From assembly GCF_024228315.1 (NCBI RefSeq), contig NZ_CP100454.1:1240001-1304000 (forward strand): a DNA stretch of 64,000 nucleotides, in the 5' to 3' direction. The translations under genes were made by a program, and so were the position numbers. The DNA comes from Halomarina pelagica (GTDB taxonomy: Archaea > Halobacteriota > Halobacteria > Halobacteriales > Haloarculaceae). The notes under the pieces are model-generated. The model was not told where the DNA came from. It searched no databases and worked only from the letters and a program-made list of their open reading frames with translations. Numbering within the stretch: position 1 is the stretch's first letter; every line of letters starts with the position of its first letter. Shown here piece by piece: positions 1 to 64,000 of the stretch.

Positions 1-163
1 GCCGACCGACCTCGAGCGGCGCGGCGGACGAGGGCGACGCGACCGATGCGCCGTCGGGGGGAGCGTCGACGGGAGGTACTCACACACATCGGCTATCGTG
101 CGCGTGGATCCGCGCGTTACGTACCGTCGCGGAGGCGGTGCGGTTATATCTACCTAACCGGGG

Positions 164-733
164 CTAGCCGCCCAGGAAGTGCCAGATGTGCCCCCGTTCC
201 TTCGGCGGGTCGACGCCGGGGAGGTCCTTGAGGGCGGGCTGGATCGCGTTCCACCACCCCTCCGCCGTCTCGTACCCGGCGGGGTTCTCGGGGAACACGT
301 CGCGGAGGAAGTCCGACTTCTTCGCGCTCGGGTGTTCTCTCAGGTACTCGTAGGCGGTTCGGAGGGCTCTGCGCCGGTCGGCGAGGGTCTCGCCGGTGCC
401 GGGGAGGTCGACCTCGCTGGTGACCTCCCGCGGCGCGCCCGCGGCGCGCGACTCCCCGGTCGCGTCGCCGGAGCGCTCCATCGGGATCCACCACACGCGC
501 CCCCGCGCGCCGATCTTCCGCGTCGCCAGGAGGTCGCGCTCGACTAGGTCGTTGAGTTTGTTGTGCGCCGTCCGGCGCGAACAGTCGAGCGCCTCCATGA
601 CATCCGTCGCGGTCAGGGGGCGCGCGAGATCGTCGCGCCCCTCGAAGACCTCCAGGGCGGCCCGAGCGGGGATCCGGTCTGCGTACTGGCCGGACTCGTT
701 TCTCTCCCGCTCGTCCGACGGTCGACTCGCCAT
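164..733 (-). CDS. winged-helix transcriptional regulator, haloarchaeal type
   Basis: About 189 residues starting at the ATG at 733. Longer upstream readings are Arg- and Pro-rich and unlike haloarchaeal protein. The N-terminal part, around residues 30-75, looks like a winged helix (segments LTATDVMEALDCSRRTAHNK and LLATRKIGARGRVWWI), so it probably binds DNA. A separate C-terminal domain, around residues 120-189, is rich in Trp and Tyr (LREHPSAKKSDFLRDVF, then GWWNAI and HIWHFLGG). This two-part layout is common among haloarchaeal and provirus or plasmid regulators, from memory. A TATA-like GCTTATG lies near 759-766 on this strand. Three direct repeats surround it, so autoregulation is the simplest reading. 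Target genes are unknown. Confidence 0.8.
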   Translation of the reverse strand: MASRPSDERERNESGQYADRIPARAALEVFEGRDDLARPLTATDVMEALDCSRRTAHNKLNDLVERDLLATRKIGARGRVWWIPMERSGDATGESRAAGAPREVTSEVDLPGTGETLADRRRALRTAYEYLREHPSAKKSDFLRDVFPENPAGYETAEGWWNAIQPALKDLPGVDPPKERGHIWHFLGG

Positions 734-747
734 GCCACATCCCACTA

Positions 748-799
748 CACACGACTGCATAAGCCTTTGCACACGACTGTATCCCGGTGCACACGACTG
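748..799. promoter_or_regulatory. three phased direct repeats, probable operator array
   Basis: The 10-mer CACACGACTG occurs at 748-757, 770-779 and 790-799. The copies sit 22 and 20 bp apart, about two helical turns, so they lie on one face of the DNA. The shared core extends to T(A/G)CACACGACTG(C/T)A. The array spans the promoter of the leftward regulator gene that starts at 733. The proximal copy lies between its TATA-like element and the start codon. Binding by that regulator is inferred. Confidence 0.65.
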
Positions 800-1094
800 C
801 AGAGGGTGCGAGCGGGCGCGTGCGTATCCGTCGACGAGGGAGACGAGAGGCGGAGGGCTTTCGAAGAAATCGGCGGACGAAGCGGCCACATTCGTGTGTA
901 CAGGTAACGGCAGACGTTCCGATCGTCGGCGGAACGAATCGTGCTCCCCCGCCGGCTCCTGTGAACCGCCCCTGGGATCCGGGGCTCCACAACGGAACGT
1001 CGGCCCGTCGGACCGCCCATCCGCGTCGCGACGGATCGACGACGCAGTACGCCGTTTTCCCGACAAACCTATCGAACTGACGACGACAATCGGT
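800..1094. other. gene-free stretch between two divergent promoters
   Basis: I see no convincing coding frame here: open frames on both strands are Arg-, Ser- and Pro-rich. The 3' end leads into the TATA box of the lactate permease gene. No tRNA-like fold or further repeat was found. Confidence 0.5.
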
Positions 1095-1104
1095 AAGTAT
1101 AAAA
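1095..1104 (+). promoter_or_regulatory. TATA box for the lactate permease gene
   Basis: AAGTATAAAA is the only good archaeal TATA element in the gap. It predicts a transcription start near 1127-1130, a short distance before the GTG start at 1151. Confidence 0.55.
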
Positions 1105-1150
1105 CCGTACAGATTCGATGCCAGATTCATGCCAGTCGTGATCGAGAACC

Positions 1151-2908
1151 GTGGCTGTGCGACGGTCGGTTTCGAGGTGGAGTTCGGTGGCTAGCGCGGT
1201 CGAAATCGCGATGGCGGTCCTGCCGCTCGCCGTCATCGCGTATCTGATGGTCGGTCGGTACTGGCCCGCCACGCGGGCGATGCCCGTCGCGTGGTTCGTC
1301 GCGGTGGTCGTCGGCTTCGTCGGCTGGGAGATGACGCCGACGTGGATCGCCGCCGCGACGATAAACGGCTTCATCACCGCGGCGAACATCCTCTGGATCG
1401 TCTTCGGGGCGATCCTCCTGCTGTACACGCTGAAACAGACCGGGGCGTTCGACGCGATCAACGCCGGGTTCACCTCCATCAGCGAGGATCGCCGCGTGCA
1501 GGTCGTGCTGCTCGTCTTCCTGATGGGATCGTTCATCGAGGCCGCCGCCGGGTTCGGTACGCCCGCGGCGGTCGTCGGTCCCCTGCTCGTCGGGCTCGGC
1601 TTCCCGCCGCTCGCGGCGGTCGTCGTCGCGCTCACGGGGAACCTGATGGCGATCACGTTCGGGGCGGTCGGCACGCCGCTCATCATCGGCCTCCAGGACG
1701 TCTTCGAGACGGCGGGCGTCGAGACGCCCCCGGGGATGGGGGTCGAGCCGTGGATCGCCGAGATCGGCACGTGGGCGGCCACGTTCCACGTCGTCGTGGG
1801 GGTCTTCCTCCCGTTCATCGGCGTGGCGATGATGACGCGCTTCTTCGGCGAGGAGCGCTCGATCCGGCCCGCCCTCGAGGTGCTCCCGCTCGCGCTGTTC
1901 GCGTGGGCGTCGTTCGCCGTCCCCTACTGGCTCACGGCGTACCTCATCGGTCCGGTCTTCCCCGGCCTCATCGGCGCGATGGTCGGCATGGCCGTCACCG
2001 TCGGCGCGCTCAAGGCGGGGTTCTTCCACCCCGACGAGGAGTGGGACTTCGCCCCTCAGAGCGCCTGGCCCGACCACTGGGTGGGCGACATCGAACCCGG
2101 CGAGACCGGCGACCGCGACGGCGCGATCGCCGCGGACGGCGGGTTCGTCACCGGCTCGCCCCGACAGTCGGGGTCGATGCCGCTCTGGAAGGCGTGGACG
2201 CCCTACGCGCTGCTCGCCCTCCTCCTGGTGATCACGCGCGTCGTCCCCCCGGTGACGGCGTTCCTGACGAGCACGCTCGTCCTCGGCTGGGAGGACATCC
2301 TCGGGACGGGGCTCGCCAACGACTTCGCGCTGCTCTATCTCCCGGGCGCGGTGTTCGTGTTCGTCCACCTCGTGACGATCCCGCTCCACGGGATGAGCGG
2401 CCGGGAGGTCGGGGACGCGTGGGTCGAGACGGGGGAGAAGGTCGCGCCGGCCGTCCTCGCCCTGCTGTTCGCGGTGGCGACGGTCCAGATCATGATCCAG
2501 TCCGGCGAGGCGGCGAGCACGGAGAGCATGCTCCGGGTGCTCTCGAACACCACCGCGAACGCCGCGGGCGGCATCTACCCGCTGTTCGCCCCCTTCGTGG
2601 GCGCGTTCGGGGCGTTCCTCGCCGGCTCGAACACGGTCAGCGACATCCTGTTCGGGACGTTCCAGTACAACGTCGCCCAGAGCCTCGGCGTCTCGCGGAC
2701 GATCGTCGTCGCGGCGCAGGCGGTCGGCGGTGCCATCGGGAACCTCATCGCCGTGCACAACGTCGTCGCCGCGCTCGCCGTGGTCGGCCTGGTCGGTGAG
2801 GAAGGACGCGTCATCCGCTACGAACTCATCCCGCTCGCCTACTACGGGGTGACGACGGGCCTGTTGACGCTGCTGTTCGTCTACGTCCTCTTCCCGGGGA
2901 CGTTCTGA
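1151..2908 (+). CDS. lctP: L-lactate permease family transporter (LctP/LldP)
   Basis: A 585-residue integral membrane protein with roughly a dozen or more hydrophobic segments, the usual size for the LctP/LldP lactate and glycolate permease family. Recognisable family segments include [18 protein letters not shown] (around residue 135) and [18 protein letters not shown] (around residue 480). A soluble acidic loop lies near residues 295-340. It would import L-lactate or a related 2-hydroxyacid with cations. The gene is monocistronic. Start choice is uncertain: GTG at 1151 or a GTG about 36 bases later, because no ATG precedes the conserved region. No lactate dehydrogenase gene is adjacent. Confidence 0.88.
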
Positions 2909-2944
2909 TCGGCGTCGGTTCGACCCCCCGACGGGATCCGTCCG

Positions 2945-3082
2945 TCAACGCATCGCGTCGAGGTCGTACCACTTGTCCGAGACGACCCACCCCTGATCGC
3001 CCGTCGTCAACTTGATGCGGTAGTCGGATAGCTGGAGGAACTCGATGTCCGGACCGTCGGCGTCGCGTTGTTCGGTGCTCAT
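2945..3082 (-). CDS. small acidic protein, 45 residues
   Basis: Starts ATG at 3082 and encodes MSTEQRDADG followed by a compact Trp-containing part ending SDKWYDLDAMR. Composition and codon use are haloarchaeal, with GC third positions and an acidic N-terminus. It lies convergent to the lactate permease gene with only 36 bases between stops. A 14-bp palindrome sits 29 bases upstream of the start. I do not recognise the family. It belongs to the many tiny conserved haloarchaeal proteins of unknown role. Confidence 0.6.
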   Translation of the reverse strand: MSTEQRDADGPDIEFLQLSDYRIKLTTGDQGWVVSDKWYDLDAMR

Positions 3083-3110
3083 TGTTTCGTTCTCGTGGTG
3101 CCAGCCGCCG

Positions 3111-3124
3111 GATCGCTAGCGATC
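3111..3124. promoter_or_regulatory. 14-bp perfect palindrome upstream of the 45-residue gene
   Basis: GATCGCTAGCGATC reads the same on both strands. It lies 29-42 bases before the leftward start codon at 3082, where an archaeal TATA/BRE would be expected. No TATA is visible, so it may be a dimer-binding site. Confidence 0.35.
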
Positions 3125-3449
3125 ACCGGTTGGCCGTCGGTCCCCTTTGTTACGTCTCGGTTATCCGTATCGTCGCCAGCCGCGCTCGGATGGGCGCGAG
3201 CGTACGACCCTCGAACGGACCCCTCGGGCGGAGGCGGACCAGGATAGCGTTTTCCGACCCGTGCCGCCCGCTATCGTCGGTGAACGGACGGTTATGAGAG
3301 CGTTAACGTGTACCGAGGCGGCGCGCGAGGCCCACCGGGTGACCGGGGCGGGAGGACCGTCGGGCAGGTCGACGCCGGTTTCGTTCACTCGGGACGGAGT
3401 AGTACGAACTGATCATAATACTACAACACAGAATGTCACGACAGCAACA

Positions 3450-3458
3450 AACTTATTA
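3450..3458 (+). promoter_or_regulatory. TATA box for the HalOD1 gene
   Basis: AACTTATTA lies 24-32 bases before the ATG at 3482. A start of transcription at or next to the initiation codon, giving a leaderless mRNA, is expected. The preceding stretch (3125-3449) holds no convincing gene. Confidence 0.55.
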
Positions 3459-3481
3459 CAGTGTCTTTCCGGTTGGGGCAT

Positions 3482-3724
3482 ATGTCCGACGTGAGCACCG
3501 ATGTCGTCGAAGCGATCTCGGCCGAACTGGCGATCGATCCCCTCCGTCTTCCACCGCTCTACGAGTCGATCGATCCGGACGCGATCGACTCGCTCGCTCG
3601 GGACGGGGTCTTCATCGAGTTCACCCACGCCGGGTGCGACGTTCGGATCGTCGACGGGATCGTCTCGGCCACCGCACGGATCCCCGAACGCGGCGAACGC
3701 GAGCCGTCGCTGTCCGACTGCTGA
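3482..3724 (+). CDS. HalOD1 output domain protein
   Basis: An 80-residue protein starting at the ATG at 3482, chosen because the TATA box is correctly placed for a leaderless transcript. It matches the HalOD1 pattern: a PPLYESIDPDAIDSLARDG segment followed by a beta-hairpin with FIEFTHAGCDVRIVDGIVS. HalOD1 is a haloarchaea-specific domain proposed to be an output module of signalling proteins. Small stand-alone copies like this are abundant and functionally uncharacterised. It is monocistronic. Confidence 0.8.
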   Translation: MSDVSTDVVEAISAELAIDPLRLPPLYESIDPDAIDSLARDGVFIEFTHAGCDVRIVDGIVSATARIPERGEREPSLSDC

Positions 3725-4199
3725 CTGTGCGGGGCCACTGGCCCGAGCGGCGGCACCGTGAGCACAGGCGACCGTCTATCCGAACGTGTCAGACGGTATG
3801 AAGGCGTGTTCCTCAGTTCGGGGCAACGAGTCGTCCGGCGGGAACGGACGGCAGAATCACGCGCGATAGTGACTGCTACATTACATTATTGATCCCATGA
3901 ATAGTTTCGTTTCGTGTAAATGGTACCATACGGTAGCGTAACTCACCGAATAACTCCCTCTCGCGGTCCGTCTCACCGCTCTCCTCGTTCGACGCCCGAT
4001 CGTCTCGACGGCCTCGCCCGTCCGGTTATCTCCGATCGTTGCAGTAGTTAAAGCAAGAATATTCGTCCGAGTCGAGCGCGACGGTTCGTTTCGCTGCCCT
4101 TAGCGGCAACTCCTCGAGCGTAAGCCGCAGAAAACGGCGACAGGGCGCTCGGGAGGGGCCGACTAACAATGGTACTACCAGAAGAACGGTCAGTCGCCA
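3725..4199. other. gene-free stretch with a locally AT-rich core
   Basis: About 475 bases without a supportable gene. Bases 3880-3945 are much richer in A and T than the surroundings and contain several TATA-like words, so they could hold a promoter or unstructured spacer. Nothing readable as a transcript was found. An ATG at 4169 opens a frame that runs out of frame into the PadR gene and is a shadow. Confidence 0.4.
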
Positions 4200-4487
4200 A
4201 TGACGCTCTTCGAGTTGACGGGCTTCCAGCGGGACCTGCTCTACGTCATCGCAGGTGAGGGCCGCCCGTCCGGCCAGCAGATCAAAGAACGAATCGAAGC
4301 CGACACCGGCAACGAAGTCACGCACGGTCGTCTCTACCCGAACCTCGACACGCTCGTAAACAACGACTACGTCGAGAAGGGCCAGATCGACCGCCGAACG
4401 AACTACTACACGCTCTCGGATAAGGGACGTGACGCTCTCGACTCCCGTCGGCAGTGGGAGAACTCCTATCTCCCGGACGAACGGTAA
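4200..4487 (+). CDS. PadR family transcriptional regulator
   Basis: A 95-residue winged-helix protein. The PadR signature is clear: FQRDLLYVIAGEGRPSGQQI, then GRLYPNLDTLVNNDYVEKG and a basic wing RRTNYYTLSDKGRDAL. The family binds palindromic operators as dimers and often represses efflux or phage-like genes. The ATG at 4200 gives the standard N-terminus and no in-frame earlier start exists. There is no obvious partner gene. A 30-bp palindrome lies about 250 bases downstream, but a link is speculative. Confidence 0.88.
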   Translation: MTLFELTGFQRDLLYVIAGEGRPSGQQIKERIEADTGNEVTHGRLYPNLDTLVNNDYVEKGQIDRRTNYYTLSDKGRDALDSRRQWENSYLPDER

Positions 4488-4547
4488 CCGGCGGCGATCG
4501 GACGGCGCGTCGGCCGGAGGTCGTTCGACGAGCGCCGCTTCGATCCG

Positions 4548-4700
4548 GTGACGGCCGCCGCCGTCGCGACCGCCGCGCGGACCGGGAAGCGGCCACGAGA
4601 GACGTCTGCGTCGTCCGGGCTGCCCATCGAATCCGACCCGCTGGACTCGAACGGCCCCGTCAACGCGACGTCGTTCGACGTCGCTCTCCCCGATTCCTGA
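4548..4700 (+). CDS. possible 50-residue small protein (weak)
   Basis: A GTG-start frame, in phase with and 60 bases after the PadR stop, encodes an Ala-rich start and an acidic C-terminus (LPIESDPLDSNG, then SFDVALPDS). The last half has haloarchaeal composition and GC third positions. The first half is basic. It could be a small gene, a decayed remnant or chance. No ribosome-binding site or TATA supports it. Confidence 0.22.
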   Translation: MTAAAVATAARTGKRPRETSASSGLPIESDPLDSNGPVNATSFDVALPDS

Positions 4701-4741
4701 GCGATGGGCCACTGTCCGCGCGCTCGCCGATTGGGTCGCCG

Positions 4742-4771
4742 GACTCACGCCCGTCGCGACGGGCGTGAGTC
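4742..4771. repeat. 30-bp perfect palindrome
   Basis: Arms GACTCACGCCCGT and ACGGGCGTGAGTC flank a self-complementary CGCG, so all 30 bases are palindromic. It lies in gene-poor DNA between the PadR gene and the micro-ORF at 5140-5217. It could form a 13-bp hairpin in RNA or be a large operator. It has no T-tract, so it is not a standard terminator. Confidence 0.6.
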
Positions 4772-5139
4772 AGAGACCGACGAAGACGAGACGACCGGCG
4801 AGGCGCTGAGACCGTCTCGCCCCGAGCGGTCGAGAGAGAAGCGTACCGTCGCCGTGGTACGCCCGGTAGGGGGACGGGTTCCATGGTCCGCCACCGGGCA
4901 TCCGTCCCTCTAGAGTGTCAGATGATAAACTCTACGGAGGGTCAAACCGGCGTTTGACCAACGGACTCGGCCGGCGTTCCGCTGGCCAGCGGTCGTCGAC
5001 GGCAACCGGCCGGAGGAGCGCCTGTTCGTCGATTCGGTCCGAGAGAAGGTTGATCGTGTGCGTGCGGTGCTCGCCCGGTTCGACGGTTCGGAGAAGCGTC
5101 GCCCCGGTTTCCCCGCGAGGTCGACGCTCGCCTCTCTGC
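4772..5139. other. gene-free stretch with a small inverted repeat
   Basis: No convincing coding frame on either strand. An 8-bp inverted repeat with a 4-base loop, GGTCAAAC/GTTTGACC, lies at 4940-4959. A leftward transcript from the 5223-5250 promoter would cross this region. Confidence 0.4.
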
Positions 5140-5217
5140 CTACTGGCCCTTGAGCCAGCCGCCGATGTTGCGTCGGGCGTCGTCGAGGAACAGCCGGATG
5201 TGTTCAGTTCGGTTCAC
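5140..5217 (-). CDS. 25-residue leaderless micro-ORF
   Basis: GTG at 5217 opens a 25-codon frame, MNRTEHIRLFLDDARRN then IGGWLKGQ, ending TAG. It is amphipathic with a short hydrophobic stretch. Support comes from position: a TATA box ends 24 bases upstream and a perfect palindrome fills the gap. No family is recognised. It could be a regulatory peptide, the start of a decayed gene, or an accidental frame in a non-coding RNA. Confidence 0.35.
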   Translation of the reverse strand: MNRTEHIRLFLDDARRNIGGWLKGQ

Positions 5218-5222
5218 AATCG

Positions 5223-5250
5223 TTACTCGGATCCGAGTAAATTTATATCT
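5223..5250 (-). promoter_or_regulatory. TATA box with an 18-bp palindromic operator across the start region
   Basis: On the minus strand AGATATAAAT (5241-5250) is a good TATA box. The perfect palindrome TTACTCGGATCCGAGTAA fills 5223-5240, between TATA and the start codon at 5217. A dimeric repressor bound there would block RNA polymerase. The nearest candidate gene is the micro-ORF. The 247 bases from 5251 to 5497 hold nothing else. Confidence 0.55.
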
Positions 5251-5497
5251 GGCGGTGAGGGCGAAGCCGGGGCGGTTCGAGCGACCGCGTCCGCGCGCTT
5301 CGCTCGAAGGACGGCGGCCGGAAAACCGATCGCACCGTGCAGGCGCTCGCTTCCGTCGGACATCGACGCATTCAACTGTGGTGCTGGCAGTCGTCGCCGT
5401 GGAGGCGTCCGGGCGTGCCAGTTCGTCCACGCCACGGCCAGCACCCCGGCCTCGCTTCCACGCGCTTACGCGTCCCGCTCCGCCGCCTCCGCCGCGA

Positions 5498-6964
5498 TCA
5501 GTCGTCCACGCCGAGCGCGGCCGTCGTCCCCCCGCGCAGCCGCGGCAGGTAGACGACCAGTCCGACGGCGAGGAGACACACGACGACCGAGGCGGCGAAG
5601 ACGGCCGTCAGTCCCTCCGTCATCGCGGCCGCGAGGCCGTCCGGCGGGCTGCCGGAGGCGAGCAGGAGTCGCTGGAGGTCGCCGACGTTCGACACCCGGG
5701 GGAGCGACGCGAACCGCTCCCGGAGGACGACGTTGAGCGCGACCCCGAGGACGGCGACGCCGACCGTCCCGCCGAGGTTGCGGAAGAACTGCTGGGAGGA
5801 GGTCGCGAGACCCATGCGTTCGGTTCCGAGGTGGTTCTGGATGGCCGTCAACAGCGGCGGCGTGAGCGCCCCCATGCCGACCCCCATCACGAACACGTTC
5901 GCGACGATGACCGAGAGCGGCGTCCCGACGGTCCACAGCGTCGCCGCGCCGAAGCCGAGGGTCATGAGTACCGTACCGGTCGCGATGAGCGCGCGCTCGC
6001 CGAACCGGTTGACGAGGCGGCCCGAGACGAAGCTCGTCCCGGACCACCCGATGGAGATCGGGAAGACGGCGAGGGCGGCCGCGCCCGCCCCGCCGCGCAG
6101 CGCCTGCACGAACAGCGGGACGTAGGTGATCGCGCCGAAGATGACGAAGCTCGAGAGGAAGCCGACGGCGTTGGTCACCACGAACACGCGGTCGTCGAAC
6201 AGCGAGAGCGGGAGGATCGGCACGCGCGCCGACCGCTCGACGCGGACGAACGCGACCAGGGCGGCGACGCCGACGACCGCCAGCGCGCCCGCCGCCGCCG
6301 TCCCCACCGTCTCGAAGAGCTGGAGCGCGAGGAGGAGCGCGCCGACGCCGACCGAGAGGGCGAGCGCGCCCGCGTAATCGACGTGCGGGTCTGCCGCGCC
6401 GGTCGTCTCCTCCAGCGACCGGGCGATGAGCGCCACCGCGCCGATCCCGACGGGAACGCTGAGGTAGAACACCCAGCGCCAGCCGAGCGTCGTCACGATC
6501 AGGTAGCCGAGCAGCGGGCCGACGACGCTCGATATGCCCCAGACCGCGCTCCCGTAGCCGATGGCCCTGCCGCGCTGTTCGGGCGGGTGGATGACCCCGA
6601 GGATGGTGTAGGGGATGGCGAACATCGCGCCCGCGCCGACGCCCTGCACCGCGCGGAAGGCGATGAGCTGAGGCATGGTTCGGGAGAGCCCCGCGAGCGC
6701 GCTCCCGAGGACGAAGACGGCGACGCCGACGTAGAACAGCCGCTTCCGGCCGTAGATGTCGGACAGCCGGCCGAACAGCGGCATCGAGATGGCGGCGAAC
6801 AGCATGTACGCCGCGAAGACCCACGAGTAGAGGCGCAGGCCGCCCAGGTCGGCGACGACGGTGGGCATCACGGTGCTCACGACGGTGCCGTCGATACCCG
6901 CGAGGAAGATGCCCAGCATGACGCCGAGCGTCACGAGGCGGCGATCAGACGTCGGAGCGTCCAT
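5498..6964 (-). CDS. DHA2-family MFS drug/proton antiporter
   Basis: A 488-residue, 14-helix major facilitator of the DHA2 (EmrB/QacA-like) type. Visible motifs are the N-terminal LAGIDGTVVSTVMPTVVADL, the loop 2-3 motif GRLSDIYGRKRLFYVG, and the antiporter motif C region SSVVGPLLGYLIVTTLGWRW around residues 150-170. It should expel amphipathic drugs or metabolites in exchange for protons across the cytoplasmic membrane. The start at 6964 (MDAPTSDRR) is chosen because upstream codons are Arg-rich and overlap the next promoter. It is transcribed towards the palindromic promoter region at 5223-5250. Divergent membrane gene follows at 7066. Confidence 0.88.
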   Translation of the reverse strand: MDAPTSDRRLVTLGVMLGIFLAGIDGTVVSTVMPTVVADLGGLRLYSWVFAAYMLFAAISMPLFGRLSDIYGRKRLFYVGVAVFVLGSALAGLSRTMPQLIAFRAVQGVGAGAMFAIPYTILGVIHPPEQRGRAIGYGSAVWGISSVVGPLLGYLIVTTLGWRWVFYLSVPVGIGAVALIARSLEETTGAADPHVDYAGALALSVGVGALLLALQLFETVGTAAAGALAVVGVAALVAFVRVERSARVPILPLSLFDDRVFVVTNAVGFLSSFVIFGAITYVPLFVQALRGGAGAAALAVFPISIGWSGTSFVSGRLVNRFGERALIATGTVLMTLGFGAATLWTVGTPLSVIVANVFVMGVGMGALTPPLLTAIQNHLGTERMGLATSSQQFFRNLGGTVGVAVLGVALNVVLRERFASLPRVSNVGDLQRLLLASGSPPDGLAAAMTEGLTAVFAASVVVCLLAVGLVVYLPRLRGGTTAALGVDD

Positions 6965-7065
6965 GCCGGGGCGACGGCCTCCGGGGGTAAAACTCCGACC
7001 GACGACCGCCGCTCGGACGTGTTCGCGAACCGAAAGTACTTGCCACGAACCGCCCACGTCGCGCC

Positions 7066-7683
7066 ATGACCGCGCGACCGTCCCCCCGTCGGGCGATGCT
7101 CCTCACGATCGCCGCGACGGGCGCGCTCACGCCGCTGGCCTCCGGTACCGCCGCCGCACAGCCGCTGCCCCCCGGCATCCCGCCGATCGACGCCGCGCTC
7201 GCGGTCTACGGGACGGTGCTGGGGATGGTCGTCGGCCTCGCCGTCCAGCTCGTCGTCGGCGGACTGCTCGTCTCGGCGGCCGAGCGGTACACCCTGGCGG
7301 TGACAGACGAGATGCGACGCGAACCGGTGGCGGGCGCGCTCGTGGGTATCGCGCTCTTCGTCGGCTTCGTCGCCGTCTCCGTCCTCCTCGCCGTCACCGT
7401 CGTCGGTATCGTGGTCCTGCTCCCGCTCGCGATCGCGTTCGCCGTCGTCAGCCTCGTCGGTCTCGTCCTCGCGAGCGTCCTCGTCGGGCGGCTCCTGCTG
7501 GAACGCGGCGGCGAGCCGCGACTGATGGCGAGCCTCGTCGTCGGGAGCGTCCTCGTCGCGGCCGCGGGCGCGATCCCCGTGCTCGGCGGCGCGATCGACT
7601 TCCTCCTCGGGTCGCTCGGCACCGGAACCGTCGTCGCCCGCTGGTGGCGGCGGAGAGGGGGTCGGCGACGAGGACGACGTTGA
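7066..7683 (+). CDS. membrane protein with signal-like N-terminus
   Basis: A 205-residue protein. Residues 1-33 form a signal-like segment (MTARPSPRRAMLLTIAATG, then an Ala-rich cleavage-like region). After that come about four hydrophobic segments (around 45-75, 92-115, 118-140, 150-175) and a very basic tail (RRRGGRRRGRR). It resembles the membrane part of haloarchaeal bactofilin-associated proteins of unknown function, from memory. The central soluble stretch AERYTLAVTDEMRREPVAG precedes the second membrane segment. Divergently oriented from the efflux pump with about 100 bases between. No function can be assigned. Confidence 0.7.
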   Translation: MTARPSPRRAMLLTIAATGALTPLASGTAAAQPLPPGIPPIDAALAVYGTVLGMVVGLAVQLVVGGLLVSAAERYTLAVTDEMRREPVAGALVGIALFVGFVAVSVLLAVTVVGIVVLLPLAIAFAVVSLVGLVLASVLVGRLLLERGGEPRLMASLVVGSVLVAAAGAIPVLGGAIDFLLGSLGTGTVVARWWRRRGGRRRGRR

Positions 7684-7807
7684 CCCACGTTCTGACCGCC
7701 GAGCGACCCGACAGGCGTTCTCGCCGGAAGCGACTCCCATCCCGGAGCAGACCCGCGGACGGCGCGTTCGAGCGCGTTCGCCCCTGGCACGACGACTACT
7801 CGCGCCC

Positions 7808-8971
7808 CTAGCGACCGGGGACGAGGTCCGCCCAGACGAGCCGGTGGTCCGAGGCCGCCTCCGCGTCGGCACCGAGTCCGCGGCGTGACGACGACCTCGC
7901 CGGCCAGACGACCCCCGTCCCCCGGCGGTCGAGGTCGGGCGAGGGGAGCACGTAGTCGATGGTGATGGTCGAGTCGAACGTCGCACGCGGGTTCCCCCGA
8001 CGCGCGCCGCCGGGGCTGGTCGGCAGGGGTCGCGCGTCGAAGTCGGGGGTATCGAGGAGGAACTTCGTGGCGGCGTCGAAGTTGTCCGCCTGACCGGGGT
8101 AGGCGTTCATGTCGCCCAGGAGCGCGTAGGAGGCGTCCGGGTCGAGCCCGCCGCTGACGCCGTCGTCGTCGTAGAGGTAGTCGGCCCCGGCGACGTAGTC
8201 GGCGAACAGGCGCACCTCGTCGTGACAGCGCCGGCCGTTGAAGTTCTCCGGCCCATCGAATCCCGACGGCGTGGGGTGGGCGAGCAGCGCGTGGACGGTG
8301 CGGTCGCCCACCTCGATTGGCACGTCGACGTGCGTCTTCGAGGACAGCCGGAACCGCTCGGCCTCCTCCTCGGTCAGGTAGACGTCGTAGTCGTCGTCCC
8401 GGACGATCAGGTTCCCGGGCATGTCCTCCCAGACGAACGTCCGGAACGACCGCACGGCCGCCTCGTCGAGCGGGTACCGACTGACGAGCGCCAGCGCGTA
8501 CTGGCCGGGGTACTCGCCGTATCCGAAGGCGTCGTTGCCGTACGTCCGATCGCCCGGCGTGTCGTCGACGACACCGTTGTTATCGAGGTCCATCCCGCTG
8601 TGGACGCCCGTGTTGCTCTTCGGGACGTAGACGTGCTCGTAGTCGATCCCCCGGAGGAAGTCGCGCTGCGGAACCGAGAGGTAGTTCTCGACGAACGCGC
8701 GGGCGTTCGTGCGGTCGGTGCGGACGCCCTCCTGCCGGTTGTTGACGACCTCGTTGAGCGCCAGCACGTCCGGCCGAGCCTCCTGGATCACCCGCGCGGC
8801 CGCCTCCGCCTGCGGGTCGCCGGGCGTCTGGACCTGCTCGGTCGTGAGGTCCCTGATGTTGTACGTCGCGAATCGAACGGGATCGGGCGTCGCGCTCGCC
8901 GCCCCCGTGACCGACGCGAGCGACGCGCCGGCCGTGGCCAGGAATCCCCGTCGCGTGAATCGGATAGACAT
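7808..8971 (-). CDS. Tat-exported endonuclease/exonuclease/phosphatase family protein
   Basis: A 387-residue protein. A Tat signal (RFTRRGFLATAG, twin Arg at 7-8, then an Ala-rich core) directs folded export. The mature part has the EEP fold: FATYNIRDL near residue 33, DVLALNEVV with the metal-binding Glu near 73, LLGDMNAYPG around 280 and the C-terminal ASDHRLVWADL catalytic His. EEP enzymes hydrolyse phosphodiester or phosphomonoester bonds. The acidic loop with DLDNNGVVDD resembles a calcium-binding repeat. It could be an extracellular nuclease or phosphatase; the substrate is not deducible. A TATA-like ATTCTTAATA lies about 25-30 bases upstream of the start. Confidence 0.82.
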   Translation of the reverse strand: MSIRFTRRGFLATAGASLASVTGAASATPDPVRFATYNIRDLTTEQVQTPGDPQAEAAARVIQEARPDVLALNEVVNNRQEGVRTDRTNARAFVENYLSVPQRDFLRGIDYEHVYVPKSNTGVHSGMDLDNNGVVDDTPGDRTYGNDAFGYGEYPGQYALALVSRYPLDEAAVRSFRTFVWEDMPGNLIVRDDDYDVYLTEEEAERFRLSSKTHVDVPIEVGDRTVHALLAHPTPSGFDGPENFNGRRCHDEVRLFADYVAGADYLYDDDGVSGGLDPDASYALLGDMNAYPGQADNFDAATKFLLDTPDFDARPLPTSPGGARRGNPRATFDSTITIDYVLPSPDLDRRGTGVVWPARSSSRRGLGADAEAASDHRLVWADLVPGR

Positions 8972-9130
8972 TCGATCGGAGATTTCACTCGTCCGTATTA
9001 AGAATTATCACATATCGTGAAGTATGCGAAAATATATCGATAGGGGGACAGGCGACGGGGAATCACCGTCGAATCAGCGCGCGCCGCGGGATTCCGAAGC
9101 CGCTTCGGTCCGGGGGTGCGAGGCGGTGGT

Positions 9131-9679
9131 ATGAGCCACGTAGACCTCGACCGCGCGTTCCCCGAACTCGCCGCCATCGAGGACGCCGACCTCCGAGCGG
9201 GCGTCCGCGAGGCGTGGACGATCGCCATCGACGACAACGGGATCGACGACCTCGCGGCGGTCCCCTGGTTCCCGCCCGCCCAGCGGCGGCTCGACCTCCC
9301 CGACGCGACGCTCGTCGAGCACGTCCGCGACGTGACCGCCGCCGCCGTCGCGCTGGCCGAGACGCTGGTCGAGCGCGGACACGACCCCTCGATCGACCTG
9401 GTGCTCGCGGGGGCGCTGGTCCACGACGTGTCGAAGCTGTACGAGTTCGACGGCATGGACGAGACCGCCGTCGGTCGGCTGCTCGGCCACCCCCACTACG
9501 GCGCGGCGGTGGTCGACCGCGCCGGCCTGCCGGTCGAGGTGGCGCACGTCGTCCTCTCGCACACCCGCCGGACGGCGGTCGAGCCGGCGACGCTCGAAGC
9601 CGAGACCGTCCGCCGGGCCGACGAGGTGGCGGCGAGCGCGCTCCGCCTCCGCGCGGTGGACGACCTCCGGGACGCCTGA
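9131..9679 (+). CDS. HD-domain phosphohydrolase-like protein
   Basis: 182 residues from the ATG at 9131. The HD core is GALVHDVSKLYEF with the metal pair H98-D99 and Lys102. Other His residues at about 64, 119-121 and the C-terminal VVLSHTRR fit the HD metal site. HD proteins cleave phosphate esters of nucleotides or metabolites. This short form lacks a partner domain, so the substrate is unknown. The next gene starts 42 bases later on the same strand, so a two-gene transcript is possible. Confidence 0.75.
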   Translation: MSHVDLDRAFPELAAIEDADLRAGVREAWTIAIDDNGIDDLAAVPWFPPAQRRLDLPDATLVEHVRDVTAAAVALAETLVERGHDPSIDLVLAGALVHDVSKLYEFDGMDETAVGRLLGHPHYGAAVVDRAGLPVEVAHVVLSHTRRTAVEPATLEAETVRRADEVAASALRLRAVDDLRDA

Positions 9680-9721
9680 CCGCGCGAAAGGCCGAAGGAG
9701 CCGGGGGCCCTCCGTCGACGT

Positions 9722-10438
9722 ATGAACGAAATGACAGTACTGGTCGCCGGGGCGAGCGGCCGGACCGGCCGCGACGTGCTCGACGTGCTCCTCGACGCGG
9801 GGATCCGCGTCCGGGCGCTCACCAGTTCGCCGGGGAAGGTCGAGACGCTTGAACTCCAAGGCGCGGACGAGGTCGTCGTCGGGGACCTCCTCAGCATCTC
9901 GGCCGCCCGCGAGGCGGTCGAGGGCGCAGACGCCGTGATCTGTGCGGTCGGCTCGACGCCGGGGGCGAACCTCCTCCGCGGCCCGCTCGTCGACCGCGAG
10001 GGGGTCGTCAACCTCGTCGACGCCGCCGCGGACGAGGGCGTCGATCGGTTCGTTCTCGTCTCCTCCATCGGGGTCGGCGACTCGAAGGAGGGCATGCCGA
10101 AGCCGTTCCGTGCGCTGCTCGACCTCTTCGGCATCCTCGACGCGAAGGAGGCGGGCGAGGAGCACCTCCGCCGGTCGGGGCTCGACTACACGATCGTCCG
10201 CCCCGGCGGCCTGACGAACGACCCCGCCACCGGCGACGTGCTCGTCGGGGAGGGCGGGGACACCGTCTCGGGGTCGATCCCGCGCGCCGACGTGGCGCGC
10301 CTGCTCGTCGCGGCGCTGTTCACCCCCGAGAGCGAGAACCGCACGTTCGAGGTGGTGAGCCGGGAGGGCCGCCGTGGGAGCGCGACGGGCGTCGTGGACG
10401 TCGACTGGCGGCACCCCGAACCGGTCGTCGAGCGGTAG
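9722..10438 (+). CDS. NmrA/YwnB-like NAD(P)-binding protein
   Basis: 238 residues with an atypical short-chain dehydrogenase Rossmann fold. The nucleotide motif is VAGASGRTGRDV near residues 7-18, then GADEVVVGDL, FVLVSSIGVGDS around 110 and the substrate-side YTIVRPGGLTNDP around 155. It lacks the classical YxxxK pair, as is usual for NmrA-like and epimerase-like members that act as NADP sensors or reductases. A second in-frame ATG nine bases later is an alternative start. Function is not determinable beyond cofactor binding. Confidence 0.82.
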   Translation: MNEMTVLVAGASGRTGRDVLDVLLDAGIRVRALTSSPGKVETLELQGADEVVVGDLLSISAAREAVEGADAVICAVGSTPGANLLRGPLVDREGVVNLVDAAADEGVDRFVLVSSIGVGDSKEGMPKPFRALLDLFGILDAKEAGEEHLRRSGLDYTIVRPGGLTNDPATGDVLVGEGGDTVSGSIPRADVARLLVAALFTPESENRTFEVVSREGRRGSATGVVDVDWRHPEPVVER

Positions 10439-10560
10439 CGCCCGGCGTCGGTCCGAGGGCGGTAGCGGCGCGCGGTCCCCGGCGAGTGCCGACGAGCGCC
10501 GACGCCGGTCGGTATCGACCGGCGACGAACGCTTATGTTGGGTGCCACCACAGCACGGTC

Positions 10561-11643
10561 ATGGTCGCCGAATCGTTCGTACTGGCCGCGGCGCAGGTCG
10601 AACCCGAGTACCACGACAAGGAGGGCACCCTCGACAAGACGTGTCGCTGGATCGAGCGGGCGGGCGACGCGGGCGCGGACCTCGTCGTCTTCCCCGAGAC
10701 GTACTTCCCGGGGTACCCCTACTGGCGCGGCAGCGTCTCGATCCCGCGGTGGACGGAGCTGATGGTCGAACTCCAGAAGAACAGCCTCCACGTGGAGGAC
10801 GAGGCGACGGCGGTCCTCGGCGACGCGGTCGCCGAGGCGGACCTGTACGTCGCCCTCGGGACCAACGAGCTGAGCGACCGCCCCGGCAGCGAGACGCTCT
10901 ACAACTCCATCTTTTACTTCGATCGAACCGGAGAGTTGCTCGGCCGCCACCGCAAGCTCATGCCGACCCACCAGGAGCGGGCCATCTGGGGCCGCGGCGA
11001 CCCGGCGCACCTCCGCACCTACGAGACCGACCTCGGTCGCCTCGGCGGCCTGGTGTGCTACGAGAACCACATGACGCTGTCGAAGGCGGCGCTGACGGCC
11101 CACGGCGAGGAGATCCACGCCGCCGTCTGGCCGGGCTTCTGGGAGCAACACGGCCACCCCGGGGACAAGAGCCGCGCGGCGGACGCCGGCGCGCGCGACA
11201 CCTGCGACGTCTACCCCGCGATGCGCGAGTACGCCTTCGAGACGCAGTCGTTCGTCGCCGCCTGCTCCGCGTACGTGAGCGACGACGTGGCCGGCGAGTA
11301 CGCCGACGAGCTGGGGTTCAACGTCGCCGCGGGCGGGAGCATGCTCGTCAACCCGGCCGGGATCGTGAAGGCCGGCCCCGCGGTGGGCGAGGAGGCGCTG
11401 CTGACCGCCGAGTTCTCCCGCGACGAGCGCCGCGCCACGAAGGCGTACTTCGACGCGATGGGCCACTACACCCGCTGGGACGCGGTGCGCCTCGACGTGA
11501 GCGACGGGGCGCTCTCGCCGGTGCGCGAGCGACCGGAGGCGCGTCGACCGTCGCTGTCGCCCGCCCGCGCCGAGGAACTCGCCGCGGAGTACGGGGTGCC
11601 GGTCGAGGCCGTCGAGGCGGTGGCCGAAGAGCTAGCTCCCTGA
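10561..11643 (+). CDS. nitrilase-superfamily carbon-nitrogen hydrolase
   Basis: 360 residues, matching the length of true nitrilases. The Glu-Lys-Cys triad is visible: E46 in VVFPETYFPGYPYW, K132 in RHRKLMPTHQER and C166 in GGLVCYENHM. The GYPYW and GRGDPAH segments are typical of branch-1 aliphatic or aromatic nitrilases, which convert nitriles to acids and ammonia. Amidase activity cannot be excluded. A TATA-like CGCTTATG lies about 30 bases upstream. Cytoplasmic. No nitrile hydratase or amidase genes are adjacent. Confidence 0.86.
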   Translation: MVAESFVLAAAQVEPEYHDKEGTLDKTCRWIERAGDAGADLVVFPETYFPGYPYWRGSVSIPRWTELMVELQKNSLHVEDEATAVLGDAVAEADLYVALGTNELSDRPGSETLYNSIFYFDRTGELLGRHRKLMPTHQERAIWGRGDPAHLRTYETDLGRLGGLVCYENHMTLSKAALTAHGEEIHAAVWPGFWEQHGHPGDKSRAADAGARDTCDVYPAMREYAFETQSFVAACSAYVSDDVAGEYADELGFNVAAGGSMLVNPAGIVKAGPAVGEEALLTAEFSRDERRATKAYFDAMGHYTRWDAVRLDVSDGALSPVRERPEARRPSLSPARAEELAAEYGVPVEAVEAVAEELAP

Positions 11644-11719
11644 AGCTCCCTGAAGACTCGTTGGAGGGGAGAACGGGGAGAGAGCGATGGGAACGTAGAC
11701 GAACGGGACGGTTCGGCGC

Positions 11720-12781
11720 TCAGTCCGCCGCGACCTGCGTCCGTGATCCCGTCATCGCCAGCACGTCGTCGAAGAAGCCGAGGGTGTCGTGCGGGCCGGG
11801 GTTGGCCTCGGGGTGGTACTGGCGCGTGATGACGCGCAGGTCGTCGCTCTCCAGGCCCTCGGGGGTGTCGTCGTTGACGTTCACCTGCGTCACGTCGAGC
11901 GGGCCGGGGTCGGCGACGGTGTAGCCGTGGTTCTGCGTCGTCATCACCACCCGCCCGGTGCGCAGGTCGCGCACGGGCTGGTTGACGCCGCGGTGGCCGA
12001 AGGCCATCTTCTCCGTCTCTCCGCCGAGCGCGTCCGCGATGACCTGCTGGCCGAGGCAGATGCCGGCCATCGGGATTTCGCCGGCGAGGTCCCGGACGAG
12101 GTCCTGGGTCGCCCCGAAGTTCGCCGGGTCGCCGGGACCGTTCGAGATGAACAGCACGTCGGGCGCGAGCGCCTCGACTTCCTCGGACGTCGCGTCGTAG
12201 GGCAGGCGGTGGACCGTCGCGCCGCGCTCGACGAGCGAGGAGACGATCGATCCCTTCGCCCCGCAGTCGATCAGGGCGACGTCCGGGCCGGAGCCGTCGG
12301 GGTTGTACGTCGTCGGCTCGCGGACCGTGACCTGCTCGCCGATCTCGGTGTGTTCGCTCATTCCCTTGCACCGCGAGAGCTGGTCGAGCGCGTCCTCCGG
12401 GGTGACGTCCTCGCCCGCGACGATGCCGCACTTCATCGCCCCCTCCTCGCGGATGCGGGTGACGAGGTCGCGCGTGTCGAGGCTGTCCACGGCGGGGACG
12501 CCCTCGCGTTCGAGCCACGCGGCGACGTCGTCGGTCAGTTCGCGCGCGACGACGGCGCGGGGGTGGACGCGGTCGGATTCGAACCGCTCGGATCGGACGC
12601 CGTAGTTACCGATCAGGGGATACGAGAACGTGAGGACCTGCTCCTCGTAGGAGGGGTCGGTGAGGCTCTCCTCGTAGCCCGTGTAGGCGGTCGTGAACAC
12701 CAGTTCTCCACGCGTCTGACCGGGAGCGCGAGCGCGCGCTTCGACCACGCGCCCGCCCTCCAGTGCCACGTAGGCGTCCAT
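11720..12781 (-). CDS. carA: carbamoyl-phosphate synthase small subunit
   Basis: 353 residues. It supplies ammonia from glutamine to CarB for carbamoyl phosphate, feeding arginine and pyrimidine synthesis. The N-terminal CarA domain has VFTTAYTGYEESLTDPSYE. The class I amidotransferase domain carries the Cys nucleophile in GICLGQQVIADALGG and the His in TRQYHPEANPGP. The start at 12781 gives the conserved MDAYVALEGG N-terminus; a start 15 bases earlier in MFFVT is less likely. A TATA-like CGATTATAGG lies about 30 bases upstream. It is divergent from an Lrp-type regulator. carB is not in the window. Confidence 0.95.
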   Translation of the reverse strand: MDAYVALEGGRVVEARARAPGQTRGELVFTTAYTGYEESLTDPSYEEQVLTFSYPLIGNYGVRSERFESDRVHPRAVVARELTDDVAAWLEREGVPAVDSLDTRDLVTRIREEGAMKCGIVAGEDVTPEDALDQLSRCKGMSEHTEIGEQVTVREPTTYNPDGSGPDVALIDCGAKGSIVSSLVERGATVHRLPYDATSEEVEALAPDVLFISNGPGDPANFGATQDLVRDLAGEIPMAGICLGQQVIADALGGETEKMAFGHRGVNQPVRDLRTGRVVMTTQNHGYTVADPGPLDVTQVNVNDDTPEGLESDDLRVITRQYHPEANPGPHDTLGFFDDVLAMTGSRTQVAAD

Positions 12782-12834
12782 CGTTACGAAGAACATAGAA
12801 ACAGACCCCTATAATCGTTGTGTTCGAAGCAGCG

Positions 12835-12849
12835 TTACGAAATTCGTAA
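12835..12849. promoter_or_regulatory. candidate Lrp-type operator between carA and the Lrp gene
   Basis: TTACGAAATTCGTAA is a 15-bp inverted repeat around a single central base. The half-site CGTTACGAA at its left edge (12833-12841) recurs at 12782-12790, next to the carA start, 51 bp or about five helical turns away. The layout suits cooperative binding by an Lrp oligomer controlling both divergent genes. Inferred, not shown. Confidence 0.55.
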
Positions 12850-12885
12850 TCGTCAAGTACGAGAGGTGTGTACCGACGCACCTCG

Positions 12886-13299
12886 ATGGACAACCTCGAC
12901 CGGGACATCCTCGACATCCTCCGACGCGACGCGCGGACGCCCTACACGGAGATCGCCGCCGAGGTGGGGACGAGCGAGGGCACGGTCAGGAACCGCGTCG
13001 ATCGCCTCGTCAAGGACGGCGTCATCGAACGGTTCACCGTCGCCACGCGCACCGGGAACGTGAAGGCGATGATCGAGGTCGGCGTCGACGTGAGCGTCGA
13101 CACGAGCGAGGTCTCCGAGCGGATGGCCGAGTGGCACGACGTCGACTTCGTCTGGCAGGTCTCCGGCGAGGAGGACCTCGTGCTCATCGTCGACGCGGCC
13201 GACACCCGGGGCATCAACGACCTGATCACCCGCGCGCGCGAGCAGGACGAGGTCGTGAGCACGAAGACGCGCCTGATCCTCGACGAGCGGCTCGGGTAG
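12886..13299 (+). CDS. Lrp/AsnC family regulator
   Basis: 137 residues from the ATG at 12886. An N-terminal AsnC-type HTH (LDRDILDILRRDARTPYTEI then GTSEGTVRNRVDRLVKDGVI) is joined to a RAM/AsnC ligand-binding domain with GEEDLVLIVDA. Lrp proteins assemble as dimers to octamers and respond to amino acids. The divergent carA neighbour suggests it senses nitrogen or amino-acid status and regulates carbamoyl phosphate supply and itself. The carA-Lrp pairing recurs in haloarchaea, from memory. Confidence 0.92.
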   Translation: MDNLDRDILDILRRDARTPYTEIAAEVGTSEGTVRNRVDRLVKDGVIERFTVATRTGNVKAMIEVGVDVSVDTSEVSERMAEWHDVDFVWQVSGEEDLVLIVDAADTRGINDLITRAREQDEVVSTKTRLILDERLG

Positions 13300-13396
13300 C
13301 CACCGGGAGACGGACCCCCGACGCGCGTCGTACGTCCGGCGGTCGGACGGGGACAGCCCACAGTATATCTCCGCCGGCGGCCAACGCTTCGGTGAG

Positions 13397-14362
13397 ATGG
13401 CTCGGGCGACGGGGAGTGGCGGGCGAGGAGACGAGGGGGATCGCGTCCTCGTCCTCAATCCGAAGAGCGGCGGCGGACGCGGCACCGACGCGATCGGGGC
13501 GTTGGCCGCAGATCGCGGGTTCGCCGTCCGCGAGGCCGAGGGCGCGGCGGTGGTCGAGGCCGCGCGGGGGGCCGCCGAGTCCGGGGCGTCGCTCGTCGTC
13601 GCATGCGGGGGCGACGGAACGGCGAGCGGCGTCGTGAACGGCATCGCCGACGCCGACGCGTTCGACGACGTCGCCTTCGGCGTCGTCCCGAGCGGGACGG
13701 GGAACAACTTCGCGGGGAACGTCGGCGTCGGGAGCGTCGAGCAGGCGTTCGACGTGCTCGAGACGGGCGAGGAGCGCCGCATCGACGTCGGGCGCGTCGT
13801 CCTCACCGACGCCGACGGAACGACCGACGAGCGACTGTTTCTCAACTCCTGCGTCGCGGGGCTGACCGCCGACGCGAGCGAGCGAACCTCGGCGGAGTTG
13901 AAGCGACGCTACGGGGCGTTCGCCTACCTCGCCACCACGCTCGGTGCGGTGCCGACCTACGAGTCCCTCCCCCTGCGAGTCGAGGGGCCGGCGGACGACG
14001 ATCCGTGGCGCGGGGACGCGCTCTGCGTCTTCCTCGGGAACGCTCGCGGATTCCCCCGCGGCGGGAGCGTCCGGCTGACGCAGGCGAACGTCGAGGACGG
14101 TCTCCTGGAGGTCGCGCTCGTGAGCGACGCGTCCGCGCTCGAACTCGCCGGGGACGAACTGATCCGGCGACTGTTCCGGGGGGAGACGGTCAACATCGAG
14201 CTACGGTCGCTCCCGTCCGTGACCGTGACGACGGAGGGCGAGCCGATCCGCTTCAGCCTCGACGGCGAGATGGTCAGCGCAGAGCGCCTCGACGCGGGGA
14301 CGCTCCCGCGGACGCTTCGCGCCCGCGTCGGGGCGAGCTACGTGCCGGACCCGCCCGCGTGA
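13397..14362 (+). CDS. diacylglycerol kinase-type lipid kinase, copy 1
   Basis: 321 residues with the DAGK catalytic fold: NPKSGGGRG near residue 21, the ATP-binding GGDGT at 71-75 and the PSGTGNNFAGNVG loop at 98-110. The C-terminal beta domain ends with FSLDGEM, the usual second-domain motif. The family (DgkB/YegS-like) phosphorylates diacylglycerol, sphingoid or polyprenyl-type lipid alcohols. In archaea, which use ether lipids, the substrate could be an archaeol- or dolichol-like alcohol. A TATA-like AGTATATC lies 25-35 bases upstream. It is about 45 percent similar by eye to the copy at 15194. Confidence 0.86.
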   Translation: MARATGSGGRGDEGDRVLVLNPKSGGGRGTDAIGALAADRGFAVREAEGAAVVEAARGAAESGASLVVACGGDGTASGVVNGIADADAFDDVAFGVVPSGTGNNFAGNVGVGSVEQAFDVLETGEERRIDVGRVVLTDADGTTDERLFLNSCVAGLTADASERTSAELKRRYGAFAYLATTLGAVPTYESLPLRVEGPADDDPWRGDALCVFLGNARGFPRGGSVRLTQANVEDGLLEVALVSDASALELAGDELIRRLFRGETVNIELRSLPSVTVTTEGEPIRFSLDGEMVSAERLDAGTLPRTLRARVGASYVPDPPA

Positions 14363-14420
14363 GACGGGCGACCCGCCGCCGAGACGGCGGCGGGAGTCGG
14401 GAGATCGGGCGGCCCGTCGA

Positions 14421-15140
14421 TCAGTCGTCGTCCTCGCCGGGCGGGCGTCCGACGCCGGGAGTCGGGGCCTCGTCGAGCCACGCCGGCGTCTGGAGGTGGC
14501 GCTTCTGCTCGTGGACGCGCCGGTAGAACCGCCGGACGAGGCGGTCGGTGAGGTGGGTGCCGACGCGGGGTTCGACCCGCCCCTCGCGGATGGCGGCGAC
14601 GACGTTCTCCGGGGTGAGTTCCTCGGCGTCGACGCGCGTGTACGCGCGTCCCACCTCGACGGGGTAGTGGGCGTCGCTGCCGCCGACCAGCGGGAGGCCG
14701 TGGTCGTCCGCGAGCTGGCGCACCCAGCGCTCGGTCCGGGGGTGTTTGCCGTTGACCTCGATGGCGTCGAACGGGGCATCGACCTCGCGGACGGTGCTGT
14801 TGCGGTAGGGGTGAGCGATGATCGCCGCACAGTCGCGGTCGTGGGCGAGCGCGACCGTCTCCTCGGGGGTGAGGCGCTCCGGGCGGGTGAACCGCGGCGG
14901 ATCCGGGCCGACCACGAGGACGTGTCCGCGGGTCGTCGTCACCTCGATGCCGGGGACGCGGACCACGGGATCGGTGGAGAGCGGTTCGTAGTAGTCGTGG
15001 TTGGTGAGCGCGACGCCGTCGAGATCACGCAACTGGGCGACGACGCCGAGCGCCCGCGAGCCGACGGGGTCGAAGGGCGTAGAGCGGGCGGTAAACCCGT
15101 GGAAGAACCGGGTGTGCGTGTGGAGATCCAGCGCGAACAC
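14421..15140 (-). CDS. PHP-domain phosphoesterase
   Basis: 239 residues from a GTG at 15140. An earlier in-frame ATG at 15200 would overlap the divergent gene and adds a non-conserved extension. PHP metal ligands are visible: DLHTHTRFFHG at the start, TNHDYYEP, PGIEVTT, IIAHPYRNS and GGSDAHYP. PHP enzymes hydrolyse phosphate esters or act as small nucleases with a trinuclear metal site. Stand-alone forms include histidinol phosphatase-like and nucleoside 3',5'-bisphosphate phosphatase-like enzymes. The gene sits between two lipid kinase paralogues, convergent with the first and divergent from the second. Confidence 0.82.
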   Translation of the reverse strand: MFALDLHTHTRFFHGFTARSTPFDPVGSRALGVVAQLRDLDGVALTNHDYYEPLSTDPVVRVPGIEVTTTRGHVLVVGPDPPRFTRPERLTPEETVALAHDRDCAAIIAHPYRNSTVREVDAPFDAIEVNGKHPRTERWVRQLADDHGLPLVGGSDAHYPVEVGRAYTRVDAEELTPENVVAAIREGRVEPRVGTHLTDRLVRRFYRRVHEQKRHLQTPAWLDEAPTPGVGRPPGEDDD

Positions 15141-15193
15141 GACCGGCGCTACGAGCGCGTACCTCTTTGTGGTTCCGCCGAGAACGCCGTCCC

Positions 15194-16138
15194 ATGACAA
15201 ACGACGGGCGCGCGCCGGGGGGCAGATCCGACGGGCGCGTCCTGATCCTCAACCCCGTCAGCGGGGACGGCGAGCACGCGCCGCGCGTTCGCGAGCTGGC
15301 CGCGGACCACGGGTTCGCCGTTCGCGAGACGGAGCGCTCGGGCGACGGCATCGAGCTGGCGCGGGAGGCCGCGAGGGAGGGGGCCGACCTCGTCGCCGCC
15401 TGCGGGGGCGACGGGACGCTGAACGAGGTCGTCCGGGGGCTGTGGAACGCGGACGCGCTCCCGGGGACCGCGTTCGCCGTCGTCCCGGGCGGGACGGGGA
15501 ACAACTTCGCGGGGAACGTCGGGATCGAGGGGATCGAACACGCGTTCGAGGTCGTCGAGTCGGGCGACTGGCGCACCGTCGACCTCGGCCTCGTCGCCGT
15601 CGACGGGGGCGAGCCGCTCCCGTTTCTCAACTCCTGCGTCGGCGGGCTGACGGCGAACGCGAGCGCGAGCACCTCGTCGGAGCAGAAGGAGCGCTTCGGC
15701 GTCCTCGCGTACGTCCTCAACACGCTCCGCGAGATCGCCTCGTTCGAGGGGATCGCGCTCGACGTCACGCCGGTCGAGGGGGGCGAGGGGTGGCACGGGG
15801 ACGCCCTCTGCGTGCTCATCGGGAACGGGCGTCGGTTCCCCGGCGGGGGCGACGAGCAGGCGAACATGGAGGACGGCCGGCTCGACGTGACGATCGTCGA
15901 GGACTACCCGACGGTGGACCTCGCGAGCGAGGCCGCCGTCCATCGGCTGTTCGGACGCGAGACGCGGAACATCGCGCGGCTACAGACGACCGAACTCGAC
16001 GTGACCGTCCACGAGGGCGACCCGGTCACCTTCAGCCTCGACGGGGAACTCGCCTCCGTGCGCCACCTGCACGTCGAGTCCCGGCCGGGGACGCTCCGCC
16101 TCCCCGTCGGCGACGCCTACGATCCGGCCCCCGGCTGA
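15194..16138 (+). CDS. diacylglycerol kinase-type lipid kinase, copy 2
   Basis: 314 residues from the ATG at 15194. Same architecture as the gene at 13397: LNPVSGDGEH near residue 19, GGDGT at 71-75, GGTGNNFAGNVG around 100 and FSLDGELAS at the C-terminus. Conservation of both active-site loops suggests that both copies are active. Differences in the middle (QANMEDGRLDVTIVED versus QANVEDGLLEVALVSD) suggest an old duplication. It starts only 53 bases from the PHP start, so the promoters must overlap. Confidence 0.86.
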   Translation: MTNDGRAPGGRSDGRVLILNPVSGDGEHAPRVRELAADHGFAVRETERSGDGIELAREAAREGADLVAACGGDGTLNEVVRGLWNADALPGTAFAVVPGGTGNNFAGNVGIEGIEHAFEVVESGDWRTVDLGLVAVDGGEPLPFLNSCVGGLTANASASTSSEQKERFGVLAYVLNTLREIASFEGIALDVTPVEGGEGWHGDALCVLIGNGRRFPGGGDEQANMEDGRLDVTIVEDYPTVDLASEAAVHRLFGRETRNIARLQTTELDVTVHEGDPVTFSLDGELASVRHLHVESRPGTLRLPVGDAYDPAPG

Positions 16139-16190
16139 CGCCGGCCGCGCGACTCGAAGAGTCCTTAAGACGCCTCACCGAGAGGCAGGT

Positions 16191-16781
16191 ATGAGCGTGG
16201 ACGACGCACGTACGCAGGAGCGGTCGGAGGGAGCCGCCGACCACGAGCACCAGAACGCCCGACAGGACGTCGTCGCGGTGGACGCGGACGACAACGAGCA
16301 GGGGGTCGTAAACCGCCTCGACGCCCACACCGGCGACGGCATCCGCCACCGCGCGTTCACCGCCCTCGTGTTCGACGACGAGGGGCGCATCCTGCTCGCC
16401 CAGCGCGCCGCCGACAAGCGCCTCTGGGACACCCACTGGGACGGGACCGTCGCGTCCCACCCAGAGCAGGGACAGAGCCAGGAGGAGGCCACTCGCCAGC
16501 GGCTCGAGGAGGAACTCGGGATCACGCCCGACCAGTACGACGACCTCCGCGTGACGGACAAGTTCGAGTACAAGCGCTACTACCTCAACGAGGGCGTCGA
16601 GCACGAGGTCTGTGCGGTGCTGAAGCTCACCCTCGACGACATCTCGCTCGACCCCGACCCCGCCGAGGTCGGCGGACTGCTCTGGGCCGACTACCGCCAC
16701 CTCTACGAGCACCCCAAGCTCTACCGGCAGCTTCGCCTCTGCCCGTGGTTCGAGATCGCCATCCGTCGCGACTTCGAGTGA
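16191..16781 (+). CDS. idi: type I isopentenyl-diphosphate isomerase (Nudix fold)
   Basis: 196 residues. It interconverts isopentenyl and dimethylallyl diphosphate, an essential step for archaeal isoprenoid lipids. The fold is clear: VVNRLDAHTGDGIRHRAFTA, the Nudix helix around residues 94-111 and the metal/catalytic Glu pair in GVEHEVCAV (E137, E139). The position of the catalytic Cys of Escherichia coli Idi (VCGHP) is an Ala here, A88 in DGTVASHP. The 37-residue acidic N-terminal extension is haloarchaeal. A TATA-like CCTTAAGAC lies upstream. Activity is therefore uncertain although the family is not. Confidence 0.85.
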   Translation: MSVDDARTQERSEGAADHEHQNARQDVVAVDADDNEQGVVNRLDAHTGDGIRHRAFTALVFDDEGRILLAQRAADKRLWDTHWDGTVASHPEQGQSQEEATRQRLEEELGITPDQYDDLRVTDKFEYKRYYLNEGVEHEVCAVLKLTLDDISLDPDPAEVGGLLWADYRHLYEHPKLYRQLRLCPWFEIAIRRDFE

Positions 16782-16881
16782 CCCGCCGTCGCCGAGGTGC
16801 GCATCGGACGACACTCACGGGGCCGTGAGATACCATCGCGAGTGAGATAACCTCAAACGCGCAGCAGTCGTACGGAAAGAC

Positions 16882-17580
16882 ATGACGACGGAGTTGTACG
16901 ACCGCCTCGACGGGCAGGTGGCGCTCGTCACCGGGGCGACGCGCGGTATCGGGGAGGCGGTCGCGGCGGCGCTCGCCGACCTCGGAGCGACCGTCTACGC
17001 GGGTGCCCGGAGCACGCGCGACGTGGACGACCCGGACGCGATCCCGGTGCGCCTCGACGTGACCAACGAGACGACCGTCGAGAAGGCGGTCGACCGGATC
17101 GACCGCACGGAGGGTCGCCTCGACGTCCTCGTCAACAACGCGGGCATCGAGGGGCCGAAGCCGCCGCTCCACCGCGTCGGCACCGACAGCATCGACGCCA
17201 CACTCGACACGAACCTCCGGGGACCGATCCTCGTGACGAAGGCCGCCCTCCCGCTCCTGCTCGAACGCGAGGGCGGCCGCGTCGTCAACGTCTCCTCCGG
17301 GATGGGCGCGCTCGGCGAGGGGATGAGCGGCGGGTACGGACCGTACCGCATCTCGAAGGCGGGCCTGAACGCCCTCACCGTCTACCTCCACGGCGAGTAC
17401 GGCGAGGAGGGCCTCATCGCCAACTCGGTCTGCCCGGGGTGGGTGCGGACCGACCTCGGCGGGCCGGACGCCACCCGAAGCGTCGAAGAGGGGGCGGACA
17501 CGATCGTCTGGCTCGCCCGCTTCGAACCCGGGAGCGAGTCTGGACGGTTCTGGCGGGATCGGGAGGCGATCGAGTGGTGA
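16882..17580 (+). CDS. short-chain dehydrogenase/reductase
   Basis: 232 residues, a classical SDR. Cofactor motif TGATRGIG at 17-24, NNAG at 85-88, Ser139 in NVSSGMG and the catalytic pair Y155/K159 in GPYRISKAG. After the active site comes CPGWVRTDLGGPDATR, typical of carbonyl-reductase-like members. The substrate cannot be read from sequence. The gene's last 11 codons are part of a 63-bp repeat that recurs 156 bp downstream. Confidence 0.87.
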   Translation: MTTELYDRLDGQVALVTGATRGIGEAVAAALADLGATVYAGARSTRDVDDPDAIPVRLDVTNETTVEKAVDRIDRTEGRLDVLVNNAGIEGPKPPLHRVGTDSIDATLDTNLRGPILVTKAALPLLLEREGGRVVNVSSGMGALGEGMSGGYGPYRISKAGLNALTVYLHGEYGEEGLIANSVCPGWVRTDLGGPDATRSVEEGADTIVWLARFEPGSESGRFWRDREAIEW

Positions 17581-17767
17581 GGAGAGACCGCGAGCGAGTG
17601 TGACGAGCGAGCGGTTTTGTCGTGCAGGGGTTTGGCGGGGTTCGACGAGACGCGAGCGGAGGGAGCGTCGAGGAGGACCCCGCGAAAGCGGTGCAGGTGG
17701 CGGGTCTGGCGGGATCGGGAGGCGATCGAGTGGTGAGGAGGAACCGCGAGCGAGTGTGACGAGCGAG
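17549..17767. repeat. 63-bp direct repeat including the 3' end of the SDR gene
   Basis: Bases 17549-17611 recur at 17705-17767 with only two adjacent mismatches that I can see. The first copy includes the last codons of the SDR gene (ending FWRDREAIEW and its TGA) and about 31 bases beyond. The second copy lies in the intergenic gap. It looks like a recent partial duplication or slip between short repeats. Confidence 0.7.
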
Positions 17768-17786
17768 GGAACGCGCTGACGTACCG

Positions 17787-18191
17787 CTACAGCAGCGTTC
17801 GCTGTCCCGCTTCGAGGTGGAGAAGGCGGCGTTTCAACAGCGCGCTCCGCGTCCCGCCCGCCGAGAACCCGCCGAGGGAATCCGCCCCGACCACCCGGTG
17901 ACAGGGCACGACGATCGGGACCGGATTCCGCCCGCAGGCCGCGCCGACCTCGACGGGGGTCGCGCCGAGGTCGGCGGCCAGTTCGCCGTAGGTCCGCGTC
18001 TCGCCGTACGGGATCCGCTCCATCGCCGCCATCGCGTCGCCCGCGAGGCCGGCCGGGTAGGAGAGCGCCACGTCGAACGATCGACGTTCGCCCCGCTCGT
18101 ACTCCCGAACCTGCTCGCGGACCGTCGCCGCCGATCCGTCCAGAATCGTCTCGTCGACGTCGACCGACATACCGAATATCTCTACGTTCAT
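17787..18191 (-). CDS. ogt: methylated-DNA-protein cysteine methyltransferase
   Basis: 134 residues, with the C-terminal catalytic domain of O6-alkylguanine transferases. The acceptor Cys is C97 in the invariant PCHRV motif, preceded by YGETRTYGELA and GAACGRNPVPIV. It removes O6-alkyl groups from guanine in DNA in a suicidal reaction. The short N-terminal region lacks a full methyltransferase N-domain, as in other small archaeal Ogt proteins. An alternative start is the ATG 21 bases downstream (MSVDVDE). Confidence 0.9.
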   Translation of the reverse strand: MNVEIFGMSVDVDETILDGSAATVREQVREYERGERRSFDVALSYPAGLAGDAMAAMERIPYGETRTYGELAADLGATPVEVGAACGRNPVPIVVPCHRVVGADSLGGFSAGGTRSALLKRRLLHLEAGQRTLL

Positions 18192-18418
18192 TCGTACTCG
18201 CGCTCGCTACCGTCGAGAGGGAGGGGACCGCGATATACTCCCGCCGCGGGCCGAAAGTGATCGTCGCCCGATCCCCGGGCGACGCCGCGGAACCGTACAC
18301 ACGCTCGTTCGGCCCGAACCCCGGGGCGGCTGACCTCTCGTGTGGGGAACGACGTCGAACGCCGGGGGGGGGCAGACCCCCGGAACCGAGCCGTCGCTTC
18401 GCCTCTGTCACTCCCGCG

Positions 18419-18619
18419 CTATCGTTCCTCGTCGGTCCCCCGCAAGTGCGCGATCTCGACCGTCCAGTCGGGCGTCTCGCGGTTCGCCGTCCGGACGCTC
18501 CACCCGCCCTCGACCTCGACGCCGTTCGCGTACGCCTCGTCGAGGAGCCGTCCGAGGAGAGCTTTCAGCTCCTCGATCGACTCGACGCGCGCATCGGGAC
18601 CGTCGGCAGACGCAGTCAT
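18419..18619 (-). CDS. small conserved-looking haloarchaeal protein, 66 residues
   Basis: Starts at the ATG at 18619; the open frame extends upstream but with Arg/His-rich sequence. It has an acidic alpha-helix (VESIEELKALLGRLLDEAY) followed by a Trp-containing beta strand pair (VEGGWSVRTAN, WTVEIAHL). No family recognised. It follows the 49-residue gene with a 14-base gap and is likely in the same transcript. Confidence 0.55.
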   Translation of the reverse strand: MTASADGPDARVESIEELKALLGRLLDEAYANGVEVEGGWSVRTANRETPDWTVEIAHLRGTDEER

Positions 18620-18633
18620 ACGTGGTGTATCGA

Positions 18634-18783
18634 CTATTGTTCGATCGGGATCGTGAGCGTGGACTCGATCCACGCCGCGGGGTTCTTCGGATCCGTGATC
18701 ACGCCGATCAGGACGCCCCCGGTCGTGAATTCGGTGTACTCCTCCCGCACTCGGTTCCGCTCCGGACGATGTCTCGTTGCCAT
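18634..18783 (-). CDS. tiny haloarchaeal protein, 49 residues
   Basis: ATG at 18783. A basic N-terminus (MATRHRPERN) is followed by YTEFTTGGVLIGVITDPKNP then AAWIESTLTIPIEQ. The NPxAWIxS pattern resembles the small haloarchaeal family labelled DUF7331, from memory. Probably the first gene of a two-gene unit with the 66-residue protein. The best upstream TATA box is about 210 bases away at 18991-19000, which would leave a long leader. Confidence 0.55.
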   Translation of the reverse strand: MATRHRPERNRVREEYTEFTTGGVLIGVITDPKNPAAWIESTLTIPIEQ

Positions 18784-18990
18784 CTCGAATCACTCGTGTC
18801 GCCGTACCCGTCGCTCACCGAGCGACCCACACGGTATCGGTAGTAACGTCGGGCGATCACGGACGACCGCCGACCCCGTCGACCGGTCGTCCGGTTCGAC
18901 GCGGCGGCGACGGCGGCCCGCTTCGGACCCTCGTTCTACGGTCGTAGGTAGTAGTCCGGGGGGGCTGAAGCTACGGGTTCAGCAGTTGCG

Positions 18991-19000
18991 CCTTTATATA
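18991..19000 (-). promoter_or_regulatory. orphan TATA box in a 324-base gap
   Basis: On the minus strand TATATAAAGG is the strongest TATA word in the 18784-19107 gap, which holds no convincing gene. It would start a leftward RNA near 18966, with a roughly 180-base leader before the tiny gene at 18783. That leader contains a 6-bp inverted repeat, GCTGAA/TTCAGC, near 18964-18983. A rightward RNA is also possible. Confidence 0.35.
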
Positions 19001-19107
19001 CCACTCCTCGTCGTCCGGTCGCGACGGGCGACCCGGCGATCGGTTCGTGGGGAACGAGGCCGCCCGACGGGGGAGGCGAGGGGGAGCGGACGATCGGACG
19101 ACAGTCG

Positions 19108-19182
19108 GCGACGATCGTGCGGGCGACGATCGTGCGAGCGACGATCGTGCGAGCGACGATCGTGCGAGCGACGATCGGACGG
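19108..19182. repeat. 15-bp tandem repeat array, five units
   Basis: Units GCGACGATCGTGCGR start at 19108, 19123, 19138, 19153 and 19168. The middle three are nearly identical and the last diverges (GCGACGATCGGACGG). Each contains the palindrome ACGATCGT. The array ends 14 bases from the 3' end of the bat-type gene. There is no spacer variation, so it is not a CRISPR array. Confidence 0.75.
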
Positions 19183-19196
19183 CGACCGGGCGACGG

Positions 19197-19844
19197 TCAG
19201 ACGACGGTGTGCTCGAGCAGGTTCGCCGTGCCCCGGCGGAGGCGTCGCCCGGTCGCGGCCGGCGAGATCCCGAGCTGTGCGCCGAGTTCCTCGAGCGAGG
19301 TCGCGCGGGGCTCGTCGAAGTAGCCCGCCCGGAACGCGAGTTCGAGCGCCTCACGCTGTGCCGCCGTCAGCCCGAACCGGGTACCCGGCGTCGCCTCGTT
19401 CTCGTGGTAGAGCTGTCGGACCGTGATCGAGACGTCCCGTGACTCACAGAACCTGCGGAACGCCGTGAACGGCCGCAGATCCGCCATCTGTAGCTTGAGG
19501 ACCCATCCGCCGTCGTCGCTGTGGGCGTCGAGGATCTGGATCCCGAGTTCCGCGAGCGTGGGCGTGACGACCACCGCCCGGTCGGTGAGGTGAACGCGAT
19601 AGACGCGCTGGCGGTCGAGATCGGCGATGAGCCGCGGGGTCGAAACGGTCGGGTCGCGTTCGAGGGCGGCGTCGAACCCGTCGAGGTCGTCGGGACTGTT
19701 GCCTTCGACGGAGAAGAACAGCACCAGCGCGTGTCGTACGCCGACGGGCTGGAACTCGCGGCTGATTCGCGCGGCCGGAACGCTCCTGATCGCGGGACTC
19801 AGTACGAGTGAGGGGTGTTCGAGGTGGATCTCTGCGATGGGCAT
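19197..19844 (-). CDS. bat-type HTH transcriptional regulator, copy 1
   Basis: 215 residues. The C-terminal HTH_10 (bacterio-opsin activator type) domain is clear: LTAAQREALELAFRAGYFDE, then SLEELGAQLGISPAATGRRL around residues 160-205. The N-terminal 150 residues form a sensor-like beta domain (EIHLEHPSLVLSPA at the start) of unknown ligand. Such proteins control bacterio-opsin and related genes in Halobacterium and are abundant in haloarchaea. Targets here are unknown. Another bat-type gene lies upstream on the same strand. Confidence 0.85.
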   Translation of the reverse strand: MPIAEIHLEHPSLVLSPAIRSVPAARISREFQPVGVRHALVLFFSVEGNSPDDLDGFDAALERDPTVSTPRLIADLDRQRVYRVHLTDRAVVVTPTLAELGIQILDAHSDDGGWVLKLQMADLRPFTAFRRFCESRDVSITVRQLYHENEATPGTRFGLTAAQREALELAFRAGYFDEPRATSLEELGAQLGISPAATGRRLRRGTANLLEHTVV

Positions 19845-20111
19845 GAGGGTTCGGAGGGGGAGACCGAACCGATCACGCGCGCGACCGTTCGTCGCTCGTC
19901 CTCGCAGGTGGCCCGTCCAGTCGTCGTTCGAAACGCGTTCGCCGACACCGTCTTCGAGGGCGCTCGGGGGGTGCGCATGTTAGTACGAGTATACCTACGT
20001 CCGGCCCGCGAGTAAGGGTGTCGGAGGAGAGCACCGCTTCACCGTCGAGCGGTTCGCTCTCCCCGGAATCCGGTCTGCCTCCGAAATCGAGCGTCTCCAT
20101 CGCGTCCCCGA

Positions 20112-20840
20112 TCACCGCCCGTCGCACGGCTCACCGAGCAGTTTCGCCTCTATCTTGCGCAAGTGTTCGTGGAGCGTCGAGGTCGTGATCCCGAGTTCGG
20201 CCGCCAGCTCGCCCGCCGAGGCTCGCCTCGGCCAGGCGTAGTACCCCCGGTCGCGGGCGAGTCGGAACACCTCGCGCTGTCGCCGCGAGAGCCGATCCAG
20301 GGGAAGGCCGCCCGTCCCGCCCGTCCCGCCCGTTCGATCCGCCCGCGTCACCCCCGTGACGGTGATCTCCGCGTCCCGCTCCTCGCGGATCTCCTCGAGC
20401 AGTCGTCGCACCGTCTCCCGATCGCGATCGGTCAGCACCGTCCAGCGCTCGATCCCCCCGCGCACGTCCACCGGTTCGGCGTAGACGAACCCGCGCGAGG
20501 TGAACGACGGACTGATCTGGGTCGTCCCGTCGTGCGCGACCAGGAGGTCCCTGGTCGCGTTTCCGGGCGTCGCGACGGATTCGAGACGGTAGCCGTGGGT
20601 CATCTCCGCGACGCCGTAGACGTGCGGCGACGCCCGGATCGCGTCGAGCGCCTCGTCGACGGTCGCCCGCTCGTCCGCGTAGACGGTGAAGAACGTGCTC
20701 GTTCGCCCGTCCTCCGCGGCGTGGATGCCGTAACCGAGCACGCCCACGTCGACCCGTTCGCTCGTCCGGATGACCCAGCAGTCGGGGTGCCACACCTCCA
20801 TGGTGAGACGGAGCGCGTTCCCCTCGGCGCGGGACTCCAT
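20112..20840 (-). CDS. bat-type HTH transcriptional regulator, copy 2
   Basis: 242 residues from the ATG at 20840 (MESRAEGNALRLTMEVW). The longer frame from 20906 adds an unlikely basic leader. HTH_10 domain: LDRLSRRQREVFRLARDRGY, then SAGELAAELGITTSTLHEHL near the C-terminus. The N-terminal region (EVWHPDCWVIRTSERVDVG) is a bat-like sensory domain seen in many haloarchaeal regulators. A glycine-threonine linker GGTGGTGG separates the halves. The 267-base gap (19845-20111) to copy 1 holds no gene. Confidence 0.85.
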   Translation of the reverse strand: MESRAEGNALRLTMEVWHPDCWVIRTSERVDVGVLGYGIHAAEDGRTSTFFTVYADERATVDEALDAIRASPHVYGVAEMTHGYRLESVATPGNATRDLLVAHDGTTQISPSFTSRGFVYAEPVDVRGGIERWTVLTDRDRETVRRLLEEIREERDAEITVTGVTRADRTGGTGGTGGLPLDRLSRRQREVFRLARDRGYYAWPRRASAGELAAELGITTSTLHEHLRKIEAKLLGEPCDGR

Positions 20841-21074
20841 ACCCTCCCTCGGCGGCTGTCGCGCGTGAACGTATCGCTCACGGCAAGCGGTTGACCTGTC
20901 GCCCATCGCGCTTCGTCCGTCGTCGATCGCGATCGCACCGCGTGACGCGACCGCCTGTCATAACAGGTCGTCGGGTTACGTCGGTCCGGGACCGAGGGGG
21001 AGGTAGCGACCGGGGCGGCGCGATCGATCGCGCTGGTGCGCTCGTCCCGCCGCCGCGACCCCAACCAGAGATCC

Positions 21075-21248
21075 ATGCCGACGACAACCCACGACCGTCG
21101 ATCGCCCGCCGAGTACGCGCTCTCGGGGAGCGCCGCCTGTTCGCACCCCCCGTCCGCCCGGACCTACCTCGGGCACAACGGGGCGCTCGCGTTCCACCGG
21201 TGCGATCGGTGCGAGGCGGTCGTCCTCGTCGACGCTCGATCCGGGTAG
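21075..21248 (+). CDS. small zinc-binding-like protein, 57 residues
   Basis: ATG at 21075. The protein has a Cys-His segment (ACSHPPSARTYLG) and a C-terminal CDRC knuckle in FHRCDRCEAVVLVD, a plausible zinc site of the kind found in many haloarchaeal micro-proteins. Codon use is haloarchaeal. No TATA box stands out. The 20841-21074 region upstream is the divergent promoter region for this gene and the bat-type gene; it contains a CCTGT-CATA-ACAGG inverted repeat at 20953-20966. Confidence 0.5.
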   Translation: MPTTTHDRRSPAEYALSGSAACSHPPSARTYLGHNGALAFHRCDRCEAVVLVDARSG

Positions 21249-21610
21249 GGGCGTCGGGGTCCCGGACCAGCAGGCGCTCGCTCTGGCGTTACTCGACGGA
21301 CCGATCCTCACGCAAACGGCCACTGTGAGACAGACACGGCCGAGTACTTCTACTACCGATCAGCCAACGATCTATCGAGATCGAACATACGGTACGTCGG
21401 GAGTCGTAGTCGTGAGTGAATCGTATGAACTACTCGCGTACGCTCGACCTATTGCCTACACGCGGGTTCTGAAGCGGTCGACGTCGTCGAAGTGGCCGGG
21501 AATCGAACTGCTCGACTCCACTGTGGTTCACGTTCCGAACTCACCCCGGGAGCCGACCTGTCGATCCCCGGGAACCAACCACTATCACGTCGGCGCGAGT
21601 GGAGTACTCC
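21249..21610. other. gene-free upstream region of the aldehyde dehydrogenase
   Basis: About 360 bases with lower GC than flanking genes and no credible coding frame. An inverted repeat CGATCT-ATCG-AGATCG lies at 21368-21383 and could be an operator. No clear TATA box is placed at 25 bases from the 21611 start. Confidence 0.4.
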
Positions 21611-22993
21611 ATGGACCGCGTGAATCCGGCCACCGGGGAGAAGCTGGAGCCGATAGAGGAACACACCGCAGAGGAGGTGGACGAGGCGCTCGCCGGGTCC
21701 GCGGAGGCGTACGCGGAGTGGAGCGAGCGGTCGATGGAGGACCGCCAGAGTCTCCTGAGCGACGCGGCGGACGTGCTCCGGGAGAACGTAGACGAGTACG
21801 CGGAGATCATGACCCGCGAGATGGGCAAACCAATCGCGGGCGCGCGCTCGGAGGTCGAGAAGTGCGCGTGGGTGTGCGACCACTACGCGGAGAAGGCGGG
21901 CGAATACCTCGCCGACGAGCGCATCGGGACGGAACCGCACGCGGAGGCGTTCGTCTCCTACGAGCCGCTGGGTCCCGTCCTCGCGATCATGCCGTGGAAC
22001 TTCCCCTTCTGGCAGGTGTTCCGCTTCGCCGCGCCGACGCTCACGGCGGGGAACACGGGGCTGCTCAAGCACGCCTCGAACGTCCCCGAGTGCGCGCTGG
22101 CGATCGAGGACGTGTTCCGGGAGGCGGGCTACCCCGAGGGCGTCTTCCGGAGCCTCCTCGTCGGCTCTGACCTCGTGAACGACGTCATCGAGGACGAGCG
22201 CGTCAGGGCGGTGACGCTCACCGGAAGCGAGCGGGCCGGGCGCGCCGTCGGGAAGGCCGCGGGCGAGCAGTTGAAGCCCTCGGTGCTCGAACTCGGCGGG
22301 AGCGACCCGTTCGTCGTCCTCGGGGACGCCGACGTGGAGGTCGCGGCGGCGGTCGGCGCGCGGGCGCGGACGATCAACTCCGGGCAGTCGTGCATCGCCG
22401 CCAAGCGGTTCATCGTCGTCGACGAGGTGTACGAGGCGTTCCTCGACGCCTTCGTCCGCGAGATGGAGGCGCTGACGGTCGGCGACCCGACGGACGAGGA
22501 CACCGACGTCGGCCCGCAGGCGCGCGAGGACCTCGTGGGGGACCTCCACGAGCAGGTGGAGGCGACGCTCTCCGAGGGGGCGACCCTCCAGACGGGCGGT
22601 GAACCCCTCGACCGCGAGGGCTTTTTCTACCCGCCGACGGTCGTCACCGACGTGCCCCGCGACGCGACGATGAGCTGCGAGGAGGTGTTCGGCCCGGCCG
22701 CGGCGGTCTACGGCGTCGAGGGCGAGGAGGAGGCGATCGACCTCGCGAACGACTCGCACTACGGGCTCGGCGGGTCGGTCTGGACGGAGGACCTCGACCG
22801 CGGGAAGCGCGTCGCGCGCGAGATCGAGTCCGGGTGCGTCTTCGTCAACGAACTCACGAAGTCCGACCCGCGCATCCCCTTCGGCGGCGTCAAGGACTCC
22901 GGGTACGGCCGGGAACTCTCGGATAAGGGGATCAAGGCGTTCGTCAACGCCAAGACGGTGTGGGTCCAGTCCGCAGCCGATCAGGACGTCTAG
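21611..22993 (+). CDS. NAD(P)-dependent aldehyde dehydrogenase, succinate-semialdehyde type
   Basis: 460 residues from the ATG at 21611; a GTG 12 bases earlier is possible. Catalytic Cys C261 in NSGQSCIAAKRF and general base E227 in LELGGSDPF are present, as is the cofactor loop LTGSERAGRAVG. The segment MPWNFPFWQVFRFAAPTL and the short length match the Sad/YneI-type succinate-semialdehyde dehydrogenases. It would oxidise succinate semialdehyde, or a related small aldehyde, to the acid. It appears monocistronic. Confidence 0.87.
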   Translation: MDRVNPATGEKLEPIEEHTAEEVDEALAGSAEAYAEWSERSMEDRQSLLSDAADVLRENVDEYAEIMTREMGKPIAGARSEVEKCAWVCDHYAEKAGEYLADERIGTEPHAEAFVSYEPLGPVLAIMPWNFPFWQVFRFAAPTLTAGNTGLLKHASNVPECALAIEDVFREAGYPEGVFRSLLVGSDLVNDVIEDERVRAVTLTGSERAGRAVGKAAGEQLKPSVLELGGSDPFVVLGDADVEVAAAVGARARTINSGQSCIAAKRFIVVDEVYEAFLDAFVREMEALTVGDPTDEDTDVGPQAREDLVGDLHEQVEATLSEGATLQTGGEPLDREGFFYPPTVVTDVPRDATMSCEEVFGPAAAVYGVEGEEEAIDLANDSHYGLGGSVWTEDLDRGKRVAREIESGCVFVNELTKSDPRIPFGGVKDSGYGRELSDKGIKAFVNAKTVWVQSAADQDV

Positions 22994-23027
22994 GGACGGC
23001 GGGGCCGTCGGACGGCTCGACGGCCGC

Positions 23028-23138
23028 TCACTCCCGGCCGACGCTGATGTTCTGCAGGGCGCTACCGCAGACGGGACAGACGCCGCCGTGGAGGCTCACG
23101 ACGCGCTCGCCACAGTCAGTGCACTCGTAGTACGGCAT
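23028..23138 (-). CDS. rubrerythrin-like zinc-ribbon micro-protein, 36 residues
   Basis: ATG at 23138. Two CxxC knuckles, YYECTDCGERV and GVCPVCGSAL, form a complete zinc ribbon in 36 residues. Such rubredoxin/rubrerythrin-like micro-proteins (DUF7129-like, from memory) are widespread in haloarchaea and of unknown role. It is convergent with the dehydrogenase gene. Confidence 0.75.
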   Translation of the reverse strand: MPYYECTDCGERVVSLHGGVCPVCGSALQNISVGRE

Positions 23139-23205
23139 GCCACTGGTACGCACGGTCGGGGGATGAAGGTTCCGCCGCGCTCGGATCGTTCGGGGGCGTG
23201 ACGGG

Positions 23206-23718
23206 TCAGACGAGCGAGTCGGGGCGGTTCGAGAGGTACTCGAACACCGCCCCCAGGCTGAACCCGTAGACGAGGTGCGCGATCAGCGTGAGCACGAGGT
23301 ACAGCACGAGCGTCAGCCCCTGGAACCCGGTGTAGAAGCCCATCGCGAACCCGGTCCACAGCGCGGCCCCGAAGAACAGCCCGCTGATCGGCGGGCGCTC
23401 GCCGGGGAGGTACGCCATCAGCGCCGCGAAGAGCAGGGGGAACGGCACCATCCCGTTGGCGAGGAAGATGAGGTACCCGACGGTCACCGGGGAGGCGACG
23501 TCCCCGAGACCGATCGGCAGGGTGAGCGAGGCGAACGACTGGAACGAGAACGCACCCATCGTCGAGGCGATGAACAGCACGCCGGTCATCAGGGCCGTCC
23601 CGACCAGCCCCCCGGCGGCACCGACGACGCCGTCGGCGACGATGCCGAACAGTCGATCGTACTTCTCCACCTGCTCGGCGGGCGTCAGGTCGTCGAACTC
23701 CGAGCGTGCTCCAACCAT
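23206..23718 (-). CDS. membrane protein adjacent to the oxidase operon (DUF6789-like)
   Basis: 170 residues from the ATG at 23718 (MVGARSEFDDLTPAEQVEKY). It has four to five hydrophobic segments and short acidic loops. It resembles a haloarchaeal membrane family often found divergent to cox genes (DUF6789, from memory). The start is favoured because a TATA-like ACATTTAAC lies about 25 bases upstream, and earlier codons are low in acidic residues. Location next to coxB suggests a role in respiratory assembly, but this is inference. Confidence 0.75.
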   Translation of the reverse strand: MVGARSEFDDLTPAEQVEKYDRLFGIVADGVVGAAGGLVGTALMTGVLFIASTMGAFSFQSFASLTLPIGLGDVASPVTVGYLIFLANGMVPFPLLFAALMAYLPGERPPISGLFFGAALWTGFAMGFYTGFQGLTLVLYLVLTLIAHLVYGFSLGAVFEYLSNRPDSLV

Positions 23719-23826
23719 GCCGCCTACTACCACCGAAACAATGTTAAATGTTACCACAGAACTATACTGCTCGGCGGTGGCGATTCCCCCGGATCGAAAT
23801 AGTGGTTGTCGGTAACATACCCCACA

Positions 23827-23867
23827 TGCTAAATAGGATGGACGATAATGAAATATCCGTAGGAGGG
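23827..23867 (+). promoter_or_regulatory. TATA-like element and Shine-Dalgarno site of coxB
   Basis: TGCTAAATAGG (23827-23837) is a TATA-like element. AGGAGGG (23861-23867) is a strong ribosome-binding site 8 bases before the ATG at 23876. This is unusual here, as most genes look leaderless. Confidence 0.55.
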
Positions 23868-23875
23868 CCATTCGG

Positions 23876-24685
23876 ATGTACGGAGCGACACGCGCAGTCG
23901 TGCAGGCGGGCGACCTCGTCCCGACGGGGTCGCGGGTAGCCATCTTTCGGGAGATCTACTGGGTGTTTCTCGTCCTGGGGACGCTGGTCGGGGTGGTCGT
24001 CGTCGGCTACATGCTGTACAACGCCTACCGTTACCGGGATCGCGACGGGCGGGACGACGACGACGATCGCCCCCAGCTCGGCGAACTCCCCAGCGGGGGC
24101 GGGAAGGGGCGGAAGCTGTTCCTCTCGTTCGCCATCAGCGCGGTCATCGTCGTCTCCCTCATCGTGTGGACCTACGGGACGCTCCTGTTCATCGAACAGC
24201 CCTCGACGGCGGCCGCGGCCGAGGGGGAGGAACCGCTCGAGATCCAGGTCGTCGGGCGGCAGTTCATCTGGCAGTTCGTCTACCCGAACGGCCACACCAC
24301 GACGGGCGAACTCCGGGTGCCCGCCGACACCCGCGTGACCCTCGTCGTGACCTCCGAGGACGTGTTCCACAACTTCGGCGTCCCCGGGTTGCGCGCGAAG
24401 GCCGACGCCATCCCCGGGCAGACGACCGAGACGTGGTTCGTCGCGGAGCGGCCGGGCGAGTACATGGCCCACTGCTACGAGCTGTGCGGCACCGGCCACT
24501 CAGAGATGAAGGCGACGGTGATCGTCATGGAGCCGGAGGAGTACGAGCGCTGGTACGCGAACGCGGGCGGCGGTGAGGGCGGCGGAAACGGAACGAACGG
24601 GACGAACGGGACGAACGGGACCGGCGGTGCGAGCGGTGCGAACGACACGGGCGGCGCGAACAGCGCGGGAGGGACCGGCGCATGA
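23876..24685 (+). CDS. coxB: cytochrome c oxidase subunit II
   Basis: 269 residues. Two N-terminal membrane helices (around 28-52 and 82-106) anchor an extracytoplasmic cupredoxin domain. The CuA centre is complete: H165 in VFHNFGVPG and C200, C204, H208 and M211 in [14 protein letters not shown]. Electrons from the donor, probably halocyanin or cytochrome, enter here. The C-terminus is a Gly/Asn/Thr-rich tail with repeated NGT sequons. Its stop overlaps the coxA start (ATGA), so the two are coupled. Confidence 0.95.
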
Positions 24686-27237
24686 GCGACGAGGAGCGAA
24701 CGGACGAGGAGCGAACGGACGAGGGACGGACGGACGGCGGTCGGGCGGACGGCGGCCACGCCGGCGTCGGCTCCGAGTTCGCGCTCCCGGTCGAGGAGCG
24801 GGAGGCGGTCACCGACCACGGACTCCCCTCGAAGGCGTCGATCCGGCGCTGGTTCGTCACGACGAACCACAAGGACGTCGGCGTCCTCTACCTGGTGACG
24901 TCGCTGTTCTTCCTCGTCTTCGGCGGCGTCCTCGCGCTGCTCATCCGCCTGCAGTTGCTCGAACCGGGCGGAACGCTCCTGTCGGGGGGCGCGTACAACC
25001 AGACCGTCTCGGCCCACGGGCTGTTGATGGTGTTCTGGTTCCTCTCGCCGTTCGCCTTCGGCTTCGCCAACTACGTCGTCCCGCTCCAGATCGGCGCGAA
25101 GGACCTCGCGTTCCCGCGCCTCAACGCGCTGTCGTACTGGCTCTATCTCTTCTCGGGGGTGCTGTTCGGCATCTCGTTCTTCCAGGGCGGGACGTTCAGC
25201 GGCGGCTGGACGATGTACGCGCCGCTGAACGTGCCCATCTACATGCCGGACGTCGGCGCGACCACGGCGATCCTCGCGCTCGTGCTGTTCGTCGCCTCCG
25301 TCACCGTGGGGTCGGTGAACTTCATCACGACCATTCACCGGATGCGCGCGGAGGGGATGACCCTGCGGCGCATGCCGCTGTTCACGTGGACGATCCTGCT
25401 GACGGTGTGGATGATGCTGTTCGCGTTCGCGGCGCTGCTCGCGGCGCTGCTCATCCTCTCGTCCGACCGAATCCTCGGAACGACGTACTTCCACGCCACC
25501 GACCACGCCGGGTCGCTCCTCTGGGCGCACCTGTTCTGGTTCTTCGGCCACCCCGAGGTGTACATCGTCTTCTTCCCGGCGCTGGGCGCGATGGCCGAGA
25601 TCTTCCAGACGTTCACGGGCCGCCGCATCGTCGGGCGGAAGTGGTTCATCGCGGCGATGGTGCTCGTGGCGCTCCAGTCGTTCGCCGTCTGGATGCACCA
25701 CATGTTCCTGACGAGCATCAACCTCCAGATCAAGACGCTGTTCATGGCGACCACCATCGGCATCTCGCTGCCGTTCGACCTGATGGTGTTCGCGCTTATC
25801 TACACGATGATCAAGGGGCGGATACGGTTCCGGACGCCGTTCCTGTTCGCGTTCGGCGCGCTCGTGCTGTTCATCCTCGGCGGCATCACCGGCGTCTTCC
25901 TCGGGGCGGTGGTGCTCGACTACGAGTTCCGCGGCACCTACTGGGTGGTCGCGCACTTCCACTACGTGATGGTCGGCGGGGTGACGGGGCTGATCGGCGG
26001 CCTGTACTACTGGTACCCGAAGATCACCGGGAAGATGTACGACGAGTTCCTCGGGAAGGTCCACTTCGCGACCTACTTCGTCGGGTTCAACCTGCTGTAC
26101 TTCCCGATGTTCCTCGCCTGGGAGACCCCCCGACGGGTGTTCGACTACCCGCCCGCGTTCACCCCCTGGCACCAGCTGGCGACGGTCGGGGCGTTCCTGC
26201 TCGGCGCGTCGTTCCTCGTCATGTTCTACAACCTCTACGCGAGCCTCGCGACCGGCGAGGACGCCGACGCCTGCCCGTGGGCGTACGGGACCACTGCGGA
26301 GTGGACGGTCCCCTCGCCGCCCCCGCTGGACAACTACCCCGGCGTGCCGAGCTACAGCGGCGGGTCGCTGCACTTCCTCGACGAGGTTCGCGGCCGTCCG
26401 GCGAGCGGGGGAGCGCCCGCGGCCGACGGGAGCGGCGAGACGGAGACCGACGGCGGGACCGCGACCGCCGTCGATCACGATCACGGGGAGAGCCACGCGA
26501 GCATCTGGCCGTTCGGCATCGCGCTGGGCGCGTTCCTCGCTCTGCTCGGCCTCTCGGGCGTTCGCGACGCCGGACCGGCGTACGTCGGGCTCGCCGTCGC
26601 CGGGGGCGCGCTCCTGATCTACACGTTCGTCGGACTGGCGCGAGAGCGGTTCCACGGCCCGGCGGGGCCGTTCGGCGAGTCCTGGCCGTTCGCGCGCGTC
26701 GAGAACACGAAGCTCGGGATGTGGGTGTTCCTCGCGAGCGACGTCGTGCTGTTCGGCGCGTTCATCGGCTCCTACGTCTTCATTCGGGTGGCGTTCGGCT
26801 GGCAGGCGTGGCACGTCGTGCCCCACGACCCCATCCCGGGGCTGCTCAACACCTACATCCTGCTGACGAGTTCGTTCGCCGTCGTGCTGGCGCTCGTCGC
26901 GGCGGAGAAGGGGAGCCGCGCCGGCGTCGTCACGAGCCTGCTCGTGACGTTCCTGCTGGGGGTGGGCTTCCTCGTCAACAAGGGCATCGAGTGGTACGCG
27001 CTGTACCAGGAGGGAGAGTGGCTCTCGACGAGCATCGAGACCTCGACGTTCTTCCTGACGACGGGCCTGCACGGCGCACACGTCGTCGTCGGCCTGCTCA
27101 TCGTACTTTACATGATCGCGCGGGCGTGGCGGGGGGCCTACCTCGACGACGAGCGCCCGGTGGAGTACTTCGGCCTCTACTGGCACTTCGTCGACATCGT
27201 CTGGCTGTTCCTCTTCCCGCTGTTCTACATCCTGTGA
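24682..27237 (+). CDS. coxAC: cytochrome c oxidase subunits I and III fused
   Basis: 851 residues. The subunit I part carries the haem and copper ligands: H112 ([10 protein letters not shown]), H290 and Y294 in FGHPEVYI, H339/H340 in WMHHMF and H425/H427 in AHFHYVM. The D-pathway acid D141 ([10 protein letters not shown]) and helix VI E292 are present. At the K-pathway positions Thr is F365 and Lys is M368. From about residue 610 a linker leads into subunit III, with [26 protein letters not shown] and [10 protein letters not shown]. Fusions of I and III are known in Thermus and Sulfolobus. It reduces oxygen and conserves energy. Confidence 0.94.
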
Positions 27238-27246
27238 CACACCACC

Positions 27247-27504
27247 ATGAACACCAAACTGTACACGGCGATCTACGTCGTCCTCTTCGTCGCGGCGACG
27301 GCACAGGTGCTGATCGAGTTCGCGGGCCTCACCTACTGGACGGCCTTCTGGGTGATCATCGCCCTGTCCACCGTGAAGGCCCTGTTCGTCGCGGGGTACT
27401 ACCAGCACCTCCGGTACGAACCGCGGTCGATCAGCTACGTGATGCTCGTCGGACTGCTGGCGGCGCTCGCGCTGACGCTCGCGGCCGCCTACTCCATCAC
27501 CTAA
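27247..27504 (+). CDS. cytochrome c oxidase subunit IV family protein
   Basis: 85 residues with three hydrophobic segments, starting MNTKLYTAIYVVLFVAATA. The GYYQHLRYE loop matches the prokaryotic COX4 type small subunit. It lies 9 bases after the fused subunit I/III gene. Such subunits stabilise the oxidase. No catalytic residues. Confidence 0.85.
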   Translation: MNTKLYTAIYVVLFVAATAQVLIEFAGLTYWTAFWVIIALSTVKALFVAGYYQHLRYEPRSISYVMLVGLLAALALTLAAAYSIT

Positions 27505-27507
27505 ACC

Positions 27508-27762
27508 ATGACCGGAACCCTCCACGGAGCCGTCGTCGTCGGGGTCATCGCGGGACTCCTCACCCTCCTGTACGCCGAGGCCGCCCACCTCGGGGACGCG
27601 TTCGTGGTCGGCGGGGGCGTCCTCGTCGTCCTCAGCGTCGGCGTCCTCGCCGCCGCCATCGCGTGGGCGGAGGCGGGTGGCGATGGAGAACGGGGACTCG
27701 AAGGCGAGCGCGGGCGCGAGCACGGGGAGGACCCGGAGGCCCGTCCTCCGCCGTTCGAGTGA
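27508..27762 (+). CDS. small membrane protein, cox operon
   Basis: 84 residues, 3 bases after the subunit IV gene. Two hydrophobic helices (around 5-22 and 30-52) and an acidic C-terminal tail with GGDGERGLEGERG. No family recognised. Its position marks it as a likely accessory of the oxidase. It is convergent with the next operon. Confidence 0.65.
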   Translation: MTGTLHGAVVVGVIAGLLTLLYAEAAHLGDAFVVGGGVLVVLSVGVLAAAIAWAEAGGDGERGLEGERGREHGEDPEARPPPFE

Positions 27763-27786
27763 GCCGACGAGCCGGCCCGAGGCGAT

Positions 27787-28065
27787 TTACGCCAGCACGA
27801 ACGCGTAGGTGTACGCGAGGAAGAACGCGACGAGGACGATGGCCGCGATGACCTTCAGGTGGTAGACGAACAGGTCGTCGGCCTCGGCCTCGGCGGCGGT
27901 CTCCGCGGCCGCCCGCTCCCCGTCGGTGGACGCGTCGGCGTGGCGTTCGCCGACGTGGAGGGTTCGCAGCCGCTCGCGGGGGAACGGCCGCCCGCAGTAC
28001 GGACACCGGACGGCCGGCTCCCCGTCGGGAACGCGCGTCGGGATCGGGTCGGGAGGCGCGGTCAT
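27787..28065 (-). CDS. zinc-finger plus single-membrane-helix protein
   Basis: 92 residues. A C2H2-like finger, CPYCGRPFPRERLRTLHVGE with His at its end, lies around residues 21-42. A single C-terminal helix follows (VYHLKVIAAIVLVAFFLAYT). Resembles a haloarchaeal family labelled DUF7410, from memory. Its ATG overlaps the stop of the 28062-29552 gene (ATGA), so the two are coupled. Role unknown. Confidence 0.75.
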   Translation of the reverse strand: MTAPPDPIPTRVPDGEPAVRCPYCGRPFPRERLRTLHVGERHADASTDGERAAAETAAEAEADDLFVYHLKVIAAIVLVAFFLAYTYAFVLA

Positions 28066-29552
28066 AGAAACGGCGGTGCGGCGTACGGTTGCACGAGCAG
28101 CCACATGCTCGTCATCGTGTAGGCGACCATGAGGACGACGTAGGGGTACTGACTTCGGATGGGCTGGAGGCGGCCGGTGAACGTCTCGAACGCGATCGCG
28201 TGGGCGACCCACACCGCCACGAGGTGACCGAGGACGACGAACGCGAGTTGCACCCCGCCGAACCAGTTCGGCAGGGCGAGCACGACGAGGGCCGTCGGCG
28301 GCGCGAGCGGGTCGGTCAGCACCGCCGCCAGCGTCGGCGATAGCGCGAGGAAGTACCCGCTGAAGTGCGCGAGGTGGTAGCCGGCGGCGATGGGGAGCAG
28401 CGCGAGGACGAACCGTCGCTCGATCTCGCGGGTCGTCACGTAGGTGCCCGCCGACCGTCGGACCAGCCGGGACGCCCCCCGAAACGCGCCGAGGAAGAGC
28501 GCGAAGCCGCCGGCGAGCGCCCCCAGGTAGACGGCGAGCGGCGGGACGCCGGCCGCGACGATCGGACGGCCGAACGCGGCCCACGCCGGCGTCGAGACGA
28601 GGCCGTCGAACGTCGTCACCCACACTAGCGCGACGACGAACGCCACGTCGTCGAGTCCGTCGACGAGCGCCCGGCGGTCGCGTCCGACGCCCGCGCCGTC
28701 GGCCCGAACCGGTCGCCGGGCGTCGGACCGGGGGCCGGTCGGGACGGCGACGCCGGTCTCGCCCGCCGTCAGCGCCGCGCCCGGGACCCGGAGCGTGACG
28801 GACCCTCCTCGGCGCTGGAACGGCGCGAGCGCGCCGTAGTAGCGGAAGACGCGGGCGATCGGATCGACCGCGGCGAACCACGTCTCCCGGCCGACGGCGG
28901 CCGCGCCCGCGAGCGTGAGGACGGTGTAGCCGAGGACGACCGCGACGAGCAGTCGTGGGGCGTCCGCGAGCGGACTCACCACCTCGATCCACACCAGCCC
29001 GAGGAGGGCGGCGACGCTCGGCCACGCGCCCAGCCGGTCGGGGTACGGTCGGTCGAACGACGGGAGCAGTTCGGAGAGGGTCCGCCACGGGTTCAGCGCG
29101 GGCCAGGTGTCCCCGACGAGGTAGACCGTCATCGCGTAGCCGGCCCACCACCCGACCCACACGAGGAGGACGGCGAGGTTCGCGACGGCGGCGCTCGGGC
29201 CGACCAGTCCGACGAGGACGACGGCGAGGAGACCGACGAGGCCGACGAGCCGGAGGACGCGCCGACCGGCGGCGAGAAACGGGCCGACCGGGACCGTCGG
29301 TCCCCGATCGTGGATCGCCCGGATGAGTTCGCGATCGGTGACGAAGCTCGTGAACAGGAACGACGCGACGACCACGCCGCCGCCGGTGAGCGCGAAGAGC
29401 CACGAGGGGACCGAGACGGGTTCGGCGCTGCCGAGCGATCCCGCGTGCGCGAGCGCGGTCCCCGCGAGCAGCCAGCCCGCCAGCGCGCCCGCGAGTCCTC
29501 CCGCGAGCGCGCGCCGGGCGACCGACCGCGAACGCCCGGTCGGGGGCGTCAC
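28062..29552 (-). CDS. large polytopic membrane protein near the oxidase genes
   Basis: About 496 residues with roughly 11-12 hydrophobic segments. The start at GTG 29552 is chosen because it overlaps the upstream TGA (GTGA), as in the neighbouring pairs; GTGs at 29561 and 29567 are alternatives. An N-terminal signal-like helix contains AHAGSLGSAEPVSVP, and a soluble acidic/basic loop lies near residue 260-300. No family is recognised confidently. Because the operon converges on the cox operon and carries a Cys-rich partner, an assembly or copper-handling role is a reasonable guess. Confidence 0.72.
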   Translation of the reverse strand: MTPPTGRSRSVARRALAGGLAGALAGWLLAGTALAHAGSLGSAEPVSVPSWLFALTGGGVVVASFLFTSFVTDRELIRAIHDRGPTVPVGPFLAAGRRVLRLVGLVGLLAVVLVGLVGPSAAVANLAVLLVWVGWWAGYAMTVYLVGDTWPALNPWRTLSELLPSFDRPYPDRLGAWPSVAALLGLVWIEVVSPLADAPRLLVAVVLGYTVLTLAGAAAVGRETWFAAVDPIARVFRYYGALAPFQRRGGSVTLRVPGAALTAGETGVAVPTGPRSDARRPVRADGAGVGRDRRALVDGLDDVAFVVALVWVTTFDGLVSTPAWAAFGRPIVAAGVPPLAVYLGALAGGFALFLGAFRGASRLVRRSAGTYVTTREIERRFVLALLPIAAGYHLAHFSGYFLALSPTLAAVLTDPLAPPTALVVLALPNWFGGVQLAFVVLGHLVAVWVAHAIAFETFTGRLQPIRSQYPYVVLMVAYTMTSMWLLVQPYAAPPFL

Positions 29553-30244
29553 TTCCCCCACCTCCACCGCGACGACCGCTCCGGCACCCGGTAGAGCAGG
29601 GCGACCGCCAGCACGAACGCGGCCGTCGAGAGGTCGAGCGAGAACCCGAGCGCCGCGGTCGACAGCCCGGAGGAGGAGCCGACGGTCGCGGCGGCCAGGG
29701 ACGCGAGGATGGGGAAGCTACAGCTGAGGCAGGCCGCCAGTCCGACGACCCCGGAGAGCGCCGCGGCGCTCGCGTCGAGCGCCCGGGCGTAGACGAGGTA
29801 CGCGAGCGCGAGGTAGCCGAGCACCCGGTAGGGGACGAAGTAGACGTGGAAGGCGTGGCCGGCGTACGCGATCCGCGGCCCCCAGCCGGGTGCCGAGGGG
29901 ACGAACAGCCAGCCGTGGAGGTGGGCGTGCGCGTGACCGTGTCCGCCGGGGTAGATCCCGATCAGCCCCGCGAGCCACGCGAGGACGAGGAAGTAGGCGA
30001 CGGCGAGGAGGGCGGCCGCCCACCGGAGTCGGCGGGCGGCGGGTCGCGGCGGCGTCCGGACGGCCGCCCAGAGGCCGACGTCGATCCAGACGAACGGGTA
30101 GAGGACGTACCGGAGGGTCGTCGGTCGCGCGTCGGTGACGCCGAAGTAGCCGACGAGCAACAGCGCCTCCGCGAGGACGACGACCGCGAGCCACCGGAGG
30201 TCGGCGGGGAGGCGGGCGAACCGCCGGGGCGACGCGAGGCTCAC
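29549..30244 (-). CDS. six-helix membrane protein with His-rich loop (DUF7546-like)
   Basis: 231 residues, about six hydrophobic segments. The loop GGHGHAHAHLHG around residue 100 is rich in His, and the later helix contains GLAACLSCSFPILASLAAAT, a CxxC pair inside the membrane. Both suggest metal or thiol chemistry, perhaps copper delivery. From memory, similar proteins (DUF7546) accompany haloarchaeal oxidase genes. Its stop overlaps the next gene's GTG. Confidence 0.75.
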   Translation of the reverse strand: MSLASPRRFARLPADLRWLAVVVLAEALLLVGYFGVTDARPTTLRYVLYPFVWIDVGLWAAVRTPPRPAARRLRWAAALLAVAYFLVLAWLAGLIGIYPGGHGHAHAHLHGWLFVPSAPGWGPRIAYAGHAFHVYFVPYRVLGYLALAYLVYARALDASAAALSGVVGLAACLSCSFPILASLAAATVGSSSGLSTAALGFSLDLSTAAFVLAVALLYRVPERSSRWRWGK

Positions 30245-30298
30245 GACCGACCTCCCGACGATCGACCTCCCGACGACCGACGAGCGCCCGACATGGCG

Positions 30299-30742
30299 CT
30301 ACCCGACGAGGAGGTTGACCGAGACGGCGAGGACGAACAGCGCGCCGACGACCCAGGCGCTGACGGCGAACGCCTCCGCGCTGGTGCGACCGCGAAACCG
30401 GATCGTCCGGTAGATCCCGAGCACGAGGAACAGACAGAGCGCGAGGACGCCGAGGAGGGCGGCCGCGACCCCCGCCATCTGCCCCGTCGGGCCGCCGACG
30501 AGGAAGAGCACGGCCGCCGCGCCGACCCCGAGCGCGAGCAGGAGGAAGCCGAGGATCCACGTCGCCTGTCTGGTCGCCGCGGCGGCGAGGACGCCGTACG
30601 CACCGGTCAGCCGCCCCCCGCGATCGTCGGACGACGCCGGGTCGTAGCGCCGCCAGTCGCGGAGGCGGAGCAGCGCGACGACGATCGCCACCAGCAGGAG
30701 GCCCGTCAGAAACGCGCTCGCGATGTTGGTGACATCGTCCAT
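30299..30742 (-). CDS. four-helix membrane protein
   Basis: 147 residues from the ATG at 30742 (MDDVTNIASAFLTGLLL). Four hydrophobic segments: 8-26, 60-82, 88-110 and 122-145. A short soluble region with RDWRRYDPASSDDRGG follows the first helix. It is the promoter-proximal gene of the leftward membrane operon, 54 bases before the six-helix protein gene. No family recognised. Confidence 0.68.
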   Translation of the reverse strand: MDDVTNIASAFLTGLLLVAIVVALLRLRDWRRYDPASSDDRGGRLTGAYGVLAAAATRQATWILGFLLLALGVGAAAVLFLVGGPTGQMAGVAAALLGVLALCLFLVLGIYRTIRFRGRTSAEAFAVSAWVVGALFVLAVSVNLLVG

Positions 30743-30843
30743 GGTACGTGTAAGCACAACACGGCAGGTGATTTCAAACTATCGTCCGTGAGGGTCGTCG
30801 GCCGTGGCGAGTTTCATGTGCGCGGCCGACGAAGCGGACGTCG

Positions 30844-32439
30844 ATGAAGACATCCGATCTCCTCGTCGCCTGCCTCGAGGCGGAGGGCGTCGAGTCCGTC
30901 TTCGGGCTCCCGGGCGAGGAACTGGAGGACGTGCTGTTCTCGCTTCGCGACTCGTCGATCGAGTTCGTTCCCGTGCGCCACGAGCAGGGCGCGGCGTTCA
31001 TGGCGGACGTGCACGGTCGCCTGACCGGTCACGCCGGGGTGTGCCTCTCGACGCTCGGGCCGGGCGCGACGAACCTCATCACGGGCGTGGCCGACGCCCA
31101 CCTCGACAAGTCGCCGGTGGTCGCCATCACCGGACAGGGGGGCCGCGAGCGCCTCCACCAGGAGAGCCACCAGCGGCTCGACGTCGTGGAGATGTTCGCC
31201 CCGATCACGAAGTGGAACGCGCGCATCGACGACCCGGACATCGTCCACGAGTCGGTGCGGAAGGCGTTCAAGCTGGCCGAGTACGAGAAGCCCGGCGCGA
31301 CGCACCTGGAGTTCCCCGAGGACGTCGCCGCCGCCGAGAGCCGCGTCGAACCCCTCACGGCCGGCGAGCACGCCGTGCGGCGACCGGCCCCCGACCCGAC
31401 CGCCGTCGAGCGCGCGGTCGAGGTGCTCGCCGACGCCGAGCGCCCGCTCGTGCTGGCGGGCAACGGGGCCGTGCGGACGCGCACCTCGACGCAGTTGCGC
31501 GCGTTCGTCGAGGGGACCGACGTGCCGGTCGTCGCCACCTACATGGGCAAGGGCGCGGTCTCCGACGCCGACGAGCACTCGCTGATGACGCTCGACTCGG
31601 GCGCGCGCGACGAGGCCGAGCGCGTCATCGAGCGCGCGGACGCCGTGCTCGCCGTCGGCTACGACATCGCGGAGCACGATCCGGAGAACTGGAACCCCGA
31701 GGGCGACAAGCGCGTCGTACACCTCGACTTCGAACCCGCCGAGGTGTACGAGCACTACACCCCGGACGTGGAGGTGATCTGCGACGTCGCCGCCGGCCTG
31801 GAGGCGCTCTGCGCGGCGGACCTCGACCCGATCGACACCGGCTGGTACGCTGACCTCCGGCGGGCGCTCGTCGAGGAGGTGACGCGCCCCCCGGAGGCGG
31901 ACGAGCCCTTCAGCGTCCGCCGGGCACTGCCGATCGTCCGGGACGTGCTCGACGACGAGGACGTGCTCGTCTCGGACGTGGGGAGCCACAAGATGGCGAT
32001 CGCGACGAACTACCCGACCTACGAGCCGAACACCTGCATCGTCTCGAACGGGCTGGCGAGCATGGGCATCGCCGTCCCGGGGGCCGTGGCCGCGGACGGC
32101 GTCGTCGAGGGGAACGTCGTCGCGGCGACGGGCGACGGCGGCTTCCTGATGAACGCCGCCGAACTGGAGACGGCCACCCGACTCGACCGCTCGTTCACCG
32201 TCCTCCTGTTCAACGACGACGACTACGGACTCATCCGCGAGCACCAGCTGGAGGATCGCGCCGACGCCTTCGGCACCGCCATCGGCAACCCCGACTTCCC
32301 GGCGTTCGCGGAGAGCTTCGGGATCGAGGGCCGCCGCGTGGAGTCCTGGGACGACTTCCGCGAGACGTTCGCCGCGGCCGTGGCGAGCGACGACCTCTCG
32401 CTGGTGGAGGTGCCCCTCCCCCGCTACGGCGAGCGCTGA
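30844..32439 (+). CDS. acetolactate synthase-like thiamine diphosphate enzyme
   Basis: 531 residues with three ThDP-enzyme domains. N-terminal VESVFGLPGEELEDV with the activator Glu in FVPVRHEQGAAF (E48 region), a central FAD-like domain (LVLAGNGAV), and the ThDP/Mg motif GDGGFLMNAAELETA followed by NDDDYGLIREHQ. It resembles the catalytic subunit of acetolactate synthase. There is no ilvN-type regulatory subunit beside it, so it may be a catabolic or related pyruvate-using enzyme. It could use another 2-oxoacid. Confidence 0.84.
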   Translation: MKTSDLLVACLEAEGVESVFGLPGEELEDVLFSLRDSSIEFVPVRHEQGAAFMADVHGRLTGHAGVCLSTLGPGATNLITGVADAHLDKSPVVAITGQGGRERLHQESHQRLDVVEMFAPITKWNARIDDPDIVHESVRKAFKLAEYEKPGATHLEFPEDVAAAESRVEPLTAGEHAVRRPAPDPTAVERAVEVLADAERPLVLAGNGAVRTRTSTQLRAFVEGTDVPVVATYMGKGAVSDADEHSLMTLDSGARDEAERVIERADAVLAVGYDIAEHDPENWNPEGDKRVVHLDFEPAEVYEHYTPDVEVICDVAAGLEALCAADLDPIDTGWYADLRRALVEEVTRPPEADEPFSVRRALPIVRDVLDDEDVLVSDVGSHKMAIATNYPTYEPNTCIVSNGLASMGIAVPGAVAADGVVEGNVVAATGDGGFLMNAAELETATRLDRSFTVLLFNDDDYGLIREHQLEDRADAFGTAIGNPDFPAFAESFGIEGRRVESWDDFRETFAAAVASDDLSLVEVPLPRYGER

Positions 32440-32503
32440 TCCGGATCGCTACCGACCCTCGTTCGGCGGGGGGCATCGGGGTGAGCCGGCGGCCGTCGCG
32501 GGC

Positions 32504-32974
32504 CTACTGGATCGAGATCTCGTCGTCCTCCTCGACCTCGTCTCCGCGCCAGTAGATGCCGAACTCGACGCCCTGCCGCCCGGCACCGAAGACGGGGTTG
32601 TTCCCCGACACCTCGACCGCGAAGTCGACCGTCTCCGGCGGATTGACGGTCGCGCTGTCGTTTCCGACGACGATCGTCACCTTTCCCGAACCCGGCGAGC
32701 GGTCCCCCTCGTCGGGTCGGCCGGAGCGGGTGGCCTCGCCCGCCCGCTCGCTCTCCGAGGAACGGGCGGCGTCGTCGGTTCCCGTCACCGTCGGCGTGCC
32801 GCCGGCGTCGCCCGTCGTCCCCCCGTTCTCAGCACTCCCCGCGGTCCGGGTGCGATCTGCCTCCGCGCCGCCCATCCCCGCCGAACCGCCGCCGTCGAGT
32901 TTGTCGGCGAACTCCCGAAGGTACGCCGCCACGTCCGCGCGGGACATCTCTCGCTCCGCCTCGAGCTTGCTCAT
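32504..32974 (-). CDS. amphi-Trp domain protein
   Basis: 156 residues. A short helical N-terminus (SKLEAEREMSRADVAAYLRE) is followed by a long low-complexity Gly/Ser/Thr/Asp linker. A C-terminal beta domain has KVTIVVGNDSATVNPPETVD and GVEFGIYWRG. This combination, helix then amphipathic Trp strand, matches the amphi-Trp domain described in haloarchaea; function is unknown. Monocistronic, convergent with the synthase gene. Confidence 0.78.
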   Translation of the reverse strand: MSKLEAEREMSRADVAAYLREFADKLDGGGSAGMGGAEADRTRTAGSAENGGTTGDAGGTPTVTGTDDAARSSESERAGEATRSGRPDEGDRSPGSGKVTIVVGNDSATVNPPETVDFAVEVSGNNPVFGAGRQGVEFGIYWRGDEVEEDDEISIQ

Positions 32975-33035
32975 ACCTCGGGGAGGGGCGACCGGTCCAC
33001 ACGAGTTGCGCTTGCCAGCGCAAGGACGCAGGATC

Positions 33036-33395
33036 TCAGGCTCGGCGGCTCCCCACGGCCGCCCACACCGCCAGCGCGCCGAGCAGCAGCGCCGGGACGA
33101 GCGGTATCGTGAGGTACGCGTCCCGGAACGAGAGACCGAGCGAGGAGATCAGCGGCCCCGAGTAGGGTATGTAGAGCACCAGCGCCGGCGCGACGACGAA
33201 GGCGACGAGTATCATCCCGACGAGGATCCAGCCGCGCGCGCCGAACTCGGCCTCGTCGGGGTCGGGCGCGGCGGGGTCGCTCACGTACGCGCGGGTGGTG
33301 CGGGCGCTCGTCGTCCGGCCCCCGGGATCGTCGAGGCCGTCGGAATCGCTCGGCGACGGACGGCCGTCGGCGTAGCCCTCCCGCCCGTCAGCCAT
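33036..33395 (-). CDS. two-helix membrane protein
   Basis: 119 residues: a long disordered acidic N-terminus (to about residue 50), then two membrane helices (ARGWILVGMILVAFVVAPAL and an Ala/Leu-rich one) and a short basic end. Its start overlaps the 3' end of the oxidoreductase gene by 8 bases, so the two are probably co-transcribed. No function can be assigned. Confidence 0.68.
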   Translation of the reverse strand: MADGREGYADGRPSPSDSDGLDDPGGRTTSARTTRAYVSDPAAPDPDEAEFGARGWILVGMILVAFVVAPALVLYIPYSGPLISSLGLSFRDAYLTIPLVPALLLGALAVWAAVGSRRA

Positions 33396-34434
33396 CGTAT
33401 TCGCTGTCGGGCACGACGACGACCTTCCCGAAGCCCTCGCGCTCCTCGAGCATCGAGTGGGCGCGACGGATCTCGCTCATCGGGAGGACCTCGCGGACGT
33501 GCACCTCGAACGTCCCGTCCCACACGAGCGGGAGCACGTCGTCGATCTCGCCGGGCGTCGCCATCGTCGAGCCGAGGATCTGCTGCTGGTTCCAGAAGAC
33601 GCGATTGAGGTTCGTCTCCGCGACCGGGCCGGTGGTCGCCCCGCAGGTGACGATGCGCCCGCCCTTCGCGAGGGACTTCTGGGAGTCCTCCCACGTCGCC
33701 GGACCGACGTGGTCGACGATCACGTCCACCCCGCGACCGCCGGTGAGGTCGCGTATCTCGTCGGCGAACGAGGTCTCCTCGTAGTCGATGAGGTGGTCCG
33801 CGCCGCACTCGCGGGCGTGGTCGAGTTTCTCCTCGCTGCTCGCCGTGGCGTAGACCTCCGCGCCGGCGTAGTCCGCGATCTGGACGGCGGCGTGGCCGAC
33901 GCCGCCGCTCGCGCCGAGAACGAGCACCTTCTCGCCGGGCTGGACGTCCGCCCGCGTGATCAGCATCCGCCAGGCCGTCTGGAAGACGAGCGAGGCGGAG
34001 GCGGCGGTGTGCCAGTCCACGCCCTCGGGGACGGGGACGAGGTTCTCCTCCGGCACCGCCGCCCGCTCCGCGTGGACGCCGCGGACGTGCTCGCCCATGA
34101 TGTGGTAATTGACGCACATCGACTCCTCGCCGTCGCGGCAGAACTCGCACTTCCCGCAGTAGCGCCCCGCGGCGACCGCGACGCGGTCGCCCTCCTCGAA
34201 CCGCGTCACGTCCTCGCCGACCGCGCTCACGACGCCCGCCGCGTCGCTGCCGGGGATGTGGGGCATCTCCAGGTCGATGCCGGGGAGGCCGCGGCGCGTC
34301 CAGACGTCGAGGTGGTTGAGCGCGCCGGCCTTCACGTCCACGAGGACCTCGTCCGATCCGACGGTCGGGTCGTCGAACTCGTCGTAGTCGAGAACGCTCA
34401 CGTCGCCGTGTTCCGAGAACTGGACCGCGTACAT
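33388..34434 (-). CDS. zinc-dependent alcohol dehydrogenase/quinone oxidoreductase
   Basis: 348 residues from the ATG at 34434, where the conserved MYAVQFSEHG N-terminus begins. Structural zinc Cys cluster C93, C96, C99, C107 in CGKCEFCRDGEESMC and the NADPH motif VLGASGGVGHAAVQIA near residue 170 identify the medium-chain dehydrogenase family. A catalytic-site His is in GALNHLDVW. It reduces or oxidises an alcohol, aldehyde or enone. The substrate is not deducible. Confidence 0.87.
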   Translation of the reverse strand: MYAVQFSEHGDVSVLDYDEFDDPTVGSDEVLVDVKAGALNHLDVWTRRGLPGIDLEMPHIPGSDAAGVVSAVGEDVTRFEEGDRVAVAAGRYCGKCEFCRDGEESMCVNYHIMGEHVRGVHAERAAVPEENLVPVPEGVDWHTAASASLVFQTAWRMLITRADVQPGEKVLVLGASGGVGHAAVQIADYAGAEVYATASSEEKLDHARECGADHLIDYEETSFADEIRDLTGGRGVDVIVDHVGPATWEDSQKSLAKGGRIVTCGATTGPVAETNLNRVFWNQQQILGSTMATPGEIDDVLPLVWDGTFEVHVREVLPMSEIRRAHSMLEEREGFGKVVVVPDSEYDG

Positions 34435-34533
34435 GCTCGGGGAGTCGGACGGGCGGGGCAAAACCCTGCCGGTGTCACCGCGTGACACGGCCACGCCCGA
34501 CGGTTAAGGTGGAGGCCGTCGAACCGCTCGCAC

Positions 34534-35190
34534 ATGAGCGAGGAACATCACGACCACCACGAACACGGCGACCGCCACGGCCACCACGACTACGACGAGC
34601 ATCACGAAGACGACGACCACCACGACCACGACGGCCACCACGACCACGGCGAGGCGGGCACGCACGACCACCACCACTACGACCTGGAGACGGTCGGCGC
34701 GGCGGTGATCACCGTCTCCTCGACGCGGACGGTCGACGACGACCCGGCGGGCGACGCCATCGAGGAACTGCTCGCCGACGCGGGCCACGAAGTCGTCGCG
34801 CGGGAGGTGATCCCGGACGACTTCGAGGCCGTGCGCGAGACGGTCGAGCGGGCGGTCGCGAACGACGCGGTGGACGCGGTCGTCACCACCGGCGGGACGG
34901 GGATCACCCGCGACGACGTGACCGTCGAGGCGTGCGCCGTACTCTTCGACAAGGAACTCCCCGGGTTCGGCGAGCTGTTCCGACAGCTCTCGCGGGACGA
35001 GGTCGGCACGCGCGTCGTGGGGACCCGCGCCGTCGCGGGCGTGGTCACGGTCAACCCCACCGAGGGCAACCCGGTCCACGGCGTCCCGGTGTTCTGCCTC
35101 CCGGGCAGCGAGAACGCGGCCCGGCTCGGAACGCGCGAGATCGTCGTCCCGGAGGCCCCGCACCTCGCCGGACTCGCCCGCCGGTCGTGA
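34534..35190 (+). CDS. moaB: MoaB/MogA family protein with His-rich N-terminal extension
   Basis: 218 residues. Residues 1-48 contain 20 His among Asp, Glu and Gly, a metal-binding tail not part of the standard fold. From about residue 54 comes the molybdopterin adenylyltransferase fold: GAAVITVSSTR, DAVVTTGGTGITRDDVTVEA and CLPGSENAARLG. MoaB/MogA adenylate molybdopterin before molybdenum insertion. The His tail could deliver or buffer a metal such as Ni, Co or Zn. The 3' TGA overlaps the next GTG. Confidence 0.85.
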   Translation: MSEEHHDHHEHGDRHGHHDYDEHHEDDDHHDHDGHHDHGEAGTHDHHHYDLETVGAAVITVSSTRTVDDDPAGDAIEELLADAGHEVVAREVIPDDFEAVRETVERAVANDAVDAVVTTGGTGITRDDVTVEACAVLFDKELPGFGELFRQLSRDEVGTRVVGTRAVAGVVTVNPTEGNPVHGVPVFCLPGSENAARLGTREIVVPEAPHLAGLARRS

Positions 35191-36029
35191 CGAGGCGGGC
35201 ACTCGTCGTCGGCGCGTCGGGCTTCCTCGGACGGTCGGTGGTCGACCGCCTGCGCGAGGACGGCGTCGAGACGCGCGGGACCTACCGGTCGAACCGCTGC
35301 GACGGCGCGACCTGTCGGTTCGACCTCTTCGCGGACGACCCGACGCGCCTCCCGTTCGACGGCTGCGACGCCGTCGTGTTCACGGCGCACGTCGAACGCA
35401 CGGACCACGACCGCGACGCGTTCGTCGACCGGGTGGAGCGCCTCCTCGCCGCCTGCGGGGACCGGCTGTTCGTCTACGTCTCGAGCGCCGGGGTCTTCGA
35501 CGGCGACGCGGGGCGCTACCTCGAGTCCGACGAACCGACCCCGAAGTCGAAGTACGGTCGGCGGCTCCGCGCGTTCGAGCGCCGGATCGCCGATCGGTTC
35601 GACCGGCACTGCGTCGTCCGGCCGGACTACCTGTTCGGGTACTCGCGGGGGCGACTCGACAAGCGCCTCTCGCACACCCGGGAGCGCGTCCTGGCAGGCG
35701 AGACGGTGGCGTACTTCGACGACATGTACAAGAGCCCCGCCGCGGTGACCGAGGTCGCGGCCGCGGTGGCCGCCGCCGTGACGGGCGACCTCCGCGGGCT
35801 CCTCCACGTCCCCAGCCCCCGGACGACCGCGTTCGCCTTCCACCGCGCCGGGATGGCCGCCCTCGGTCTCCCCTACCGCCGCGTCGTCCCCGAGTCGATG
35901 CCCGACGACCCGACGCTCCACCGCGACTCCTCGCTCCGCTCGGAGCGGTTCGTCGAGGAGGTGGGATTCCAGCCGCGGTCCGTGTGGCAGGCGATCCGTC
36001 CCCAGGTCGACCCCCCCGCGACGGGGTGA
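35187..36029 (+). CDS. RmlD-like NAD-dependent epimerase/reductase
   Basis: 280 residues starting at a GTG that overlaps the moaB stop (GTGA), so translation is coupled. Rossmann motif RALVVGASGFLGRSVVD at the N-terminus, FVYVSSAGVFDGDAGRY around residue 97 and the YxxxK pair in SKYGRRLRAFE. The family includes dTDP-4-dehydrorhamnose reductases and nucleoside-sugar epimerases. No other sugar genes are adjacent, so the substrate is unknown. Its pairing with a MoaB-type gene is unusual. Confidence 0.8.
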   Translation: MTRRALVVGASGFLGRSVVDRLREDGVETRGTYRSNRCDGATCRFDLFADDPTRLPFDGCDAVVFTAHVERTDHDRDAFVDRVERLLAACGDRLFVYVSSAGVFDGDAGRYLESDEPTPKSKYGRRLRAFERRIADRFDRHCVVRPDYLFGYSRGRLDKRLSHTRERVLAGETVAYFDDMYKSPAAVTEVAAAVAAAVTGDLRGLLHVPSPRTTAFAFHRAGMAALGLPYRRVVPESMPDDPTLHRDSSLRSERFVEEVGFQPRSVWQAIRPQVDPPATG

Positions 36030-36115
36030 GGCGGTCGCCGGTCCCGCACGACCGCCCTACCGCACGACCGCACCACGTCGACCGCCGCGAGGCTCGGAGC
36101 GCGGCGCGGACGGCG

Positions 36116-36433
36116 TCAGGACGGGAGCGGACAGAGGCTCGCCGTCAGCACCGCCACCTCGTCGGCGTCGTTGCGCGCGCCGTGCGTGACGCCGCGCTCG
36201 TGGAGCACGACGCCGGGGGCCTCGACGACCTCCTCGGTGCCGTCCTGGATCACCGTCACGGTCCCCTCGAGGACGTGAAAGACGTTCGTCGCGTCGTCGT
36301 GCTCGTGGGGCGTCAGCTCCGCCCCCGGCCCGAGCGCGAAGTACTTCACCAGCACGTCGTCGGTGACGACGAGTTCGCCGGATTCGAGGTCGCCCTCGGC
36401 GGGCGTCGGAACGTCGTACAGATCGAGCGCCAT
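36116..36433 (-). CDS. cupin-domain protein
   Basis: 105 residues, a single cupin barrel. Metal-binding His/Glu lie in ELTPHEHDDATNVFHVLEG and the second motif in GVVLHERGVTHGARN. Small cupins may be dioxygenases, isomerases or ligand sensors. No partner gene points to a substrate. The start at 36433 fits a leaderless transcript because the TATA box lies 22-30 bases upstream. Confidence 0.82.
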   Translation of the reverse strand: MALDLYDVPTPAEGDLESGELVVTDDVLVKYFALGPGAELTPHEHDDATNVFHVLEGTVTVIQDGTEEVVEAPGVVLHERGVTHGARNDADEVAVLTASLCPLPS

Positions 36434-36454
36434 GCCGGGACTCGGGCGTGCGGG

Positions 36455-36463
36455 ATCTTATAG
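36455..36463 (-). promoter_or_regulatory. TATA box for the cupin gene
   Basis: On the minus strand ACTATAAGA ends 22 bases before the start at 36433. A rightward use towards the 36518 gene would need a longer leader. Confidence 0.5.
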
Positions 36464-36517
36464 TGTCGGCCCACCCGTCCGGACAGGTTGATACCCCCGG
36501 TCGCGCTATCGGACGCT

Positions 36518-36772
36518 ATGGACGAACACAGAGCGACGCTCGAGATCGAGTCGAAGGCCGACGCGCTCGCCGTCTCGGGTCTCCTGTACGGTCTCCACGA
36601 TCGGTTGCGCGAGGAACACAGCGAGGCACACGGCACCTCGACCGACACGGAGCCGATGCTCGACGCGTTCGAGTCCCTGCGGCGGGCGGTGGAACGCGGA
36701 CCGGGGGGTCGAGTCACGATCACCTACGAGGCGGGACCGGACGCCGCCGCGACCGACGACCGAACGGGATAG
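36518..36772 (+). CDS. small acidic protein, 84 residues
   Basis: Starts at the ATG at 36518 (MDEHRATLEIESKADALA); the earlier in-frame ATG gives hydrophobic codons with poor fit. Predicted helix around 15-35, an acidic loop, another helix with EPMLDAFESLRRAVERG and a final strand VTITYEAGPDAA. No family recognised. Divergent from the cupin gene. Confidence 0.6.
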   Translation: MDEHRATLEIESKADALAVSGLLYGLHDRLREEHSEAHGTSTDTEPMLDAFESLRRAVERGPGGRVTITYEAGPDAAATDDRTG

Positions 36773-36817
36773 CCACGCGGAGCGGGCGGCGGACGCGGCC
36801 GTCACGCGGCCGGTCGA

Positions 36818-37393
36818 TCAGCCCCGCAGGGCGTAGTAGTCCGACTCGAGGGCGACGTAGTCGTACGCCGCGACGAGAGTTCGGAGGCTCTCGGGAAGCG
36901 GGGCGTCGAGCGCGATCGATCCCGCCTCGGCGGCGCGCCGGACGAGGTCGCGCTCGTCGGCGTCGAGCGGCGGGACGGAGAGGACGTGGACGGCGTCGCC
37001 GCCCGTCGCGGGCCTCGGGGTGGCGTACAGGGTGCGGTACGAGTCGGCGGGGGCGGCGGCGACGGTCTCGAACGAGATGGCCGCGTCCCCGTAGGCGACG
37101 GCGGGAGCGCGTTCGACGCTCAGCTCGTACTGCTCTCGTCCGCCGGGCGACGGTCGCCCGGCGGGATCGACGCGGACCTGGCCGTCGGTGACCGCCGCGT
37201 CGACCCACTGCTCCAGTCGCTCCGAGACGATCGCCACGGTCGCGTCCTCCCGATAGGCCCGGTCGGGGACCCTCTCGGCGACGAGCGTCGGTGTCGATGC
37301 GGCGAGGCCTCCGTCCGCCGGGATGCATCCCGCGAGGGCGGTGAGCGCGCCACCGCCTGCGAGCAGCATCGAGCGTCGGGTAGGGGTAACCAT
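36818..37393 (-). CDS. Tat-exported lipoprotein
   Basis: 191 residues. The N-terminus is a Tat signal with lipobox: TRRSMLLAGGG then LTALAGC, lipidated Cys C23. The mature protein is acidic with no recognisable catalytic motif. It would be anchored on the outside of the membrane. Monocistronic, leftward. Confidence 0.75.
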   Translation of the reverse strand: MVTPTRRSMLLAGGGALTALAGCIPADGGLAASTPTLVAERVPDRAYREDATVAIVSERLEQWVDAAVTDGQVRVDPAGRPSPGGREQYELSVERAPAVAYGDAAISFETVAAAPADSYRTLYATPRPATGGDAVHVLSVPPLDADERDLVRRAAEAGSIALDAPLPESLRTLVAAYDYVALESDYYALRG

Positions 37394-37504
37394 ACTCGGG
37401 GGGTGACAATCCGACGGTAAGTACTTTCGGTGACGGCGGGCGGCCGACCGCCCGGGTGTCTCGGTGTCGGAAGCTATTCACCCGACGAGGTGGACCCATC
37501 GCAC

Positions 37505-38323
37505 ATGGAGTACGCCACCGTGCAGGGAGTCGAAGTCCCGAAGGTCGGACTCGGGACGTGGCGACTCACCGGCGAGGACTGTCGGCGGGCCGTCGGAACG
37601 GCGCTCGAACTCGGGTATCGACACGTCGACACCGCCCAGGCATACGGGAACGAGCGGGCGGTCGGGGCCGCGCTCCGCGAGAGCGACGTCGAGCGCGACG
37701 AGGTCTTCCTCGCGACGAAACTCGCCGGCGGGAACCGCGAGTACGACGACGTGCTTCGCTCGACCGACGAGAGCCTCGCGAAGCTCGGGACGAGCTACCT
37801 CGACCTCCTGCTCATCCACTGGCCGAACCCGCGTACCCCCCTCGAAGCCACCGTCACGGCGATGAACGACCTCCGCGCGGAGGGGAAGGTCCGCCACGTC
37901 GGGGTGAGCAACTTCGGCATCGACCGCCTCGACCGGGCGCGAGAGCTCTCCGACGCCCCGATCCTCACCGACCAGGTACAGTACCACCCCTACTGGGACC
38001 AGCGCGACCTCCTCGACTACTGCGCCGTCCACGACGTGCTCCTGACCGCGTACAGCCCCCTCGGTCACGGCGGCGTCCTGGACGACCCCGTCCTCCGCGA
38101 GGTGGGCGAGCGACACGGCAAGTCCGCCGCCCAGGTCGCGATCCGCTGGCTCGTCCAGCAGGAGGGCGTCTGCACCGTCCCGAAGGCGACCAGCCGCGAG
38201 CACCTTGAGGCCAACCTCGACGTGTTCGACTTCGAACTCACGGACGAGGAGATGGAACGCGTCCGCCAGCCCTCGAAGCTCCGCACCCTGAAGGGGTTCG
38301 TCAAGGCGCGACTCTCGCGCTGA
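37505..38323 (+). CDS. aldo/keto reductase
   Basis: 272 residues from the ATG at 37505, the conserved start MEYATVQGVEVP. The catalytic tetrad is D42, Y47, K72 and H105 (HVDTAQAYGNE, LATKLAGG, LLLIHWPNP). The cofactor-side segment SVPKATSRE-like (TVPKATSREHLEAN) sits near the end. It resembles 2,5-diketo-D-gluconate reductases and should reduce aldehydes or ketones with NADPH. Confidence 0.9.
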   Translation: MEYATVQGVEVPKVGLGTWRLTGEDCRRAVGTALELGYRHVDTAQAYGNERAVGAALRESDVERDEVFLATKLAGGNREYDDVLRSTDESLAKLGTSYLDLLLIHWPNPRTPLEATVTAMNDLRAEGKVRHVGVSNFGIDRLDRARELSDAPILTDQVQYHPYWDQRDLLDYCAVHDVLLTAYSPLGHGGVLDDPVLREVGERHGKSAAQVAIRWLVQQEGVCTVPKATSREHLEANLDVFDFELTDEEMERVRQPSKLRTLKGFVKARLSR

Positions 38324-38360
38324 CTCGCGCGCCGCGCCTACCCCCTCCCGCCCTCGGCCC

Positions 38361-38388
38361 TCGACCGCCGATCCTCGACCGCCGATCC
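38361..38388. repeat. 14-bp direct repeat in the 38324-38506 gap
   Basis: TCGACCGCCGATCC occurs twice in tandem at 38361-38374 and 38375-38388. Low-complexity, C-rich spacer with no coding frame. No terminator stem was found. Confidence 0.4.
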
Positions 38389-38472
38389 TCGCCCTCGCCC
38401 CGCGGCACGTACCGTCGGTCGCCCCCCGACCGGTCCGCCGCCGAGACGATACTCCGGCGGGGGGTCAGCGAC

Positions 38473-38482
38473 AGCATATATC
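38473..38482 (+). promoter_or_regulatory. TATA box for the beta-lactamase-fold gene
   Basis: AGCATATATC-type TATA word lies 25-34 bases before the ATG at 38507, as expected for a leaderless mRNA. Confidence 0.5.
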
Positions 38483-38506
38483 CCTCGTGCGGGCGACAGT
38501 AGAGGC

Positions 38507-39202
38507 ATGCCAGCGCGACTCTCGGATCACTGCTGGGCGATCGAACTCCGCGGCGTGAACGCCTACCTCGCCGAGGACGAACCGGAGGCCGACGGCGAGC
38601 GGGTCCTCACGCTGATCGACACCGGGACGCCCTTCGACGCGCGGACCCTCGCCCGCGAGATCGAGGCGACCGGTCACCGCGTGGAGGACGTGGAACGCGT
38701 GCTGCTCACGCACTACGACCTGGACCACGTGGGGGGCCTCGGCCGCCTCGACTTCGAGGACGCGACGGTCCACGTCGGGATGCCCGACGTGGACTACCTG
38801 ACCGGCGACGCCTCCCCGCCCGTCTCGACGCACAAGGGGGCGCTCCAGCGCGCGCTCGGGCCGCTCGCGCGCACGCCCCGCGTGGCGGTCGAACCCGTCG
38901 CGGACGGGGACCGGGTCGGCAGCTTCACCGTCTACGAGACGCCCGGGCACACCCCCGGCCACGTGGCGTACGTGAGCGACGCGCTCTCGGCAGCGTTCGT
39001 GGGCGATCTCGTCGTGGAGCGCGACGGCGAACTCGCCGCGTCGCCGTGGGCGCTGAGTTACGACACGAACGACGTGAGAGAGAGCGTCCACGACCTCGCG
39101 GATCGGATGCCCGCCGTCGAGATTCTGGGGATGGGCCACGGCGTCCCGTTCGCGCGCGGCGGGAGCGTCCGACTGGCCGAACTCGGCGAACGCATCGAGT
39201 AG
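38507..39202 (+). CDS. metallo-beta-lactamase fold hydrolase
   Basis: 231 residues. The dinuclear metal site is seen in LLTHYDLDHVGGLGR (HxDxDH-like, 69-74), ETPGHTPGHVAYV, AFVGDLVVE and GMGHGVPF. It resembles glyoxalase II- and quorum-lactonase-like hydrolases; the substrate is unknown. The last codons (AELGERIE and stop) are repeated at 40035-40061 beyond the toxin-antitoxin genes, so the original 3' end may have been copied or displaced. Confidence 0.86.
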   Translation: MPARLSDHCWAIELRGVNAYLAEDEPEADGERVLTLIDTGTPFDARTLAREIEATGHRVEDVERVLLTHYDLDHVGGLGRLDFEDATVHVGMPDVDYLTGDASPPVSTHKGALQRALGPLARTPRVAVEPVADGDRVGSFTVYETPGHTPGHVAYVSDALSAAFVGDLVVERDGELAASPWALSYDTNDVRESVHDLADRMPAVEILGMGHGVPFARGGSVRLAELGERIE

Positions 39203-39319
39203 ACTCCCCCATCCACGTTCGGTTCTTGCGGACCTCGCCCTCGCTCCTCGAAGGCGGGGTCTGCAGTAACAGAGACGTGCGAGAGGGAGACGCGGCGAGA
39301 CGTTGTCACGAAGTCCTGG

Positions 39320-39679
39320 TCAGTACCCGCCGTCAAGTCCGAGGCTGATCCGGATCGCGTCGTCGACGCGGTCCATCGCTTCGGGCGACAGCCGCCCGAA
39401 GCGTTCGAGTACGCGATCCTCCACCGAGACCGTCCGGATCTGGTCGCACTGAACGGCGGTATCGCGGTCGACTGGCTCCTCGGCGGCTAGCAGCTCTACC
39501 TGGAACGGGAATTTCCCCGGCTCGTATCTCGTCGTCACGGGTGCGACGATCGTCGTCGGCGAGAATCGGTTCCCGGTATCGTTCTGAACGACGACCGCCG
39601 GACGCGTCCCCGCCTGTTCCGATCCCACCGTCGGATCGAGGGCCACGAGAACGACGTCGCCGCGCCGGAGGTCCGACAT
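39320..39679 (-). CDS. mazF: MazF/PemK-type endoribonuclease toxin
   Basis: 119 residues. The PemK-like barrel is recognised by RRGDVVLVALDPTVGSEQAG, TRPAVVVQND then a basic/Thr-rich strand (TTIVAPVTTRYEPG), and DRDTAVQCDQIRTVSVEDRV. The Arg25-type residue in GTRPAVV and the Thr in PVTTR are the usual catalytic positions. It should cleave mRNA and inhibit translation. Its ATG follows the antitoxin stop without a gap. A 117-base non-coding gap follows on the right of the beta-lactamase-fold gene. Confidence 0.88.
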   Translation of the reverse strand: MSDLRRGDVVLVALDPTVGSEQAGTRPAVVVQNDTGNRFSPTTIVAPVTTRYEPGKFPFQVELLAAEEPVDRDTAVQCDQIRTVSVEDRVLERFGRLSPEAMDRVDDAIRISLGLDGGY

Positions 39680-39949
39680 CTAGAGTTCTTCTCCCTCTCC
39701 CGGCGTGACGACCCCCTCGGCGTCGCCGAGACGTCGATCCGCTTCGACCGACGCGTGTTTCCACTCGTCTTCCGTCTGGCGGGCGAGTTCGGCGTTCTCA
39801 CGGTAGGCGCGGGCGAGTTCCGAGTTGCGTTCGCGGAGCTTCTCCTCTGCGAGTCGATCGAGCGTCTGGTCGAACGACTCGCCGCGCTCTTTCAGTCGCT
39901 CGATCTTCTCGTGCGTCTCGTCGGAGACGCGAATGGACGTGCTCCCCAT
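39680..39949 (-). CDS. MazF-cognate antitoxin
   Basis: 89 residues. The N-terminal MGSTSIRVSDETHEKIERLK is a ribbon-helix-helix-type DNA-binding start. The rest is a charged helix (KLRERNSELARAYRENAELA) that should bind the toxin and a flexible acidic C-terminus (GVVTPGEGEEL). It would repress its own promoter, likely through the palindrome at 39952-39967. Fewer GC third positions here than in the neighbouring core genes. Confidence 0.82.
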   Translation of the reverse strand: MGSTSIRVSDETHEKIERLKERGESFDQTLDRLAEEKLRERNSELARAYRENAELARQTEDEWKHASVEADRRLGDAEGVVTPGEGEEL

Positions 39950-39951
39950 CG

Positions 39952-39967
39952 TGCATGATCGTATGCA
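39952..39967 (-). promoter_or_regulatory. candidate operator of the toxin-antitoxin promoter
   Basis: TGCATGATCGTATGCA has 5-bp palindromic arms around a 6-base centre and lies 2-18 bases before the antitoxin start. A TATA-like CTTATTCC is at about 39977-39984. The site overlaps the likely transcription start. Confidence 0.5.
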
Positions 39968-40126
39968 AGTATACGGAATAAGTCTGTCTCCCTGCGAGAC
40001 GGAGAGTTACGATCGGTACGTGGGGACACGTGAGGCGGAACTCGGCGAGCGCATCGAGTGACGGCGGTCGGCGACCCTGCGATCGCCGCCCCCAGCGTTA
40101 CGCGGCTGGCCCCCGAACCACCGAGT

Positions 40127-40456
40127 ATGAGCGAGGAATCCCTGCCCGACGGGTGGCACGAGAGCGACGTCGACCTGAACGTCACCGAGCGGTACAACCC
40201 CCGATCGCCGATCCTCTACGAGTCGGAGGAGAGGGACGTGAGCGTCCAGATCGTTCCCTACGGGCAGAACGTCTCCCACGGCGACCCCGACCGCTGGCGC
40301 GTCGCCCTTCGCCGGGGCACCACCCTCGATCCGGGGCGCGCCGAGGCCGCGACCGAGGTCGAGGGCCGCGACGCGGCGATGGCGGTCGCGCGCGACCTCA
40401 TGGCCGCCTACGACGAGCACGGCGACGTGAGCGAGGCGCGCGACGCGGTCCGGTGA
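40127..40456 (+). CDS. hypothetical protein, 109 residues
   Basis: ATG at 40127 (MSEESLPDGWHESDVDLNVT). The upstream codons are less plausible. Contains RYNPRSPILYESEERDVSVQ and a helical C-terminus (DAAMAVARDLMAAYDEHG). No family recognised. It begins 65 bases after the second copy of the MBL gene end, so it may have been the original downstream neighbour of the beta-lactamase-fold gene. Confidence 0.65.
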   Translation: MSEESLPDGWHESDVDLNVTERYNPRSPILYESEERDVSVQIVPYGQNVSHGDPDRWRVALRRGTTLDPGRAEAATEVEGRDAAMAVARDLMAAYDEHGDVSEARDAVR

Positions 40457-40492
40457 TCCCGTAGCCGTTCGAGAGGGGCCCCGGTCGCCGGA

Positions 40493-40810
40493 TCAGGCCA
40501 GTTCCTCGGCCACCGTGTCGGGGTCGATCAGGGCGGGATCGACGATGAGCGCCGTGCTGGCGCGGACGAACTCGGGGACGGAGTCGCGGGCGTAGACGAC
40601 GACGCGCACGTCGGGGTTCAGTTCGCGGGCGACCGGGATCGAGGTGGCGAGGCCGACGTCCGTCACGGCCAGCAGGTCCGCGTCCTCGACGCCCGCGTCG
40701 AGGAGCGACGAGCGGTCTGCGGTGCCCGCCGCGTTCGTGACGGTCACGTCGTGCGCTTCGAGCGCCGCGGCCAGGTCCTCGGGGTCCGAGCCGACGATGA
40801 TAGCCTGCAT
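40493..40810 (-). CDS. DUF7126-like protein, Rossmann-type
   Basis: 105 residues from the ATG at 40810. The pattern MQAIIVGSDPEDLAAALEA then LLAVTDVGLATSIPVAREL and VRVVVYARDSVPEFVRA is the haloarchaeal family sometimes annotated 'CTP synthetase' (DUF7126, from memory). It looks like a receiver or TrkA-N-like nucleotide-binding fold. It lies 2 bases after guaA and completes the pyrG-guaA unit. Real role unknown. Confidence 0.82.
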   Translation of the reverse strand: MQAIIVGSDPEDLAAALEAHDVTVTNAAGTADRSSLLDAGVEDADLLAVTDVGLATSIPVARELNPDVRVVVYARDSVPEFVRASTALIVDPALIDPDTVAEELA

Positions 40811-40812
40811 GG

Positions 40813-41730
40813 TCACTCGTACTCGATGGTCGCCGGGGGCTTGTGCGTGACGTCGTAGACGACGCGCGCCACGCTCGGCACCGTGCCGGTGATGCGACTC
40901 TGGATGCGCTGGAGGGTCTCCCAGTCGATCTCCTGGGCGCGGGCGGTCATCCCGTCGCGCGACTCAACCGAGCGGACGGCGACGATGTGGCCGTGGACGC
41001 GGTTGTCGCCCTTGACGCCCGTCCCCTTGCCGACGACGGCGGCGAACGCCTGCCACGGGTCGTACTCCTCGAGTTCCTCCTCGACGATGTGACACGCCTC
41101 GCGGGCCACCTCGGCCCGCTCGGGGGTGACCTCCCCGACGACGCGGACGGCCAGCCCCGGTCCCGGGAAGGGCATCCGCTCGGACACGACCTCCTCCAGG
41201 TCGAGCGCGCGGGCCACCTCCCGGACCTCGTCCTTGTAGAGGTCACGGACGGGTTCGACGATCCCCTCGAAGTCGACGACGTCCGGGAGGCCGCCGACGT
41301 TGTGGTGGGACTTGATGCCGCCCTCGCTCTCGATCCGGTCGGGGTAGATCGTCCCCTGGACGAGGAAGTCGGCGTCCGCGTCCCTCGCCTCGCGCTCGAA
41401 CTCGCGGATGAACTGCGCGCCGATGACGTGGCGCTTCTCCTCGGGGTCCGTGACGCCCGCGAGTCGCTCGAAGAAGCGCTCGTGGGCCTCGACGATCCGC
41501 AGGCTCTCCATGTAGTCGAAGGTCTCTCTGACCTGCTCGGTCTCGCCCTTTCGCATCAGTCCGGTGTCCACGTAGACCGGCGTGAGTTGCTCGCCGATGG
41601 CCTCGTAGGCGAGCGCGGCGGCGACCGAGGAGTCCACCCCGCCCGAGAGGGCGATGATGGCGTGGGCGTCGCCGACCGCCTCGCGGATCTCCGCGGTCGC
41701 CTCCTCGACGAACGACTCGACGTCCACCAT
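40813..41730 (-). CDS. guaAb: GMP synthase (glutamine-hydrolysing) subunit B
   Basis: 305 residues, the ATP-pyrophosphatase subunit that converts XMP to GMP using ammonia from a separate GuaAa. The PP-loop is SGGVDSS at 29-35; the C-terminal dimerisation domain contains [10 protein letters not shown] and ends [20 protein letters not shown]. The start at 41730 overlaps the pyrG stop as TGATG, so it is translationally coupled. The glutaminase subunit is not in the window. Confidence 0.95.
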
Positions 41731-43373
41731 CAGGCGCTCACCCCCTCGGTCTCGGCCGGTTCGCGGTCGAGCGCGGCGGCGAGCAGGCCGAGGAACGGCG
41801 GGCTCGCCCGGCCGGGCCGCGAGCGGAACTCGGGGTGGAACTGCGTGCCGAAGAAGAACGGGTGGTCGGGCAGTTCGAGTATCTCCATGCGGTTGTTGAC
41901 GCGACCGGAGAAGACCAGCCCCGCGTCCTCCAGGTCGTCGATGTACTCGGGGTTCACCTCGTAGCGGTGGCGGTGGCGCTCGACGCAGGAGTCGCCGTAG
42001 AGGTCGGCCGCCAGCGTCCCGGGCGAGACGTCCGTCTCGTAGGCCCCGAGGCGCATCGTGCCGCCCATCTCCTCGATCTCGTACTGCTCGGGCAGGAGGT
42101 CGATGACCGGGGTGGAGGCGTTCTCGTACAGCTCCGTGGAGTGCGCGCCGTCGAGGTCCGCCACGTTCCGGGCGAACTCGACGACCGCGAGCTGGAAGCC
42201 GAGACACAACCCGAGGAAGGGGACGCCGCGCTCGCGGGCGTAGCGGATGGCGTCGATCTTGCCCTCGGTTCCGCGGACGCCGAAGCCGCCGGGGACGATG
42301 ATCGCGTCCGCGGCCTCGAGGCGGGCGCGGTGGTCCGCGTCCATCTCGTCGGCGTCGACCCAGAGGACGTTCACGTCCACGCCGTGTTCGAGGCCGGCGT
42401 GCTTGAGCGCCTCGTGGACGGAGAGGTAGGCGTCCTCGAGCGCGTACTTACCGACCAGCGCGACGTCGAGTTCGCCCGTCCGCTCGCGCGTCACGAGGTC
42501 GCGCCATCCGGTCGCCCGGTCCTCGCGTGGGAGGGCGCGCTCCGCCAGCCCGAGTTCCTCCATCACGTACTGATCCAGGCCCTCCTCCTCGACGGTCAGG
42601 GGGACGTGGTAGATGTCCTCCACGTCGGGGTTGGAGAACACGGCGTCGGTCGGCACGTCGCAGAACAGCGCGATCTTCCGCTTCACGTCGTCCGCGAGCG
42701 GCGTCTCGCAGCGCCCGATCAGGACGTCGGGCTGGAGACCGATGCTCCGGAGTTCCTTCACGCTGTGCTGGGTGGGCTTGGTCTTCTGCTCGCCGTTCTT
42801 CGAGTAGGGGACGAGCGTGACGTGCATCAGGAGGAAGTCGTCGGACTCCTGCTCGTGGACGAACTGGCGGAGGGCCTCGAGGAAGGGCATCCCCTCGATG
42901 TCGCCGACGGTGCCGCCGACCTCGACGATGCAGACGTCGTGGCCCGCCGCGGCCTCGCGGATGCGGCGCTTGATGTCGTCGGTGACGTGCGGGATGATCT
43001 GGACGGTCTTGCCGAGGTAGTCCCCGCTTCGCTCCTTCTCGATGACGTGCTGGTAGACCTTCCCGGTGGTGACGTTGTGGTCCGCCGTCATGTCGATGTC
43101 GAGGAAGCGCTCGTAGTTCCCGAGGTCCAGGTCCACCTCCGCGCCGTCCCGCAGCACGTACACCTCGCCGTGCTGGAAGGGGTTCATGGTACCCGCGTCG
43201 ACGTTCAGGTAGGGGTCGATCTTCACCGCGGTCACGTCGAAGCCCGCGTTGGCCAGCAGGCGGCCGGTGCTCGCCGCGGTGATGCCCTTCCCGAGCCCGG
43301 ACATCACGCCGCCGGTGACGAAAATGAACTTCTTGCCCAACGTGGGGTCGTACTCCGTGGGCGCTGTCGGCAT
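41730..43373 (-). CDS. pyrG: CTP synthase
   Basis: 547 residues from the ATG at 43373 ([15 protein letters not shown]). The amidoligase domain begins [20 protein letters not shown]. The class I glutaminase domain carries the Cys in [15 protein letters not shown] and the His/Glu in [13 protein letters not shown]. It makes CTP from UTP, ATP and glutamine. It leads a GTP/CTP cluster with the GMP synthase subunit and the DUF7126-like gene. A 5' extension from 43439 is unlikely. Confidence 0.96.
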
Positions 43374-43482
43374 ACTGAGGGTGTGCAGGTCGCGGTGAAA
43401 ACGGTTTCGGGACCGGTGGGCTTCGACAGAGGGTGGCACTCCGTTCTACCGCGCAGCCCTGTCGCGCCGGCTCCGCCGGCGT

Positions 43483-44073
43483 TCAGAGCGCCCGCCGCAG
43501 GAACGCCTCCACCCGATCCGCGACCTTCCCGCCCTGTCCGACGAAGTGGTGGTCGGCGCTCATCGCCTCGACCTCGTAGCCCAACTCGCGGGCGCGCTCG
43601 ACGACCGGCTCCCACTCCGCCGTCGTGTCGCGCTCGCCGTAGACCACCTGCACCGGGCAGTCGATCGCGTCGAGCGCGGCCGCGGCGTCGAGCCCCGCCG
43701 GGAGGCGCGAGGCGGGCGCGAGCGCGCTCGCGGCCTCGACGTCCGCCTCCGCCGCGGCGAGCAGCGCCACCGCCCCGCCGAAGCTGTAGCCGAACAGCGC
43801 GACGCGGTCGTAGCGCTCGCGGGCCCACCGGACGGCGGCGACGGCGTCCGTCCGCTCGCCCCGCCCCTCGTCCCACTCGCCGTAGTCGAAGCGCAGGCAG
43901 GCGATCTCGGGTGCGAGGGCGTCCGAGACGGCGGTCAGTCGGCGGTCGCCGCGGCGCCCGCCCAGTTGCGGGTGGGGCGGGCAGGCGACAACGCAGGCGT
44001 CGGTATCGGCGTCGGGCGTGTCGAGGGTGCCGCGCACGTCGCGCGCGCCGCCCAGTACGATCGGTTCGCTCAT
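43483..44073 (-). CDS. alpha/beta hydrolase
   Basis: 196 residues from the ATG at 44073. Nucleophile elbow GYSFGG around residue 105, an oxyanion-side ACPPHPQLGG near the start and the C-terminal His in MSADHHFVG. The Asp of the triad is probably in VYGERD. It resembles short dienelactone hydrolase or YqiA-like esterases. No substrate can be named. Divergent from pspA with a shared promoter zone. Confidence 0.85.
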   Translation of the reverse strand: MSEPIVLGGARDVRGTLDTPDADTDACVVACPPHPQLGGRRGDRRLTAVSDALAPEIACLRFDYGEWDEGRGERTDAVAAVRWARERYDRVALFGYSFGGAVALLAAAEADVEAASALAPASRLPAGLDAAAALDAIDCPVQVVYGERDTTAEWEPVVERARELGYEVEAMSADHHFVGQGGKVADRVEAFLRRAL

Positions 44074-44089
44074 ACGTCGAGTTCGCGGT

Positions 44090-44103
44090 AGGCATTTTAA
44101 TAC
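44090..44103. promoter_or_regulatory. compact shared promoter for the hydrolase and pspA
   Basis: GCATTTTAATACGC is AT-rich and TATA-like on both strands. It lies 23-36 bases before the pspA ATG at 44126 and 17-30 bases before the leftward ATG at 44073. Confidence 0.45.
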
Positions 44104-44125
44104 GCAGGGATGACAAAACCTGCCC

Positions 44126-44977
44126 ATGGGCATCCTCTCACGGACTTCGTACGTCATCCGCTCGAAGATAAACGCCCTCCTCAATCGAGCGGAGGACCCG
44201 ACGGAGACCCTCGACTACTCCTACGAGCAGTTGCGCGACGAGCTACAGGACGTAAAGCGCGGCATCGCCGATCTCACCACGCAGAAGAAGCGCCTCGAGA
44301 TCCAGAAGCGCCGCCTCGAGGAGAACATCGACAAGCACAACGAACAGGCGCGCGAGGCGGTGCGGCAGGACCGCGACGACCTCGCGCGGAAGGCCCTCGA
44401 GAAGAAGAAACAGAAGATGAACCAGATCGAGGAACTCGAGGGCCAGATCGCCAGCCTGCAGGACACGCAGGACTCGCTGGTCGAGAAGAAGGACCAGCTC
44501 GAGAGCCGCATCGAGGAGTTCCGGACGAAGAAGGAGTCGATGAAGGCGCGCTACGAGGCCGCCGAGGCGAGCGCGCGCGTCTCCGAGGCGATGACCGGCG
44601 CGGGCGACGACATGGCCGACCTCGGGCGCGCCATCGAGCGCGCCGAGGAGCGCACCGAGGACATGGAGGCGCGCGCGGCGGCGATGGACGAACTCCAGGA
44701 CACCGGCGCGCTCGACGACGTGCTCTCGGATAAGGACCAGATCGACCGCGAACTCGAACAGCTCAGCAGCGACAGCGAGGTCGAGGCCGAACTCGAGACC
44801 CTCCGAACGGAGATGGGTCGCCCCTCGGCGGCCGGCAATGGCGGCGACGGAGCGGAGGAGACCGACGTCGACGCGACCGTCGAGGACCTCGAAACCGAGG
44901 TGAACGCCGGGGCGGACGCGGAGACCGAGACGGAGAGCGAGAGCGAGAGCGAAGGGACCGACGAGCGGTCGGGCTGA
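44126..44977 (+). CDS. pspA: PspA/IM30 family protein
   Basis: 283 residues. N-terminal MGILSRTSYVIRSKINALLN is the membrane-binding helix; then comes a long coiled coil, roughly 30-165 (LDYSYEQLRDELQDVKRGIA and following heptads), typical of ESCRT-III-like PspA. The C-terminal 70 residues are acidic, glycine- and glutamate-rich and disordered. It protects the membrane against damage or loss of potential. Abundant in haloarchaea. The next genes are small exported or membrane proteins. Confidence 0.92.
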   Translation: MGILSRTSYVIRSKINALLNRAEDPTETLDYSYEQLRDELQDVKRGIADLTTQKKRLEIQKRRLEENIDKHNEQAREAVRQDRDDLARKALEKKKQKMNQIEELEGQIASLQDTQDSLVEKKDQLESRIEEFRTKKESMKARYEAAEASARVSEAMTGAGDDMADLGRAIERAEERTEDMEARAAAMDELQDTGALDDVLSDKDQIDRELEQLSSDSEVEAELETLRTEMGRPSAAGNGGDGAEETDVDATVEDLETEVNAGADAETETESESESEGTDERSG

Positions 44978-45048
44978 GTTCGAATTCGACCGGCCCGCGT
45001 TCGACGGCAGCGGGTACCGTTTTATCGGGGGCGCGAGTAGGCCGTCGC

Positions 45049-45474
45049 ATGACCGACGCCGACCAGCCGGGACCGCGCCGTTCGCGTCGCCGGTTGTTGC
45101 AGACCCTCGCGGGAACCGCGGTCGTCGCGACCGCGGGGTGCGTCACGACCGACCTGTCCGTGCGCGCGGAGGGGGTCTCCGAGTCGAACGTGTTCACGTC
45201 GTTCTCGCCGAAGAGTTCGCTGTCCTGGGGGGGAAACCGGGCGTGGGTGAGCGCCTCGCTCACGGACGCCGCGACGACGGAGCTGAAGGTACGGACGCTG
45301 ACGGTGGTCCCGAAGGGCGGGTCGGCGTTCTGGACGGGAACGCTGTCGGGCGGCGAGACGAGCGCGACGGTGAGCGTTCCCGTCGGGAAACCCGTCACGG
45401 TCAACGCCGTCGACGCGAACGACGCGCTGGTGGACGCGGTTCGCCTCCTCGTGGGAGGGACGCGCATCCCATGA
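45049..45474 (+). CDS. Tat-exported lipoprotein, 141 residues
   Basis: N-terminus RRSRRRLLQTLAGTAVVATAG then lipobox Cys C31. The mature part is Ser/Thr-rich with a beta-sandwich pattern (LSVRAEGVSESNVFTSFSPK, VSVPVGKPVTVNAVDA). A TATA-like CGTTTTATCG lies about 25 bases upstream. Likely cell-surface; function unknown. The next gene follows by 49 bases. Confidence 0.72.
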   Translation: MTDADQPGPRRSRRRLLQTLAGTAVVATAGCVTTDLSVRAEGVSESNVFTSFSPKSSLSWGGNRAWVSASLTDAATTELKVRTLTVVPKGGSAFWTGTLSGGETSATVSVPVGKPVTVNAVDANDALVDAVRLLVGGTRIP

Positions 45475-45523
45475 CCGGGAGCCGTGAGAACGCGGAGCGA
45501 TCGCTCCGGGGAGGGGCCGCCCC

Positions 45524-46567
45524 GTGAGCGACCCGGACGACTCCTCACAGCCGAGCGACACGATGCGCGGTCGGGTGCAGGAGAGCCGCTGGAAGATCTG
45601 GGTGCTGATGGACGCTCCGCGCTGGATCGTCGCGGGGGGCGTCATCGCCGCGGTCTTCCTCTCGCTGACCGCGTTCAGCGTGCTGGGGCTCTCTCCGCTA
45701 CGGGTCATCGTCCGGGAGCACAACGCCACGTGGTGGCTCTTCTCCCCGATGATCGGGGCCATCGTCACCGGCGTGACGCTGGTCGTCACGATCAACCAGC
45801 TCGTCGTCTCGCAGGAACTCGGTCCGCTCGGCGACCAGCGCGAGCGGATGCAGGGCGCGATGGACTTCCGGGAGGACGTGCGGATGCTCCTCGACACCGA
45901 GATCAGCCCGCCGGAACCCTCTGCGTTCCTCGGGGCGATCGTCGACGGGATCCAGACGTACGCGAACCGGCTGGAGGAGTCGGTCGCTGACGGCGACGAC
46001 GATCTCCGGGAGCACACGGACGAGTACGTCGATAGCCTGACCGATCACGCGGCGGTCGTGGGCAACAAGCTCGAAGACACACAGTTCGGCACGTTCAACG
46101 TCCTCTTCGCCGCGCTCGACTTCAACTACTCCTGGAAGATCTACGAGGCCCAGCGCCTGCGCCGGACGTACCGGGACAGCATCGACGACGAGACCGACGA
46201 GGCGTTCGAGACGCTCATCGAGGTGCTCGAGTTCTTCGGCCCGGCCCGCGAGCACTTCAAGACGCTCTACTTCCAGTGGGAACTCGTCAACCTCTCGCGG
46301 GTCATCCTCTACGCCTCCGTGCCGGCGATCGTCGTCACGTTCGGCATGCTCCTGTACGTCGATACGAACACGTTCACGGGCGTCACGCTGGGGATCGACG
46401 ACTTCGCGTGGGTGGTCAACGCCGCCGCCGCGCTGACGCTGACGCCGTTCGCGGTGCTGCTGTCGTACATCCTCCGCATCGGCACCGTGGCGAAGCGGAC
46501 GCTCGCGATCGGCCCGTTCATCCTGCGCGAGACCGACCGCTCGAGCGACGTCAGCTGGGACGAGTAG
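45524..46567 (+). CDS. four-helix membrane protein with large extramembrane domain
   Basis: 347 residues starting at the GTG at 45524, preceded by GGGAGGGG (45508-45515) 8 bases upstream, a good ribosome-binding site. Two helices near 35-57 and 70-95, a soluble acidic domain (95-245) rich in EDVRMLLDTEISPPEP-type sequence, and two more helices near 255-275 and 290-315. No family recognised with confidence. Convergent with thrS, 3 bases apart. Confidence 0.7.
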   Translation: MSDPDDSSQPSDTMRGRVQESRWKIWVLMDAPRWIVAGGVIAAVFLSLTAFSVLGLSPLRVIVREHNATWWLFSPMIGAIVTGVTLVVTINQLVVSQELGPLGDQRERMQGAMDFREDVRMLLDTEISPPEPSAFLGAIVDGIQTYANRLEESVADGDDDLREHTDEYVDSLTDHAAVVGNKLEDTQFGTFNVLFAALDFNYSWKIYEAQRLRRTYRDSIDDETDEAFETLIEVLEFFGPAREHFKTLYFQWELVNLSRVILYASVPAIVVTFGMLLYVDTNTFTGVTLGIDDFAWVVNAAAALTLTPFAVLLSYILRIGTVAKRTLAIGPFILRETDRSSDVSWDE

Positions 46568-46570
46568 GGG

Positions 46571-48505
46571 TCACTCGCCGAGGAAGTCCGGTTCGACGCG
46601 CTTCTCGTCGCGCTCGGTTTCGAGGTGCGCGAGGAACTCGTCGAGGGGGACGTCCTGTCGTTCGCGCTCCTCGCGGTCGCGGACGGAGACGGTGTTCGAT
46701 TCCTCCTCGTTCCCCCCGAGGACGAGCATGTAGGGGACCCGACGTTCGTGGGCGTCCTGGATCTTCCGCCCGATGGTCCAGGAGCGGTCCTCGACGCCGA
46801 CGCGGAAGCCCGCGCGCTCGAGTTCGCCCGCGACCTCCTCGGCGTAGGGGAGGGTGTCGTCCGTGATGGGGAGGATCCGGACCTGCTCGGGCGCGAGCCA
46901 CAGCGGAAACTTCCCGTTGAAGTGCTCGATCATGACGCCCATGAACCGCTCGAAGCTACCGAGCAGCGCGCGGTGGACCATCACCGGGCGGTGCTCCTCG
47001 TTGTCCTCGCCGACGTAGGTCAGATCGAGGCGCTCGGGGATGTTGAAGTCGAGCTGCACCGTGCCGATAGTCCACTCCCGCCCGATGGCGTCGATAGCGT
47101 CGAGGGCGATCTTCGGGCCGTAGAACGCGGCCTCGCCCTCCTCGACCTCGTATTCGAGCCCCTCGGATTCGAGCGCGTCCTTCAGGGCCTCGGTCGCCTC
47201 CTCCCAGATCTCGTCGCTGCCGACGGCGTTGTCGCCCTTCGTCTCCAGCTTGTAGCGCACGTCGAGGTCGAAGTGGCCGTAGATGTCCTCGATGACGCGC
47301 AGCGTCTGGGTGATCTCCTCGCGGATCTGGTCCTTGCGGATGAAGGCGTGACCGTCGTCCTGGGTCAGCCCGCGGACGCGCAGGAGACCGGAGAGTTCAC
47401 CGGACTGCTCGTTGCGGTAGACGGTGCCGAACTCCGAGAAGCGGATCGGCAGGTCGCGATAGGAGCGCTTCTCGCGGCCGTAGATGTACGCGTGGTTCGC
47501 GCAGTTCATCGGCTTCAGGCCGTACTCCGTGTCGTCCTGCTCCCAGTTGAACATCTCACCCTGCGCGGTGAAGTTGTCGTAGTGGCCCGTGGGCTTCCAG
47601 AGGTCGGCCTTGTTGAGTTCGGGCGTCCAGACCTCCTCGTAGCCCAGGCGGTCGTTCTGCCCGCGGATGTACTCCTCGAGTTCGCGGCGGATCCGCATCC
47701 CGTTGGGGTGGTAGTGGGCGCACCCGGGGGAGTGATCGGGGATGGAAAAGAGGTCGAGTTCGCGGCCGATCTTCCGGTGGTCGCGCTCCTTCGCCTGCTC
47801 GCGCCGCTCGAGGAACGCCTCCAGGTCGGCCTCGGACTCGAACGCCGTCCCGTAGACGCGCGTCAGCGTCTCGTTGCCCTCGTCGCCCCGCCAGTAGGCC
47901 GCGGAGATGTCGAGCAGGTCGAACGCGCCGATCTCGCCCGTGCTCTCGACGTGCGGTCCCTTGCAGAGGTCCTGCCACCCGTCCTGCACGTAGAAGGTGA
48001 CGGGGTCCTCGTCGGCGGCCTCGCGCTCCAGGATGTCGCGCTTGAAGGGGTTGTCCTCGTAGATCTCGAAGGCCTCCTGGCGGGGGCGCTCGACGCGCTC
48101 GATGGGGTAGTCGGCCTCGACGATCTCGGCCATCTCGGCTTCGACCTCGCGGAGGTCGTCCTGGTCGAGGTCGACGTTCGCGACGTCGTAGTAGAAGCCC
48201 TCGTCCGTCCACGGCCCGATGGTGAGCTTCGCCTCGGGGTGGAGGCGCTGGAGCGCCTGCGCGAAGACGTGCGCGGCGGAGTGGCGGAGGACGTCCACGT
48301 ACTCGTCGCTCTGGTCGGTGACGATCTCGATTCGCGCGCCGTCGTACACCGGCGTCACCCTGTCGACCAGGTCGCCGTCGATCACGCCCGCGACCGTGTC
48401 GCGGCCGAGACCGGGACCGATGGCGTACGCCACGTCCTCGACGGTCGCCCCCTCGTCGACGGAGAGGTCGGAACCGTCCGGCAGCGTGACCGTGATTTCG
48501 CTCAT
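46571..48505 (-). CDS. thrS: threonyl-tRNA synthetase, bacterial type
   Basis: 644 residues from the ATG at 48505. N-terminal TGS domain (1-62), then the bacterial-type editing domain with HSAAH at 75-79 and CKGPHV (C181, H185). The class II core has motif 2 ([12 protein letters not shown]-like [18 protein letters not shown]), the zinc-site PMNCANH, and motif 3 [16 protein letters not shown], ending in an anticodon-binding domain. Charges tRNA-Thr. The bacterial layout rather than the archaeal D-aminoacyl editing form is noteworthy, though known in haloarchaea. Confidence 0.95.
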
Positions 48506-48583
48506 ACCCGAGAGAGCCGAGGACGCGGGATAAGTGTGTTGAGACCGTGCTACGACGCCCACGCGGGGGCGGTCACCGGTCGG

Positions 48584-49075
48584 TCAGTCCGCCTGGACCG
48601 ACACGCCCGACTGCCCCCGAGTGCGCTCGCCGTCCTCGCCCGCGAGCGCCGCCAGTCGGTCCCCGACCGTGTGGACGGTCCCCCCGTCGACGCACGGGGC
48701 GACGAACGACAGGTCGTCGTCCGTCCGATCCGCGAGCGCCATCACGGGAAGCGAGAGGTTCTCGTGGCACCCGCCGGTGACCAGAGACCGCGTCTCGCGC
48801 CGCTCGAACCCCGGGAGTTCGACGCCCGCGCTCTCCGCCCACTCGGAGAACTCCTCGACGCGCTCGCGGATCTCGGCGGCGGCCTCGGTTTCGGCCGCCC
48901 GACCCGAGAGGCAGACGCCGTCACCCCACACGCTGACGGTGAACCCGTCGATGTGCCCGTCGGACTCGAGGCGCGACAGGCGCTCCAGCGTCGCATCGAG
49001 GCACGCTTGTCGCTCGCTCGACGTCAACGAGCGTACGAACAGTTCGACCGTACGGCGGGTGTCGGCGTCGGACAT
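48584..49075 (-). CDS. hypothetical protein, 163 residues
   Basis: ATG at 49075. A helical N-terminus (TRRTVELFVRSLTSSERQAC, LERLSRLESDGHIDGF) leads to strands with VSVWGDGVCLSG, a helix, then CHENLSLPVMALADR and a C-terminal region ending TRGQSGVSVQAD. A single conserved-looking Cys-rich theme (C25, C56, C109, C133 by eye) is present. I do not recognise the family; it seems haloarchaea-specific. Upstream of thrS and possibly co-transcribed with 78 bases between. The 49076-49182 gap holds no gene; a TATA-like GTGATAAAGTG lies near 49122. Confidence 0.65.
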   Translation of the reverse strand: MSDADTRRTVELFVRSLTSSERQACLDATLERLSRLESDGHIDGFTVSVWGDGVCLSGRAAETEAAAEIRERVEEFSEWAESAGVELPGFERRETRSLVTGGCHENLSLPVMALADRTDDDLSFVAPCVDGGTVHTVGDRLAALAGEDGERTRGQSGVSVQAD

Positions 49076-49182
49076 GCTAGTCGGTGCCAAGTCGGAGGGG
49101 ACCAAAAGCGTTCCTTGGGTTGTCACTTTATCACACCCACGCGCTACAGTGCCTCTAGACACCCTATTTGCAGGGCGTCGGA

Positions 49183-50199
49183 CTAGTCGATAACGTCGAC
49201 AGTCGCCGGGGCGAGCGCCTCCATGGTGGCGAGGCGCTCCTCGTGGGAGAGCCGACCGAACGAGCCGACGCGGACCGCGTCGAGGCCGTCGATCGACGCG
49301 AAGCGCTCGACGGTCGCGCGCACCTCCTCGGGCGTCCCGGCGGCGACGAGGTCGTCGAGGAGGTCGTCGGGGAGCGCCTCGACGGCGGCCTCGCGTTCCC
49401 CCTCCCGCCACAGGTCGCGGATCTCGTCGGTCACCGCCTCGTGGCCCTGGCTCGCGACCGACTCGCGGTAGTAGGGCCCGTACGCGGCGATCATGAAGGC
49501 GACCTGGCCGCGGGCGACCTCGCGGGCGCGGTCGCCGTCCTCGAGCGCGCAGCAGCGGAGCGTCAGGGCGACCCGGAGGTCGTCGGGGGCGCGCCCGCCG
49601 AGTTCGACCCCGCGCCGGAGGTCCCCCAGGCGCTCGCGCAGGCCGTCCGGCGTGAACAGTTGGGGCACCCACCCGTCGGCGAAGCGTCCGGCCAGTTCGA
49701 CCGTCTTCGGACCGAGCGCCGCCACGTCGATCGGCGTCGGGCGCGGTTCACAGGTGAGCGCCAGCCCGGAGAGCGAGAACACCTCGCCGTCGTACTCGAC
49801 GCGCTCGCCGGACTCCACGGCGCGGATCACCTCGATGGCCTCCCGGAGCGTCCGGAGGGGCCGGTCGAACGCCCGCCCGTGCCAGCGCTCGACGACCGGC
49901 GGCGAACTCGTCCCCAGGCCGAGGCGGTAGCGCCCGCCCGAGAGTTCCTGCAGGGTGGTCGCCGTCTGCGCGAGCAGCGCGGGCGAGCGCGAATACGGCG
50001 AGAAGACGTCGTTCGAGAGGCCGATGCGGTCGGTGTGCGCGGCGAAGTGCGCGAGCAACGAGACGCCGTCCCGCCCCGTGACCTCCGGGAGCGAGACGCG
50101 GGCGTAGCCGAGTTCCTCCGCGCGCCGTACCTGTTCGACCAGCGGGTCGAGGTCGTCGTACTCGCCCACCGGGAGGACGAGGTCCGCGGCGATCGTCAT
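49183..50199 (-). CDS. F420-dependent luciferase-like oxidoreductase (NP1902A type)
   Basis: 338 residues with a TIM-barrel of the luciferase-like monooxygenase family. DLVLPVGEYDDLDPLVEQVR, GGRYRLGLGTSSPPVVERWH and CEPRPTPIDVAALGPKTVEL match the haloarchaeal coenzyme F420-dependent NP1902A family (TIGR04024, from memory). It should transfer hydride to or from F420. Substrate unknown. Leftward, in the same direction as the D-glutamate genes but 91 bases after them. Confidence 0.86.
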   Translation of the reverse strand: MTIAADLVLPVGEYDDLDPLVEQVRRAEELGYARVSLPEVTGRDGVSLLAHFAAHTDRIGLSNDVFSPYSRSPALLAQTATTLQELSGGRYRLGLGTSSPPVVERWHGRAFDRPLRTLREAIEVIRAVESGERVEYDGEVFSLSGLALTCEPRPTPIDVAALGPKTVELAGRFADGWVPQLFTPDGLRERLGDLRRGVELGGRAPDDLRVALTLRCCALEDGDRAREVARGQVAFMIAAYGPYYRESVASQGHEAVTDEIRDLWREGEREAAVEALPDDLLDDLVAAGTPEEVRATVERFASIDGLDAVRVGSFGRLSHEERLATMEALAPATVDVID

Positions 50200-50290
50200 C
50201 GTCCCTCACACCGGACCGCGGGGACTTGAAGGGTGCCGTCTGCGCGCACTCCGTGAGCGCGATCAGTACGCACAGTTACCGCGTACACGG

Positions 50291-51328
50291 TTACCGCGCC
50301 CGCGCCCCGGTGCCGGGCGCGTCGACGCCCGAGAGGTCGACGCGCCCCTCGGGCAGCGGGACGCCCTCGTAGGGGTCCTCCGCGAGCAGCAGCGAGCCGT
50401 CGAGGTCGGCGTAGTCGAGCAGCGGCGCGAGGTGGCAGGCGGCGGCGATGGCCGCGTTCGTCTCGATCATGCACCCGAGCATGACCTCGAGGCCGTGGGC
50501 GCGCGCGGCGTGGATCATCTCGATCGCCTGCCGCGGCCCGCCGCACTTCATCAGCTTGACGTTCACCACGTCGCAGGCGTCGGCCACCCGCGGCACGTCG
50601 GGGAGCGTGACGCAGGACTCGTCGGCGGCGATCGGCACGGCGGACCGCTCGTAGACGTACCGCAGGTCGGCGGGGTTCGCGGGGGGGACCGGCTGTTCGA
50701 GGAACTCCACGTCGTGGGCGGCGAGCACCTCGCTCGTCTCGACGGCCTCGCGGGGCGTCCACGCGGCGTTCGCGTCCACGCGGACGCGGGCGTCGGGGGC
50801 GGCCTCGCGGACGGCCTCGAGGATCTCCTCGTCGCGGTCGGTCCCGACCTTGGTCTTGAGGACGTCGTATCCCGCCTCGACGGCCTCCTCTGCCTTCTCG
50901 CGCATCACGTCCGTCTCGTCGATCCCGATCGTGTACGAGGAGGTGATCGTCTCGCCGGGGTCGAGGCCGAACAGCCGGTAGAGCGGCACGTCGAGGCGCT
51001 TGGCCGCGAGGTCGCAGCAGGCGATTCGGACGGCGGCCTTGGCGGCGGGGTTGTCCCCGACGACCGCGTCGAGGCGGGCGTCGATCCCATCCAGGTTGTG
51101 GGGATCGTCGACCGCCTCGCACGCGGCGAGCAGGTCGGGCAGGACGGCCTCGACGGTGTCGGCCGTCTCGCCGTAGTAGGACGAGGGTGCGGCCGCCCCG
51201 ACGCCGGTGTGCTCGCCGTCGCTCACGCGCACCACCACGTTCTCGGCCGTCGTCTGCGTGCCGCGCGAGATGCCGAACGGACGGGCGAGCGGCAGGGCGA
51301 CGCGCTCGAACGCCGCGGTCAACGTCAC
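50291..51328 (-). CDS. dgcA: N-acetyl-D-glutamate racemase (DgcA-type, enolase superfamily)
   Basis: 345 residues. Starts at a GTG that overlaps the upstream stop (GTGA). Enolase-superfamily site: KxK acid/base pair K158/K160 in VLKTKVG, metal ligands D185 (VDANAAW), E211 (LEQPVP), D236 (ADESC) and K258 (NVKLMK). It was classed as a dipeptide (L-Ala-D/L-Glu) epimerase family; coupled to a DUF1611 gene it matches DgcA, which racemises N-acetyl-D-glutamate. Probably cytoplasmic. Confidence 0.82.
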   Translation of the reverse strand: MTLTAAFERVALPLARPFGISRGTQTTAENVVVRVSDGEHTGVGAAAPSSYYGETADTVEAVLPDLLAACEAVDDPHNLDGIDARLDAVVGDNPAAKAAVRIACCDLAAKRLDVPLYRLFGLDPGETITSSYTIGIDETDVMREKAEEAVEAGYDVLKTKVGTDRDEEILEAVREAAPDARVRVDANAAWTPREAVETSEVLAAHDVEFLEQPVPPANPADLRYVYERSAVPIAADESCVTLPDVPRVADACDVVNVKLMKCGGPRQAIEMIHAARAHGLEVMLGCMIETNAAIAAACHLAPLLDYADLDGSLLLAEDPYEGVPLPEGRVDLSGVDAPGTGARAR

Positions 51329-52347
51329 CTGATCGCCTCCACGAGGTCGTCCGCGTCGAAGCGCACGGGATCGACCGCGGGCGCGTCGATGGCGTCGCCG
51401 AAGTCGGCGAGCGCCTCGCGGGCCGCGTCGTCGTCCGCGACGCCGGCGGTGTTGAGCGCCCCGCCGACCACCTCGGCGGGGTTGACGGGTTCGGCCAGCG
51501 ACTCGTAGAGCGCGGCGGCCGCCCCCGGTTCCATCAGGTCGAACTCCTCGTAGCCGTGGACGACCTCGCGGCCCGCCTCGTGACAGAGCACGAGGTGGTC
51601 CGGCATCGAGCCGTGGAGGATGCCGCACGTGACCGTCGAGTAGGCCGGGTGGACGATGGAGCCCTGCCCCTCGACGAAGAGGTAGTCGTACTCCTCCGCC
51701 CGCTCGACCAGCATCCGCTCGACCGCGCCCGCGGTGAAGTCGCTGATCGTCCGGTCGATGGGGATGCCCCACCCCTCGATCATGATGCCCGTCTGTCCGG
51801 TGGGGACGAACCCGGCGTTCAGCCCGGCGTCGCGGGCCGCCTCCAGGAGTTCGAGCGTGACGGTCATCTTCCCGACCGAGCAGTCCGTGCCGACGGTCGT
51901 GACGATCGTCGCGTCGAGGTCGCGGGCGACGCCCTCCGCGACGGTGAGGTCGGCCGGGGGCCGGCGCACGTCCCGGAGTTCACAGCCGTGCTCGTCGGCG
52001 AGGCGGGCGAACTCCTCGTCCTCGGAGAGGAAGTAGTGCAGCCCCGACCAGACGTCACAGCCCCGCGAGAGCGCGCCGCGCACGTCGTCGCGCCAGGACT
52101 CGTCGAACCCGCCGCCGATGGGCGCGATGCCGATCACCAGCGCGTCGATCTCGGGCACGTCCTCGATGCCGGCGACGACGGGCGCGTCCTGCACGTCCGG
52201 CAGGTAGTCGGAGACGCGCGTTCCGGTGCCGTCGGCGAGGTCTCTATCCAGGACCGCCGCCACGTCGTGGTCGCCGTAGCGGAGCAGTCCGACCGCCGTC
52301 TTCGCGTCGTCGGGGAATTTCCCGTGCGCAAGTACCGCAATTCGCAT
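51325..52347 (-). CDS. dgcN: D-glutamate N-acetyltransferase (DgcN-type, DUF1611)
   Basis: 340 residues. An N-terminal domain (1-140) includes LGKFPDD-like AHGKFPDDAKTAVGLLRYGD. The C-terminal part has a P-loop-like TVGTDCSVGKMTVTLELL near residue 155 and GILHGSMPDHLVLCHEAG. DUF1611 proteins next to enolase-superfamily epimerases were shown to be DgcN in a D-glutamate catabolic route described from marine bacteria and haloarchaea. The pair would convert D-glutamate to N-acetyl-L-glutamate. Confidence 0.82.
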   Translation of the reverse strand: MRIAVLAHGKFPDDAKTAVGLLRYGDHDVAAVLDRDLADGTGTRVSDYLPDVQDAPVVAGIEDVPEIDALVIGIAPIGGGFDESWRDDVRGALSRGCDVWSGLHYFLSEDEEFARLADEHGCELRDVRRPPADLTVAEGVARDLDATIVTTVGTDCSVGKMTVTLELLEAARDAGLNAGFVPTGQTGIMIEGWGIPIDRTISDFTAGAVERMLVERAEEYDYLFVEGQGSIVHPAYSTVTCGILHGSMPDHLVLCHEAGREVVHGYEEFDLMEPGAAAALYESLAEPVNPAEVVGGALNTAGVADDDAAREALADFGDAIDAPAVDPVRFDADDLVEAIR

Positions 52348-52411
52348 ACCGACCTCTCCGCGCGGGGGGCATTAAGCGCCACGTGATACCCCGGAAGGTG
52401 TTAGAAGATCG

Positions 52412-53299
52412 TTAGATGACCGCCAGTCGCGTCCGCCAGAACGCGCGGCGGGCGTCGGCGAGCGCGTCCTCCGGGTCGCCCGTCGCGTCCACCGCGCGCG
52501 TGGCCGCGGCGCGGTCCGCGAAGCGATCGAGGACGGTCCGCTCGCCGACGACGTAGAGCGGGATCCCATCGACCTCGTCGAGCGCCTCCGCACAGCGGTC
52601 GAGGTGGTCGCGGATCTGTCCGTCGCGGATCCGCTCGAAGCGCGCCTGCGAGAAGCCGCCCTTCGAGTGCTGTTCCTTCACGTCGCTCTCGAACCCCTCG
52701 AACGAGACGCGCTCGTCGCCGTCGTAGACGCCGAGCGCGAACGTGTCAGCGCGCACGAGCGCGAGGGCGTGGCGGCCCGCCGGGAGGAACCACTCGCGCT
52801 CGACGCGGAAGCCGTCTCCCCACTCGCAGAACGGGTCGGGGGCGAGCGGCGGCGAGAGCGCGACGCTCATCAGACGGGCGTCGTCGGCGTAGACGAGACA
52901 CGGGGCCGCCCTGTCGACCAGCGCCCGCCGCTCGCCCAGCAGGTCCGCGAGGGCGTCGGGGACCCCGCCCCCGTCTCCGACCATCGCGGAGAGCGCTCCT
53001 TCCGGGCCGGTCGCGACGCTCTCCAGCCGATCGAGGACCGACTCGGTGCGGCGGCGGCCCATCGCCTCGCGGTGGCGGAACGCGAGGTCGGGGGCGTCGC
53101 GCTCCTCGAGTTCGCCGCGCAGGCCCGCGATCCGATCCTCGAGTCGGTTCACCCGCTCTTCGGCCTCCTGGCGGGCGGTGACGGCCTCGCGGCGGCGCTC
53201 GCGCTCGGCGTCGAGCCGCCGTTCGAGGTGTCGGCGCTCCTCCTCCAGGTCGTCGATGCGGTCGCGGAGGCCCCCGCGACCGAGCAACCGGTCGAGCAT
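52412..53299 (-). CDS. Vms1/ANKZF1-type peptidyl-tRNA hydrolase with coiled-coil N-terminus
   Basis: 295 residues. A coiled coil at 11-67 (LRDRIDDLEEERRHLERRLD) precedes an eRF1-like VLRF1 domain. The signature KEQHSKGGFSQARFERIRDG places the catalytic Gln at about 218 (GGFSQ). Homologues release nascent chains from stalled 60S/50S ribosomes in quality control. Haloarchaeal members lack the ankyrin domain. Nearby gene at 53324 (DUF5802) shares direction; the gap is 24 bases. Confidence 0.84.
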   Translation of the reverse strand: MLDRLLGRGGLRDRIDDLEEERRHLERRLDAERERRREAVTARQEAEERVNRLEDRIAGLRGELEERDAPDLAFRHREAMGRRRTESVLDRLESVATGPEGALSAMVGDGGGVPDALADLLGERRALVDRAAPCLVYADDARLMSVALSPPLAPDPFCEWGDGFRVEREWFLPAGRHALALVRADTFALGVYDGDERVSFEGFESDVKEQHSKGGFSQARFERIRDGQIRDHLDRCAEALDEVDGIPLYVVGERTVLDRFADRAAATRAVDATGDPEDALADARRAFWRTRLAVI

Positions 53300-53323
53300 G
53301 GCCCGACCGAGGGAAGGGAACGA

Positions 53324-53668
53324 CTAAATACCGACGGGGGTGCCCATGTCGAGCAGTTGCGCGGCGCGGTCGACCTTCGCGAGCAGCACCTCGCGGAGGT
53401 CGGGGAGGTCGTCGTCGCCCTCGGGGACGAGGTCGGCGGGGACGGCCAGCGTCCCCTCCGGGACCCCGCCCTCGCCGTGGACCGCGAGGTGCCGGGTCCC
53501 GAGTTTCATCACGAGGGGCGTGTCGAGTCGCTCTACCCCCTCGCCGGACGCGTAGTAGCGTCGGTTGACCCACTCGTGCTGTGCGCGTTGCATGACCGGC
53601 CGGTCGCCGCCGTAGGGCTCGACGTACAACCGTCCGAGGTAGTATCCGCCGGAGAAGCGTTCGAACAT
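53324..53668 (-). CDS. DUF5802 family protein
   Basis: 114 residues with the haloarchaea-specific DUF5802 start MFERFSGGYYLGRLYVEPY and MQRAQHEWVNRRYY. Function unknown. The gene precedes the peptidyl-tRNA hydrolase gene on the same strand, so the two may be one transcript. The ATG at 53668 is the standard start. Confidence 0.88.
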   Translation of the reverse strand: MFERFSGGYYLGRLYVEPYGGDRPVMQRAQHEWVNRRYYASGEGVERLDTPLVMKLGTRHLAVHGEGGVPEGTLAVPADLVPEGDDDLPDLREVLLAKVDRAAQLLDMGTPVGI

Positions 53669-53776
53669 CTGTGCGTCGGAACGTTAGTCAGTCACTCGCA
53701 TAAGGGTTTCCGGGAACGCTTATCACGGCGCGCTTTCAGACGACATCGCTTTCACGGCGGGCGACCGGCATGAGGT

Positions 53777-54451
53777 ATGATCCCCGACCGGTGGGCGAGG
53801 TACTACCTCGAGAACGCGCCGAGTCTGGTGTGGTTGCTCGTCGCGAACGTCGCGGCGGTGCTCGTGGGGGTCCGCTACTACGTCGAGACGATACCGGGCG
53901 TGAACACGTTCGTCTGGCCGCTCTACGCCGACTCGCCCGCGGCGACGTTCCTCGCCGCGCTCTCCTTCGCCACGCTCCTGCCCAACCTCGGCCGATCCGT
54001 TGACGACGCCCCGGTGAACCGACCGCTCGCCTACCTCCACACGCTCTCGTTCGTCTGGCTGGTGAAGTACGGCCTCTGGACGGCGGTGGCGCTCAACCTC
54101 CGCGTCTCGCTCTACTTCCCCGAAGCCTGGGCCTACTTCGGCATTATGCTCACCCACCTCGCGTTCGTCGGCGAGGCGTACCTCCTCCCGTACGTCGGGC
54201 GCACCACCCGGGGCGCGCTGACGTTCGCGCTCGGCCTGGCGCTCCTCAACGATCTCGTCGACTACGGGTTCGCGACGGTGACCGGGAGCTGTGCGCTCGG
54301 CACAGTCGGGGAGCGGTGCCTCCTCTACCCGCCGCTTCGGTACGAGCCGGGGCTGGCCCTCCCGCTCCTCACCGTTCTCACGACAGTCGTCAGCGTGTGG
54401 CTCGCTTCGTCGGCGTTCGGTCGCCTCGAGGAGGATGAAACGATCGTTTAA
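53777..54451 (+). CDS. DUF1405 membrane protein
   Basis: 224 residues with five to seven membrane helices. Start MIPDRWARYYLENAPSLVWL and the segment YFGIMLTHLAFVGEAYLL match the DUF1405 (YpjA-like) family. Function unknown. The C-terminal residues EEDETIV are acidic. Confidence 0.85.
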   Translation: MIPDRWARYYLENAPSLVWLLVANVAAVLVGVRYYVETIPGVNTFVWPLYADSPAATFLAALSFATLLPNLGRSVDDAPVNRPLAYLHTLSFVWLVKYGLWTAVALNLRVSLYFPEAWAYFGIMLTHLAFVGEAYLLPYVGRTTRGALTFALGLALLNDLVDYGFATVTGSCALGTVGERCLLYPPLRYEPGLALPLLTVLTTVVSVWLASSAFGRLEEDETIV

Positions 54452-54492
54452 CGGGTCGTTGTTCGTTTTGAACGGTCCGAACGGAGTTACCT

Positions 54493-54502
54493 CCTTTTAA
54501 GC
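54493..54502 (+). promoter_or_regulatory. TATA box for the coiled-coil surface protein gene
   Basis: CCTTTTAAGC lies 23-32 bases before the ATG at 54525, expected for a leaderless transcript. Confidence 0.5.
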
Positions 54503-54524
54503 CCGCACCGCGAATTCGAGGGTG

Positions 54525-55514
54525 ATGCTCAGGAAGGGGGTTGCGATCGCAGCGGGCGCGGTCGGCCTGGTCCTGTTCGCCGCGGTCATCGGCGGGACCG
54601 GCGCGACCGCGGGGCCGACGACGCAATCCAACGAGACCGATCGGGGACTGGGGACCGCCATCTCCTCGTTCATGCAGGTCAGCGCCATCGAGACGCAGCA
54701 CGAAGTCGAGCGCGAGATGTGGGAGGCGGCGTTCGAGAACGCGAAGAGCCAGGCCGAGCGGCGGCGACTCCTGGAGCAACGCGAGCGGGCGCTCGAGCGG
54801 CGCATCGAGGCGCTGAACGGGAGCCGCTCCGAGGTCGGCGTGCGGACGGTGGTCGCCGCGCAGATCCGCAAGGCGGTCGTCGAGGCCCGGATCGACGCGC
54901 TCCAGGCCGACATCGAGAACGCGGTCGAGGCGTCCAACCGGACGGCGATCGACGCGCCGGGGCTCGCGAAACTCCGCGAGCGCGGCGTGGCGCTCGACCG
55001 GTCGACGCCGGACGCCCCCGCGCTCGTCGGTATCGACGAAGGCGGCGGTCCCGGCGGAGACGACGAGGGCGGCGGAGAGTCGGGGAAACCGGGAAAACCG
55101 GGGAAAGTGACCGACGAACCGCGATCGACGACGCCGACCGTACCGAGCGGCCCTCCGACGGGGACGGGGACGGAGACGGGAAACGGGACGGACGGGGCGG
55201 GTGACGCCGACAGCCCCCTCGGGACCGATCCCGTCGACGGGCCGACGATCGGCGTCGGCGACGGGGAGAACGGCACGGATACCGCGAGCGGCTCGAACGA
55301 CTCGAACAGTTCCGACGGTTCGAACGACTCGAGTGAGTCGAACGATTCCGACGGCTCGAACGACGGGGAAACCGGGGCCGACGGGTCGAACGGGACGGGC
55401 GGGACGGACGGCACTGGCGACGCGGACGGTACCGCCGCTCCCGACGGTATCGACGGATCGAGCGGATCGGACGGCTCCACCGGTTCGACGGACTCGAACG
55501 ACACGCTCCTCTAG
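54525..55514 (+). CDS. exported coiled-coil protein with Ser/Gly/Asn/Asp-rich tail (DUF7096-like)
   Basis: 329 residues from the ATG at 54525 (a GTG one codon earlier also fits). A signal-like hydrophobic segment at 5-28 precedes a helical region (QHEVEREMWEAAFENAKSQA to about 150) and a long low-complexity tail, full of NGT, NDS and GSN segments. Many N-glycosylation sequons and an acidic repetitive tail fit an exported surface protein. From memory such DUF7096-like proteins often precede an ArsR-type gene, as here. Confidence 0.76.
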   Translation: MLRKGVAIAAGAVGLVLFAAVIGGTGATAGPTTQSNETDRGLGTAISSFMQVSAIETQHEVEREMWEAAFENAKSQAERRRLLEQRERALERRIEALNGSRSEVGVRTVVAAQIRKAVVEARIDALQADIENAVEASNRTAIDAPGLAKLRERGVALDRSTPDAPALVGIDEGGGPGGDDEGGGESGKPGKPGKVTDEPRSTTPTVPSGPPTGTGTETGNGTDGAGDADSPLGTDPVDGPTIGVGDGENGTDTASGSNDSNSSDGSNDSSESNDSDGSNDGETGADGSNGTGGTDGTGDADGTAAPDGIDGSSGSDGSTGSTDSNDTLL

Positions 55515-55562
55515 GTGGACGGAAGCGTCACCGTTTTCACCGTCTGCGACTTACCTGAGGTA

Positions 55563-56243
55563 ATGGACTCCGCCGCGTTGCTCGATCTGCTGGGGAACGA
55601 GAACCGTCGGCGCATCCTCCGCCTGCTGGCTCGAAAGCCCTGTTACGTCACCGAGATCAGCGAGTACCTCGGCGTCAGCCCGAAGGCGGTCATCGACCAC
55701 CTCAGGAAGCTCGAAGACGCGGGACTGGTCGAGTCGCGCGTCGACGACCAGCGGCGCAAGTACTTCTCCATCGCGCGCAACCTCCGTCTCGAGGTGAGCG
55801 TCTCGCCGTACGGGTTCGGCGCGAAGAGCGCCTATCCCGCCAGCCGGGGGCTCGACATGACGCGCTGTCGGTACCTGACGATCGACGTCTCGAACCCCGA
55901 CGACGCGGCCGAACTCGGCGAACTCGCGGGCGAACTGGAGCGGCTCGAGCGGCTCTCGAGCGAACTCTCGATGGCCCAGCGGTGGGTGCAGGGTCGGCTG
56001 ACGGAGGTGATGGACGGCATCTCGGAGCAGGTTCGAAACAGCGCCACGCTGGGATCGCCGGACGGCACCGACGCGCGCTTCTACGCGGAGGTCCTCGCCG
56101 CGCTCGCCAACGGCGCAGAGCGCGTCGACGAGGTCGCCCGGCGCGCCGACGCCGCCCCGGACCTCGTCGAGGAGGCGCTCCGCCGCCTCGCGAAGCACGG
56201 CGTCGTCGAGCGCGAGGGGGAACGCTGGCGGCTGACCGGATAA
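55563..56243 (+). CDS. ArsR-like winged-helix regulator with two HTH-like parts
   Basis: 226 residues from the ATG at 55563. The N-terminal winged helix is ALLDLLGNENRRRILRLLAR then PKAVIDHLRKLEDAGLVES. A second HTH-like segment lies near the C-terminus (FYAEVLAALANGAERVDEVA, then EEALRRLAKHGVVEREG). The middle carries SPYGFGAKSAYPASRG. Likely a dimeric repressor. It lies 48 bases after the surface protein gene and is a plausible regulator of it. Confidence 0.84.
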   Translation: MDSAALLDLLGNENRRRILRLLARKPCYVTEISEYLGVSPKAVIDHLRKLEDAGLVESRVDDQRRKYFSIARNLRLEVSVSPYGFGAKSAYPASRGLDMTRCRYLTIDVSNPDDAAELGELAGELERLERLSSELSMAQRWVQGRLTEVMDGISEQVRNSATLGSPDGTDARFYAEVLAALANGAERVDEVARRADAAPDLVEEALRRLAKHGVVEREGERWRLTG

Positions 56244-56280
56244 GTTCGGGCGATACGGTCGGTTCAGGGGTCGAATCGAT

Positions 56281-56739
56281 TCAGAGGTCCTTCGTCACGC
56301 CCGCCCGGAGGTCGCGGCCGAAGTAGTGGCCGATCAGGGCGGCGAGCGCGCCCGCGCCGATACCGACGGCCGCGAGGGTCGCCCCCGCGTCGGCGAGGAC
56401 GGCGAGCATCACGTAGTCGGTGAAGACGCTCAGCGTGGCGGCCAGCGCGCCGGCGACGACGGCTTCGAGGTAGTGGCGGCGCGCGGAGAGCAGGCCGAGA
56501 CCGAACGCGGCGACGAACACTCCCAGGAGCCCCGCGCCGGGGACGAACGGGAGGAACGCGCTCGCGAGGAACAGTCCGGCGACGGCGAGCGCGAGCGCCA
56601 GCAGGAAGTAACGTGGCGAGAACACCCGCTTCGCCCGGCCGGCGAGGCGGGCGCGACGGCTTCGATCCCCGGCGGACGACGACCGCTCGCCGTCGGTCGT
56701 CGTCTCGAGTTCGCGGAGGAGTTCGTCGGTGCGCGACAT
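56281..56739 (-). CDS. membrane protein, 152 residues
   Basis: ATG at 56739. About 38 charged N-terminal residues with MSRTDELLRELETTTDGE are followed by four hydrophobic segments (SPRYFLLALALAVAGLFLAS and three more). The family resembles small DUF456-like membrane proteins. No function known. Convergent with the ArsR-like gene. Confidence 0.7.
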   Translation of the reverse strand: MSRTDELLRELETTTDGERSSSAGDRSRRARLAGRAKRVFSPRYFLLALALAVAGLFLASAFLPFVPGAGLLGVFVAAFGLGLLSARRHYLEAVVAGALAATLSVFTDYVMLAVLADAGATLAAVGIGAGALAALIGHYFGRDLRAGVTKDL

Positions 56740-56858
56740 GCCCGACCGTTTCGTCCGCGCGGATATGTGCCTTTTCCCGGTCGGGGAGGTGGTGCGCTCC
56801 GCTCCGCTCCGGGTCGCGGTTCCGTGGGGTTAAGTTCCGTCTCGGAGAAGACCCTGGC

Positions 56859-58103
56859 ATGAACTCAGGCGACCGCGTGCGCGTCGAGCGCGGCGACAGC
56901 GTCTACGAGGGCGTCCTCATGCCCTCCACGACGGCCGAGCAGGTCGTCGTGAAGCTCGACGGCGGGTACAACGTCGGCATCGACCGCGAGGGAAGCGACG
57001 TGACGGTGCTCGAATCCGACGTCTACGAGGTCGGCGGAGCGGGCGGCGAGGAGGCGACCTCGGAGGTCGAGTTCGACGAGGACCTCCCGACGATCGCGCT
57101 CATCTCGACCGGCGGCACCATCGCCTCCACGGTCGACTACCGCACCGGCGCGGTGACGGCGCAGTTCACCGCCGAGGACGTCCTCCGCGCCGTCCCGGAC
57201 CTCGCGGGGCGGGCGAACTACCGCGGTCGCGTCGTCGCCAACATCCTTTCCGAGAACATGACGCCCGACGTGTGGCGGGACCTCGCGGAGGCGGTGTACG
57301 AGGAGATCGAGGCCGGCGCGGACGGCGTCGTCGTCATGCACGGCACGGACACGATGCAGTACACGGCGAGCGCGCTCGCGTTCGTGCTCGACACGCCCGT
57401 CCCGATCGTCTTCACGGGCAGCCAGCGTTCGGCCGACCGCCCCTCCTCCGACAACGTGATGAACGCGGTCTGTGCCGTGGAGGCGGCGAAGGCCGACTGC
57501 GCGGAGGTGCTCGTCTGCATGCACGCCACCGAGAGCGACGACCGCTGCGCGCTCCACCGGGGCACGCGCGTGCGCAAGAACCACACCTCCCGGCGCGACG
57601 CCTTCGAGACGGTCGGCAACCGACCGCTCGGGCACGTGGACTACGAGACCGAGGCGGTCACGTTCGACCGCGAGTACGCCCCCCGCGGCGGGGTCGAACT
57701 CGCCATCGCGCCCGACCTGGAGACGGAGGTCGAACTGCTGAAGTTCACCCCCGGGATGGACGAGGCGCTCCTCGACTGCTGCGCGGGGAAGGCCGGCCTC
57801 GTGATCGAGGGGACGGGGCTCGGGCACGTCAACACGGACCTCGTCCCGAAGCTCGAGTCGATGATCGACGACGGGACGGTGGTCGTCATGACCAGCCAGT
57901 GTCTCGCGGGGCGGGTCTGCGACCGCGTCTACGACACGGGCCGCGACCTGCTCGACGCGGGCGTCGTCGAGGGCGAGGACATGCTCCCCGGCACGGCGAA
58001 GGTGAAGCTGATGTGGGCGCTCGCCAACGCCGAGGCGGTCGAGGAGACGATGCGGACGCCGATCGCGGGCGAGCTGACCGGGCGGTCTGCGCCGTGGACG
58101 TGA
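56859..58103 (+). CDS. gatD: Glu-tRNA(Gln) amidotransferase subunit D
   Basis: 414 residues from the ATG at 56859. The TATA-like GGGTTAAGTT lies about 25 bases upstream, so it is leaderless. An N-terminal beta-barrel (GDRVRVERGDSVYEG) precedes a type I asparaginase domain: STGGTIAS at 83-90 with the catalytic Thr, HGTDTMQYTASALAF and a Lys in FTGSQRSADRPSSDN. GatD with GatE forms Gln-tRNA by transamidation of Glu-tRNA(Gln). gatE is not in the window. Coupled with the following GNAT gene. Confidence 0.94.
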   Translation: MNSGDRVRVERGDSVYEGVLMPSTTAEQVVVKLDGGYNVGIDREGSDVTVLESDVYEVGGAGGEEATSEVEFDEDLPTIALISTGGTIASTVDYRTGAVTAQFTAEDVLRAVPDLAGRANYRGRVVANILSENMTPDVWRDLAEAVYEEIEAGADGVVVMHGTDTMQYTASALAFVLDTPVPIVFTGSQRSADRPSSDNVMNAVCAVEAAKADCAEVLVCMHATESDDRCALHRGTRVRKNHTSRRDAFETVGNRPLGHVDYETEAVTFDREYAPRGGVELAIAPDLETEVELLKFTPGMDEALLDCCAGKAGLVIEGTGLGHVNTDLVPKLESMIDDGTVVVMTSQCLAGRVCDRVYDTGRDLLDAGVVEGEDMLPGTAKVKLMWALANAEAVEETMRTPIAGELTGRSAPWT

Positions 58104-59029
58104 CCGACGCCGTCGAGGTACGGCGCGCGCGCGCCGAGGACCGGGAGGCGGTCGTGGCGTTCACCGCCGACACGTGGCCCGATCGCGGTGCCGGCGACTA
58201 CATCCAGCACGTCTTCGACGACTGGATCGCGGGTGACGGCGACGACCAGCGGACGTTCGTCCTCGACGTCGAGGGGGAGGTCGCCGGCATCTGTCAGGGC
58301 GTGCTCCTCTCCCCGACGGAGGCGTGGGCCCAGGGGATGCGCGTCAACCCCGACTTCCGCGGTCGGGGCGTCAGCGTCGACCTGACCCGCGCCGTGTTCG
58401 ACTGGGCGGCGGCGGCCGGCGCGACGGTCTGTCGCAACATGGTCTTCTCGTGGAACGTCGCCGGACTGGGCCAGTCGCGCGCCGCGGGGTTCGAGCCCGA
58501 GACGGAGTTCCGCTGGGTGCACCCCGAACCCGACGTCGACGCGACGCCCGATCACGGCGATCACCGGGTCGTCGCCGACGCGGACGCCGCGTGGACCTAC
58601 TGGACGGACAGCCCCGCGCGCGAGCACCTCCACGGGCTCGGCCTCGATCCCGACGAGTCGTGGGCGCTGTCTGAGGTCACCCGCGAGCGACTCCGCCGCG
58701 CGGCCGACGACGGGGGGCTGTTCGCCGTGCAGGGCGGGGACGACGGCGGGACGCGGGCGATGGCCTACCGATCGCGCACATACGAGCGCCCGAACGAGGC
58801 GGGCGAGGCGGAGACGTGGGCCGAGTACGGCGTCGGCGCGTGGGCGACGCACGACCACGCGCGGGCGCTGTTCGCGGCCGTCGCCGCCGACGCCGCGGCG
58901 CTGGGTGCGGACCGGACGCGCGTGCTCGTCCCCGAGACCGTCGAGGCCGTCTCCGACGCCGCCTACGCGCGGGTCGCCGTCAGCGACGAACCCGACTTCG
59001 TGCTCGCGGCCGACCTCACGACCCGCTGA
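58100..59029 (+). CDS. GNAT-family acetyltransferase
   Basis: 309 residues starting at the GTG (58100) that overlaps the gatD stop as GTGA. A GTG six bases earlier is possible. The first GNAT domain has AWAQGMRVNPDFRGRGVSVD, the acetyl-CoA binding loop. A second, degenerate half follows, with VGAWATHDHARALFAAVAAD. Double-GNAT folds act on small molecules or proteins. Neither substrate nor a link to tRNA amidation is evident; co-expression with gatD is conserved-looking. Confidence 0.8.
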   Translation: MTDAVEVRRARAEDREAVVAFTADTWPDRGAGDYIQHVFDDWIAGDGDDQRTFVLDVEGEVAGICQGVLLSPTEAWAQGMRVNPDFRGRGVSVDLTRAVFDWAAAAGATVCRNMVFSWNVAGLGQSRAAGFEPETEFRWVHPEPDVDATPDHGDHRVVADADAAWTYWTDSPAREHLHGLGLDPDESWALSEVTRERLRRAADDGGLFAVQGGDDGGTRAMAYRSRTYERPNEAGEAETWAEYGVGAWATHDHARALFAAVAADAAALGADRTRVLVPETVEAVSDAAYARVAVSDEPDFVLAADLTTR

Positions 59030-59067
59030 CGGTCGCCGCGCCGCGCGCCGTTGACATCCACGGTGGC

Positions 59068-59204
59068 GACGCGTGGTACCGACGCGTGGTACCGACGCGC
59101 GCACACCGCCGACGCGGCCGGCGCGCCTCCGTGACGTCGTTCGTCGTTCGTTATTTGTCGTGCGTTCGTCGCGTCGTTCGTCGTGCGTTCGTCGTTACCC
59201 GCCG
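59068..59204. repeat. simple repeats between the GNAT gene and SAMP1
   Basis: GACGCGTGGTACC is repeated in tandem at 59068-59080 and 59081-59093, with a partial third copy. Further on, a CGTCGTTCGT-type simple repeat fills about 59139-59200. These sit in the convergent gap and may serve as termination spacer. No gene is present. Confidence 0.5.
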
Positions 59205-59483
59205 CTACCCGCCGCTGACCGGCGGGAACATGGCGAGTTCGTCGTCCGCGTCGAGCACCGTCTCGTAGCCGTCGTCGCTCACGAACGGGTTGCGGGAGTT
59301 CCGGAGGACGCGGACGTGATCCCGCAGTTCGCCGTCGGCGTCGAGCACCTCCTCGCGGAGTTCCGGGTGCGCCTCCAGCAGGGCGTCGAGGGCGTCGCCG
59401 AACGTCGCCCCCGCCTCGAGGTCGAGCGGGACCTCCCGCTCGCCGGCGGTCTCGGCGAGGTTCGCGAAGAGCTTCCAGTGCAT
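59205..59483 (-). CDS. samp1: small archaeal modifier protein 1 (MoaD/ubiquitin-like)
   Basis: 92 residues ending in the diglycine PPVSGG required for activation. The beta-grasp fold begins MHWKLFANLAETAGEREVPL. SAMP1 is attached to proteins by a ubiquitin-like process and also donates sulfur to molybdopterin. The E1 enzyme UbaA is not in the window. It is transcribed in the same direction as the TrkA-C pair, 30 bases downstream. Confidence 0.9.
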   Translation of the reverse strand: MHWKLFANLAETAGEREVPLDLEAGATFGDALDALLEAHPELREEVLDADGELRDHVRVLRNSRNPFVSDDGYETVLDADDELAMFPPVSGG

Positions 59484-59513
59484 ACCGGGGGTAGCGGCGG
59501 CGTGCAGATAGGT

Positions 59514-60695
59514 CTACTCCTGCCCGTCCGCGCCGACGCCGCGCTCGGCGTCCGCCAGCGGCGGGTGGCCCTCGCCGCGCGCCGCGGCCTCGAGCCGCCT
59601 GAGGAGGTCGGGGCGACCGAGGGCGTACAGGGTCTCTCCCGGGGCCAGCCCGCGTCCCCGCTTCGGGATCGCCTCGACGCCGTCCTCGCTCCGGATCGCG
59701 ACCACGGACGCGCCGAGCGCGCCGACGGTGAGATCCCCCAGCGGGCTACCGTCCTCCACGTCCACGACGCCGAGGGTCTCGTCGGCCGCCCGGAGGAGCG
59801 CGGCGAACTCGCGGTCCGATCGCTCCTCGGCCGGGAGCGTCACGAGTCGGTACCGCTCGTCGGCGTCGAGGCGGTCGGCGTCGGCCGCGTCGAGCGCGAG
59901 CGTGACCGTCTCGCCCGCGACGGCGCGGATCTCCGCCGAGGCGACGAGCGCCGGCGGCGCGCCGCCCCACACCTGCACGAGGTCCCCCGGGCTGGCGCTG
60001 AACGCGGGGTCGGCGCGGACGGCGACCGCGGCGCTCCCCGGCGCGAGCGTCGGGCCGATCCCGGCCACGCGACTCCCCACGGCGAGGTACTCGACCTCGC
60101 CCTCCTCGGTGACGTCGAGGTCGACGTAGCCGACGCCGTAGTCCGCCTTCAGTCGGGTGACGAGCCGCGAGCGCAGTTCGTCCACCGTGAGCCCGCGCGG
60201 GAACGAGAGGGACTTGCCCGCGAGCCCCGCCTTCACCTCCGACGGAACGGGGTCGTGGTCGTCCATGTCGGCGATCTCCTCGGGGAGCGTGACGGTGATG
60301 TGCCGCCCGACGCTCCGGACGATGCGCCCGACCTCCGGGAGGTCCTCGTCGAAGAGGTCGGTCGCGATCCGGTCGCCGACGCGACCGCCGACGACGGCGG
60401 CGACCGCCCCCGCGAGGAACGCAGCCACGTTGACGAGCGCCGCCGTCTCGTCTATCGACCCCACTCCCTCGATCACGCCGCCGAGGATCGCGGTCGTGTT
60501 GAGCGCGAGCGCGACGACGCTCACGCCCGCGAGGACGGCGAGCCCGTCCGGGACGGCCCGGCGTGCGTACCACCGGTGGGCGGCGGCGACGCCGGCGGCG
60601 ACCGCCCCCGCCACGAGGCCGAGGCTGACGACGAGCGCCGCGGCCGCCCCGGCCTGCGCGACCGCCTGGAGCTGGAGGGACGGCGTCGGGATCAC
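59514..60695 (-). CDS. TrkA-C domain membrane protein, copy 1
   Basis: 393 residues. Starts at a GTG overlapping the upstream stop (GTGA). The first 130 residues include three hydrophobic helices (around 10-38, 48-66, 83-105). A middle beta domain (VKAGLAGKSLSFPRGLTVDE, EVEYLAVGSRVAGIGPTLAPG) and a C-terminal TrkA-C/RCK-like domain (DSEDGVEAI-type ASVVAIRSEDGVEAIPKRGR, then ALGRPDLLRRLE) follow. No Rossmann NAD site is present. Likely a potassium channel regulator. Confidence 0.8.
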   Translation of the reverse strand: MIPTPSLQLQAVAQAGAAAALVVSLGLVAGAVAAGVAAAHRWYARRAVPDGLAVLAGVSVVALALNTTAILGGVIEGVGSIDETAALVNVAAFLAGAVAAVVGGRVGDRIATDLFDEDLPEVGRIVRSVGRHITVTLPEEIADMDDHDPVPSEVKAGLAGKSLSFPRGLTVDELRSRLVTRLKADYGVGYVDLDVTEEGEVEYLAVGSRVAGIGPTLAPGSAAVAVRADPAFSASPGDLVQVWGGAPPALVASAEIRAVAGETVTLALDAADADRLDADERYRLVTLPAEERSDREFAALLRAADETLGVVDVEDGSPLGDLTVGALGASVVAIRSEDGVEAIPKRGRGLAPGETLYALGRPDLLRRLEAAARGEGHPPLADAERGVGADGQE

Positions 60696-61960
60696 CCCGC
60701 CACCTCCGCGAACCGGGTCAGCGCGTCGCGCGACCCGACCGCGTACAGTTCGTCGCCGGCGCGCAGGCGGGTCGAGCCGCGTGGCGCGAACCGCCACGCG
60801 CCGTCCTGACGGACCGCGAGGACGGCGACGTCGTACTCGTCGCGGACCGCCAGCGCGCCGAGGGTCCGCTCCGCGAGCGGCCCGTCCCCGACGGCGATCC
60901 GACGGACGCGCTGGCCCGCGCGTCGCAGCACCGCCAGCAGTTCGAACTCCCGGCGCGTCCCCCGCGCCTCGACGACGACAGTCGCCGACTCGCTCCCGAG
61001 GAGGTGGCGGGCGTCGGCACGCGAGACGGCGACCGTGACGCGCCCCTCGCCGCCCGCGGTCGTCGGCGCGCCGACGGCGGGAGCGGAGGCGTCCGCGTCG
61101 GCCGCGTCGGCCCCCCCGCTCCCCTCGCGCCCCCCGTCGGACCCGCCCGCGGAATCGGGCGGGGGGACCTCGGGTCCGCGGGGCGGCTCGTGGGGCGATC
61201 CCCCCGAGCGGGCGCTCACCACCGTTCCGCGGACGCACCGGTCGGCGGTGCGGAGGGTCACCTCGTCGCCGCGCGCGAGGCCGGTCGGGACGAGCACGTC
61301 GAGCGAGACGGCGCGCTCGCCCGACGGGACGCGCTTCGAGAGCCCGGACAGCGGCGGGGCGGCGCTGATCCGCGCTCGCCCGCGCTCGTCGAGGCCGACG
61401 TGCACGTCGGCGAGGTCGAACTCGGTCCGCAGACGGTCGGCGACGCGCGATTCGAGTTCGGAGAGGGGGAGGTCCGCGGGGAGCCGCCACTCCGCCGCGC
61501 GGACGCGCTCGCGGAGGTCGGCGGGCAGGGGCGGGTACCCCTCGATGTCGCCCACGTCACCGACGACGACGACGCGAACCTCGGTGCGGCCGCCGACGAG
61601 TTCGACCACGTCGGTCGAGAGCGTCCGGTCGCGCAGTCCCCTGAGCGACACGCGCTTCGGGAAGTCCGCGGCCATGGCGTCCCCGCGGGCGTGAGCGTAC
61701 AGCGACATCATCACGATGACGACGATGGCGACGGCGGCCCGCTCCCCGGAGGCGAGCACCGCCCGATCGCTGAGCGCGAGCAGGCCGCTGTTGACGCCCG
61801 CGATGGCGAGGCCGAGGACGACGACCGCGAACCCGGGGATCGACACGCCGGTGAAGTAGCGCACGACGAACCCGAGCACCCACGACACGAGCGCGGGGAT
61901 GACGCCCGTCAGGAGGCCGAGGTAGAGACCGACGAGGAGTTCGACCGGGAGGGAGGCCAT
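60692..61960 (-). CDS. TrkA-C domain membrane protein, copy 2
   Basis: 422 residues. Two to three N-terminal helices (around 5-40, 43-62, 73-90), then SLRGLRDRTLSTDVVELVGG and an acidic region. A TrkA-C-like C-terminus contains VLAVRQDGAWRFAPRGSTRL then AGDELYAVGSRDALTRFAEV, similar in layout to copy 1. The pair looks like an old duplication. Transcribed divergently from the K+ channel gene, 75 bases apart. Confidence 0.8.
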   Translation of the reverse strand: MASLPVELLVGLYLGLLTGVIPALVSWVLGFVVRYFTGVSIPGFAVVVLGLAIAGVNSGLLALSDRAVLASGERAAVAIVVIVMMSLYAHARGDAMAADFPKRVSLRGLRDRTLSTDVVELVGGRTEVRVVVVGDVGDIEGYPPLPADLRERVRAAEWRLPADLPLSELESRVADRLRTEFDLADVHVGLDERGRARISAAPPLSGLSKRVPSGERAVSLDVLVPTGLARGDEVTLRTADRCVRGTVVSARSGGSPHEPPRGPEVPPPDSAGGSDGGREGSGGADAADADASAPAVGAPTTAGGEGRVTVAVSRADARHLLGSESATVVVEARGTRREFELLAVLRRAGQRVRRIAVGDGPLAERTLGALAVRDEYDVAVLAVRQDGAWRFAPRGSTRLRAGDELYAVGSRDALTRFAEVAG

Positions 61961-62034
61961 GGCGGGGGCTTGTCCGACGGGTACAAATCGATGACGATAG
62001 GGACGCTTTTCCCGGGGGGCATCCCAGAGAGACC

Positions 62035-63231
62035 GTGAGACGCGCGCGGCTGCCGACCCCTGCTGCGGTCCGCCAGCCCCGGGTGGCCGTCTTCCTGACG
62101 GGCGTCGTCGCGGCGGTCGCCGTCGCCACCGGCGTCCTCGTCCTCGGCCTGCAGGTGCTCCTCGCGACGGAGATCCCGGTCCCGATCGTCGGGGCGGTCC
62201 CGCGCGGCGTCAGCCTGACGGCGGCGTTCACCGGGACGCTAACGGGGTTCGCCCTCCTGTTGAGCGCGCGCGGACTGCGCGGGGGGAGCCGACTGGCCTG
62301 GTACTCGGCGGTCGCCCTGCTCCCGCTCGTCGCGCTCCTCGGCGTGCTCCAGGCGACCCCCGTCTCGACGCCGGTGGTCGCCCTGTCGTTCGCGGCGCTG
62401 GCGCTGCTCGTCGACACCCGGGCGGCGTTCTCGCGCCCGACGGACCTCACGCCGACGCAGCTCGCCGCCATCGGCGCGATCGTCGGTTCGCAGCTGTACG
62501 GAACCGTCGGCGCGTACCTCCTGCGCGAGGACTTCACCGGTATCGAGACGCCCATACAGGCGTTCTACTTCTCGCTCGTCACCGCGAGCACGGTCGGCTA
62601 CGGGGACGTCGCACCGACGAGCGACATCGCCCGCCTGTTCGCCGTGAGCGCCATCATTCTCGGGACGTCGAGCTTCGCCGCCGCCGCCGGCGCGCTGCTC
62701 GTCCCCGCCGTCGAAGCCCGCTTCGAACGTACCCTCGGAACCATGACCGACAAGAGCCTCTCGCTGCTCGAACGCCACGTCATCGTCGTCGGCCACGGCG
62801 ACCTGACCGAACCGATCCTGGAAGAACTCACCGACGAGGACGCCGACTTCGTCGTCGTCACCGAGGACCCCGACGCTGCGGGCGTCCTCCGCGACCGCGG
62901 ACTCCTCGTTTACGTGGGCGACCCGAGCGACGAGGAACCGCTCCGGCGCGTCGGGATCGAGCGCGCCCGGGCCGTCGTCGCGGCGACCGAGGACGACGCG
63001 CGGGACGCGCTCGTCGTCCTCACCGCCCGCGAGCTGAACCCGGACGTCCGCATCGTCGCCGCCGCGACCGACCGCGAGAACGTGAAGAAGCTCCGGCGCG
63101 CCGGGGCCGACACGATCATCAGCCCCGCGGTCATCGGCGGGCACCTGCTCGTCCGGAGCGCGCTCGGCACAGGTGGCATGGAGGCGCTCGCGGACCGCCT
63201 GCTCGACGTCGACGACGCCCGCGACCTCTGA
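62035..63231 (+). CDS. six-helix potassium channel with RCK domain
   Basis: 398 residues from a GTG at 62035. Six hydrophobic segments (about 17-43, 60-80, 86-107, 110-130, 140-163, 198-228), with the selectivity filter TVGYGD at 186-191 between S5 and S6. A cytoplasmic Rossmann RCK_N domain follows (HVIVVGHGDLTEPILEEL, then VGDPSDEEPLRRVGIERARA). The S4 lacks repeated basic residues, so it should not be strongly voltage-gated. Potassium movement helps set intracellular salt. Confidence 0.9.
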   Translation: MRRARLPTPAAVRQPRVAVFLTGVVAAVAVATGVLVLGLQVLLATEIPVPIVGAVPRGVSLTAAFTGTLTGFALLLSARGLRGGSRLAWYSAVALLPLVALLGVLQATPVSTPVVALSFAALALLVDTRAAFSRPTDLTPTQLAAIGAIVGSQLYGTVGAYLLREDFTGIETPIQAFYFSLVTASTVGYGDVAPTSDIARLFAVSAIILGTSSFAAAAGALLVPAVEARFERTLGTMTDKSLSLLERHVIVVGHGDLTEPILEELTDEDADFVVVTEDPDAAGVLRDRGLLVYVGDPSDEEPLRRVGIERARAVVAATEDDARDALVVLTARELNPDVRIVAAATDRENVKKLRRAGADTIISPAVIGGHLLVRSALGTGGMEALADRLLDVDDARDL

Positions 63232-63253
63232 CGCGACGGCGCGACGCGCCCCC

Positions 63254-63592
63254 TCAATCGCGGGCCGGGTCGCCCGGCGTCGCGTCGAGGGGTCGCTCGA
63301 GGTGCGCGTCGACGGTCGGGAGCGCCTCGATCGCCGTCGCAAGCGCCGTGGAGAGCGATCCCGTCGTCCCGAGGGTCGTCGCGACCTCGTGGTCGACCCA
63401 GCGGTCGCGGTCGGCGTCGTACGTCGTCGACTCGACGACCTCGACCGCGTACCCGACGTCGGCACCGTCGTAGCCGCCCGCGTACGGCACCGCCCCGATC
63501 TCGACCCGGCCGGTGTGGTGCATCAGTCGGACTTCCCGCGTCCCCGGCACCGCGCCGCGGAGAATCAACACCTCCCAACGGAACGCCGTCAT
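63254..63592 (-). CDS. hypothetical protein, 112 residues
   Basis: ATG at 63592. A beta-rich small protein (MTAFRWEVLILRGAVPGTRE, GRVEIGAVPYAGGYDGADVG, YAVEVVESTTYDADRDRWVD). No family recognised. Convergent with the channel gene, 22 bases apart. The gap 63593-63692 to the next gene is non-coding. Confidence 0.55.
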   Translation of the reverse strand: MTAFRWEVLILRGAVPGTREVRLMHHTGRVEIGAVPYAGGYDGADVGYAVEVVESTTYDADRDRWVDHEVATTLGTTGSLSTALATAIEALPTVDAHLERPLDATPGDPARD

Positions 63593-63692
63593 CGTCCGCC
63601 GACTCGGCGTCGGGAGTGTTCAATCCTATCGATGCTTGCGTCAGTTCAGGTGCGAAACAGTTCGCAACGATCGTCCGAGGGGGCCGTCGCGC

Positions 63693-64000
63693 TCAGAGGC
63701 GGTGGTTCCGATCGAGGATCGCCACGTCGCAGCCGAGGTCCCGGAGGCGCTCGAACGTCGGCCGCGAGACGAACCGGGAGGCCGCGCTCCGGTCCTGGCT
63801 CGCCCCGATGATGACGAGGTCGTAGGCGTCGGCGTTCGCGTCGAGGAACCGCTCGATGGGCGACCGCGAGACGCGCGTCTCGACGGTCGCGTCGACGGTC
63901 TCGACGATGTCCGCGAGCATCTGTTCGGCGCGACGGCGCTCTGCCTCCCGATCGATGCAGTGACAGACCGAGACGCGACCGGTGCGGCCGGCGAGGCGGG
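63693..64000 (-). CDS. UspA-domain protein, 5' end beyond the window
   Basis: The 3' end of a universal stress protein domain. The open frame continues upstream of the first ATG at 63920 (VCHCIDREAERRRAEQ precedes it) to the window edge, so the true start lies outside. The UspA signature is IIGASQDRSAASRF with the G-2x-G-9x-like loop. It may be a stand-alone UspA protein or the cytoplasmic tail of an amino-acid transporter. Only the last 102 or so codons are visible. Confidence 0.8.
   Translation of the reverse strand, partial: RLAGRTGRVSVCHCIDREAERRRAEQMLADIVETVDATVETRVSRSPIERFLDANADAYDLVIIGASQDRSAASRFVSRPTFERLRDLGCDVAILDRNHRL

Follow-up and report, generated by a model that had tools for sequence, protein, structure and literature searches.

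Why does a MoaB-type enzyme of a haloarchaeon carry a long N-terminal extension made up largely of histidine and aspartate? The gene lies in a stretch of 64,000 nucleotides of Halomarina pelagica (contig NZ_CP100454.1, positions 1,240,001 to 1,304,000), here called the window, and the translation of 34534-35187 begins with MSEEHHDHHEHGDRHGHHDYDEHHEDDDHHDHDGHHDHGEAGTHDHHHY ahead of the MoaB domain. An earlier note on this DNA had described the N-terminus as extremely His-rich, and translation bears this out: 20 His fall within residues 1-48, which is also the count for the 49 residues before an anchor residue, Asp50. ATG 34534 is the sole ATG, GTG or TTG between the upstream in-frame stop and the MoaB domain, so the tail is independent of the choice of start codon and a start-codon artefact is ruled out.

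The description of the protein as MoaB-type holds in a broad sense. Its PF00994 match lies well above the family cut-off (Table 1), but its score against TIGR02667, the proteobacterial MoaB equivalog, is 149.1 bits, under the cut-off of 222.4 bits, and the protein is not filed there; the MoaB/MogA assignment is thus to be read in the broad sense only. All 16 conserved core positions that we checked are intact, including Asp95, whose counterpart in Pyrococcus furiosus (Pfu) MoaB, Asp56, is described in excerpts of PMC11656743 and PMC3896444 as coordinating Mg/ATP. An AlphaFold2 model built on a 45-row alignment gives pLDDT values of 49-69 for the blocks over residues 1-50 and of 82-98 for the core blocks, and the best PDB matches of the predicted model in Foldseek are the MoaB structures 1y5e, 1mkz and 4lhb. 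Judged from its sequence, the protein is probably an ordinary, active MPT adenylyltransferase of the MoaB/MogA fold.

It is also the only enzyme of its type that we saw in the genome, whose assembly is 99.7% complete with 4.6% contamination. Five PF00994 matches were found there, namely the MoaB ORF, two that we take to be CinA-like and two adjacent ones that we take to be MoeA, both labels resting on partial matches and characteristic sequence features; sorted in this way, they leave the MoaB ORF as the sole candidate MPT adenylyltransferase seen. The two MoeA-type genes adjoin each other at C1:1174000-1182000 (L187; L numbers denote loci and G numbers genomes), and the C-terminal part of the second presumably resembles a substrate-binding domain. 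The core of the window protein has an insertion of about 10 residues in a loop (residues 173-182, about 35050-35079), which is shared by Halomarina and a few others and is gapped in about 76 of the 82 group-A rows, defined below, and in all B and C rows of the alignment.

Table 1. Features of the tailed moaB locus and of related fusions. Positions refer to the window, except in the last row, where the locus is named.
Feature	Position	Strand	Remark
Zinc-binding-type dehydrogenase gene, divergent	33388..34434	-	Recurrent neighbour of group A and C moaB
Divergent intergenic region, 99 bp	34435..34533		
MoaB/MogA-type ORF, 218 aa	34534..35190	+	Only MoaB/MogA-type gene found in the genome
His/Asp-rich N-terminal tail, residues 1-49, predicted disordered	34534..34680	+	
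Junction HDHHHYD, residues 44-50, directly ahead of the first beta strand	34663..34683	+	Group-A consensus HDHH[HA]HD
PF00994 MoCF_biosynth domain, residues 57-209	34702..35160	+	107.1 bits against a cut-off of 26.6
Asp95 codon	34816..34818	+	Equivalent to Pfu MoaB Asp56 (Mg/ATP-coordinating), via alignment to an E. coli MoaB Glu
GGTG motif, residues 120-123	34891..34902	+	
RmlD-like SDR ORF, 280 aa	35187..36029	+	GTGA overlap with the moaB stop at 35187-35190; Halomarina only
Cupin_2 protein gene	36116..36433	-	Relatives near moaB in group A
Cupin_2-MoaB fusions	L117 1114-1965; L138 1501-2319	+; -	Pfam scan; a third, L147, by eye

The spread of the tail was followed in the class Halobacteria. 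A search of 391 genomes gave a match in 390, at a threshold (E <= 0.001) that also admits CinA- or MoeA-like matches. We analysed 140 MoaB-like loci, which represent 109 genomes and 86 genera and were drawn from the best 30 loci of this search, which are biased to near relatives, and from the strongest 110 matches (E down to 2.2e-16, weaker ones left out) in a panel of 80 genomes with about one genome per genus. On a FastTree tree, which leaves 59 of its 137 inner branches open and carries a long-branch warning for L144 with L148, three groups were drawn by hand: group B (33 loci, 99% support), group C (25 loci, 96% support) and group A, which comprises the other 82 loci and is the remainder of the tree rather than a clade. 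Tail histidines were counted from the nearest upstream ATG or GTG, a count that may understate some tails (L116, L138, L147).

How many haloarchaeal MoaB proteins carry the tail, as the earlier note had asked, depends on the group. At least five tail His are present in 74/82 group-A genes, with a median of 12 His in a 43-residue tail, and in 0/33 genes of group B and 0/25 of group C. The best 30 loci of the 391-genome search all have at least five, and the panel alone gives 44/52 for group A. All eight exceptions in group A (L053, L082, L093, L109, L111, L116, L138, L147) come from the panel, and several of them are short yet His-bearing. Group-A genes occur in 59 of the genera, and in 51 of these each one analysed has at least five tail His. 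Outside the class, 21 MoaB loci were taken, among the matches listed, from further families in the phylum. Counted by eye, they have at most six His after the nearest start (the maximum being in L167), and in 20 of them one or more His lie no further than six residues from where the domain begins, so that the tail looks like an elaboration beside an old conserved His. The objection that homologues lack the tail, which the note had itself raised, is thus true of groups B and C and of 20 of the 21 outside loci, but fails in group A and meets an exception in L167. Two simpler accounts were rejected on the same counts: the tail is not unique to one species, being widespread in group A, and it is not common to all archaeal MoaB proteins. 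A whole-protein search for related loci returned one distant clostridial locus.

Active sites were compared across the same groups. The 16 conserved core residues are all intact in 81/82 group-A, 33/33 group-B and 0/25 group-C proteins, and the equivalent of Asp95 is present in the same proportions; most members of group C keep 6 to 13 of the 16. The single degenerate gene of group A, L116, has lost Asp95 and has no tail His. Such degenerate copies stay acidic, in group C (0.6% His) as in L116. Among the 109 genomes, 73 have group A only, 21 have B and C, six B only, five A and B, three A and C, and one all three, and every genome with group C also had an intact copy. In G179, the genome carrying L116, no further full MoaB match turned up, and G180, G346 and G354 gave none at all. 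Since group B is intact at 16/16 residues in 33/33 loci that have no tail, adenylylation as such does not depend on a tail, and a strict requirement for it was rejected; the intact L082, apparently a sole copy with two tail His, also counts against its necessity. Loss of Asp95 maps to two changes on the tree, which give one or two independent pairs of tail and Asp loss. With so few events, the joint loss is an association without statistical weight, and we dropped any statistical claim for it.

A dehydrogenase gene like that upstream of the window moaB lies within the 1.5-kb flanks of 38/82 group-A, 20/25 group-C and 0/33 group-B loci, in all but one case on the opposite strand. Because it stands beside both A and C, group C looks like the positional relative of group A with a lost active site. 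This paralogue beside the dehydrogenase gene is a recurrent pseudoenzyme in family f3, which we take to be Natrialbaceae, and in two f1 genomes (degenerate copies L114, L121, L122, L125-L127, L129-L131, L133-L137, L139-L142, L145 and L146). Mycobacterial MoaB2, to which excerpts of PMC11656743 give a role in transcription, offers a comparison for such a protein.

Tail-less group B has a different neighbour. Of the 33 group-B loci, 18 have a COG0523-type GTPase gene upstream of moaB and in the same orientation within the 1.5-kb flank, against none of the 107 others (0/82 A, 0/25 C). For 17 of the 18 the distance from stop to start is -4 to 172 nt, five of the genes overlapping moaB by 4 nt (L101, L092, L084, L087, L123), and in L119 it is about 1 kb. 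In a wider view, by eye and among the matches listed, at least 22/33 group-B loci have COG0523 within about 3 kb and up to 11/33 do not, and no such gene was noticed near group-A moaB outside the flanks; judged by their coordinates, the COG0523 genes often form a tandem pair. Three representative GTPases score 158-169 bits for PF02492 and 67-82 bits for PF07683, and in a test for CxCC the motif reads CICC in 17 of the 18 ORFs, the exception being the partial match in L119. Proteins of this family aid metallocentre assembly, with Zn, Co and Fe as the examples given in excerpts of PMC7689651. At least seven His within a stretch of 40 residues (up to 17) were counted in 15 of the 18 ORFs, six in two, and two in the partial L119. 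COG0523 proteins often bear His-rich stretches anyway. Relatives are present in 54/80 panel genomes (E <= 1e-20), many of them unlinked to moaB, and in the H. pelagica genome itself there are three match pieces, at two places that both lie away from moaB. The likeness to His-rich metal chaperones that the earlier note had drawn stands as an analogy, given a tail that is widespread and a tail-less group that is often found beside a COG0523 GTPase.

To our knowledge, how cells keep Cu, Zn, Ni and Co off the MPT dithiolene before insertion of Mo or W is poorly understood. It is at MoeA that Mo and W enter the cofactor, in the form of molybdate or tungstate, and His-rich peptides prefer cations of the first row. 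On this ground the suggestion that the metal bound by the tail is the one inserted into the cofactor finds no support, and binding of molybdate or tungstate by the tail is unlikely, both being oxyanions. Starting from what can be read in the sequences, namely a tail with a conserved junction, its distribution, its near-complete absence from catalytically degenerate copies and the linkage of COG0523, we tentatively propose that the tail is a disordered metal-binding module acting in cis at MPT adenylylation, most likely by buffering competing cations. We infer that the His/Asp-rich tail would bind first-row cations (Zn, Ni, Co or Cu) and would thereby hold soft divalent or cuprous ions off the exposed dithiolene of MPT and MPT-AMP; in a variant of this buffering, it might park one ion reversibly on the dithiolene until MoeA inserts Mo or W. 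Where a genome has a tail-less group B, the neighbouring COG0523 GTPase may provide metal handling in trans.

That metal handling at MPT adenylylation takes two routes, in cis through the group-A tail or in trans through COG0523 in the group-B operon, is a more doubtful extension of this proposal. If it were true, control of competing cations would be a dedicated step in the Mo/W cofactor pathway, and the dead group-C copy would have become a tail-less pseudoenzyme after an intact second copy took over. Nature offers three states for comparison, a tailed and active-looking enzyme, a tail-less and active-looking one beside COG0523 and a tail-less dead paralogue, and 6/109 genomes encode both intact types (five with A and B, one with all three groups), which makes the matter testable inside one cell. 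There is also a practical warning for expression work in haloarchaea, where a tailed MoaB may co-purify on nickel columns.

The main rival treats the tail as a low-complexity extension, neutral or of the solubility type, such as is typical of salt-adapted proteins, inflated by repeat slippage at CAC/GAC codons and with any metal binding incidental; we consider this somewhat unlikely. Group-A tails vary in sequence everywhere but where they meet the first strand, and their length runs from 6 to 123 aa among intact loci, as such an extension would have it. Their composition is kept (27.8% His over 3,659 residues of 81 tails), which speaks for the metal-binding proposal. The DNA of the window tail shows a weak periodicity of 9/18/27 bp (69-74% matches), L009 has a repeated His/Asp unit, and repeat slippage may, to judge from these repeats, contribute to tail length; group B, moreover, does without a tail. 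Acidity, however, does not bring histidine with it: D+E make up about 32% of both group-A and group-C tails, yet the low His content of group C, counted over 813 residues, shows that His is no mere companion of acidic residues. The junction also speaks against a neutral extension. Over 81 group-A loci, His stands at position -4 in 76, at -3 in 80 and at -1 in 66, where the window protein carries Tyr, and Asp stands at 0 in 76, so that the first two His are near-invariant. The consistency of the tail across 51/59 genera points the same way.

The tail might instead be a general store of Zn, Ni or Co on a hexameric scaffold, with no part in cofactor synthesis, although we regard this as unlikely. 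Pfu MoaB is reported as a hexamer in excerpts of PMC3896444, and six copies of the window tail would by analogy put 120 His on one particle; storage and delivery of metal have been proposed for the His-rich region of CbiX-L (excerpts of PMC7689651). On the other hand, the tail His are gone where catalytic residues are lost, which suggests a link to the work of the enzyme rather than to the scaffold, even if only one or two events are involved.

A third possibility, which we judge improbable, is that the tail delivers Cu to MPT-AMP as a protecting ligand that MoeA then swaps for Mo. The structure of Cnx1G with MPT reportedly contains Cu, which suggests Cu as such a ligand, and His-rich peptides do bind Cu. 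The corresponding entries, 1uuy and 1uux, are titled 'links molybdenum and copper metabolism', a title that also stands in the reference list of PMC6954367, as seen in excerpt. Against this, we found no Cu-specific feature, and the COG0523 family is described for Zn, Co and Fe, not Cu, in the excerpts of PMC7689651.

Further neighbours and fusions bear on the context of the gene. The GTGA coupling to an RmlD-like gene, which the earlier note had called unusual, is present in 5/5 Halomarina loci and in 0/135 others (1.5-kb flanks), and as a general feature of moaB it was rejected. The downstream ORF scores 72.1 bits against the TIGR01214 equivalog, below the cut-off of 224.05, and is RmlD-like SDR only. 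A cupin gene lies near moaB in 12/82 group-A loci by clustering, or in eight by direct BLAST on longer ORFs, and cupin-linker-MoaB fusions occur in three genomes of families f5 and f11 (L117, L138, L147), with a linker that is clearly His-rich in L117 (6 His) and modestly so in the other two. In genome G002, L109 (1033-2190, minus strand) encodes a MoaB-MoaC fusion with a His/Asp-containing linker, which connects group A with Moco synthesis. A conserved start is shared by some proteins of groups A and C, MVDFQSRDTRR or near it, ahead of the acidic or His region (L017, L020, L030, L040, L045, L047, L050, L054, L057, L060, L062, L075, L077, L082, L116, L129, L131, L144, L148), and may be a short binding motif.

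It is very improbable that the tail is a remnant linker from an ancestral fusion of cupin and MoaB, or that it serves as a docking peptide for MoeA, MoaC or the cupin: the cupin fusions and nearby cupin genes, the MoaB-MoaC fusion and the conserved start would fit it, but conservation is limited to the last few tail residues, and the 21 loci outside the class have neither a His-rich tail nor a cupin fusion in up to 60 residues upstream of the domain, which leaves an ancestral fusion unsupported there.

Within the H. pelagica genome, a search with a His-rich probe found only the MoaB tail. An HxH pattern, which misses the MoaB tail itself and serves as a lead only (19 hits in a backward-read control against 28), pointed to eight other His-rich places. 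Four are on metal proteins, in keeping with the metal-binding proposal, namely LarC, a Ni/Co-efflux-like permease (44 bits, under the family cut-off of 195 bits), a multicopper-oxidase-type ORF and an HMA P-type ATPase, and the remainder are an AAA ATPase and three unclear places. LarC, the nickel pincer cofactor protein (L180 2580-4016, plus strand; C1 near 3417831), has 19 His in 40 residues.

Metal proteins with His-rich tails are already known, as is the MoaB family. In the open-licence literature searched we found no account of a histidine-rich MoaB or MPT adenylyltransferase, of the combination of such a tail with MoaB, its spread and the COG0523 alternative, or of COG0523 in haloarchaea. 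The window protein has the fold, the GGTG motif and the catalytic Asp in common with the MoaB/MogA/Cnx1G MPT adenylyltransferases, and with Pfu MoaB (4lhb) it shares 41-42% identity over 169-172 columns (E 1e-14 to 1e-13); we know of no His-rich tail on these enzymes. In the crystal of Pfu MoaB, the first 9 to 11 residues are disordered (PMC3896444, excerpts). Mycobacterial MoaB2 and E. coli MoaB are paralogues whose role in Moco synthesis is doubtful or absent, and E. coli MoaB has lost the same Asp as group C (PMC11656743, excerpts), although the loss of active-site residues goes much further in most group-C proteins.

Among haloarchaeal proteins, Haloferax PitA, LarC and Cdc48d likewise have His-rich segments. 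In H. volcanii, the His-rich linker of PitA served for its purification on Co2+, larC was removed so that LarC would no longer co-purify with His-tagged protein on Ni-NTA (PMC5746218, PMC12853182), and PitA and Cdc48d were replaced to cut contaminants (PMC5746218, PMC12853182, PMC11169840; all in excerpt). These differ from the tailed MoaB in that they are not molybdenum cofactor proteins, LarC being a nickel cofactor protein. The COG0523 (CobW/ZNG1-type) GTPases, usually with a His-rich stretch, adjoin the tail-less group-B moaB, but each is a separate G3E GTPase and is unlinked to tailed group-A moaB in the flanks analysed. The CbiX-L cobaltochelatase also bears a His-rich appendage on a cofactor-metalation enzyme, one that could be deleted with cobalt insertion unaffected (PMC7689651, excerpts), a result that speaks against the buffering proposal. 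It differs in that CbiX inserts Co itself, whereas MoaB inserts no metal, and in that the His-rich region of CbiX-L is C-terminal, with an Fe-S centre.
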